DNA of 64,000 nucleotides from Clavelina lepadiformis (taxonomy: Eukaryota; Chordata; Ascidiacea; Aplousobranchia; Clavelinidae), in NCBI RefSeq assembly GCF_947623445.1, contig NC_135241.1:64501-128500 (forward strand), given 5' to 3'. The translations under genes and the position numbers were made by a program. Shown here piece after piece: positions 1-64,000 of this stretch. Under the pieces are notes generated by a model, which was not told the origin of the DNA, searched no databases, and saw nothing but the letters and a program-made list of their open reading frames with translations. The number at the start of each line of letters is the position of its first letter. Position 1 is the stretch's first letter.

Positions 1-760
1 GCAACTTTTTTTTACAGCTTTCGGCAGCTTCCTAAATACTCAGAACTTATGTAGTATGATGTTTTAAGCTTTTTGTAGGAATTTTTTTATTGCAACTTTT
101 TGCAACTTTTTTCTATTTTTCATGCAACTTTTTACTGCAACTTTAATTAAATATTGCGCAAAATGTAAAGGAGTGATTTAAAAAACATGCTATAAAACTT
201 TTTCTAGTATATTTCTATTCTCTTTGCTTTGCATAACAAAGAGATATGTTTTGGATTAGCTGCCTCTCAATTTTATCTATGACGCAACAGTTGGCTTGCA
301 AGCTAGAAGTTTAACAACCACAACCAAGCACGTCAGTGCCCGAACTAAATTAGAATTGGAAGTATGACTTGGCTTTTGGCCAAGCCCGCACAAACGGAAA
401 CAGGTTGTGTCTAGTCTTTCGAGGTCAGTTTTTGTTGAGATTGCTTAGTTAGTTGCAGACCTTGGGGGTTTGGGGTGGGGTATTTGACTTGTTTTGGGGG
501 GAGGGGGGGTTAACGCTTTGCTATTTGGCTTTTTGTGGAAACTTATTTCCGCATTGCGTTATTTTCTTGCTGCGTACCGGCAAAAAATGTTATTTTCGTA
601 GGTCTCGCCAGGCAGTCTGTGAAATGGGAAAGTACCAAATTTGATAGCTCTACAGGAGCTGACAGCGAAATCCTGTCATGTAGGTTTTAAGAATTTTATG
701 AATGCAACTATAGCGTCATTGTGCGCAATGAAGGTTGAAGGCTTGCACTTGCCTATGTAG
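1..760. other. no gene recognised; GCAACTTTT motif recurs
   Basis: No convincing coding region is seen on either strand. The first 145 bases are T-rich and repeat a GCAACTTTT-like motif about five times, which looks like decayed simple sequence. The short open frame on the plus strand at 453-644 has G-runs and no recognisable protein. The 3' end of the minus-strand candidate gene at 770-2450 may continue into this stretch, but I could not define another exon. Confidence 0.5.
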
Positions 761-769
761 TCTGTATTA

Positions 770-2450
770 AACGCAACAAATCACAAATATAGCAAATTCT
801 ACGCAGGTACTTACTTTAACGTGCTTTTCTATGTATGTGTCCAAGCTGAAAGCGTGCAAATCCTCAAAACTGCAGTTAGAAACTATTCTTTGCAGAATAG
901 ATTTCTGCTTTTCCGCATCGACCATGTGTTTTTCCCCTCCGTCGACGGATTTCAAATAAAGCGAGAAATTTCTGAAGCAGGCAGTCCAGGAAAAACGGAC
1001 TGTTCGGTTCAGGCGACTGAACAGACAATAAGTGTTATAACAATACACATACAACTAAAAGCGCAGCATGTTCGTGAAGCACTTCTTCTCTTTAAATATT
1101 GCTACATACATATCTAGACAAGCAATTACCTTTGCTGTATTATCACGTCGCCGTTTATCAAGTGACATTACTAGCTCCTTCACTTGTGTGTCATCCTTAT
1201 CATGTTTCGCACCTTTCAGGTGTTTCACCAGATGCTTTACATACTGTATTTATCGCATAAGGGGCACTTTTTCTTCCCTTCACCAGACAGCACATTGTAT
1301 GATATTTTATGAACGTCTCTGCAATGACGACCAACATTCATCACCATTTTTTCGCATATGCTTAAAAACATAAAAGTCACAAAATAAACTAGGAAATAAT
1401 GTTTTCAGGGCAGCTAAATAAAAACCATACCTGCAGTATTTTGCCTTTCTTCTGTGGTGACGCTTCTTCCCCGGCACCTCCTCTGCACCACTATGTTCCG
1501 CTTCACCTTCTAACCCGTCAGGATCACTTTCATCCACCACCATCTCGTCTTCTTTTCTCTCCGACACTTCTTGCCCTGCTGCCTCTTCCATCTCTTCTTC
1601 TGATTCCCGTTCGATACTTTTCTTTTCGCTTTCATCATAAAACAAAGCATTTTAAGTCATCACAATTTACATAGAGCATGGTAATTTTTAAATTATCGCA
1701 TAAGTTCAAGCCATGTTACTCACAGACTAACTGTCGATGCGTTGTAGCATTACTGATGCCACTATTTCTTGGGCAGTCACGACTTCGGACGTTGAGTCGG
1801 CGAGGCTCCTAAAACAGCAGACATGGAACAACTTACCAATTAATGCAAAAAATATTTAAAAAAATTAAAATGCAACTCAAATTCGGTTTCTATACATAAA
1901 AAAAAAACAATTTGAATGCTAACATTAACTGGCTTACTTTTAATCAAGATGTAATTCCTGGCCAACCTCGCCCATACTTTCGATTGTGCTTTAGGCGAAA
2001 TTAGACCTCTGTAGGTCTTTATCTTTAATTGAATAATTGCGGCCCTCTTGAACTGAGCTGCAAACGAAACATTTTCACCTTTATCCGCTACTAACTGGCA
2101 CACACTTTACGAAGAAATCTTTACGAATTTGCGTCAAGAACAGAGTGAAAGAAAAAGTGAAAACGCTTACCCAAAACCTTGTACTAACGATCTCATTTTC
2201 TTCTTTCGAGTTTCAGTATAACCAGGCTCTGCATCCTTAAAGTTCTTCGGAATTTTCTTTTTTTTTCATTTAATAAGCAACAAATAAAACGACAACAATT
2301 TATAACTTGTAAATCAACAGAATTTTCAGAACGCATAGCTACGCACCCTTTTTGGCAACTTTGAAGGACTGATGATCGTGTCCACGTCGTCATCAGATGA
2401 CGATCTGTGTGACAGAGTGCTTTTGGTTTGAGGTCGCGGTAAATTTTTCG
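770..2450 (-). CDS. unresolved multi-exon gene; zinc-finger-like and acidic segments, possible recombinase-like family
   Basis: Several minus-strand segments look like exons but I could not join them into one phase-consistent model. They are about 2348-2440 (contains SSSDDDVDTIISPSKLPKR before a GT), 2172-2248 (EPGYTETRKKKMRSLVQGFG, then GTAAGC), 1944-2060 (basic, AQFKRAAIIQLK), 1434-1645 (strongly acidic, ending KKRHHRRKAKYC before GTATGG), 1124-1242 (KHLVKHLKGAKHDKDD, ending at GTAATT) and 835-988 (NFSLYLKSVDGGEKH..., ending at GTAAGT). A Cys-Pro-Leu-Cys pair lies just before the KHLVKH segment, in another frame. From memory, a Cys/His motif, an acidic stretch and a DGG-containing helical block resemble the N-terminal half of a dispersed animal family related to tyrosine recombinases. 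That is inference only. The rest of such a protein would lie to the left of the window, and the phase conflicts may mean it is a decayed copy. Confidence 0.35.
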
Positions 2451-2739
2451 CCACCTCCGGCCAAATTCAACCCTCGCTGCATTCTTTTTTACGCAAATTA
2501 CTTTGCTCATTTATGGGGAAAATTATTTCAAATTTCTTTTCCGTTGAACCGGACAAGGTTGCCCAGCCCTTCCTTCAACCAGCCAGGCATAACAATTGTT
2601 GCATACCCATATTTTGCGAATGTTTTGTGATCTTGCACCTGCATTAAAAACATCCCTTTTTTAATAGTTTTTTACATGTGGTGATTTACCCGAATAATCC
2701 AACGTCCTTTCCTGGTCCGGCAGCCATGGTTAAGTTCTT

Positions 2740-3118
2740 CCACGAGCATGTTGCGGACCGCATTTGTCCGCTGCGAGTTTTTGGTTATCTGATAGGCCAT
2801 GAGGATTTCCCCATGGTGCTTCTCACCTCCGCTCCGGGATCGTTTTCCCAGACTGCATGTTTGTAGAATATAGTGAGTTACTGTATCAACGAAAAATGAA
2901 ACAATCAATATTTGATTTGTTTAATATCTTGTAGCCTACAACCGACAATTTAAAACAGGAGCTAGGCCTACAGTATGCTAAAACAGAGCAACTAACTGAA
3001 CAGTACCTCACTCCACGTGCGTTGCTGAGAAGTGAAGGTCAGTCTGAGAAGTGAACTGGGTTGATTGCATTTTATGCTTGAGTGATCACATGCGAATTTA
3101 TGAAATCTTTAAGATTGT
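2740..3118. repeat. segmental duplication, copy 1
   Basis: This stretch is nearly identical to 5124-5494 in the same orientation, with only a few substitutions across about 370 bp. Both copies read from the 'gttgcggaccgca' motif to 'aaatctttaagatt'. Copy 1 is followed directly by the first 10-bp satellite block, copy 2 by AT-rich DNA. Minus-strand open frames in both copies start MIVSFFVDTVTHYIL, but they match no known protein and are probably accidental. The high identity implies a recent duplication or gene conversion. Confidence 0.85.
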
Positions 3119-3282
3119 GTAAGTCGTGCGTAGTCGTGCGTAGTCGTGCGTAGTCGGGCGTAGTAGAGCGTATTAGTGCGTAGTCTAGCGTAGTTTAGCG
3201 TAGTCTAGCGTATCCAAGCGTAGTAGAGCGTAGTAGAGCGTAGTAGAGCGTAATAGAGCGTAGTCGAGCGTAGTAGAAATTT
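3119..3282. repeat. 10-bp satellite block 1 (GCGTAGTCGT type)
   Basis: About sixteen tandem copies of a 10-bp unit, consensus gcgtagtcgt with variants such as gcgtagtaga and gcgtagttta. The block begins right at the end of duplication copy 1 and ends at the 'aaatttcgagcgagctcagac' boundary. Because 10 is not a multiple of 3, the frame returns after 30 bases. This produces long accidental open frames in such blocks. Confidence 0.95.
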
Positions 3283-3289
3283 CGAGCGA

Positions 3290-3780
3290 GCTCAGACTAT
3301 CAGAAAAAGCCGAGCACCATTAAAAAGGTTCGCGTACCATTTCGGTCGATATGGCATTGCTAATAACCAAAAACACAGTTTCACAATTGAGAACTTATCG
3401 AGACACAATTTCCTACGATACTAACCCTCACTTTTAAGGGCGCTTTCACCCCTAACCCTAACCCCTCTATGAAATGGAGTCATTTTGCCAGATGCCGCTG
3501 GTCAATAAGTCCTAACCCTGAACATTTAGGAACCGGTATTGCGTTTAATTTATTTGGTAGAGAACAATTCCACCATAAAGAACTTGTCCAGACACCATTT
3601 CCTACGATGCTAACCTTCAATTTTAAAAGCGATTTCACCTCTAACCCTAACCCCTCAATTAAATGGACTCATTTTGCCACATGCGACCGGTCATTAATTC
3701 CTAACCCTGAAAATTTGGAAAGCGGTATTGTCTTTAATTTATTTGGTAGAGAACAATTCCACCATAGAGACAAAATCTAT
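3290..3780. repeat. complex repeat with CCCTAA runs, copy 1
   Basis: Starts 'gctcagactatcagaaa', runs through 'ttcggtcgatatggcattgc', and carries a short telomere-like run (ccctaaccctaacccc). It then has two tandem sub-units of about 189 bp, each beginning near 'aaatggagtcattttgcc'. Since 189 is divisible by three, one frame stays open across the sub-units (3469-3807). The frame is not supported by any protein I recognise and is best read as repeat-driven. Confidence 0.85.
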
Positions 3781-4050
3781 TGTCTAGTCGTGCGTAATCG
3801 TGCGTAGTCGTGCGTAGTCGTGCGTAGTCGTGCGTAGTCGTGCGTAGTCGTGCGTAGTCGTGCGTAGTCGTGCGTAGTCGGGCGTAGTCGGGCGTAGTCG
3901 GGCGTAGTCGGGCGTAGTCGGGCGTAGTCGGGCGTAGTCGAGCGTAGTAGAGCGTAGTAGAACGTAGTCGAGCGTAGTCGAGCGTAGTCGAGCGTAGTTG
4001 GGCGTAGTGGAGCGTAGTTAAGCATAGTCTTGCGTGGTGGATCGTTCTGA
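3781..4050. repeat. 10-bp satellite block 2
   Basis: About 26 tandem copies of the 10-bp unit. Higher-order order is visible: a run of gcgtagtcgt units is followed by gcgtagtcgg units, then gcgtagtcga and gcgtagtaga units, so variants are clustered as expected from local amplification. The left edge reads 'gacaaaatctattgtctag', the same as at block 4 (6211). The open frames across it (DYARLRTTTH repeats on the minus strand) are a by-product of the periodicity. Confidence 0.95.
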
Positions 4051-4079
4051 CATCATCTTTCAGCTCCGTCATGCAAATA

Positions 4080-4212
4080 GACAGCTCAGACTATCAGAAA
4101 AAGCCGAGCACCATTAAAAAGGATTGCGTACCATTTCTGTCGATATGGCATTGCTAATAACCAAAAACACAGTTTCACAATTGAGAACTTATCCAGACAC
4201 CATTTCCTACGA
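4080..4212. repeat. complex repeat, partial copy 2
   Basis: Truncated copy of the unit at 3290-3420. It begins 'agctcagactatcagaaaaa' and breaks off at 'catttcctacgatc', where satellite block 3 starts. It lacks the CCCTAA run and the 189-bp sub-units. Confidence 0.85.
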
Positions 4213-4427
4213 TCTAGCGTAGTAGAGCGTATTAGTGCGTAGTCTAGCGTAGTTTAGCGTAGTCTAGCGTATCCAAGCGTAGTCGAGCGTAGTCGAGCGT
4301 AGTCGAGCGTAGTAGAGCGTAGTCGAGCGTAGTCGAGCGTAGTCGAGCGTAGTCTAGCGTAGTCTAGCGTAGTCGGGCGTAGTGGAGCGTAGTTTAGCAT
4401 AGTCTAGCGTGGTGGATCGTTCTGACA
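4213..4427. repeat. 10-bp satellite block 3
   Basis: About 21 tandem copies of the same 10-bp unit, mostly gcgtagtcga, gcgtagtaga and gcgtagtcta variants. The order of variants at its start (tagtgc, tagtcta, tagttta, tagtcta, tatccaa) repeats that of block 1. Blocks 1 and 3 therefore share a higher-order history. Confidence 0.95.
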
Positions 4428-4439
4428 TCAGCTTTCAGC

Positions 4440-4985
4440 TCCGTCATGCAAATCGACAGCTCAGACTATCAGAAAACGCCGAGCACCATTTAAAAGGTTC
4501 GCGTACCATTTCGGTCTATATGGCATTGCTAATAACCAAAAACACAGTTTCACAACTGAGAACTTATCCAGACACCATTTCCTACGATACTAACCCTCAC
4601 TTTTAAAGGCGCTTTCACCCCTAACCCTAACCCTTCTATGAAATGGAGTCATTTTGCCAGATGCCGCTGGTCAATAAGTCCTAACCCTGAACATTTAGGA
4701 ACCGATATTGTATTTAATTTATTTGGTAGAGAACAATTCCAACATAGCGAAGTTGTCCAGACACCATTTCCTATGATGCTAACCTTCAATTTTAAAAGCG
4801 ATTTCACCCCTAACCCTAACCCTAACCCCTCAATTAAATGGAGTCATTTTGCCAGATGCGAGCGGTCATTAATTCATAACCCTGAAAATTTGGAAAGCGG
4901 TATTGTCTTTAATTTATTTGATAGAGAACAATTCCACCATAGAGAACTTGTCAAGACACCATTTCCTACGATGCTAACCCTAATG
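4440..4985. repeat. complex repeat with CCCTAA runs, copy 3
   Basis: Full copy of the 3290-3780 unit with two CCCTAA-type runs (near 4615 and 4806) and two sub-units of about 189-198 bp. The frame 4638-5075 stays open for the reason given for copy 1. The telomere-like runs are only two to three units each, so this is an interstitial motif inside a repeat and not a chromosome end. Confidence 0.85.
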
Positions 4986-5123
4986 GAAAAAGGCTTTACT
5001 GTAAACCCGCTTAACGGGTTTTGCGTCACACTACTTACGTTGCATGTCTTGAAGACATCTCATAACATATCTTGAATGAAGCACTTTGTTAACATCGTCG
5101 GTCCGAATTGCGTTCCTTCTATC

Positions 5124-5494
5124 ATGTTGCGGACCGCACTTGTCCGCTGCGAGTTTTTGGTTATCTGATAGGCCATGAGGATTTCCCCATGGTCCTTCTC
5201 ACCTCCGCTCCGGGATCGTTTTCCCAGACTGCATGTTTGTAGAATATAGTGAGTTACTGTATCAACGAAAAATGAAACAATCAATATTAGATTTGTTTAA
5301 TATCTTGTAGCCTACAACCGATAATTTAAAACAGGAGCTAGGCCTACAGTATGCTAAAACAGAGCAACTAACTGAACAGTACCTCACTCCACGTGCGTTG
5401 CTGAGAAGTGAAGGTCAGTCTGAGAAGTGAACTGGGTTGATTGCATTTCATGCTTGAGTGATCACATGCGAATTTATAAAATCTTTAAGATTTG
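5124..5494. repeat. segmental duplication, copy 2
   Basis: Second copy of the 2740-3118 segment, same orientation, about 2.4 kb away. The two copies bracket the satellite and telomere-like repeats between them. This is the layout expected if the whole block grew by unequal exchange. Confidence 0.85.
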
Positions 5495-5524
5495 GAAAGG
5501 GAATTATCTACACAGCATACCATG

Positions 5525-5560
5525 CAAAATTTAAAATTTAAAATTTAAAATTTAAATTTG
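5525..5560. repeat. (AAAATTT)n simple repeat
   Basis: Four perfect copies of a 7-bp AAAATTT unit plus a partial copy, in AT-rich DNA with no gene. Confidence 0.9.
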
Positions 5561-5794
5561 CTTGCCTACCATAATTTTCCAAAAACAACAAATACAATTT
5601 TACGTTTAGGAGCGATAGAAACGCAAGATAGAAATGGCCACGCAGATTTTTACAAGATCATCGTTCGTTGTTTCTTCTACGAATCAATTTAAATTTTGTT
5701 TTAATTTCATCATTCATTTTTATTTCAAAGGCAAATTTTTTAAGATTCGATTTTAATTAAAGCAAATTTATACTGTTAAAGATTTATACTTATC

Positions 5795-5832
5795 GTCCCA
5801 TCTTGGTTTACCACGGTCATCCAAGATGGGAC
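5795..5832. repeat. 12-bp perfect inverted repeat
   Basis: GTCCCATCTTGG at 5795-5806 and its reverse complement at 5821-5832, separated by 14 bases. It sits where the 3' half of the first truncated Ser-type tRNA copy should lie. It may mark a deletion or insertion junction. Confidence 0.8.
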
Positions 5833-5887
5833 AAAAAGAGCCCAGCAGACTTCTAGTCTCTTGTCTTAACCACTCGGCCACGACAAC
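5830..5887 (-). pseudogene. truncated Ser-type tRNA copy
   Basis: The 5' half of a Ser-type tRNA is recognisable on the minus strand: GTTGTCGTGGCCGAGTGGTT with acceptor 5' strand, D arm and A box. The anticodon stem is mispaired and the 3' half (T arm, acceptor 3' strand) is missing, replaced by the hairpin at 5795-5832. Its 5' flank matches those of the next two copies, so it is one of three tandem units. Confidence 0.75.
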
Positions 5888-5963
5888 TGTGCTTAATGTT
5901 CAATGCAAATAGATAAAATCAAACTTTTCTCGAATCACTTATGGAAGCGTGATTTTAATTCCA

Positions 5964-6045
5964 CGTTGTCGGCGGGATTCGAACCTGCGCCGGCAAGGCC
6001 CAACAGATTTAAAGTCTGTCGCCTTAACCAATCGGCCACGACAAC
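5964..6045 (-). tRNA. Ser-type tRNA with anticodon UUA (would read UAA)
   Basis: The 82-nt minus-strand sequence folds as a class II tRNA. The acceptor stem GTTGTCG/CGACAAC is perfect and the discriminator is G. The A box is TGGCCGATTGG, the anticodon stem ACAGA/TCTGT is perfect, the variable arm is 14 nt long, and the T loop is TTCGAAT. The body matches eukaryotic tRNA-Ser. The anticodon loop is CTTTAAA, so positions 34-36 are TTA, one base from the usual Ser TGA. The T stem GCAGG/CCCGC has one A-C mismatch. No T4 terminator lies immediately downstream; the first is about 40 nt away. It is the only full-length copy of the three tandem units. It could be a functional ochre-decoding tRNA, but a decaying pseudogene is as likely. 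Confidence 0.7.
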
Positions 6046-6120
6046 TGTGCTTATTGTTCAATGCAATTAGATAAAATCGCACTTTCCGCAAATCACTTAT
6101 GGAAGCATGATTTCAATTCC

Positions 6121-6177
6121 GCGGGCAGAGCCAAACAGATTTTGAATCTGTCGCCTTAACCACTCGGCCACGACAAC
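6121..6177 (-). pseudogene. truncated Ser-type tRNA copy, anticodon loop TTCAAAA
   Basis: Third tandem copy on the minus strand. The 5' acceptor strand, D arm, a well-paired anticodon stem and part of the variable arm are present. The T arm and 3' acceptor strand are deleted precisely between 'GCCCGC' and the shared 3' flank 'GGAATTGAAATC'. The loop would give anticodon CAA on a Ser-type body. It cannot form a normal tRNA. Confidence 0.75.
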
Positions 6178-6210
6178 TGTGATTAATGTGCAATGCAAAT
6201 AGACAAAATC

Positions 6211-6270
6211 TATTGTCTAGTCGTGCGTAATCGTGCCTAGTCGAGCGTAGTCGAGCGTAGTCCAAAACGT
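6211..6270. repeat. 10-bp satellite block 4 (short)
   Basis: A short run of four to five units of the 10-bp satellite, with the same left edge as block 2. The preceding bases (caatgcaaatagacaaaatc) are the 5' flank of the tandem Ser-type tRNA copies. The satellite therefore abuts tRNA flank sequence. Confidence 0.85.
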
Positions 6271-6319
6271 ATTTTAATAGTAATATCCAAAACGTATGCC
6301 TACGGAAAGTGAATGTAAA

Positions 6320-6391
6320 GGAGGTATAGCTCAGTGGTAGAGCATTCGACTGCAGATCGAGAGGTCTTCGGTTCAAATCCGGGTGCCCCCT
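6320..6391 (+). tRNA. tRNA-Cys (GCA)
   Basis: 72 nt, starting GGAGGTATAGCTCAGTGG, anticodon loop CTGCAGA, T loop TTCAAAT, ending GTGCCCCCT and followed at once by a T5 terminator. The body is the standard animal tRNA-Cys. There is an A3-C70 mismatch in the acceptor stem and two G-U pairs in the T stem, so activity may be reduced. Confidence 0.9.
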
Positions 6392-6601
6392 TTTTCCTTT
6401 TGACATGATGAATTTCACCAGTTTTAGAACTTTCAGCAGGCGCTTGTTTTATACTCCACTCTTTAGCTTGAAATGTTGCGGCTCTGGGGGGCCTTAAACT
6501 TGACGTTTAGAACAAAAGCACCGTTTCTAGGTATGAAATTTCTTTAACATGAAGAGTTTGTTGTTCGTAAAACTCTCCTAAAGACGTCCCTGGGTGGGCT
6601 C

Positions 6602-6641
<40 letters not shown>

Positions 6642-7400
6642 TATTGCGCCACAGAGACATGGAAAATGCTTCGTTTGCTTAGATGCAAGTGAATCAAAAA
6701 TGTTCAAAGGTTTTCTCCTATGTGGCTTTCCGTGTTGCCTTAAAAAACAAAACAGTAATGAATACGATCGTTACTACCATAAACGTGGCTGCTATGTCAT
6801 TTGATGAAGCTTGAATGTCTGTAAACTATACAACACTGAAGGTTAGGATTACTTGTACTGTACCTGGTGGAACTCCGAACGGAAAAAGTTATCTTGCTTT
6901 GCAGCTTTGCTGGACTTAGGATTTGTTTCCTTAGTTTTGAAACCGACGGCAATTATTCTTTTTCTGCGACGTCACATATTCAACCAGAAGATTTATCACC
7001 TGTGTCGCAAGCTGAGTTGGTTGATTAGATTTCATCTGAATCAGATTAGGCTTAGAGTTCTTCTGAAACGGCATAGTAGCAAGCAAAAGCGTACGTTTCA
7101 ATTTCAACCAATGGATGCTGACGTGAGGTGTATCTGCTCGTTTTGTAGTGTTACATATCAGCAAGATTTCCACTGCAATTTGATTCCTCCGATTGATTAT
7201 CTGCTAGGTTTTTATCATATCAGTAGATGTGTTTTGCACGGGTGCCCTGTTTTTCATTTTAACAGGAACAAATTTACCAGTTTTCCAAATTTCAACATAG
7301 CCTGTTTAAAAATCCACTCATGAGTTTGAAATGATGGGGTCGTGGGGGGCCTTAACCTTGACAATATTAAAATCATGACTTGGCGTTTAGAACAAAAGTA
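6392..7400. repeat. diverged direct repeat of the tRNA-Cys 3' flank
   Basis: The DNA after tRNA-Cys (6392-6525) recurs in diverged form at about 7247-7397: both have '...tttttc.ttttga/aaca...accagtttt', then 'ggggggccttaa', then 'gtttagaacaaaag'. The second copy even begins with a remnant of the tRNA-Cys 3' end (gggtgccctg). Between them (6660-7246), besides tRNA-Asn, a 156-codon plus-strand frame is open at 6853-7323, but it has no recognisable product and I do not support it as a gene. Confidence 0.6.
6585..6658 (-). tRNA. tRNA-Asn (GTT)
   Basis: 74 nt on the minus strand with anticodon loop CTGTTAA, a perfectly paired acceptor stem (one G-U) and T arm TTCGAGC. The A box GTGGCGCAATAGG and B box GGTTCGAGCC are intact. 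The nearest T4 run is about 15 nt downstream. It appears functional. Confidence 0.95.
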
Positions 7401-7600
7401 GGGGAGGGTGGGGTAAAGCGGACCACCTAAGGCTTAATTCGTTAAAATTCACTGATTTCACCAAAACATTTGACTTGTTTGTTTTGAGAGTTAACTCTAA
7501 GGTATTTCGCTAATTTTTGAAGTGCCCTTTTTTTGATTGCATGGCTTCTTACATAAATTTTTTTTGATTTAAAAGCACCTCCAATAGTCCACTTTACCCC
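7401..7600. mobile_element. pogo-like MITE with GGGGTAAAG-type ends
   Basis: The left end reads gggtggggtaaagcggacc and the right end gtccactttacccc, which are inverted copies of each other. The 200-bp interior has no coding capacity. It abuts, after a 4-bp spacer, the left end of the transposon remnant at 7605, making a 14-bp perfect palindrome arm at 7587-7618. A TA lies just left of position 7401, as expected for a Tc1/mariner-pogo target site. Confidence 0.65.
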
Positions 7601-7604
7601 ACAT

Positions 7605-8378
7605 GGGGTAAAGTGGACCACCGTAAGTTTTTGAGTAAACAAGGCAATTTGTTCCACATCACAATCAATTTATTTACAAATTGTCATCATAAGCGAAGTA
7701 GTTATGAAAGTAATCGCAGTTCACCATCAATTTTTAAAAACATAATTCACAAATAAAGTTGTCATCCTCTTCATTACACCCAGAGCAGGCTTCATGCGCC
7801 CATCGCATGCATTTGGAGCACTGGATCCACCCATCATTCTCGGATGATTTGGAATACATTTCGTTGCAGTAAAAGCATTCTGCATCTACGTTGTTATCAC
7901 TTTCATCTGTGTCCTCCTGCTGCATTGATGACCTGGAAACCTTAGCTTTCTTCATAGAACGCTTTTTCGATGAACTTGTTTTACTGCTGTTGCCAGATAC
8001 CGCGGATTGGCTACGATTCGTTGCAGCCAACTGCTTCTTGTATGGTGAACTGGTTAAAATAGCAGTTGCACCTCTTAGACTTCCTCTTTTGGCGAGTGTG
8101 AGCTGCTTTCGGCATAGGAAGCACTTCAACAGGACTTATAATTGTGAAACTGGAATTTGCATCTTCAGGAGAGGACGGTTGGGAGACATCTATTGGCTGT
8201 GCAGGTAACAATTCAGGCATCTCGGAAAGACCAGCTGCATCTAAGCCAATATTTCTGCCATCACACAAGTCAAAGCTAGTTGAACTAACATTAACGGAGT
8301 AAGATTCGGTGTTGGTTGGAATAGGATCAATATGGATCAGGATCAGGATCATAGGTCCACTTTACCTCCACCCCTTGG
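7605..8378 (-). mobile_element. pogo-like DNA transposon remnant
   Basis: Bounded by GGGGTAAAGTGGAC at the left and ggtccactttacctcc near 8353-8370 at the right. It contains only the C-terminal part of a DDE transposase gene on the minus strand. An intact pogo-type element would be about 2 kb or more, so this is internally deleted. It arrived in the diverged tRNA-Cys flank repeat, just after the 'aacaaaag' motif. Confidence 0.75.
7734..8352 (-). pseudogene. C-terminal fragment of a pogo/CENPB-like DDE transposase with PHD-like finger
   Basis: Two overlapping minus-strand frames carry the conserved tail of animal pogo-like transposases. The upstream frame (8011-8352) is Ser/Pro-rich and ends in a basic stretch (RQKRKSKR). 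The downstream frame (7734-8129) continues with GATAILTSSPYKK and a C-terminal zinc finger (CFYCNEMY, WIQCSKCMRWAHEAC, then FICELCF and a stop). The frame changes near 8075, so the copy is not functional. The DDE catalytic domain is missing. This assignment rests on remembered family tails, not on a search. Confidence 0.75.
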
Positions 8379-10476
8379 TTACTATTATTTTGACTGTTGG
8401 CCAAAGTTTGGCTAGTCAGTAAGCGGAATGAACCTGTGTAATGCATACGTGATACAGTAAAACTCCTTTCTACCATTCAACCAAACTTCTACCTTAAGCA
8501 TGTAAAATAAAATCTAAGTTGCAAGACATACCTTTCAATAGATCAGAGAGTACAAAAACCGAATTCCGTGCCTTTTCTTGCCTTCTTTTCCACGTAACCT
8601 CGAATAATGGCGTGTGCAACCACGTTATGTCATGCTTCTTCTTTTCCTCCTGTGTGCTGACTTGTGTGGCGATTTGCTTTTGAAGTCGCGAAATAGAGAC
8701 CTATCTGTCAAAAGGTATCCTTCAAGACTCAAAAAGCCCTAAACCCAGAATCGCAATTTCAAACGGCTGTAACTCGTCCGTATTGAAAGCAAAACTGCTC
8801 AAATTCAATTATGTTTAAAATCGTCACAGTGAGCGTAGGCAACCCAAGATTAGTTGAATTTCTTGGAGTAGAATTTGCGATACCACACTTTATGTTTCAA
8901 AAACACTTCGTGTTCGGAAACCTCCATGATCTCGATATTCGGCGATCAGATTTCGACATCCAGAGTGGTAAAAATTTGAAATAGAATATTTACACCTTGA
9001 AGTTACCTACACTCATTCTTACCATAATGCTTGCCCATTGGCCAGAAGGACGTTCCCCTACGGCCTACGCCATAAAATAAAGAAGTTACAGAGCCCTAAA
9101 CTTTCAGGGTTAGAACTTAATGACCGGCCGCATCTAGCAATATGACTCCTTTTGAAAGAGGATTAGAGTGAAAGCGCCAATAAAATTGATGTTTGGTTTT
9201 AGTAGGAAATATCGTCTGGATAAGTTATTCATCGTGGAACAGTGTCTTAGCGCATTTCAAGGCCATATCGACCGAAATCGTACACGAACCTTTCCAATCG
9301 TCTGAGCTGAGGATTTGCGTGATGAAGTTTGAACTTACGGCCGGAAAGATAGTTCCCTACGCTCTAAAATAAAAAACACAATACCGGTTTCTAATACTTC
9401 AGGGTTAGAACTTTATGACCGGGCGCATCTGGCAATTTTGATTTGATATGAAACTATTGTTTAGGTTTTATTTGCATTTAATCGTTTTGATCAAGTGACA
9501 AGTGTTCAGTCCATCGACTAGTTTGTTTATGCATCAAGAAATAAACCGTCTCTACTGACTTCATTCTCGTCACAAGAAACATTTTTCAACGGCAAAATGA
9601 ACAAACATTTTACCGAAAAGCAAAACCGAAAATGACAACACAGATTTGTTGAAAGCATGACGTCAGTTTGCCGTTGCTTAGTAACGTAAGTGCAGAGCAA
9701 AAGAAATTGGAACTATAGAAAAAATGCTGGGTGGCGGCCAACACACGTCGGCTATTAGAAGCAGATAATTGGAAATCATGGACCAGACAGAACCGTCTTC
9801 GACTGATGCTTGGCATAAGGTGGACAGGCGAGAGGCACTAATCGGAAATTTGTATCAATCCCCAGTCATGCTGCGAACTCATCCTGGCCACTGGCACGTG
9901 ACCTCCATGGAATGACAGCAATCCGAAATATACAAAATTGTCTCAACGACACCTAGCGGCGCCAGAAACATTGAAAACCAACAACGAAGCAATTTACAAA
10001 TGTGCGGCATAATTTGAAACAATGGTAAAAAATAAAATCTGTACATGAAATACGGTAAGTGACATAAAACAATAAATTTTTTAATTGTGACGAAACTATG
10101 TTCAGTATGACAATCGTTGTCCTACGTCGCATTCAAGATCCCTCACTGGGCAGTGATTGGTTCAAATGAAACTCGATGTAAAGATCGCCACCGCCGGGCA
10201 GACACCTCGCACATTGAAAGGTAAAAATGTACTAACGAAGGCGGGCCAGCCGCGATTCAGCACACGCGTAGAAAAATTCTTAACCTTCAAAAATATACCC
10301 AGCAATTTCCATCGATAAAAACAGTTGACTTTCAATAAAAAATATTCCGCTCCATTTACAGCGGTTTCGAGGCACAATTAGTTTCTCAGCTTGTTCAAAT
10401 ATTCTTTGAGCAAGAATTAATGAAGACAAAGGCACCATTATTTCACGTCATCACGCAACAAGGGCAAATGAGACTT
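8379..10476. other. intergenic DNA 3' of CIC
   Basis: Apart from the repeat at 9050-9440 I see no gene. Short minus-strand frames at 9610-9816 and 10162-10377 have no recognisable product. The 3' UTR of CIC should lie in 10000-10476. I could not single out a convincing AATAAA on the minus strand. Confidence 0.5.
9050..9440. repeat. inverted, diverged copies of the 3.3-4.6 kb repeat
   Basis: Read on the minus strand, this stretch matches the complex repeat: 'ggttcgtgtacgatttcggtcgatatggc', 'aacttatccagac', 'ggcgctttcac', 'gtcattaagttctaaccctgaaa' recur in order. Two tandem diverged sub-copies are visible (9040-9140 and 9350-9440 share 'cagggttagaact..atgaccgg'). Where the left copies have CCCTAA runs this one has only 'ctctaatcctc', suggesting the telomere-like runs expanded later. 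Confidence 0.7.
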
Positions 10477-22880
<12,404 letters not shown>

Positions 22881-25800
22881 AAATTTGGGTCAAAGTCATG
22901 AAATATTTTTCTTGCAAGTTGATTCCTTTGTCAAAGGCAACAGCACAACACATAAAGTCAGCTGATTATTGTTAGTCATTGTCTTGCCTACAAACAACAA
23001 TTGGAATTTTTTTAGAACAAATAACCATTTTAATCCACGTGTCACATGCAGACTGGAGTCTAGAGCCATAACTCACTAACACAGAGGTCCAGTACCATAC
23101 AAAGCAGGCACATTCTAAACAGATTCTTAGTAAACAGAGTTTGAAAAAATGCCAAATTCAAGAAAATGTGCAAAAAGTTCAACTACAACTACAAATAAGT
23201 ATCCTGTCCCTCGATCATCGCTCATCTAAGAAAAATTTGAAAAATCGAATCAACGTTCCAAGCAAGTAGGCGCTGGGAACCAAACCAAGAATGCAATTCT
23301 GTGTCACCTGCCTGGAACTGACAACTGTTTTAGCAACTGAGCAACTGCATACATACACCAAGAGCTTAAAATTAGTGCCACACAAGCAGGTCTAAACATT
23401 ATGTCATAGCTAACATGCTTAGAAGAACATTTATTCTTTGTCTAAGCCAGAATAAATTAAAGCAATTAATTTAAGGATTAAATGTAAACAATGTTATACT
23501 TATACTACATAATTATAGGGAAGAGGGAATAAAATAAATTGTTAACTATCAGCAAAATATATAGCTCTAACTATCACACAATAAGTTGGCATGAAGGTTG
23601 CACTGAACAAAACACAGAATGAAAAGATGACTTTCACTGAACAACGCAATTTACTTTCCGCTCTGACAAGGTCCGCTCTCCTGTATAGGCATCTATCTGT
23701 ACAGTGAGGGCGGCGCAGGCTTGCTGTTTACCGAGCGCTCAATTATTGCGACATCGCGACTACGCTGCTGCTGCTTACTAGAGCGGAACAAACCCGGTGT
23801 AAAAGTTGACTCTAGCGCGTGACCATACCAGGCCCTTTATATGGATTGTGTATACAAGCGGCACCAACGCTAACGTTTGTCGCATGAAGATAACGAGAAA
23901 TAAATGCAATCTTGCTTTCATATTCGCATGCTGGCGTAACGGTCAGCCGGTAGAGCTAGGCTAGACCATTTACAGCACGTTTCAGCGCTCAAAGAAATTT
24001 ACATAAAGAAAAGACAGAAAGGCCGACACTAGTTGCTCGTTCAAATAAATGGGTCAGTCAACACAAAGAGGCATGGAAAGCATTCCTGGTACAACGTAAC
24101 AGAGCTCCCCTGTTCCATCACAAACAACTGTCTCAAAACACGAAAAGGCGACTACAAATGGCAAATAAAACGTCATAAAAACTGCATGGTTTCGTACTTT
24201 TGATAAGAGATACAACAAGCGGGGTACCGCATAAATACGGTAACTAAATACCATGCATTATACAGCGCTATGCTGAAACAAACTAACGCAATATTAACTC
24301 GGCCAAGACGACCAAATATTCAAGAAATTCCCAATGAATAATTTCAGAAAACGTAAGCCACTACTCGTCTTTATGACGCAGAGTGGTGGCCATTGATACA
24401 AAACAAAGGCTTCTAACAATGAGAATTTTCAATAGTTGAGCTACGATGTCGGTTCTAAAGCGTCCTTGGGATCATTGGTCTGCAAAGTCACAGTATTCCC
24501 CTCTTTGTGAGGTCATAATTGTGAGTAGCAGGCAGAGTTGGCATATCTGACAACGACGCAAGATTTGATGAAAATTCACTTCCTCTAAACACAAATCACA
24601 CGTCACGCTTCACTTGGCATGCACGAGCCACGGGCGTGATCGTTAGTTACGTCACAGAATCGGTTCCACATTCATTTGAGCAAAGAATATTACATAAACT
24701 GGAACTGCGGGCAGCAAATTAAAAGTCGCAAGCTAAAACAGGACGCAGCTCGCCCATGACGGGGGTTTGAGCAATGAGGAAAACACAGGCGGCGGCGAAC
24801 ATATTGGGTTAGCTTTCATCCAACACACTTCCAGGGAGACGAGTTTTCGAAATAGCGCAACAGAATATCGCACCAACCCCGCGTAAAAGTTCGAAATGGT
24901 CCAAGTAACACCACCAACAAATTGACAAACTTATCATACTTCAAGAGTGCTGTTGGGGCCGGTCCAATACCGATGACCAGCTCCCGGATATCGATGTCTT
25001 GTGCTCGGCTTGAGTTTGCGACTAATTTCAAACTTGGAACAAGGCAATGGCCGACGATCAAGATGTCACGTACAAATTAATTTCTGCGTAAGCTCAAAAC
25101 TAAATACGAGCGACAATTTTACGTTTTTACTGTATACAATCAGAACACCACAGATGGGTTGATACCCGAGCAGTATATACTGGGCATTTATTTCACAACC
25201 AGAGAGTGATGGCATGAAGGAAAGTTGATAATGAACAAAAATTTCCGTTTTACAAAAGCTATCCATGCTCAATGCTCAACCAGTGATTGCGTGAAGATAT
25301 AGACGAGCAGAGAGCAAAAGCGACTCAATCGCATAATTCCAGTTTATTTTACAATGCGGGGGTTATTCGCGCTCTAGTTTTGGTGTAGCTCGATTGAAAC
25401 TTGGTGCAATCCACCATCAACCATTCTACCCGCCACATCATCTCCAAGCTTGCGTGGAGCGGCTCTTTGTAACTTTATTTCTCTTTGCGGACAATATATC
25501 ACCAAGCTGAAGTGAGTACGATTTTAAATGAAGAAGTTTCTTTGGCAAAATTTATGATGCGTTGTTAAACGAAGACAGAGATTCCGCGGTGATTATTACG
25601 TGTTGACGGGTTCCGCGGCCGACAAGTTTGGGGACCGTTGTTAGCAAATAATAGTGAAAGCATTCCAAATGTTGTCAGTGACCAAACACTACAGCAGTGA
25701 AAATAAACCTTTTGGTGGGATTTGATTAGTTTGTTGCCGCGCGACACCAAACTCCTTCTCAGTAGGCGATGGAATGTCCGATAAACGCGCCAAGAAACAT

Positions 25801-27220
25801 TTAGCGGCGATTATTCCGTAATAAAATTACCAAGACAACGAGATAGAAGGCCCACCGTCTTATGCTGTGCTGGGGGGCGGCATGTTTACTGTTGTTCAGA
25901 TATCAACAAATTTAACCTGCATAATCTAGCAGCTTTATATTATTTTGAGAATTTGTCCTAATGCGGTTCAAACTAGTTTGGAGCGACCAGACAAAGTCGA
26001 GTGTCAGCCGAACCACGACCCAACAATGTTCAGAACTAGTTTGGCGTTACCAATAAAATGGTCCAAGTTAATAACAACTTGGTATAAGCTGAATACATTC
26101 CCTGTCGTTCAGTTCAGTCTTGCTGGTGCATGAAGATTTTAATAATTTGTCAGCATTGTGACGTAATAAGGCCGCTTAAAACCTAATCGGGCAGACGTGT
26201 GAAGGAAATGGCGTCACACGATTGTAAACGAAGAGCGCGTTATTTTGCACGCGAATGCAGCGATCGAAGGTTCTAAATTGTTTGCGCCGACCGACATAGA
26301 ACAGCTAAAAGGCGGGCATTTCATCACAAACAAACCATACGTCCGTAACTAGGTTCACTGCAACTGTTTAGGTTCATTGCGATTGAACCTGCATACATGT
26401 ATCTTGCCTTTGAGCAACCTGTGTTATGCGTTATAAGTGCTACATATGACCAGCCCATAAGCCATCCAAGCGTCCACAGTAATTTGGTGAAAAGAATCAG
26501 ATCAACACCGAAACAGAATAAAAATACTAGAAAAAGGCAACCAGCAGATTGAAGGCAAAGTTTGTGTTCAGTTAAACATAATAAGGATTTGAGAACTCCC
26601 TGCTCTAGTGGAATTAATTATTGAGGCCATTTTGAACTCACTCGAGCAATTGCATTATTATAGTTGTATATATAAGTTGTACGTTCAAGACCAGTCTTCA
26701 CACTTTTCTGTTCACCTTTCTTAAACATTTTAACATAACAACCTGGCCTATACCCAGAAATCTAACTTCCCTAAGCCAATAAGCTATAAGCATGACATTT
26801 TTCCTGATATAGCTGCCAATCTCAAACAATGCAAACTGCTAGCACTGGTCACAGGCCTACATCAAATCATGTCCATTATTCAGTTATGTTTCGTAACTTT
26901 CGTTGTTGTCTGTGGGGGATCGAAAATAAAATGATAACCAAGTTAGCGTGATAAAATAACAACTCCACCACCAGCAAACAATGAGCAGGAAAAGGAGCAA
27001 AGCCAAAGGGTCTTAAACGTGAAAAAATATCGTACATATTTAACCAAATAATACAAATTATAGAGCACGACTGAGTCACTCTAAGTAGGTCACACAGCCT
27101 GTTGTTAAAGATAGGTGGTTAGCCTCTATGGAAAGCTTGCGTTTTAGCACAAGGAGATTTATGCCAAAAAATTAGGGTCTATGTTTTACACCAGTATTAA
27201 AGTTGTATCTTGTGATACGA

Positions 27221-27320
27221 GTTAGTGATGTCACACCAGAGTTAGTGATGCCACACCAGAGTTAGTGATGCCACACCAGAGTTAGTGATGCCACACCAGA
27301 GTTAGTGATGCCACACCAGA
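27221..27320. repeat. 20-bp minisatellite, five copies
   Basis: Five tandem copies of gttagtgatgccacaccaga; the first has one change (gatgtcac). The copies are almost identical, so the array is young or kept uniform. There are no spacers. Confidence 0.97.
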
Positions 27321-28090
27321 GAGGCTGAAGTTGATATTTACGCCAGCGACCTTACAATATCTGCTCCTTCGTCATGCCAGAAATCTCCAGCGTAAAATAC
27401 AAACTCTCCATACAGGAGAAAGGCCATGCAAAGAGTTGATTTTAGCTGTTTAAGGTTTTATTGCAGTTAGATTTAGATTAAAAGGTAGATTTAGCTTCCT
27501 ATGTTATAACATTTAAGTTAGGTTAACAGGAAACTGTGCAAAATAACTTTGAACCTATATATGATTTTTTGCAGTGAAATAGTGGAACCAAATAACATAC
27601 GGCATGGATAACAGTTGGCACGGCCTTAAATCCAACAAAAATAAAAAGGTTGGAAAAAGTATCAACAAAACAAAGCTGGCAAACACAAAAACACGCACAA
27701 TAATAATAAGTTATTCAAAGTTGGACACTGGGGCAAAATACAGTGAAAACTTCTTTATCTGAAGTTTGAAAAAACGTAATTTTCACTCACTTCAATATGA
27801 AACTACTAGGAACGGATATCTTACTAGCCTATGTGTTTTACCTCTTTAATCCATAAACACCACTGTCAGGCTCGGACGCGGCAATTTAGCAACAGATATG
27901 CCAAATTGATCAAGAAAAAATACCCACAAACCAAGATTACTACAAATGCTACATATTTCCGTGTTTTTACCTTAATTTTTCATATTTGTCACACTTCCAT
28001 CACAAAATCAACGGTACGCGCCTGCAGCTAGGCCGAGACCGCTGTAAAAGGCCTAGTTTTGTTAGCTAGGCTAGACTACCCAAAATTTGC

Positions 28091-28190
28091 GGGTCTAGTA
28101 TAAGTGCACAACCAGATGACGTCATAACTTAAGTAGCTGGGGTCTGGTATACAAAGATATCCTGTGATTGTGCACTTGCGTACTAGACCC
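28091..28190. mobile_element. 100-bp hAT-like MITE, copy A
   Basis: Terminal inverted repeats gggtctagtataagtgcaca and tgcacttgcgtactagaccc. Flanks aaatttgc and aaaattgc match at 7 of 8 positions, consistent with an 8-bp target duplication. The interior carries gatgacgtcat and aagtagctggggtct. Copies B (32247-32350, inverted) and C (62577-62672) belong to the same family. Confidence 0.85.
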
Positions 28191-28559
28191 AAAATTGCTA
28201 CACAAGCAGTTTTCATACACATATATATCTCAGCATCTCGAAAGATCCAATCAAGTTTACCCACAGTTATGGCAGTAGGGGTCGCCAGTGCCAGATTGGC
28301 CTATGCCTATAGCTGACAGTATAAGTTAAACGACATCCATAACCTACAGAAGTTAGAGAACAGAATACCAGTAACAAGCTAGTAACATGAAAATTGGCAG
28401 AAATAGCTTAGTCATTATAAAAGAAAGCGTAGCGCACTGGGTGTCGCGCTTTGAGCTTGAATAATTTCAGTCCTGACTGAACGCAAAAAAGTGCAGTTGC
28501 CTAAAAACTGCGTCAAATTATATTCTACCAACTCGACTGCTGACAGGCTGACAGCGCTT

Positions 28560-28720
28560 ACGCTGGTCGCTGTACACCGCTATGCAAATGGCTGAATCGG
28601 CACGACCTGCGATGAATGAGCTCACTCTGCTCTCAGTTGAGCTCACTCCTTCTCTGATTGGTCAATCGATCACTCAGGAGCCGACTCGCCTCTCATTGGT
28701 CGAACATATTTCATTCATGA
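28560..28720 (-). promoter_or_regulatory. possible CIC promoter with two CCAAT boxes and an octamer
   Basis: On the minus strand two ACCAATCAG/ACCAATGAG boxes lie about 40 bp apart (28659 and 28697 regions) and an ATTTGCAT octamer follows at about 28582-28589. The stretch is richer in GC than its surroundings. Its orientation fits transcription leftwards into CIC. A start site here would imply a 5' intron of about 5.7 kb. This is inference. Confidence 0.35.
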
Positions 28721-28858
28721 TGACGCCATCAGGCAGGTTAATTGACGATACGAGTTCATTTGTTTCTGTTTAATTTTGCCGTGACAGGAAGAGAAATAGA
28801 TGAAACAAACCCGCAAGAAGTTTTGTTGTAATAGGCAAAGTGAGCGTGAAAAGCAACA

Positions 28859-29700
28859 ATGCGATTGCGAAAGTGTTCTTTGTCTGACAATTTACGCATT
28901 GAGGTAGTCACAACATTTGCTGCACGAGAAGCTGTGCTCCTTGGTTTCTTTATTAACTGTGCCCGTGAAAGAATTTCTTCGTGTGGATACGAGTTTCATT
29001 TGTCAAACAACTTATTGTGTTATGCGAGACGCTGCCTTGCTCATTTCCTAATTTCGCTGAATGGTTTCAAGTGGAGAATTTGCCGGCAGAGGTTATAGCT
29101 GATATTTTTCCTTCACGATCTGCGCTTCACCACTGACATTTTGAAACACTTGCATAGCTTACAAACCCAGCAATTAAATATGTTTCTAACGCAAATCGTT
29201 TGGAAATTGCAATCCGAAGAACAAGTCAACTTTTTGAACCATTAATGGTTACTGACGAAACACTCGTTGCCATAACTACAAAACAAATTTCGCTTCTCTA
29301 TCGCCATTTCATTTTACTGAAAATTTGATGACATATTATGGTCAGGTGCCGATACGGAAAGATGAGCGATTCGTTCGTCACGAACTACGTAATTTTCGCG
29401 CTGGCATAAACGTCATCACCTCTAGATCCTACAACGCAGTATGGGGCGGGCAAGAAAGCTTCATTTTATTTCCAAAAATGTATCCGCTGCGTGTCAGTTG
29501 GTATATTTGGTTCCACAGATTTGTTATGAGCAAAGGCCGGAATATCAAAGTAACAACAACGCCAACTGTGGTCGGAATATCTCCAAATAGATCCAGATTA
29601 TTCAAGCGGTTCATGTTATATTCTTGCATGGGTCTCCACCGTGGCATCAGTCTAAAGTTCGACGTCATGGAAGAGAATTTTATACGGAACCATTAAAGAG
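28859..29700 (+). other. open-frame-rich stretch of unknown nature
   Basis: Successive plus-strand frames stay open here: 28859-29098 (79 codons), a 54-codon frame reaching VENLPAEVIADIF near 29090, and 29325-29696 (123 codons). None matches a protein I know and the frames do not join with clear splice sites. It could be a decayed gene or transposon or chance. Confidence 0.25.
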
Positions 29701-29905
29701 TTTGGGTCACAAACTGGTTGAGGTGAAAGACAATAAGCGTCATTGCACGCAAGTAGCAGGTAAGAACACTACAAAACAACTTAAAATAAATGACATTGAT
29801 AGTAACACTGATTTTAATGCACTCTGATGTTTTGGAGTCATGGCAGCATTTCTTTGCCTGTAACTCATCATTTGACCCCAGGTCCCACAGCTTGGCATGA
29901 GCAGG

Positions 29906-31172
29906 TCACTTTATGCTGGCGTCGGTGCACGGCGATGATGATCGACTCGGAACTTTTCGTTTCTTCCGACTTTTCAAGACAAGGCTGGACGGCCGGAAGA
30001 CGGTCTCACAAGTTGAACAGATTGGGCTGAACTGACAGAATATCGACAAACAAACAGAACAGACAAATCCAACTTCGACTAAACATCTATGGCAGAAACA
30101 CGCAGCTCTGTAATCCACGCTGTGCAAGCTTTTTGTGCGTGAGAGAACTAAACTGTCTTTTCGTAACTCTGGTTCCGTGAGAAATGCAGTCTGCAGGATA
30201 TGTGGCAATTTAGCTGATTTTCTTATTTAAATTATCCATTTCATGAGGTAAGTGACAATCTTACCAAAAGGTACTGCAAGAAGGAATATTGTGATGGCAC
30301 TTTGAGGTAGAGGCCTCCAGTCATGTCGCAGGCCTGCTGCAGCAAACCTGAATCCTGACCAAGTACACAGGAATCGACAACAACGTGTTCCTTTTGAGCT
30401 AAAATCAACATTAATATACAAAGATCAGGATATGCCATAAAACTTTATCTTGGCACTTCCATGAAGCCAGTCAGTTACCAGCAAATATCACATTCATAAA
30501 GCTCATGTACTGTGATGCTGCGTCATCTGCGGCTTTTACCACAAGAATTCTTGAACTTGCTCTCTCTCTGCTTTCTAGTTCTTGATTGATTCTATGAATA
30601 TCTGAGGATTGTTTAAAGAAACAAAACTTGTCTGATGACCAGTGACACTGAGTTACTCTATAAGTAGAAGCAATAAATGAGAAGGATACAGCAAAGAGCA
30701 TTTGCCATCGATCCTGCGATGAGAGAATCACTTCTCATGTCCTTCTCTTCACAACCATCACTCATTAAGGTTTTGAAGCTGGATATAATCGCGTTATCAA
30801 CCACAGCAAAGTGTTTGTCTCGGCAGTCTCCATATTCTGATGAATTTTGCTCATTCCCGGCTTGGGGTGGTGGGTACAGAAAGATGCTAAAAACATCAAA
30901 TGCATGTTATGACATAATCCGGTCAATTTATTTGGTCATCACTATAAAGTACACTTGACCTCTTTTGCACAGATCTCTCACCTCTTCGTCGAATGACTTG
31001 CAATCACAGCCAGTTTGTTATCACTATGGAGCATGAGATAGGAGTTCATAAAAATAATCAACGAGTCGAAAAACTTAGTAATATGAGCTTGACCTTGCAG
31101 CGACTTAAGGCCCCACCACACCGGACTTACATCAAATATCACCACAAGCACTTGCTGCTCCCCAGGATCCAT
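29906..31172 (-). CDS. GTF2H3: TFIIH subunit p34 (general transcription factor IIH subunit 3)
   Basis: Subunit of the core TFIIH complex, used in RNA polymerase II initiation and nucleotide excision repair. Five exons give 309 residues against 308 in human: 30982-31172, 30690-30886, 30479-30601, 30265-30398, 29906-30190, all GT/AG and in phase. The ATG at 31172 was chosen because an in-frame TAG lies just upstream and the resulting N-terminus ([20 protein letters not shown]) has the family's usual length. The vWA-like domain includes [18 protein letters not shown] and [20 protein letters not shown]. The C-terminal cysteine-rich zinc region reads [17 protein letters not shown], then CSTCETVF. 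A linker before VDYRAACFC differs from human. A basic tail ends the protein. Confidence 0.97.
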
Positions 31173-31937
31173 TCCGCACCTCTCAAGCAAATCGAGAATC
31201 TATAATTATAATCTATTTTGCAATACAAATCTGCTTGAAGCAAAATATCCACATATCAGTTGCATTAAGGACATGACACGTCGGTTAACCTTGCAGCACA
31301 GTATTTATTGTTTACATAATTCATGGTGATTTTTTCGAACATGTCTACTCCATGGATGGGGCAATGGAAGAAGCCGATCATAATAAAATCTTTCATGGTG
31401 ACAAAAATTTAAACAATGGCCGCACATTATGCCCTCATGGGGGAAACTACAACATTTTGAATTTTCGCACATCTTTGTTATTCTCTGAATAGTCTTGCAT
31501 GCAAAATGTTATAAAACGTTCAGCGTTTAGCGTCATAATTGTTTTTGTCTACTGCAAACATTTCTATCTTGCAGTTTTTCTGAGCATTAAAGCATTTTAA
31601 GTGCGTACCTCGCTTTAGACTGGGAGCAATCCACACTGTAAAGTTTAAAATGTGCAAATCATTACAATCCGATCCACACACACTGAGTAGAAGTTGCTGC
31701 ATCTATGTTCTCAGGTTCTAAATTTACAACAGCAGGCTGTATATAATGCTATCCACCTTTTAGCTACATCAGTACTAACTCACAATATTTGCAAGACACA
31801 TATTTTGACATGACGGCGGGCACTATCACAATCTGCGTAACCTGTGTGAACTCAGTTTGACCTTGGTGTGACCACAGTGCGTGACCGGCAAATTTTCGCT
31901 GATGGGTTTATCTGCTTGTTTAAGAAAAAAAGCAATG

Positions 31938-32005
31938 CAGTGGCGTAGTCGTTAACGTTGGGGTTCGTATGCTGGAGGTCTCTGGTTCGAATCTTGCTAT
32001 CAAGC
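31938..32005 (+). repeat. tRNA-like sequence, possible SINE head
   Basis: A-box-like tggcgtagtcgttaacg at 31941 and B-box-like ggttcgaatct at 31984 lie at tRNA-like spacing. No closed acceptor stem could be drawn. A T-rich tract follows. A tRNA-derived SINE head or tRNA pseudogene fits best. Confidence 0.5.
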
Positions 32006-32246
32006 TATTGTTTGACTTCTTTTTTTTTCTAATATTTTCGATTAAATTTGGTCATGAAAGGTGAGAGTTTGGGTCAGAGGGGATAAGTTTTGGGTTAAAA
32101 TACACTTTGGAAAACTTAATACGTCGTTTTAGGTTGAAAATTAGCATACATTTTAATTCACTGACTAGCGTAATTACCGTTTACCGTATTCATATTTTTA
32201 CTATATCTACTTCACCGACCGCCGTTTAACGAAGTAAGAAAATAAC

Positions 32247-32350
32247 GGGTCTACAATCTTTAAGTGCACAACAATAGGATACTTATGTATACTAGACCCC
32301 AGCTAAGCAAATTGTAACGTCATTTGGTTGTGCACTTCTGCACTAGACCC
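32247..32350. mobile_element. hAT-like MITE, copy B (inverted)
   Basis: Same family as 28091-28190 but reversed. Starts gggtctacaat, ends gcactagaccc. Flanks aaaataac and aaaatacc match at 7 of 8 positions, again an apparent 8-bp target duplication. Confidence 0.85.
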
Positions 32351-34494
32351 AAAATACCAATTGCTTAACCGGCTAGCCGTTACCCGAAGTAGTTTTTTTC
32401 AAATTCGGTAACCAGCAGCCGGTAAAATAGGCCCAGCCAATATAAAAGCACTATAGGCTAGGCTAGGCTAAAAGATGGCACTCTAGGGTAAACTTTCATT
32501 TTCACTTCCTGTACACACAGACACAAGCTTTCGCAATGATCAGCTTTCTTCATCAGGTGAACTCAACTGAGAGACCAGTCAGCCGGAGTCTCTGCAGCCA
32601 ACCTGGTTTTTAATTCAAAAATAGCAAGCCCTGAAGTTCTGAACCGCACAACATGTACAACCACGCGCCACATTCTTATGCACCGTTGCATCGTTTGTGG
32701 CGCGTGACCTTTGGCTTAATGTATGCTTGTAACCTGGCGTGCTCAAAGTATTAATTGTAGGCCTATAAAGAAAGTAAGGATTTATAAAGAATTAATAAGA
32801 TTAATGAACAAAGCAACGAATCCTTCTTTCGAGTTACAGTAGGTGTGACTATTTCTATTGCACAGTGTGCCATAGGCACTCAGGCTTACTTTGTAGTGGC
32901 CTGGGAGCCACTATCAATACCAATATATCATTCGTGGGAACATATTCGCCAATTATTTATTGAAATATTGTGTATTGATAACACCGCAATTATTGTCGTT
33001 TAATATTTGGAAACTTGCTCTAAATAACTTTATGTGAAAAGGCCGTTTAGTACGTTACCAGGTGATTTCATAACATCCTAGTTTTAACTGAATGTAATTC
33101 CCATTGCCAACGCTTTGTGTTTATCGTTCGCACGTTTTGAAATGTTCGTGTATTTTGTGTCGAATATTTCCGTTCACACCGCTCCACGCTGTTATAAGCT
33201 CAAACTTCTGTGCGAGTAGCGGCGGACGAGCAGACAGAGATACAGAATCGTACGAACGTATTACGTTAGTCGTGTTAAATGTAATTCGTTAGACTTGTTT
33301 TAAATGGTGAACGCTAAGTTTGTGATTGTGTCATATTCGGAACCTGTACAGTTCCTACAATAAAGGATTGTTTCTGATAAACTGTATCTGTTAATCGTAA
33401 GAGCTTTCGGTTAGCAGACGTAAGGTTAGAGAATTCTAGCCGCACGCAACCACGGAGTCAGATCATTAATTCGGCAGGTAAATTAAGTCCGAATATCATA
33501 AGTTAAGACAGACAAACAGTGCAATCCTCTGCAACTTTACACACGTACAGTAACAGAAATAATAAAATTACCACGTAATAGGATGTGAAAGTATATTTGG
33601 TAGACAGATATGTGTATTTGCATTTATTTATTTTATTTTTCGCCATCGACTGTGGGGAGCGAAAAAAGGGTACTAACTTCGTTATAGCAAAACAACTGGA
33701 AAATATAGTCAGGGATAATTAATCAACCAAAAAGAAAAAATGGCAAAGCTCGGAATCTAAAAACGTGCACTGTGTTAAGTGTACAGTGGTGTTATAACGA
33801 AGGGAGGTTAGCCACCAAACCCAATAAATGCTTACATTGACAAAAATCACTGTTAACTAAAACAAAACAAAAACACACCTTAACAAAATCACAGAAAAAC
33901 TTATAATTCAATCGAAACAAACAAGATGAATGAAGAGAATAGACCTGTGATAATATTATAAAGTAATATACAGATTGTGTAAGATTTACAATTGTCGTCT
34001 TTAAGTGTCGAATCAGCGAAACGTAACACAGCGTCATAATGACTTCCTATGTATTGTTTTAAAGTTGTGCGTAGAAATTGTGCTTGCCTTTCTCGCATGC
34101 GTTCAGTTTTTGCAGTATAAGTGCTTCAGAGTGTATTATTATTAGTAACCAGAAACCAGTAACCAGTAATATTATGCAGTTGCCAATAAGCATAAAGTCT
34201 ACTAAGCTAAATGCTGTAAAATGGACCGTTGAATAGAATGCTGTTGATGTGCCTATGTTCTGTTCAAATTTAATCGTTCAAAGAAGAATCAATATAATCA
34301 GTTCATACAATTGTCATTCTTCTGCAAACTACTGTTGAATTCAATTTGAAGAAGTTCAGTGCCAAGTTATACAACTTTGTTGTCATCTTCACAAGACAAT
34401 AATTCGTTAAGGTGAACAATTAAGTCTAAGGTTGAAAGAGCAGACAACGACCTTATGAGACTCATATATCATCGAGCGCAATAAACAATTAGAC

Positions 34495-34968
34495 CAGTGG
34501 TTCTCAACCGGTGGTCCGCGGACCCCTGGGGGTCCGCGAAACGTTTTCAGTTGGTCCGTGAGAACTTCGAAATTTGCAACATAAAGTACGAGTTTTTAAA
34601 AATTTTTTGCTGTTTATCATTGCTTTTTGAAATAGGTTTGAACATTTGCTTAATTGCCTATTGTGATGGGACAATACAAAAGCTTATTGAGATCTATCAC
34701 CCGCAGGGAAGGCCTATTGTGATGCACTAGATTGCGGATTATACGAGAAGACAGCTGGATACAGTGATTTTAAGTAAAAATATCTGCATAGTTTGATGTT
34801 ATTTTGAATGAATAGCGCAGTTGTGAACCAAGACTATTAAGTAAAACTAAGCAAAGAAACATTTAAGTGCAGTCTCAGAACCCTTAGTTTGCTTAAACTT
34901 CAGGGGTCCGCCACTGCTTTGACAGCAGCAAAAGGGGTCCGCCAAGATCAGAAGGTTGAGAACCACTG
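34495..34968. mobile_element. 474-bp non-autonomous hAT element with exact 8-bp target duplication
   Basis: Terminal inverted repeats CAGTGGTTCTCAACC and GGTTGAGAACCACTG are perfect over 15 bp. The identical octamer AATTAGAC flanks both ends (34487-34494 and 34969-34976). GTCCGC motifs recur near both ends. The interior has no transposase; the 34497-34730 frame is accidental. The intact target duplication suggests a fairly recent insertion. Confidence 0.95.
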
Positions 34969-35661
34969 AATTAGACAATCAAACATTGTATTGGAGTGGC
35001 TGAACCAGTCAAGCTCAACAACCATAAATCAACCATTCCATTACAGACCTGTGAGGAGCTGCTGATGTGAACATGGATGGCTGAAATAAAATCCCACCAA
35101 AAGAAACACCCTTGTAGGAATCATTATAGTGCTTTTCTATCTGTGACCAAAGAACATCATATGTAAGCGAAGTTTTACATTCTTCCTCATTCATTAAAAC
35201 TATTTAGAAAGCAGAAATTGGGGAGTAGACGGGAACGGGAAAAGATCGTAAATCTACTTTCAGAGGATATTGCCCAGTCAGTAGTGGTAGTCATCGTCAA
35301 ACTTCCTTTGAAAAACTTTAATTGCGGAGAACTAGATGATCTTGAAACTAGAAAAACTAAAACAAAAAAGGCAGTTTCCATCCAAAAGGACACATCACGT
35401 ATGTGTGGGACGGCGTTTCTAAGATTGATTTTTTAGATGAGTCTTCGGAAAACGGGTAAATTTTACGTGACACCTATTCTTCTTGAATGAAGCGTGTAGC
35501 ATATTCCACGATTTAACACCAAAGATCTGCATAGACTGGTGAGTAATCCTGCGTTTCCAATAAAATTAATACAGCGAATTTATACAAACAAACTCCATTA
35601 CGCTCCAGTGGAAAGTGGCAAAAGTTCAACTCTGAACTGTGCGCTGAGGACTTGTTAGGTA

Positions 35662-36109
35662 CAGTCTGTGGTAGTCAGTAACGAAGCAGTTTTACTTAAG
35701 TAAATTTCTTCTACTTCAGTGGGTTTATCAAATGCTGAAGTGGAAAGTAGTCAATGTTTCAGATTATTTGCAGTAATTTTCGTTTGCAATCACATCTGCA
35801 CAAAGCGTTTATATTCAGCCTACAAGTTCAATTTTCACATAACAAATGTTCTGATAAAAAAAACTGTCTGAAATTATTTATCTTCATAAAATTTTGTATC
35901 GCTCTGCAGTTGTAAGTTAATGCTTTTAGCAAGATCTTGTGCTTTCACAGCCTCATATTTTAGATCGATAAATAAGCTTACTTTAGTTTAAAATTTGCTA
36001 CTCTCTACATCACACTTGCTTTAGTTTAAACAGCAATACTGTGTTTATTGATTTTTTCGGGAGTGACAATACTTCCACTTTAACAACTTCTGTGGTTACT
36101 TTGACCACC
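35662..36109. mobile_element. 448-bp non-autonomous element related to 15318-15648
   Basis: Flanked by gttaggta and gctaggta (7 of 8 identical). Ends carry partly inverted motifs (gtggtagtcagtaac at the left, gttactttgaccacc at the right). The acttaagtaaa and acttcagt motifs are typical of a widespread group of animal MITEs. It has no coding capacity. Confidence 0.65.
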
Positions 36110-36310
36110 GCTAGGTATAATGACATAGTATTGGAAACTTATTTCAAAAAAGTTTTGTTTGTTCGAAAGGAATACCTGAAACTTTAAACTTACGAGCCGT
36201 CAATTTAAGATTAGAGTCATGTTTGACTGTTGGGGCTTTTCGTTCACTGAGTCGGTTCAGCTTGGATTTTATTTTCAAAGAATACGTTTGCAGAGGTCAG
36301 AGGTGAGCGT

Positions 36311-39300
36311 TCAGCAACGCTTCATACGCCAAAAGCTGAGGACGAAGAAAAGCATCGCTATGGCAACCAGGATGATCTGGCACATCCAAGGATGAGTCAG
36401 CAAAAATGTGTCACTTCCAACCACTTGTGGAAGTACTACGTCATCTGGATAGTAAGTGCTGGAAAACATTTGTCACCATAAGCGATTTGTCAAGTCTATT
36501 GCGTCTCATATGGGGATTTACCATTCACTGACGTTGACATCCGCGCCATTCTGTAAAGAAAGCAACCGGGCTTTGATGGAGATCGCCTTTTGGTGTCGCT
36601 CTTCTGTAGCCATGCCTGGACACAGAGCTGGCTCGTGGACAGAGAACTCGTTAATGACCCAGCCCTGTGCATTGTGACTTATTATGGGCATTGTTTGATA
36701 ACATAATGCTATTGTAAGGAATGCTGCTCATACCAAGTAGCAGTATCTCGCCACACTGACGTATTTGATCCAAGCGATCCATGGAAAGGTGGAGTCCAGG
36801 TCAAGCAAATATCCGGAAAATATCTAAAGAAAGGTAGAAAGTTAAGGCACGTGACGATAGGAGAGCCTGTGATTGGCTACTGACCGAGGTGAGGCTCATA
36901 TAGAGAATGACGAAATTCCTGCCGCTAGAGAAACATTCGAAGAGGAGGGCGCTGAAAAGGGAGATGGCGTCGAGCGCGATACCAGCGCAGAAGGCGACAG
37001 CCATGAAATTGAGCGAGGCGGCGAGCAGAGGCAGCAGCCCTGGAGAGGCGACATCGCGTTAATAGCGGAAAGGGGGGTTAATCAAGTGACACTCACCGGA
37101 AAGCCAGTAAATGGACGCGGTGAACGCGACGGCAGACAAAGCCCTCGCCAACGCGGTAATTGACAACCGAGCAAGAAAGTAGGAAGTGACGTGGTAGTGC
37201 CCACAATCCCTTTCGTGCCTGCAACAGATTTGCGTTTTACGAAGATTCGCGGTAGACCGCTGTTGGATCGCGCGACTCACATGAACAAAACTTTTTCTCC
37301 TTCGGCGAAGTTCTTCGCTGCGACCATAGCAGGTACCATCATTCCATATATGGTCATTTGGAAAAACATCCCAAGTCTGAAAAGGTCAAGTCTGTTCCAG
37401 ATACGTCGCAAAGCTTTCAAGGCGGAAATTACGTCACCTGTTTTGCATGGTTGTCCTGGCTGCTTGGTGGGGGTGGTAGAGGAAGCCGTAGATGAGTCCA
37501 ATGATCAAGTTCATGGTCGCCTGCGACAAAGATAAGTTGAACGGGGATGTCCCGACCTCACCTCACAGCCCGCACTCACCAGGGCCAGGAACAATGACGA
37601 CGAAGCGCGGAACATCCGGCGAAACAAGATCGCGTATTCCTTCGAGCGACTCGGTCTCTTCCCAACATCCCAGAAATTTGACGACGCGCAAGAGCGATTG
37701 ATGCCTGGAAAATAGATTTTTTTATGAGATCTTCAAAGGGATATTATGACGTCATAACATACTTCGTTCCAAGGCATTTTCTATCTTGTTCATCTCGTCT
37801 TTGTTACGTCTAAACAGAGCGGAAGCGACGTAAGCATTATGTAACTGCTCCACTACGTCACGATGCATTTTCGCTCCTTCAGTGGTTGTGATGTCAAGTT
37901 CGGACGAATACGCTGCGTCATAATAGTACTTTATACGTCATAAAGCTTTTAAAATTCACTGCAAATTCCCGACCTTGTTCTCGCTGGTTTGCGCCTGCGC
38001 CGTCCGAGGAAAAGCTGGAAAAGATGTCGTTGCTAAGATACGCTTCGTTTTGTGACGTCACATGTTCACGATTGTTGTTGACGCTTCGATAGAAAACACT
38101 TCGCTGCAACGAAACCGACTTCCTCCCTTGCGCATTTCCCCGCATGTTTGATGACGTAGATTGTACAATCCCGTAGAGAATATCGAGAAAGAAGTCGGGT
38201 GGGGGTAAATACTTCTCGCGCTCGTATCCTTTATGACATCATTAACGTATATAAATTATCATCTAATCAGAATGTGGAAAGATTTAGGAACTTGCCGATT
38301 TGAGAAAAATATTCCAACGCCTGGCTCGCATTTCCGTGGAACACCGTGCGCCCTCTCGCGATCAATGTTAAAGTATCAAACATCCTGTAGATGTCGTAGC
38401 TAGGCTGGTGGATTGCTATGACGATTGTTCTTCCACTGTTGGCAAGTCTGACGTCATACCAACATATTGAATTCGCATTGTCACGCAACAGAAAACCAGA
38501 TAACGTCACCTTCTGAGCGTGGCCATGATGGATTTGGAGCTATGGGCGTCAAGCTTGCTGGTCGGTTCGTCCATGAAAATGAACTTGGGGGCGGACGCGA
38601 GCTCAACTCCAACCGCGGTTCGTTTCCTCTCGCCGCTCGACACCGCGCCGCTAAAAATCGTCCCCACCTGCACATCGCAATCGTTTCTCGTCAAATATGC
38701 TTCTATGACATCATAACCTCACCTTCGTGTCAGCACAGTCGTCGAGGTCCAACGTGCGAACAATTTCGTCGAGAAGTTTCAGCTTCTCCGCTTTCGACGA
38801 ACCATTGTGACGTCTTAAACACAGGGCGTACCAAATGTGCTGTCTCACCGTCAAATTCGGGCTTAGGAAGTCCTCCTGAAAACGAACATGGAATTTTTGA
38901 CGTCATAATTACCAAACACTCCACCCAATTGTTACCTGGTCCAGGAATCCGCTCTTCTGCTTAAAGCTCCCCCCAACCAGCCGCCCGTTTACAAGAACGC
39001 GACCTTTGACGTCCTTGTTGCCATGGCGACCGGAGAGCACTTTGAGAAGCCTAAAAGTATAATCTTTCCGGTGAGGGATAATTTCTTCAGTGTGACGTCA
39101 AAAAAACTTACGACGACTTCCCGCTTCCGGAAGGTCCCATAATGACGTTGAGCCCGGGGGGGAAAATGCCACTAAAAAGATAAACTGTGAGACGGGGGAG
39201 GCTTATCGCTCACTAGGTGGCTCACCTCAGCCCTTCCAATATCCTTCTTCGCCCCGAATAACCCGGATGTAAAAAATCTTGAGCGATTTTCACTTTGAGT

Positions 39301-40145
39301 GACCTCACATCCACGTCCATTGTGATGTCATGGTAGCTCATTGTTAACGCTCCTCTAATGTCGACGCATTCTCCGAGTGTGCTCGTTGTGACGTCATTTG
39401 TCGAGGTATCGTGATCGAGCTCGTGAAGAGCGTATTCGATCGCGGACGGACTCGGCGATCGACTTTAAAGAAAGAAATTACATTTCTTCACAAAATCAAG
39501 CACTTATAGTTCTATACAACCACGAGGTACTCAGCAGAGCAGGAGCCGTTTTCTTAATTCTACGAACTTGTTTCAAAGATAAAAAATTAATGTGTCCTTC
39601 AAACTTTTGTTGACTCGCTTTTAAACAACAAAACACGGCGCGCACCTTTCACTGAATTGCTTTGACGGGCTCAATTGAGGACTGGCTGGTGTCACAAATA
39701 TCCGCGGCAAAGAAATGTTCGAAAGTCGGCCAACGGAGAGAACTTTCTTCCGTGCCCTTTGGCTCGTCTGCGCTGGTAGTATGCAGGTGGTATCGTCCGC
39801 GTCGAAGCAGTCGCGTTCATCTGTTTCCCCTCCGTGGGGCGTTGACGTCAACATTGGGTCATCAGTTGGCAACTTGCATGTTTCAGACGTCATTACCTGA
39901 ACGGCAACGTCTTGGATAGCATTATTTTGGAAACCAGGCGCCAGGCTGGTTTGTGGCATAGAAGCCAGGACTTGTTCGCTTTTGTTAAGTTTATATCCGG
40001 CATCTCGAAGTTTTGGCTGAAGCGGGCTCAAACTTTTGCTCAAATATTTCGACGCCCTCTCCTGTGACGTCGACATCTCGCTTTTAGCTGTGACGTAAAC
40101 GCTTTCTTCTGAGCTCACTTCAACTGCCGCTTCAGCCGTGCCCAT
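36311..40145 (-). CDS. ABCG-family half-transporter (ABCG2-like)
   Basis: Reverse-order half-transporter (ATPase then membrane domain) that dimerises in a membrane to export lipids or drugs. Seventeen phase-consistent exons give 906 residues: 39646-40145, 39226-39462, 39112-39171, 38936-39050, 38723-38875, 38510-38667, 38296-38447, 37974-38228, 37763-37912, 37580-37704, 37438-37520, 37281-37376, 37097-37218, 36885-37039, 36734-36823, 36529-36664, 36311-36444. The ATG at 40145 is the first after an in-frame TAA. Seen in order: a Ser/Thr-rich N-terminal extension of about 165 residues, Walker A GPSGSGKSS, Q-loop FLDQ, signature VSSGERKR, Walker B FIFMDEPT, D-loop SKLDAHSS, switch IHQPSYDIY, DFFLDILYG, then membrane helices and the C-terminus SFWRMKRC. 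Usual ABCG proteins have VSGGERKR and SGLDA/S. Intron 7 starts with GC. Human ABCG2 is 655 residues; the exact orthologue is unclear. Confidence 0.93.
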
Positions 40146-41557
40146 CTCTAAGTGCGCCGCTGTGCAATGAGGCGACCAACAACCAGCGTTGAACGATTCC
40201 AGAGCCAATTATGACGTCATAAATTATGCAAGGCCCGGGAATATAATTTTGATACGAGTACAACGTTTACTATGACGTCATAATAAATTGCTGAAAGCAA
40301 CACAGCATGTTTCTGTCGCTCGTTCTAATTTTTAGTTGAATAGATGCGAGCTTTCACTTGGCAGTAGAAGCCACAAAATGACGTCATTCAGCGTTTCTAT
40401 TTTATTACGTCACATGGGGTGACCTCCTGGACTCGTCAAGCCTGGCCATAGCCCTGGGCTTCAATCTAAATTGGACGGTGACGGTCGCAGCCTCTCTCGA
40501 GCGCGATGTTGGGGTTTTAGCCTGAACGCCAGATCTTCGTCATACATACGTGTTAGTTACATAAATGCTTCGCTACAAGTTACTCCAGGCCAAATCATTT
40601 GTGACGTCACTCCTTGCGACTTTGTTGGGCATATGTAGATTAAGAAAAAAGAAACAGCGCTAAAATTTGCATGAAAATGAACTTTTTGAACAATATTTCT
40701 CGAAACCTTAAAATTCCCGAGCATCGACTGAAATCTTTCAAATGGATAATTTGGTGCTAAATAATACCTTGGCCGCCTTCTGCGCAGCTCTATTTTTATT
40801 CAACCGCTTTGCTCAATTTTGTTCCGGCTCTTCTGTCAAAACTCAACTTCCAGTGCTGCGTCATGAACTTGCTGCCAGGGCGAGTGCAGTGCTCGAACAT
40901 ATTTTATTGTTTTTAAAGTATAATAGGAAAATATTTCGCGTTAAATACAACAAAGTAGACGAAATAAAGCGTCCAGTTAAATATATATCAGACTTAAATA
41001 GACGAGCGAACGGGCTCGAGGCGAAACTGAAGCCGTGAGCAAGAAACTTCGAAAATCGTTGAAGCGATGGCGGGCGAGAAGGGAACCTAAATACTTAATT
41101 AATTATGACGTCACTCATGATAAATGCAACGTTGTGACGTCGCACAACATAAGCACGTTACTATAGCAACCGCAGTGTTATGGTGTTATAAGGTTTCCCA
41201 GCGCCACTGATGTTACGCATCGATTCAGCAGTTGACTTGTGAAAGACAATTAAAATTAACCGAAAAGATTTAAATGAAACTCTTTGACTTATATTTACAT
41301 CGACGGGTGCCAGGATTCCATCGACGTTAAACAAAACTTTGCACAGTGATTGTAGGAAAACGTGAAACTAAAAAGCATTGAGTCAAAACAGCCGACATAT
41401 GCTAGATGACCTCGCTGTAACCTGGCATCTACTTTGCACTTATTTAAGCTATCCTAGTATTTAAGTGCGGTGCCTCTAGCATTATGACATCATAGTGCTT
41501 CAGTGGTGGTACACGTGTCGGTTTATGGACGGTAGCTGGTAATGTCCGTAAACCGTC
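40146..41557. other. intergenic region between the ABCG gene and MOK
   Basis: No gene is recognised. The plus-strand frame at 40742-41038 has no known product. Several TGACGTCA octamers lie here (40210, 40272, 40379, 40599, 41106), close to the ABCG 5' end, so they could be promoter elements, though the same word is common in introns throughout the window. Confidence 0.5.
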
Positions 41558-44500
41558 TTAGTCGGAGGGTCGGAGGGCTGAAATAGAGAGAGAGGAGTAA
41601 GCGGATAAATGAGGGGGTGATGGGAGTAGTCTCACCTTGATCTTGGACTTGTGGAGCGACTTTGGCTGCAGCATGTTCGTCTTGAGGATGCCGGGCAGTA
41701 GTGAGGAGTTCGCCATCTTGTGGTGGTGGGGCAGGTGCACCTTAGGGAGGGTCGTTGATGAAAACTTGGACCCAGCCCCGAACCCACCCGCGTTGTGGAC
41801 GGAATTCCCATTCACTGGGACAAGATGGGGGAGTCCCCCAGCATTGCTCACACCTCCTGTGCCATGTACACTGATGCCACCTAGTGTCTGCTGATTCTGG
41901 TGATGTTGCTCCACAAGGCGGCGTTGTCTTCTCTGCAAAGAAATATTATTACACATGAGTATCGTACAACTACACTTCCCGTTAAAACCAAAAGTTGTGC
42001 TCCCAAGTACAAGCAGAGGCTGCAGCTGTTGTCAGATGCTGAGCAGGTTTACCTGGTTCAAAACTGACATCGCATTTTTATCATCGATCAGCGGCAATAT
42101 CGACTTTTTCAGCTCCTCATAAGGTCTGTGCTTTGGCTTAGAAAGCTGCTGCGTGTAGACCGCCCTCGCCATGGCTTCGCTGTTAGCTGTGCTATGTCTG
42201 GCACCTTTCTTAGGGACTTTTCTGCATGACGTGCGGTCTCTGCTCTGCGCATTCCCGCTCACTTCCTTTTTCTCATCAAATTTTTCTCGTGACACAAAAG
42301 TTACTTTTTTGCGTCCTCGCTCTCCCGACCTCAACTTTTCTCTATTTTGCCAAACTTCAATGGCCGCTGTGTTCTTTTTATCTTTTCCTGGAAATCTTTT
42401 TCTTTCTTTAACGGCTGGCTTACCGTAACATTTTTCAAGCTGATTCTAAAAAATCTTTTACATGAGTTGTTTCTAGTTTAAAAGGCGGCTGTCTTGGCAA
42501 TAACACCTCGATCTTGTAAATACGGCGCAGGGCGCAACTAAATTAATATTTCTACCCAATTCGCTTGTTTGTCCGATAGACTCAAACTGCCATTTGAGCA
42601 AAGTATTTTGTTCAGCCCCTACATTGCCGGATAGGCGCATGGCTACCTATAACCAGTGGTGGGATTCAGCCGGTTCTAGGAATTTTAATGACCTCCGCGA
42701 ACCGGTTGTTAGCAAGCGGATGTACAGGCCTAAGTTGTATCGGCCCCGGGTCAATATATTGACCATATATGGTAAGCTGCTAGTGAGAGAACCGGACGTT
42801 AAAATATTCGAATCCCACCACTGCGCATAATCCTCACAAACACAAAAGAAATTCAATCAAAGTTGAACTTACCCTTTTCTTTTGTATTTGATTTTGTCTC
42901 CACAGTGGGACATCCCCGGTCGTAGATTCTGGTCCGCCCTTGACCGAGTTTGCTTCGTATCTGGACACCTGTTGCGCTTCATGAGCTCGCTTGTCTGCTT
43001 CTCTGTGACGATATAGATTGTAATTAATCATCTCATAATAGCTAATTGTTTACGTCGCATCCATCCAAGCCAAGCGAATTCAATCAATGTGATTGTTACT
43101 TCAAAAAGTTTATATCAGCTCAAAACTGACGCAATATGTCTTTCACAAACTACTAAGAATATGGATAATTCCAGGATTTATACCAAACGTAAATTTGCTT
43201 GAAGTTGGCTGTGACAGTGCGAACGCAAACCAAATCCTAATTTCATTTTTAAGTTCAAGATAGGTGACAAACTGTAGTTAAATAATTTCCACGATAAATT
43301 TCGTACAGGGTGCTTCCCCCAGTCTCCTGTGGCAACCAGATGATGGTCGGAGACTTAAAGCTTTCACCGTCTACGCATTCCACTCTGTTTTTAACCAACA
43401 TATTTTCTAGCAGCTTACCAAATTCGCTAAAACTAAGGAAATATTCCTACTCTGAGGTCGTGGTTGGCATAACTGATGCGAAATCTTGTGTTTTCGGCAT
43501 TTTATATTTCACTCAAGCACTTCTACCCGCACAAACCACACGGTCATTATTGTAGGAAAGTTTGCCCAGGCTCAAATGGCAAGACAAGGTTGGAGGGCCA
43601 TTGAACCTCTCAAGAAACTACAATGGATGAAAGATGCCTCCAGCATAAATTACAATTCACTGACATTTGCTGAAACAGAGTGGGACAGCTTGCAGTCAAC
43701 TTATTCACGGCAAGTTTTATCGGCAAAGACATTTTAACACTTTCCACTTTTAAAGTAGATTGCAGCCAAGTTGCCCGCATCATAAACTTTGCATAGAAGC
43801 GATACAAGCCCAGTTATTATGCAGCATTTTCACTGACATGTGGTTAGTTTAGGCGCCAATGTTGAGCAAAGTTTTGGGACAAATACATTGATGATTGGCA
43901 TTAAAAGTCAACCCTCTTGACGAAAGTCAACTAGTGGCAGACATCACGGTGCGCAGACTTGCCCTAACAAGGTTTGTTTGATTAATACCTAAAACATCTC
44001 AGACAAATAAAAGCTAAAATTTATGCGATTTGAAAGCACAGCTGCTCTAGTACAAATAAGCTCTTGTTCAAAAAAAGAATAGAATTGGCAGCAGAGTGTT
44101 TACATTTAATAAAGCTTCACCACAACAAAATCATATTACGACCAATTAAAAATAATTATTATTTTGAAGGCTTTGCTGTGCAATCGAACCAGAAAGTGGA
44201 ATCTGAAAAGCACTTTTTTAGCTCACAATTTGTGCAAGTGCCTCCCAATTTCAACAGTTGTTTACACACAGTCGATGTTTTATCCGAGCTGACTAACATC
44301 CTCATGCTGCGACCACAACAAATGGTTCGCTTGTGCTAATCGTCCTTTGCACCAGTTTTTAGAGATGGTGAAAAATATAGAAAGCAGTGCATGACATCAC
44401 AAACCTGAGGTCTCTGAAGTAGGGATGCCGCAGCGCTTGTTTTGCCGTGATCCTTTCATCCGGGTCGTACGTGCACATTTTATAAATAAGCTCTATGCAC

Positions 44501-47500
44501 TGCTGGGAGGCGTGTGGGAGCAGTTTTTCTATTCCGGTTCCTTTCTTGGAGGGGAAGTCAAAATTGATGCCACGATTTCGACTGAAATTTGACAGAAACG
44601 TTGATCATTTTGGCTTAAACTGCAAGGAATCTGAGAATTTAGAAAGATTCTACTCACTGCTTCATTTTGTTCAAAATGGAAGCATCCGGCGTGCCAAGAA
44701 CCTCATGGATTTTTGCAATTTGGTCGACTTCATTCGCTCCCGGAAACAATGGATGCAAACTAAATAGACAAAACATGATTGTTGACGTTTTAGTTGTGAT
44801 TCGGAAAATTAATCAATCAGCAGCTGTTCATTGGAATCGAGTTCACTATCCCATAGAGACCCTGACCTCATAACCTCAAAGAAGACACATCCAACACTCC
44901 ACAGATCCATCCTGTACGTGTAGTAGCCGTCAGTTAAAAGACATTCGGGGGCACGATACCACCGAGTGCTGATGTATTCTGTGTACGGCTGCTTGCTGTA
45001 CACGCTCCGACATGATCCGAAGTCAGCAAGCTTCAGCACATCATCCTGCAACAATGATAACTGTGACAACACTAAGACTGACTTTAATCTCACAATCCAA
45101 GACTTATTTCAAACTGAAAGTATATTCTTGAGCAAAGACAACTTACAAGACCAATAAACACACTAACCTTAATTAAAATGTTTTCTGGTTTCACGTCTCG
45201 ATGAAATATTCCACATCTAAAGACACACATTTTATTTAAACATCCCAAAACTTTTGAAAACTATGAAACATTACACCACCAGCATCATGGCTGAAAGACT
45301 ACAAAGATAACAACACAGGGAAATAATTTATATGTTTGCTACCTGTGCATGTGGTCCAAGGATTTCAGTAGCTGGTACATATAGTTTTTCACTTTTGGTT
45401 CTGGGACATAATGCCGTCTCCCTACGTTAAGAACATTAATATACATTAATAATAATAATAATAAAATTACTAAGACCAACGTAACAAGTAATTTTGCTGT
45501 TTCCAGGTACTTTTGAATTAAAAATAATTCTACATCAAAATGTTCATAAAACACAGCGCTGATGAAATTTATAAACAGTGCATTATCGTTAAAATTCATG
45601 AAATGACAAAATTTCCGAACAACAAAAAGACAAAAGTATAAAATCCCGAGTCAAATTAAAGGAGTTTTCAAAAGACACGAAGGGAAAGAGGAAATCATAA
45701 TACTTGACATGGTCTGGGCGGGATTGTGTTTCAACAAAGACAATGGGACAATGAAAAGGAACATTATTATTCTGGTTACAATGATAACAAAACAGAACGC
45801 ACCAAATTGGAGCAAACTGGGCCTCATCGAACAAAACAAATCCAACTGAGCCCTACATAAAACAAACAACACCATCGAGCCAGCAGCATTTATTATTCTA
45901 AGTCAAAAATCATAAGTTTTTGAGGTGGATTAGTTTGTCAGTTGGCTCTTACAAAAAATACCATACATGGAGAAAGATTCCATCTGATCAATCCAAGCCT
46001 CAATTTATTTAAAACAAACCCAAAATTACAATCGACAAAAGCATCCGTAAAAGAAACGAAACCAAAATCAAAAACAGATCCTTTTGAACAAAATAAATGA
46101 ACTTAAAGATGTGATTTAGGTTCGACAATTTGAAGTTAAGAAAATGCAAAACATTTACAAACTTTTAATCCAACTAAAACCTTCTCCCTGTGGACAACAC
46201 TTGTCAGATTGAATAGAATTTCCAAAATGAAGAGAAAAAGAGAAGACAATGAAATAGATGTTTGCTTTATAAATAACAGCCACGTTTTATTCCTGCTTCT
46301 GCGCTCATTTGACATAGAAATCACAAAACCAAAGAAAACGCCAAAACAAACAATTACAAGAAAGAAAGCTTCACGTTAATTACGCCAACATTGAACACAA
46401 AAGTATTCCAGACATCTCTTGTGATCTGTCCCAGTGGACAACATTCAAGTCAATCTCAATGATATCAATGGTGCTTTGTGACATCACTACCAGGCTTCAA
46501 TAGCCAGTACACATGACACTTACCTCTTATGAGCTCATAAATATTCATGTCCATCAGCTCACAGATCAAAGCAACTGTTCCAGTCTTTTTATCGCTGCAA
46601 TCATAAGAAGTAGAAAGTAATCATTCTCAGTCAGTTCAAACCAGGCATCACAGTAAGTAGTCAGCCTTCTTACTAAATAATTTCATGAAGTCCAATGATA
46701 TTTGCGTGGGGATTAAGTCGGCGCATCGCTTGAATCTCGCGCAGGTTGTTCACTTGGTCCACACTGAGCAATAAAGATGCTTGGCTCATATCTCACAAAA
46801 ATAACAATGCTGAAAATAACTCCACAATTTTTAAAAATAAATAAAAATACTCGAACCCATCGTAATGTTGCTTCATCTTCTTGCACGCGTAGTAGGTTCC
46901 ATCCTTGACATGTTGGCATTTTAAAACTTCAGAGAATGTCCCCTCCCCCTTCTTACCAAGAATTCGATACTCTGCGATGACAAGCTCGGTTAAAGCAAGA
47001 AGATAGTATGTTGTCGACACACAAATGATAAAATTAAGAGCTGAACTGAGTTGACCTTCTTCTGAGCTGGCTAAGTCTGTTCTTAATCTTCCTTTAAAAT
47101 TCATGACTAATCTCCTTCATCCTAATCTGGTAGTTGATTCAAAAGTTTTCGGCTAAAGTTGAAGAGCACGCTATTTTTTTGCTTGTGCTAAAAACTGACC
47201 CAACAGTTAATTAAAGAATCGTGTAAAAACAAAAAACAACAGTAGAGGAGGAAAATAAGTACTTACTGTGCATAGTTAAATTACATGGATTGATGAATTC
47301 TGTCCATTAAGTATTTATGCTTTACAACGAGAACAACACAAAAAATACTGGCTTGAAAGACTCAAAAAATGGCAATTTATGTTTCATAAGGCTCATTTTC
47401 AGTTAAAAAATTCATTCTACCATTCTATGTTAGGAATGCTCATTATCAATATCCTATGACCTGCAATATGTTGCTGGATAAGTTTAAACAATTTATTGCT

Positions 47501-49569
47501 TTTCATAACTTCATAAAAATCTTAGTTTTCTTTTACTTTTACATTCCCACATAAATACAGCAACTTTCAAACCATTTTCTCTGTTATTATGATGACACGA
47601 CGTCATTACAAAAATACGCTTAAATATTATCTGACAATACTGATAGCGATTTTATTACTATAATCTTTCCCTATACTGTGGTAATAGTAAAGAAGTAGCA
47701 GCAACAGCAAAGACAACTGTCAGCACACAAAGAGTTAAACGTGAATGGAGCAAGTTAAAAGCCAGGGAGGGAGTTATAATGTTTAGAATTGGTAAGACAG
47801 TGGGGGGGCAAGCTGGGCTGGTTGTCCATGAAGAAAGCTTCTCTTTATTATTTTTGACAACCTGATGATTCTTATGGAATTGTCCAGTAAGCGAATGTTT
47901 TATCTTTTTTTGATATTTTTAAAACTCGTAGACTCCTAAAAGGATATAACATTATATAACCTCTCTCACTTAATTGCATTTCGGGTGATATTCCAGGAAG
48001 GCGATCGTTAACTTCGACTAAGTTGCTTTCTGTATCAATACTCTCACTATACTTTTCCAGCCGAGTTTATCGCGCAACGTTTCGCTGCCACTTTCATTTA
48101 AGGAAAAAATGCATCTCAAACTAAATTCAATAAACTTTAGTGGTAAAAATATGCTGCACTTTGTTCTACTGCTCTAAGCTATCACAGTCAACCAATCCAC
48201 AGCAAAGTCCCAAATTCTCCCACTTTCATACTTTACAATAACCCACGTCTAAATCAGCCATGCACTGAAAGTTGGCCAGACACGATAAGTTAACGGATCC
48301 TTAAATTCTCCTGCACGCTATCATGGCTTTGTTTTTTGCTTCGTGTTGAAAACCTCCATATTTCCCAGTCAAGAATCAACTTAAAACAGTTATTTCTATT
48401 GATTTCATCATTATTTAAAAATTTGCTTCCTTCGGTGATAAACTCAAAATGTTAGGCTACTAAAGTCAAAAGGAAATATTTTCCGCGTGCCCAACAACTC
48501 ATCAATCTTGTGTGCATCTGCCACAGAACTTGTCTAGTCTGATTACATCTTATCTGCTCGCATTTAAAATCACACAACTGTATAGTTGGGCTGCACTCTT
48601 CAGCGTAGGAGAAAACACCTCAAAATTAGGCCTAGATTACGCCCGCAAAGTAGCCTAGAGCAGTTGGTGAACTTATGGTCTGTATCAACTGACTGTATAT
48701 TCCCAGAACTGCATTTTGTCCAAGTAAATCATTAAACATTTTTCAACGCTGTGACGTAACATTTTGACTGTACAAACAAACATTCAAATGGGATGAAAAG
48801 CAAATGCTGACCAAGAAAACATTTTACATTAAATTTTGTCTAAATATCGTTGGATCAGTAGCAGAGTGGTAAGACTGGTAATAATACAGCCTGTGTTCGA
48901 TCCGCGCTGGCTCTACTGTTGCAATACACTTGGCCAAGGCATTGAGGACGTTTTCTGCTGTTTCGTGGACCTGGTGAACAGTTCTTAATTCGGTCAACAC
49001 GCTACAAAAAAATCAAATAGCTAAAAATGTGTGACAATCGAAACTTGCGAAAAGCTAGTTCAGTAACCAGGTCTCCAGCAATGAAGAATCATGGCCGAGG
49101 ATAATTCGTGCAAAAACTTTCCTCTATTCAAGGACAAAGCTGTGCTACCATACCGATGATCTGTTAAGGATCCGGCTTGTGCAAATTTCTTGCAAATGCG
49201 CATTCGCGGCAACACGTTACCATGGTTTTCATGCAATTTTACTCAATAGCGCTAGCAGTGGTCATTGGTTCGAGAACAAAATTTTTTAAATTTAATTACG
49301 TCAATTATTGATCTGAATATTGTAGCAAAAACAACGCACATTAAAATAGCAACGAAAACGCCATTCCCGCATATTTCGTATTATTTTTGAAACTTACCAC
49401 GAGTTCGAAGTGTGTTGCTGAACAGAAAATCGTAACCGCTGCTGGAATGCTGATGGTGCTGATGTGAAGCAGCAGGCAGCCCTTTGCCATAGGCTAGTAA
49501 ATCTTTATAAAGAGAACCCATCGGTAGTTTGCCTTGTAATTTATCTGGAAAGACACCAGATAGCTTCAT
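41558..49569 (-). CDS. MOK: MOK (RAGE) MAP-kinase-like protein kinase
   Basis: Serine/threonine kinase of the RCK/MOK group, linked to cilia in animals. Twelve phase-consistent exons give 643 residues: 49398-49569, 46857-46971, 46674-46763, 46524-46594, 45343-45421, 45168-45216, 44867-45045, 44658-44759, 44405-44581, 42873-43002, 42053-42445, 41558-41932. Seen: glycine loop GKKGEGTFSEV, catalytic lysine in YYACKKMKQ, HRD motif FHRDVKPEN, LADFGSCRS, activation loop QPYTEYISTRWYRAPE (TEY kept) and HPYFRDLR at the kinase end. Exon 1, 2.4 kb upstream, adds about 57 His/Ser-containing residues before the kinase; it joins exon 2 in phase (G plus AG, giving Glu). Human MOK (419 residues) starts directly at the kinase. 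The basic C-terminal tail is also longer. The last exon may instead splice at 41636 (AAG then GTGAGA), in which case the true stop lies elsewhere. Confidence 0.93.
42654..42823. mobile_element. 170-bp hAT-like MITE in a MOK intron
   Basis: Ends CAGTGGTGGGATTC and GAATCCCACCACTG are perfect 14-bp inverted repeats. The flanking octamers cctataac and cgcataat match at only five of eight positions, so the insertion looks old. It lies between MOK exons 10 and 11. Confidence 0.85.
43003..44404. other. MOK intron 9
   Basis: A 1.4-kb intron between the kinase-end exon and the exon starting with READKRAHEAQQ. Plus-strand frames at 43310-43555, 43486-43737 and 44064-44339 have no recognisable product. 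No element ends were identified. Confidence 0.6.
46972..49397. other. MOK intron 1
   Basis: A 2.4-kb intron with a strong donor (GTAAGTTT at 49397) and an acceptor ending at 46972. Apart from the tRNA-like stretch at 48850-48925, nothing distinctive was seen. Confidence 0.55.
48850..48925 (+). repeat. tRNA-like sequence, possible SINE head
   Basis: A-box-like tagcagagtggtaaga near 48859 and B-box-like gttcgatcc at 48895-48903. The sequence between the boxes is shorter than in a normal tRNA and no acceptor stem closes. It lies in MOK intron 1, on the strand opposite the gene. Confidence 0.45.
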
Positions 49570-51487
49570 CTCAAAATGGAAATGTGCTCAAATGCGTGGA
49601 GCAGAGTTGAGCTTGTCCTCATGCAGATGGAGTTCTCCTGCTCGCCCGCTCGCAAATGCATCTACGTTAACTAAATTTGAACCAACTTTTGTTAAATGCT
49701 TTGGTTCCACTGATTGCTGAAAAATTAAAGCACTTTTACTTTTAAAACTTGCCAGCCGGCAGAACACAAAACGATTATCAGAACGCTACTAATGCGGCTT
49801 AAGCTAAATCTGAAATTGTTTAAGCTAACTCGAAAAATCAGTGAAGTCTCTGCCTGTGAAAGCTTTGGTCCAATCTGTTTGCTCCTGATTCGATCGAGAC
49901 CTAACCTGTTATTTCCATCCATTTATCTATTCGTGCCTCGCTGCATCGTATTGTGACGTCACTACAATTCGTTGTTTTGTATCAAGCTGCAATTTTTCCG
50001 AAATTTATTTTATTTGCGTCGGGTTTGAAGTGCTTATGTTGGCAAAGTAGCCTGTTATTGGCTGTGGCTTGCTTTCCAGTCGGCTACAAGTGTTTCGAGT
50101 ACCCTTCGTTGAACATGATTCACAACGATACGCGCGAATTTAAACTTACAAATTGTTTCAACCACATCAACACGCGTGATTCTACGGAGACACTTGGTTT
50201 CAAAATGTTTAGGCTTCCACAACTCGATTTACTACAAGCGAACGTTGCGAAGTAAGATATCGCCAACTAAACAAGCCACATCGACGTGTTATTCCTTAAA
50301 TTATGACGTCCACTTCGCTTTTGTCTTGTCACAATGGGAACTTTCAACAAAACTAACAAAAATTTCGGAAGTGAATATGAGCGATTTTAGAACATTGTCT
50401 GTTACGTCATAATGAAAACTTTTGGCAAGAGAACCAATTGAATGCGCGATAAAAATGTTTGTAGAGAAAACTGCGACAAGGGCTTTAAAAGGAATAAATC
50501 GATTGATCGCAAGAAATCCCATTGTGACATCACAAATGGGGCAGATTATAAACGACGAAGTAAAGTTTGGATTCGAGCCAATTAATTGTCCCTACACCTG
50601 AGCGGTCCTCAACTGAAATATGGCCTGAGTTCCAACTACGGTCAAACTTTATCTGCTGTCAATTTATCGCCTTGACTGGCCAATGCGATGCGATGTCTGG
50701 CGACACCGGCTGCTAAGACAAGGCTGGAAATAATCCTTCAACCAGCCCTTGTTGTAGCAACTCTTATGGAATTGAGCAAATATTTGGATTGGCTTGTCCG
50801 CGTCATGTAGACCAGATTGTGACGTCAAAATGAAATCTAGAAACGTTGTGCACACGCTGCAATAGCGCCTTTATGTGGACGTTTGATACGTAATAAATAC
50901 TTGCTTTGTGACGACAGCAATATGCCAGATAAGTACGAAGCAAAATAAGCTCAACAATTTATTAAGACCATAAAACGCGACACATGCGCGGTACCTGACT
51001 TAAATCATAAGTTACATGTGTGACGTCATTGTGCGTACACCTTTACAGAGTGAAGATAGCGCCGGATGACGTCAAAGATTTATAAATTTTATGACTTTCA
51101 ACAAATGGCACAAGAGTTAAATAAAACCGCAAAGGAAGAAACCTTTTACCCAAACACTGTTTGCCTCAAGATGAAGGTTTGTCTGTTTCGTCACGTGACA
51201 ATACTGAAACGGGAACTAAAAATAATTTGGCAAATTTTTTGCATCGAATGTTTGCGCAGTGAGTTCAATGATGACGTAACCGCCCATCATAATTACCCTT
51301 GTTACTAAATAGGCAAATATTAACTATCGGTGGCTGAATAATACAGGCACGTTGCCCAAACCAATAAAGTAAATGGCACAAAGGCATGACAACGATTCAC
51401 GCTCATGGATGGCCGGGTGCAATTACACCAACATCAATCAGTGTCAACTTGAAACACACGAATTCGCAAGACAGTCACGTCACGTGA
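49570..51487. other. intergenic region between MOK and DAAM
   Basis: No gene is recognised. Plus-strand frames at 49953-50255, 50176-50412 and 51066-51308 have no known relatives. The MOK promoter should lie in the left part. TGACGTCA occurs at about 49953, 50819, 51020 and 51067. Confidence 0.5.
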
Positions 51488-54400
51488 TCAAATATGGGTG
51501 GTTATTTTGCCGACGCGCTCGCGATCTGAGTCGAGAAGATTCGGGTTCCGCCGCTGCCGGTTCCTCTTCTGGAATTTGTTTCCGTCCTTCTCAAAGACCT
51601 CCCCGGTCTTGAGAGCGGACACCAGGTCGTCAAACTCTCCGCGCGCGTCCTCGCTCCTCTTCCTCGTCACCGTTGATTGCTTCTTACGCGCCCGCTCCGC
51701 CTCTCTCTGCAATTATGACGTCACAAGATTTAAAGGAAACGTAAGAAGGGGATTACCTTCATCAAGTGGGGGAATCACCTCCTGCTCTTTCTTCCTCCTC
51801 CTCTCCTCATCGGCTTTCTTCTGCCGCATCGAGATGTTCTCCTTCCTCGCGGAGTTGAACGCATCCAGGAAGTCCGTGAAGAGTCGAAAGAATGCGTCCG
51901 GCTGAAGCTTCTTCGGATCTTCCCCGAACATTTCGACAACTTTGCTGAACTAAACCCACAATAGTTAGAATGATGCCTCGTGTGGCGGAAACGCTCGAAT
52001 CTCACCCTCGCTTTTGCCTCCGTCAACAATTCCTCGAGTTCAGTGAAGGAAAAATTAGCGACGGTCGCAAATTCGGTCATGACCGCGACGAATTGATCTT
52101 CGGCTTCACTTTGGCCGGCTGACTGACGACTTTTCTGGAGATCCAGTTCCGTCTTCAAATTCTTGAGGCCGAGACGCAGCGACGTCACTTCCTTTTCCAG
52201 CTCGGCTAAGCTGTTGAAAGGTCGCGTCATAATCTTTTCAAACAACTTTTCACCGAGTGAACTCACCTGACCCTAGCAGCCAACTCCAAGTGCTTGAGAT
52301 CATCGGGAAGATTGATCGCATCGGGATGATTCTTCTCCAGCATCGCAATCAAGAAGTGGAGGAGGGTTATGCTCCTATAGAGGAACAAACCACAATTAAT
52401 CAGAGGAATGTTTCTTTCTTTCGAGATAATTCGTCAACAAACCTGTTCGTGCTGGACTTTGTGTCGGAAATTTTGTTCAAGCTCTGGAGTCTGAACCCGT
52501 AAGCATTCCCCCTGGCCCCCTTGTTCATGTAGTTTCCGAACGCAAGGATCATCTCAAGCACCTTGCGTATCCGCTTGCTTCCTTGCAGCTCCTTCGATGC
52601 TTCTACGATCGCTTTTGGAACAAATAACATTAAAGGCTGACCTCTAGTGGTGACCTTAGTTCACTTACCTTCGATTTTTGGTTGAATTTCCGAAGCTCGT
52701 TCATGAAATTTCTTTTTATAAAACAAAGCTTGCAATCTTTGCTCATAGTGATGAATCCTGGAGATAGAAGGCAGAGCATAGCAGCGAGTTGCAAGTGAAT
52801 TTTATTTATGACATAATTTCTGACTTTTAACATTTTAAAACTTGACCAAATGAACACGACAACAATTCCTAGCATTGTTCAGATGAAAGACGTAAAACTT
52901 TTGCGCAAAATTTTTAAGAAAATCATGCGATGAAAGCGGAACAACAAGGTTTGCTTAAAAGTTGTATCACAGCAAGGACACCCCTATGGACCTAGCACTT
53001 ACTATAAAAACCCAACCCAAAAATGCTCCGATAACTACCATCACTTGAGGTGGTCTTTGCAATCATGTCATCCCTAACCTGGCATTTTATTGCACAAGTT
53101 CTTTGCAGTTGGTTCAATGCCCTGCAGCACGACGTTAACTTTAAAGCGGCTTAAGCTGGTTTCTAACCAGAGATGATTTTCATTTCTGTCCAACAATTTA
53201 ACTTGAATCTCATGTTTTAGGAATTTGACGACCGCCCAATCACTGCAGTTGTGTTGGAAAGTGTTTGTAAAAATTTTCAGAATCCCATCAAAGTTTGGAT
53301 CTACATTGCTATGACGTTATAATTTGGGCAGAAATTTGCAATAGTTGGATCTATCCAAGATAGGTGGAATTCGCACTCATGTGTGAAGTTTGTATTATGA
53401 CAAAAGAAAGACAAAACTAACCGACTCATCTCATAGAGGAATCGATCGGCGCGAGCCATCTTGGCAACATCGTTCTTGTGCTCGTTGAACATGTCCACCT
53501 CCTCCTTGGCCGGGATGAACTTCAGCATCTGCTCCAGCATGTCCTTCGGGAGATCTTCGCTCTAACAACGAACAAAGCTCATCAGAGACTGGCACGAGGA
53601 GGAGCAGGTGAAGGTTCTTACCTTGTCGCAGGTGAGGACGGCTCTCCTAATCTCGTCATCACTCAACTTCAACTTGGAGAGCAGGATGGTGCAGTTCTGG
53701 GCTCGACGTCCATCGATCAAAGACAACTCCTTCACCTTCTTCACCGATAAATCTTCCTGGGAGCCGTACTTCTGGAAGATAGAGGATAAATGTTGCGCAA
53801 AGACATGATCAACCGCACAACTTTTCTTTGGAATATTCTTATGAAGGGAGGCCAGAAGGTGGAATTAAGCAGCTGGTTACATCGCCGTAATTGCACGAGC
53901 TATCTTTACAATTATTCATGTCTCACCTTAGGTGCGGTATCAACAGGTGCCTCCTATAAATGTGAAAATAACATGCAAAAAAGCAGAAGGTTAGTACTCA
54001 GAGCACCAGACATTAGTGTCATTTCTGCCATGTTTTTTATGAAACAAGATGTTTGTATAACCCCTGGTGGATGTGTTAGAAATCAGGTTTAATTTCATGA
54101 AAAACACGGCATCACACATCAAACTGCATTGAATGGAATGACTGTGAGCAACAAACCACGACCATCATATGAAATTGACAAATTAAGTGTATCTAGTGGA
54201 ATTACAGTCATCCTGAAAAACTGCATTAGTAGCAGCAAATTGTTAAGCAGCAAATACACCAAGTCATAGAAAGGCTCCAACATTTCGCATAAAACAATGC
54301 AAGGAGCATCGAAACAACATGCTGGCAGCTGAATATAATATGCCAGGTGCAACATGCCACTTGTCATTCACTGACCTGCTGCCTCTGGTATGCTGAGAAG

Positions 54401-57400
54401 GTGTTGTCAAGGTCGGGCAGATCAATGAACTTGAACGCCTGAAACAAAGAGAGACGCATTAAACCCAGCACCTGACTCAGCATATTCACGCCCGGCACAA
54501 ACCTTCGAGTCATCCAACTCAACCCAGATGGTCCCAGATATTTTGCTCTCCGGAAGCTTTGACCAATTAAATGATTTCAATGGATTCGACGACTTCGGGA
54601 TCTTCTTCGGAGGGAGTGACGGTTTAGGAGGTCCCATGCTGGGGGCTCCAGGAGGTGGGGGTGCACCTGGTGGGGGTGGACCTCCTCCGGGAGGAGGGGG
54701 AGGTGGCGGGGGTGGAGCCCCACCTGGAGCTGGTGGTGGAGGCGGGATATTCCCGGCAGGGGGTGGCGGGGGAGGGGGAGGGGCACTCAGGGCACCATCC
54801 TTCACATTATCAGGAATGTTCCCGCTTTTAATAATATTCTGCAACTTTTCTTTTTCTTCACGTTCGTCAAGAATCTACATAGACATCATACAATCAAACA
54901 CAAGCAAGCATTGACACGTCAGTGTTGAAAGAAATACGACATGAGCTTTGGTGAAAAAAATCTGAAAAGCAGACTTGAGTCAAACAATGTTACGAAGAGA
55001 AAAACTTCAGACCAACAAAGGAAGTTGCATTATCACTTTGCTTAGCCATCATGAGACGGCAAAGTGTTACTGGAGATACGAAGCTGTGTTAGGAGTCAGC
55101 ATGCTTTATCTACGAGCTCATGCACTATAATGAAGTGGATCAGTTATACATGCGGTTAGTGCAACTAGCAGCACCTTACCACGTCATACGGATGTTCTTC
55201 TGGTGGCAAACTATAGTGGTCCTCCCCTGATGACTACAACCATATGAGGCTTGTTATAGCAAGATATGAGATTAGTGACGCTCATGCATACCTATGCTGT
55301 AGCAATTACGATAACAATGCATCATAACTACCAATTACACGCTCGATGTAAGCTTTGTTTTGTCATAATAGAAGCGCGCAAGTGTCTACGGATGTCTATT
55401 TGTGTTAAGTGAAGCGGAACGCATGCTTGCTGGGCAAGGATCACTACGCCATCGAGTGTCTGCATATATTGTCATGACTCACAGTTTTTCTGAGAACTTC
55501 AGCATGCTGAGTCATCTCGGTGAGCTTCTGCTCGGCTCCGAACTTCTCCTTTGACTCCGAGTCCAACTTCCCTTTCATGATGTTCAGAGTCTTCATCAGT
55601 TCCTCCTTCTCCTGGATCTTCGCTTCGCACTCTCGCTCCTTCCTCTCCAGTCGACTCTTCATCTCATCGTGTTCTGGAAGATATCGTGTATTATTACATG
55701 GACATCTCATTATCCACGGTTGCTGTCTCACTTTTCTTCATCGATTCGGCGCTCTCCTTCCATTTGCTGATCTCGTTCTCGTCGACCAATCTGGATAATT
55801 AAAAGAATTTTGAGCCCACAGCATCACCAACTAACAACGTTTCCAGATGTACAAAGTAACCAGCCAAGCTGTGGCGAGTCCAAACAGGTTAATGACGAAA
55901 TTTGTTCAAACAGCCATGTTAAGGCATACTAAGCTCGGAAGGAATTTAATATAACCATAAAAAGGTCAGAGAATGAAACGAAAAAACTCTTCATTACAAC
56001 GTGGAAAATTGTTGCATTTCAAGCACAAGTCAGTGTTGACAGTTGCCACCCCATGCCCATAAATTTGAAACAAACTCACAGTTTCAAGCAACGCTCAAGA
56101 TTGAAATCTTTGAGGAAGGAGACGTCGGGGTCTACTCCATCAAGACGCTGGAGCGTGATTTGTTGAACAATCCGATCAAAAAGTTGCCAATGGAATGGAC
56201 AACCCCCTCGATTCACTACAAATTATGACATCATAGCACAAAATAACTGAGTGCCTGTTACACAATAATCATTTGATGCTTCTACTTACATGGAAGAAGC
56301 ATGCAATGATAGAGAAGGGACATAAGCTGGGGGTAGGCTTCAGTGTAACAAAGTTTCTTTTGAATAAACTCGAACATTTCAGTCGCGCTCTTCGTGTCGA
56401 CGTGATCCTGCAAAGAATGTTTATTTTTTTAATTCCTGGACATTCCGCGAAGTACGATGATGATGGTTACCACGTCGAATCTTGATGCAATCTCATCTTC
56501 GTCTTCTCGACGAACCATCTCAAAGAAACTGATGTGCTTGTTCAGAAGATCGCTCTCGTACTCACGCAACTGGTCCATGATTGGCTGGATTCCAAGCAAA
56601 AGAAGTTCATATCGAAGATGACATCGGAACTCGAGATGATCCTGGATGAAAATGATAGGAAGAAGTTAATGGCGTTGGTGGAATCATCACCAAGTTTTAG
56701 CCACCCATGCAACAATGACTCCTGTCACCAACAAGCTCCTGATCTCATGGTGATTGCTCAAGTGAAATCTGTCTGATTTGCTGAACACTGACCGCGTGCT
56801 AATGCATAACTTTAAATATAACAAAACTCAACCAACTAAATCTCAGTCAATACTGCCTGGTTGTCGAGATGCCTCAGAACTTTTTTCAAACCAAGCCGTG
56901 AAAAGTGTTTAGCTTCTCCAAATATCTCCTGAAAGTTAACAAAAGTAATTGACGTAATTGAAGGAGGCGCCACAAACCATTCCCGCTATAATCGTCAACA
57001 AAATAATTAGTTACTAACAGAAAAGGACCATATTGGATCCAGTTATTTAATGTAACCGATAAAACTTTGAAAACAGGGAAAAATTATAAACACGACATTT
57101 GTGGTGATGTCAATTTTTCATTATTCTTCATCATCTCAATGTCGAGCAGCTTAGCCCTGGAGCTGTAACTTAATCTGGGCAATTTGCAAATATCTCAAAC
57201 ATTCTGCCTTGATCTATAAATCTACTCGTGCTCTGAAAGCCTTGTGGTGGACCTGTCTAGTTTGAACTGGGCAGTGGCAGTCAGCTCAAGCAGAAATATT
57301 TCAAACTTCAATAAAACACAAATTTCTTCCGTCACCTCTCCTGCACCGCAATTGATGAGAGCGTTGAGGAAAGACATGATCGTTGTCTTCAGGTTCACTT

Positions 57401-60400
57401 CAAAACTGTCATCTTCTGACGAATGGTGGTTCAATGATAACTCATTAACAATGATCTGCAATGAACAGGACATCAACGATTAGGAAATTGGATCGAATTG
57501 TAGCAGCTTTATGTGCAACTCATCACTGGAAGAATAAAGAAACATTTTTGCTCCAACTCACCTGGAATCTTGTCCGCTCGTGGGCAAACTTCTGGAAATG
57601 CAGCATCGCTTCCAAAACCTTTTTGTGACCTCCAGGAACAAGACAAACTGCTCCGAGGATTTCAAGAACTGCAATCTTAGTTCTCAAACTGTCGCACGAT
57701 AAACTCTGAGCTATCACGTTAATCCCTTCAGGGTGGGCGAGTACGTTTGCTCTACCTTGCTGTCACCCATAAACACAATATAAAATTGAACAATATAAAT
57801 GATGCACACAGCAAACCCTGTAGGGCACAAACCGTGTTGTTCATGAGAGCTTTGACACATCCGATGATGGAAGTGTGAATCCGACTTTCGCGGACTTCTG
57901 CTGCCATATTCTTGAGAAAGTTCAAGATGCATGAAAGTCCATCGAGTTCGGTGAAGCGAACGACAAACCTTCGAACAAGTTATTAAAAGGTTAAAGGTGA
58001 ATGTTGCCATGATGTCAGTTTCCTTCTATCACAGGTCACACAACCACTGAGCAAGATCAACACAATGCAACAAATTTTAATCCAACATCAATATAATTTA
58101 AAACGAAAACAATTCTACATTCTGAGGCCCATCGCATGATGGAATTGCGCAAATGACAAGATATTAAACAATATCACATATTTAACCTGCAAATCAACTA
58201 AACTTTTGAAGCATTTTCAAGCTCTTGTTGTTTCTCTATCAAACTTTATTAATATTATGAGCAATACACAGCAGAGTACATGTAGATATTATTCCAAAGC
58301 ACACAGTCATACCTCATATAATACGGTCAGCGTACTGACTCCACAAACACTGTTTATTTAAAACAAAACCTAACACATTCTACACAGACATCCTGCACAA
58401 CGCAAACCTTCAGATGAACGCCATGCTAATGTGAGAGGAACAAGTCAAGTCATTACAAGATAAAGAGTCCATTAAGTGAGTCATGCTCATCTGGGAATTA
58501 GACACCACCGTTGCATAAAAGTTACATCCCCTTTCTCATGGTAGCAAAATTATAAACTGATGCATAAGCAAATTTGCTCGGATATTACAACCCTATGTGT
58601 GCTCTCACCTCATTGGCTGGGTTCGTAACGCTGTCTTGAGCCCATCAACCAGCTTCAACCTCATATCAATCTCTTCTTCGTCATACACTAAAACCATTAT
58701 CTGGAACAAAAAGTGGTTATGATGTCACAATAACAATATTAACTTATTGCAACGGGTCATATAAACAAAATTGGGACTCGTGTTCATTCAACGAAGTGTC
58801 TTCCGGGCAATCTTGAAATGTTAAGTAAAGAACATGGACCCTGGAGTTGATGTGTTGAGCTCAGACAGAAACAAATTTTGGGATAGACCAAGAGCCATAA
58901 CCACAAGTGATGGAAATAAATTCGGTGAAGAAAAAAGTTTGTGCCATGCTGGCAAAAGAATGACAAAAATGTAATAAGTGGCGTCGGCAAAACTCAGTGA
59001 AATGTCTCATTAAGCTGACCACAAACATCAATTAGACCGGCGCAACCCACAATCACCTAGAAACAGCAACACATAAACACAATACACATGCCCAGATGTT
59101 GCACAGTTGTACTGGGACATTATAGCACAAAATAAACATCAGGCGTCCTTTGTAGAAATTTCCTTGTTGGCATAAGCCACTGAGCATTACAACACGGAGC
59201 CCCTGGCAAGTCATCTTGATTCAACTTGTTGGTTTGAGACTTGCTTAATCCAAGCAAAAAAGTTCGATTAGAATTTCTTTTCAGACGTGGTTATTAAAAG
59301 TCCCTGTCACTATAAGCCGATGATTAGATCAAATTTTCAAAAGTGGGCAAATGGCTTCATGATTATTGCTGGTAGGTCAACACAAGAATATACACAACAG
59401 TACAATCAAAATTAAATAGGAAATTGGCAGCAGAACTTGGGCGACTTTGCACAAATCTACAAAATTATGGTGGAGTTTCCAAACAAATAATTTATCCTTG
59501 TTTCAACCTGATCATAACAACGAGAAGATAAACTTCGATGTTATCGTCATCGTCCAAACCATTGCTGGAAAAATCATCGCCAAAAGTCACATTTTAAAGG
59601 TCTGAACGCGCGACGCCGAACTATGACATCATCTACGTTTAATAACGGCGCGTTCGTGGCTGGCTGAGTTGTCACAAGAAATACGGCGTGGATAGACTCA
59701 AGATTCCAAAATCAATGACCAAAGATTTATAACGACACTGCAAAAGAGGCCAGTGTGGAATATTGCACAAGAATCGCATCTATGATGACAACACAATAGC
59801 GCTTCGGTGACGACAATAACGTTTATCGACGTAGAGGAAATGACGTCAGAGGGAGAGCAAATGGGCAAGTTTTGTTGATGGTTTGAATAAAGCTATAAAA
59901 ATGTAAAACCACTTTAAAAAAGGCAAAAATTCAATCTAACTCTGGCAAAAAAATGATAAAATTGATGACGAAATGAAGACCGGGAGGCATTGTTTGCGAA
60001 AATAAGCCGTAAAAATAGAAAATCATTTTGAATCAAATTAAAACTACGCTAAGTAACTTGCTGCTAATTTACAAAAATAATATTGGGACTGCGCAATAAT
60101 GCCAACCACATTCTAAACATAAACAACGTCATGTTACGTCACAATAGCAGGCGACTAAGAGAGGAAGTCGTGAAGTGGATCAATGGTGGCATCTCGCCAA
60201 CACTCCATCAACAATCAGCTCAGAGAAATCTACAAATTTTACATTTTACTCTTATCATAAAAATGTTTTTGATACTTAGTTGGCATTGTTCGATAACAAT
60301 CATCGATCAGGGCGATAGCTGCAGGTATCATTGTGGCGTCATAGAGTTATTAAATTTCGAATTTCCTTGAAAGAGTGTGTTGTGAGTCAGCTCGTATTAC

Positions 60401-62188
60401 GTAGGTCAGCCCGGCAAGAGCTGGAAATTGTTTGCTCGGTATTTCTATTTTTCAGGCTTATTCTACAATTAAACAACTTAAATGAAAACTTAATGACATC
60501 AGTTAAACGTAACAATGATCTAGAATTTATCGACGATGCCGTCACGGGCTTAGAGTCTGTCTGAAGTTAGTCATTATGGTGATTACGTAATATTGTGGGA
60601 ATATGGCACTCACCGTGCTCATAGAGATGAGGCGGTCGATGTAGTAATCCGGCCAACTCGTAGCCTGCTTGTTCGGATCTTCTTGCTCCTGCAAAGGTCA
60701 TGACCTCGTTTAATGCTTTATGACGTAAAACTATGCTGGGTCACTTCATCATAGTGATGTCACACTACCTGTTTTTTGCTGCAATAGATTTGCCATTGTT
60801 TCTCTGGGGTCAAGTCGAACATCGCTTGTCTGTGTTGGGGCGGAAGGTCAAGTTCATCCTAAAAATAGGTCAAAGGTTGAAGTTCATTAGGGAGCAGCTC
60901 ATAACAGGCGTTGAACTTTAAACGATGACAACAAAGTGCGACTCCGACATCAAACAACACCGCGATACAGATTAAAACCATTTTAACGTCACACAAGAAC
61001 ATTTGTTTGGAAATTGTGGAGTAATTTGTGCCAGTTGTCAGTTGAAGATTACGCGCGCAATGAAGCGTAAAACGGGACTGAAAGTGAATTATGACGTAAT
61101 AAGGCAGAATCGCATGATGAATCGGCGCCTTCCGCTCAGCTCACACCACCAACCGTTGTGAGAAAAAATGTGGGCTTTGCGTTTGTGACGCAACAAACAC
61201 GGAAAAGCTCCGTGAATCGAATGTCAGTGCAAATTGGACGAGCGCCAGTTTATTTTCTCTTAGAGCACAGTAGTATAATGACATTATGACGTCATAATGT
61301 TTTCATTATGTGCTGTGCGGATAGTAATTCTTCAAACTGCATGGCACTAGTTACCAACAAAATCTAATGAAGAGCTCAAATTGCAACAGATTTGATGAAT
61401 GTAACAGCAAAATTACATCATATCACACAAGTGACACAACCACAAAATTTTGAACCAAAAATAGATTTTCATAAAAAACAAATGTTATTTTACACTGATT
61501 GAAGCAATCTATTATATTAACTGAATGGGTACGAGTGAAATTTGTTGGCTAGCTGTCACTAATTGTCACGTTTAAAGCTTTCAATGTGTTTAAAGCACAA
61601 TTATAAGCTATACGACAAAATCCTTACACACATGTGGACCCAGGCATATTACAAAATTTTAACATGTTTTGTGGAAGGTGTGGTGATGGTTTTTGAAAGA
61701 TAAACTGTCAGAAATATTCAGATGTACGTAAAAAAGTTTAAATCTTTCCTTCAGCAAGAACAATCTGCAAAATGGAAGTCATAATCGAGTATTTGACGAC
61801 AATTACTTCCTCTTATAACCAGATTGACTTTCAAATGTGGACCAAATTACCGCATTCATTTCAAACTTAGGGTTCATAGGGGACACTGATGCTTTTGAAA
61901 CATTTCCCGTGTACAAAGAATAAAATCAAAGTCATATTCTCTCTTTAGACAACAGTTACAAGGTGTGATATTGTTTATAATGAGCTGGTCACTTACAACA
62001 AGCTCAGCAAATTTTGCTTGCAGTTCAGCAGGAGGTGGCATGGGTAGAGTGGCTTCAGTCATCGGGTGAGACATTAAATGGTCAGTCGTTGTATCCAGTT
62101 CTATCTCTGGCGGCTCGTCAGTTGCCCCAAAACATCCACAAAATAACCCACTCCCCCCACCACCCCCCTTTCTTCTCTTTCGAACCAT
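51488..62188 (-). CDS. DAAM: DAAM formin (Dishevelled-associated activator of morphogenesis)
   Basis: Formin that nucleates and elongates actin filaments, downstream of Rho and Wnt/planar-cell-polarity signals. Twenty-four phase-consistent exons give 1114 residues (human DAAM1: 1078): 61997-62188, 60769-60858, 60614-60688, 58609-58700, 57833-57968, 57562-57759, 57336-57455, 56471-56641, 56290-56407, 56080-56215, 55732-55790, 55483-55673, 55180-55233, 54503-54874, 54376-54438, 53927-53953, 53622-53771, 53422-53561, 52669-52757, 52443-52611, 52267-52374, 52006-52210, 51779-51949, 51488-51706. Order: GTPase-binding/DID region ([20 protein letters not shown]), coiled coil ([18 protein letters not shown]), proline-rich FH1 (54503-54874), FH2 ([44 protein letters not shown]), then the DAD helix [16 protein letters not shown] and a basic tail. 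Intron 1 (1.1 kb) and intron 3 (1.9 kb) are the longest. The ATG at 62188 gives the family-like N-terminus MVRKRRKGG. Confidence 0.97.
54503..54874 (-). other. DAAM: DAAM FH1 polyproline exon
   Basis: One exon holds the whole FH1 region, with several Pro runs of five to nine residues separated by Gly and Ala, followed by the start of FH2 ([10 protein letters not shown]). FH1 binds profilin-actin. The G-rich complement gives a long accidental Gly-rich frame on the plus strand (54528-54914). Confidence 0.95.
55180..55233 (-). other. DAAM: small in-frame DAAM exon between coiled coil and FH1
   Basis: 54 bp, phase 0 at both ends, with a good acceptor (ttgtag) and donor (GTAAGG). It encodes [19 protein letters not shown] recall no equivalent in human DAAM1. 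Skipping it would keep the frame, so it may be alternatively used. Confidence 0.65.
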
Positions 62189-63762
62189 CGTTAATTTATT
62201 AGGAAAACGTCAAATTATTCCAAGAAATTAAAAATCTTTCCAGTAGCTGAGTTACATCAATCACTTTTCTTACTTAACAAACATATTGTTCTAAAAATCA
62301 CAGTTAATACAGCTGAGTGGATGGGCAGGTTCAACAGTTAATAATTATGATCCTACCAAGCCAAAAGCAAATTAGGCCTATTATTTTTTTGGCCAAAAAT
62401 TAAGATATAGGCCTACTCTTCTGCAAATATAAATGCCTGGTGACCGCTCAATCACGAGCAAGTATGCCATGCCTAGGCTAGTTTTAAAGTAATGGAATAA
62501 TATCAGTGTGTTTATGGCCAGTACACCAATATGCAGCTCACTTGATTAACATATATTCTGCATGTGAAAGTGATTTGGGATCTAGTATACAAGTGCACAA
62601 CCTGATGACGTCACAATTTAAGTAGCTGGGGTTTAGAATACAAAGGCATGTTGTGGTTGTGTACTTGCATACTTATCATTTATTTATAAACTAAATACAT
62701 GATAATAAACAAAATAACAGAAAGATTAAAAAACCTAGAACTAGCGACTAGGGACAGGCAACCACACCTGCCTTGTAACGTAAAGTTTGCTCCAATAAAC
62801 AACATTGCATGATGCAACTCAATCAAATAATTGGATCTTCATTCATGGCAAACCCACTACCTTGCTACCTCGGCCTAATTACTATCTAGGCTTGCCGCTG
62901 TGAAGTAGAACGTTGCGGTTCTGCTTTGTAACTGTCCAACGTTTAAGACCCCAAGTCCCAACATGGTAGAGAATCAAAACAAGATTTTTAGCCAATTACG
63001 CAACGAACACAAACTAAGCTGATAACGCAAACAACCCTGCGACCCACTCCAGCATTTAAGCTCTAGCAGCTTGTTGCGGCCACTCCTTCCAACGACCTGC
63101 GCCAATGCGGAGAAAACGCTTCGCTCAGCATGACGTCATCTTTTTCGTAATATACTGCTCTTCGTCGCCCACGTGCGGATGAATAAAATAAACTTTTCAG
63201 CACACAAAGAATTTTTTGTAGTGGTTTTATGACGTCATCATTAACTTAGTACAGATAAACTGAAATCTATTCTAGAATCCAGGTGTCGTTGCTCATTAGA
63301 GCATGTTGGCCTCGACACGTGACCTTAGGTGGCTCACACGCTTCAGACAAATCCAATAACATAAGTGTTTAATGAAAATCATTCCGCCAATCAAATCAAG
63401 ACACGGCATATACGTCATAACAAACAATGCTACGTCATAGGAACATTAATATTGCACAATGTGACGTCAAACAAAAATTACAGAGTTACATTTCAACAAC
63501 TGGCTGCAAAGAATTTTCTTGGTAATTTGCTGAATACGAGAATAATAGTTGGGCGATATATGTACAAAGTCAGATACAATTTGCTTATGCAGGCCCCATA
63601 TAGGTGATGATAATATAGTGATCATGGGAAATTATATGACTTATCATCGTACATATCAAAGCTGCGAAGTGTCATCATAATCAGAAGCATCTTTACTGCA
63701 TCCCAGCTCACTGCCATTCATAGAAATCTTATGGTAAAAGAATATGTCACTGAAAGTCCAAT
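62189..63762. other. intergenic region between DAAM and the sorting nexin gene
   Basis: No coding region is recognised; the plus-strand frame at 63365-63607 has no known product. The DAAM promoter should lie here. It contains MITE copy C and TGACGTCA octamers at about 63131, 63230 and 63461. Confidence 0.55.
62577..62672. mobile_element. hAT-like MITE, copy C (degraded right end)
   Basis: Starts gggatctagtatacaagtgc and shares gatgacgtca and ttaagtagctggggt with copy A in the same orientation. The right end (gtgtacttgcatactta) has lost the terminal tagaccc motif. Confidence 0.75.
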
Positions 63763-64000
63763 TCACATTTGTTCGATTGTGGAGATGCAACTTTTCAACA
63801 CCTGCACCATTGCCTGCAAATAGCTACACCATTATGATGCCATCCAAAGTTTTATGACGTCATCAACTATTTTCAGCACAAAAATTTAAACCTTTCATCA
63901 GACATCATAAATTTTATGAAACCACCTTGGAATGCTTGAGCTGCAGTTCTCCGAGCTCGATCAAATTTTTGCGAAAAGCCGTCACTCTCCGTCCCTTGAA
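63763..64000 (-). CDS. SNX5/6: sorting nexin SNX5/SNX6-type, C-terminal two exons (partial)
   Basis: The gene continues beyond the right edge. Exon 63926-64000 encodes FKGRRVTAFRKNLIELGEL and LKHSK, then a GTGG donor. The last exon, 63763-63813, encodes AMVQVLKSCISTIEQM and ends in TGA. Both match the end of the BAR domain of SNX5/SNX6 (human SNX6 has RRVAAFRKNLVELAELEL, then QLLQNCLAVLNGDT). These proteins pair with SNX1/2 in the retromer-linked coat that tubulates endosomal membranes. Too little is visible to choose between SNX5, SNX6 and SNX32. Confidence 0.85.

Follow-up and report, generated by a model that had tools for sequence, protein, structure and literature searches.

SerRS does not read the anticodon, and SUP16/SUQ5 of yeast is a tRNA-Ser ochre suppressor gene. 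How freely, then, can a tRNA-Ser body carry an anticodon that does not belong to serine? Yeast Ser tRNAs are reported to be charged regardless of the anticodon, and an engineered tRNA-Ser(UUA) with a sound body suppresses an ochre allele; in the same report a Pro anticodon made the Ser tRNA lethal, and no transformants were obtained when the anticodon was that of Arg (PMC6827378). UUA-anticodon tRNA predictions are already published for animals. The planarian SUP-TTA set, 17 genes at 52 loci, was reported as a surprise, and the genes that were probed gave northern bands, so that tRNA genes with UUA can be transcribed (PMC7962491). Putative suppressor tRNAs (CTA, TTA) are described in two schistosomes and a planarian (PMC2770079), and in zebrafish tRNA-Sup-TTA clusters with Lys-TTT (PMC11417395). 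Anticodon shifts by point mutation within eukaryotic tRNA families have been surveyed, and the survey's account includes only one shift involving a Ser/SeC anticodon (PMC3923123). Serine tRNA genes in tandem are also found in the Ser/Tyr (SYY) cluster of Arabidopsis, which is reported to be silent in most tissues (PMC12308677).

The ascidian locus described here is similar to each of these systems in part. Like the planarian genes, it belongs to a multi-copy set of UUA-anticodon tRNA predictions in an animal genome, but transcription was tested in the planarian (PMC7962491) while the UUA copies here are known from sequence alone. Like the engineered yeast molecule (PMC6827378), it has UUA on a tRNA-Ser body, which was intact in yeast and is damaged here. 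As in the flatworms, one of which has a huge tRNA-derived family, the predictions concern stop anticodons in animals (PMC2770079). Anticodons have changed by point mutation within a family, as in the surveyed shifts (PMC3923123), but here several times and in copies that are apparently unconstrained. The tandem arrangement recalls the Arabidopsis cluster (PMC12308677), although that is a plant cluster with Tyr units, and the silence that was reported there is inferred here.

The window, that is, the whole stretch of 64,000 bases that was analyzed, covers bases 64501-128500 of contig C2 in an assembly of 209 Mb and 95 contigs. This offset places the UUA tRNA about 70 kb from the contig start. 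A search of the assembly for COX1 gave no match. The features around it are as follows.

5964..6045, minus strand: tRNA-Ser-like body with anticodon UUA, class II, A51-C63 and U15 (ARAGORN; RF00005, 61.1 bits; feature scoring)
6010..6012, minus strand: anticodon UUA, body positions 34-36 (ARAGORN; counted on the body sequence)
6031..6031, minus strand: U for a purine at body position 15, off the A-box consensus (feature scoring; 11 counted block copies)
6121..6177, minus strand: upstream tandem unit, a truncated Ser-tRNA remnant without T arm, anticodon loop TTCAAAA (repeat family D1, block alignment; limits by eye)
5838..5887, minus strand: downstream tandem unit, the 5′ part of a Ser-tRNA, ending where the inverted-repeat sequence starts (repeat analysis, block alignment; limits by eye)
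5789..5838, no strand: imperfect inverted repeat with 24-base arms, 83%, the beginning of a dispersed sequence that meets the downstream unit where this is cut
6218..6262, plus strand: 10-base minisatellite TAGTCGAGCG, adjoining the block, as it does beside several other block copies

The sequence-only reading had called a Ser-type class II tRNA with a UUA anticodon at 5964..6045. The same call comes from ARAGORN, which reports three tRNAs in the window and labels this one tRNA-Stop with anticodon tta on the minus strand, a strand that the earlier call had not given, and from the Rfam model RF00005. The latter covers the identical 82 bases end to end (model positions 1-71 of 71) with 61.1 bits and an E-value of 8.8e-11, against a gathering threshold of 29; the best of the interior copies scanned reach 64.4 bits. 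When as many as 3 mismatches are allowed, a 24-base core pattern matches the window twice, at the UUA copy and at one broken neighbor, and gives no match in 100 shuffled windows. The RF00005 score and the empty shuffles together exclude a chance cloverleaf. Both tandem neighbors are truncated, as had been noticed. Two further tRNAs lie close by: a tRNA-Cys(GCA) at window 6320-6391 on the plus strand (60.5 bits), which has an acceptor-stem mismatch A3-C70, and a tRNA-Asn at 6585-6658 (68.4 bits). The minisatellite TAGTCGAGCG recurs at window 3122-3274, 3785-4018 and 4216-4410, and a similar 10-base repeat lies next to several of the tRNA blocks found on other chromosome ends. The stretch at window 5700-5838, with the inverted repeat, looks like a small dispersed element; other genomic copies of the inverted-repeat sequence have 73-82% identity. 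The three stop-to-stop open reading frames of at least 180 codons in the window gave no clue.

How sound is this tRNA body? The acceptor stem (7/7) and the anticodon stem are perfect, as first described, and the variable arm is long, as is proper to class II. The anticodon is complementary to UAA, as an ochre suppressor needs, and it is indeed one base away from the UGA of Ser; the body as a whole is not so close, because 7 of its 82 positions, including some in the variable arm and in the T stem, differ from the commonest sampled interior gene with UGA. Of the two promoter boxes that had been taken as intact, only the B box is exact. The A box reads TGGCCGATTGG, with T (U) at tRNA position 15; a purine stands there in 96 of the 97 interior copies sampled, and 84 of the 97 have the A box TGGCCGAGTGG. 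A sister copy 15 kb away has G at this position, and U15 is private to the window copy, since none of the other 10 block copies counted has it. For scoring the promoters we used what we take to be the A- and B-box consensus. The A-C mismatch of the T stem is present (A51-C63, leaving 4/5 pairs in feature scoring), but it is shared with 21 of the 97 interior copies; thus, alone, it is a mild failure and weak evidence of death. A close terminator is lacking, also as stated before: the first T4 run comes 45 bases downstream, while in 70/97 interior copies such a run is reached within 25 bases. Folded to minimum energy, the window copy does not form a cloverleaf and the commonest interior gene with UGA does, although a fold computed on unmodified RNA is a weak test of a tRNA. 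What a functional tRNA-Ser should have is therefore missing in the T stem, the A box, the near terminator and, as shown below, constraint on the body. What is expected of a tRNA pseudogene is found instead, namely a body homologous to tRNA in which conserved functional positions have been lost and change is unconstrained.

The family from which this copy comes is very large. A Ser-tRNA pattern that spans D arm to variable arm and tolerates up to 2 mismatches has 892 matches in the genome (557 + 335), and its reversed control has none; these totals are complete for the patterns, more diverged copies are missed, and further stop-anticodon copies may exist. The copies seen sit in tandem arrays and duplicated blocks, an arrangement that would speak against a tRNA-derived SINE dispersed by retroposition and that differs from the Gln family of Schistosoma mansoni, which is described as almost wholly SINEs (PMC2770079). 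Among the matches listed, many array units are spaced in steps of about 157-160 bases. At least seven copies have UUA, five by exact pattern, one as a variable-arm variant (on C6) and one as a D-loop variant (C8:97977). Two of them lie at the start of C2, two at the start of C8, one at the end of C6 and two at the end of C9, each 55-105 kb from a contig end. Since C6 and C9 end in TTAGGG telomere repeats, the UUA copies on them are truly subtelomeric. At the start of C2, the printed parts of C2:1-1200 read N, as in a withheld or unresolved stretch, and the further sequence scanned from this start gave no tRNA match.

A single segmentally duplicated block accounts for six of the seven UUA copies, and the seventh, C8:104080, is in a different local context. 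The block consists, in order, of a Ser unit that is truncated in most copies, the UUA unit, and a unit cut at the inverted-repeat sequence. Its junction has 53 matches, of which 16 are near-identical (96-100%); 13 of these 16 places are near contig ends and three are at C1:4.21-4.22 Mb. The tRNA remnant is kept in 14 block copies. Among these, the anticodon of the middle unit is UUA in six, UUU in two, UUG in two, UGA with A33 in one and CGA in one, and two have no recognizable unit. A tree built from columns outside the UUA tRNA body puts the UUU, UUG and UGA copies into separate groups, some with weak supports, and thus the anticodon loop has changed at least three times.

Selection on a tRNA should keep it less variable than the DNA beside it. 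The opposite is seen here: among 11 counted copies of the 16 block places, 19 of 82 sites are variable in the body and 19 of 317 in the flanking non-tRNA sequence (Fisher p = 2e-5). C6:20683060, whose middle unit is CGA, was omitted from the alignment because its anchor motif is missing, and C9:15653342, C5:119603, C1:4.210 and C3:25.72 were aligned and not counted, as they are without the unit. The excess is also present in the seven truncated-block copies only (9/82 against 8/318, p = 0.002). Decay of CpG is rejected as the cause of the fast change in the body, because the excess persists after CpG sites are removed (12/64 in the body, 15/296 in the flank, p = 7e-4); the CpG sites alone show no significant difference (7/18 against 4/21, p 0.28). 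The truncated 3′ tRNA remnant, itself incapable of being a tRNA, has 9 variable sites out of 50, a share that does not differ from that of the UUA body (p 0.52). Conversion by neighboring units or transcription-linked mutation might possibly account for the excess in the body.

Copies across the family were also scored by five criteria of function: an acceptor stem of 7/7, a T stem of 5/5, an exact A box, an exact B box and a T4 run within 25 bases. All five are passed by none of the seven UUA copies, by 16 of 97 interior copies, and by 3 of 54 parsed subtelomeric copies (one of the 55 sampled was unparsed), all three with UGA. The criteria are strict, as 81 of the 97 interior copies fail at least one of them, and the three passing UGA copies tell us that not everything near the ends has decayed. 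The T stem has at most 4/5 pairs in all seven UUA copies, and the B box is altered in those of C6, C8:97977 and C9. C8:104080 comes closest to passing, with exact boxes and a T4 run after 15 bases.

Anticodons foreign to serine are concentrated in the subtelomeric copies, 22 of 55 against 0 of 86 interior ones (p 4e-11), in a sample that was drawn by similarity to the UUA copy, with neighbors within about 1.5 kb, and is not random. The 86 are the 97 interior copies minus 11 from stretches fetched for their anticodon. The 22 comprise ACA 11, UUA 7, UUU 2, GCA 1 and ACC 1; altogether, Ser-type bodies with ACA, UUU, UUG, ACC or GCA anticodons were seen. The positional contrast is not clean, owing to the interior amber copies described below and to a cluster at C1:4.2 Mb, far from the ends, in which 6 of 12 copies have non-Ser anticodons; because it holds the same block, this cluster was kept as its own zone outside the contrast. 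UUA alone would be no argument for silence, by analogy with yeast, which tolerates tRNA-Ser(UUA). Active Ser copies with ACA or UUU are expected to harm the cell, so that the subtelomeric clusters with non-Ser anticodons are likely to be silent.

Taken together, the window copy is, with high confidence on sequence grounds, a decayed paralogue of a very large tRNA-Ser family, a subtelomeric pseudogene that would have drifted after block duplication. The pseudogene had already been suspected at first sight, and it agrees with the changes of anticodon, position 33, T stem and boxes among the copies and with a body more variable than its flanks. Free drift of anticodon and T stem, which had been named beforehand, for individuals or close species, as speaking against function, is seen here among paralogues within one genome. 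As a history, it may be supposed that G35 changed to U in a UGA copy within a small block, giving UUA, that the block then spread by segmental duplication to several chromosome ends, and that the block copies have drifted since, to differ in anticodon, position 33, T stem and promoter boxes. That UUA is the ancestral state of the block, as well as the order of these events, is inferred. Useful expression is probably absent, through subtelomeric silencing together with the damage to promoter, terminator and folding, and UAA would thus still mean stop.

Might the genome nevertheless keep at least one working tRNA-Ser that reads a stop codon? This seems unlikely, and if it were so, the best candidates would be copies with the amber anticodon CUA on C8, with the UUA copies as a minor or tissue-restricted ochre reader. 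At least six identical tRNA-Ser bodies with CUA are found at C8:15981291-16006105, arranged as a higher-order repeat that advances by about 3-4 kb at a time within an interior array. Their stems are paired (G-U at 1-72), their A and B boxes are exact, and a T4 run follows 9 bases downstream in 6/6; the function criteria were scored for two of the six. A further, damaged CUA copy is at C3:22417116. Among the CUA copies 0 of 82 body sites vary against 14 of 1262 other sites, which is too little power to show selection; four of the six were compared, the other two segments being too short to align. Judged by their sequences, the six are better suppressor candidates than the ochre copies.

Another possibility is that the subtelomeric units are transcribed or bound and do not translate, serving as Pol III/TFIIIC sites (boundary or chromatin) or as sources of tRNA fragments. 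The exact B box of the window copy, an A box that is exact in 42 of the 54 subtelomeric copies parsed and the recurrence of the units beside minisatellites at chromosome ends are in its favor, but an exact B box is found in only 18 of the 54 against 83 of 97 interior copies, so that the box is not being kept, and we regard such a role as rather improbable.

Still less probable is a working natural ochre suppressor, which would be transcribed by Pol III, charged with Ser, and insert Ser at some UAA codons. The anticodon, the perfect acceptor and anticodon stems, the long variable arm, the exact B box, the high RF00005 score overall, and the sharing of UUA by seven copies on four contigs would suit it, and to this extent the potential UAA reader first proposed was rightly recognized; beyond the anticodon and the largely sound stems its suppressor role finds no support. 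The body varies more than the flanks, U15 lies in the A box, no terminator is near, and the middle units of sister blocks read UUU or UUG, which would misread Lys or Gln codons. The release factor speaks against it too, as eRF1 is canonical, with TASNIKS and YLCDNKF kept, and is itself encoded by a gene that ends in TAA. A second match to the eRF1_1 domain, presumably pelota, also ends in TAA, and a change of the genetic code to UAA = Ser was rejected on the canonical eRF1 and the TAA ends of both genes, reassignment being judged from these two only. The eRF1 gene lies in one intronless stop-to-stop frame of 439 codons, and its protein looks, to our eyes, animal-like. That an assembly or sequencing error created the anticodon is scarcely credible, for although repeats near contig ends are error-prone and N is printed at the start of C2, UUA recurs on four contigs, in seven copies whose other changes are not the same from contig to contig.

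What would this locus mean for the ascidian and its tRNA-Ser family? Were it to function, a nuclear ochre suppressor would be naturally encoded alongside a normal release factor. As the pseudogene that we favor, it would illustrate how drift within a huge tRNA-Ser family can give rise to tRNA predictions with stop anticodons, and it warns that no such predictions should be counted as suppressors before drift among the copies has been tested.
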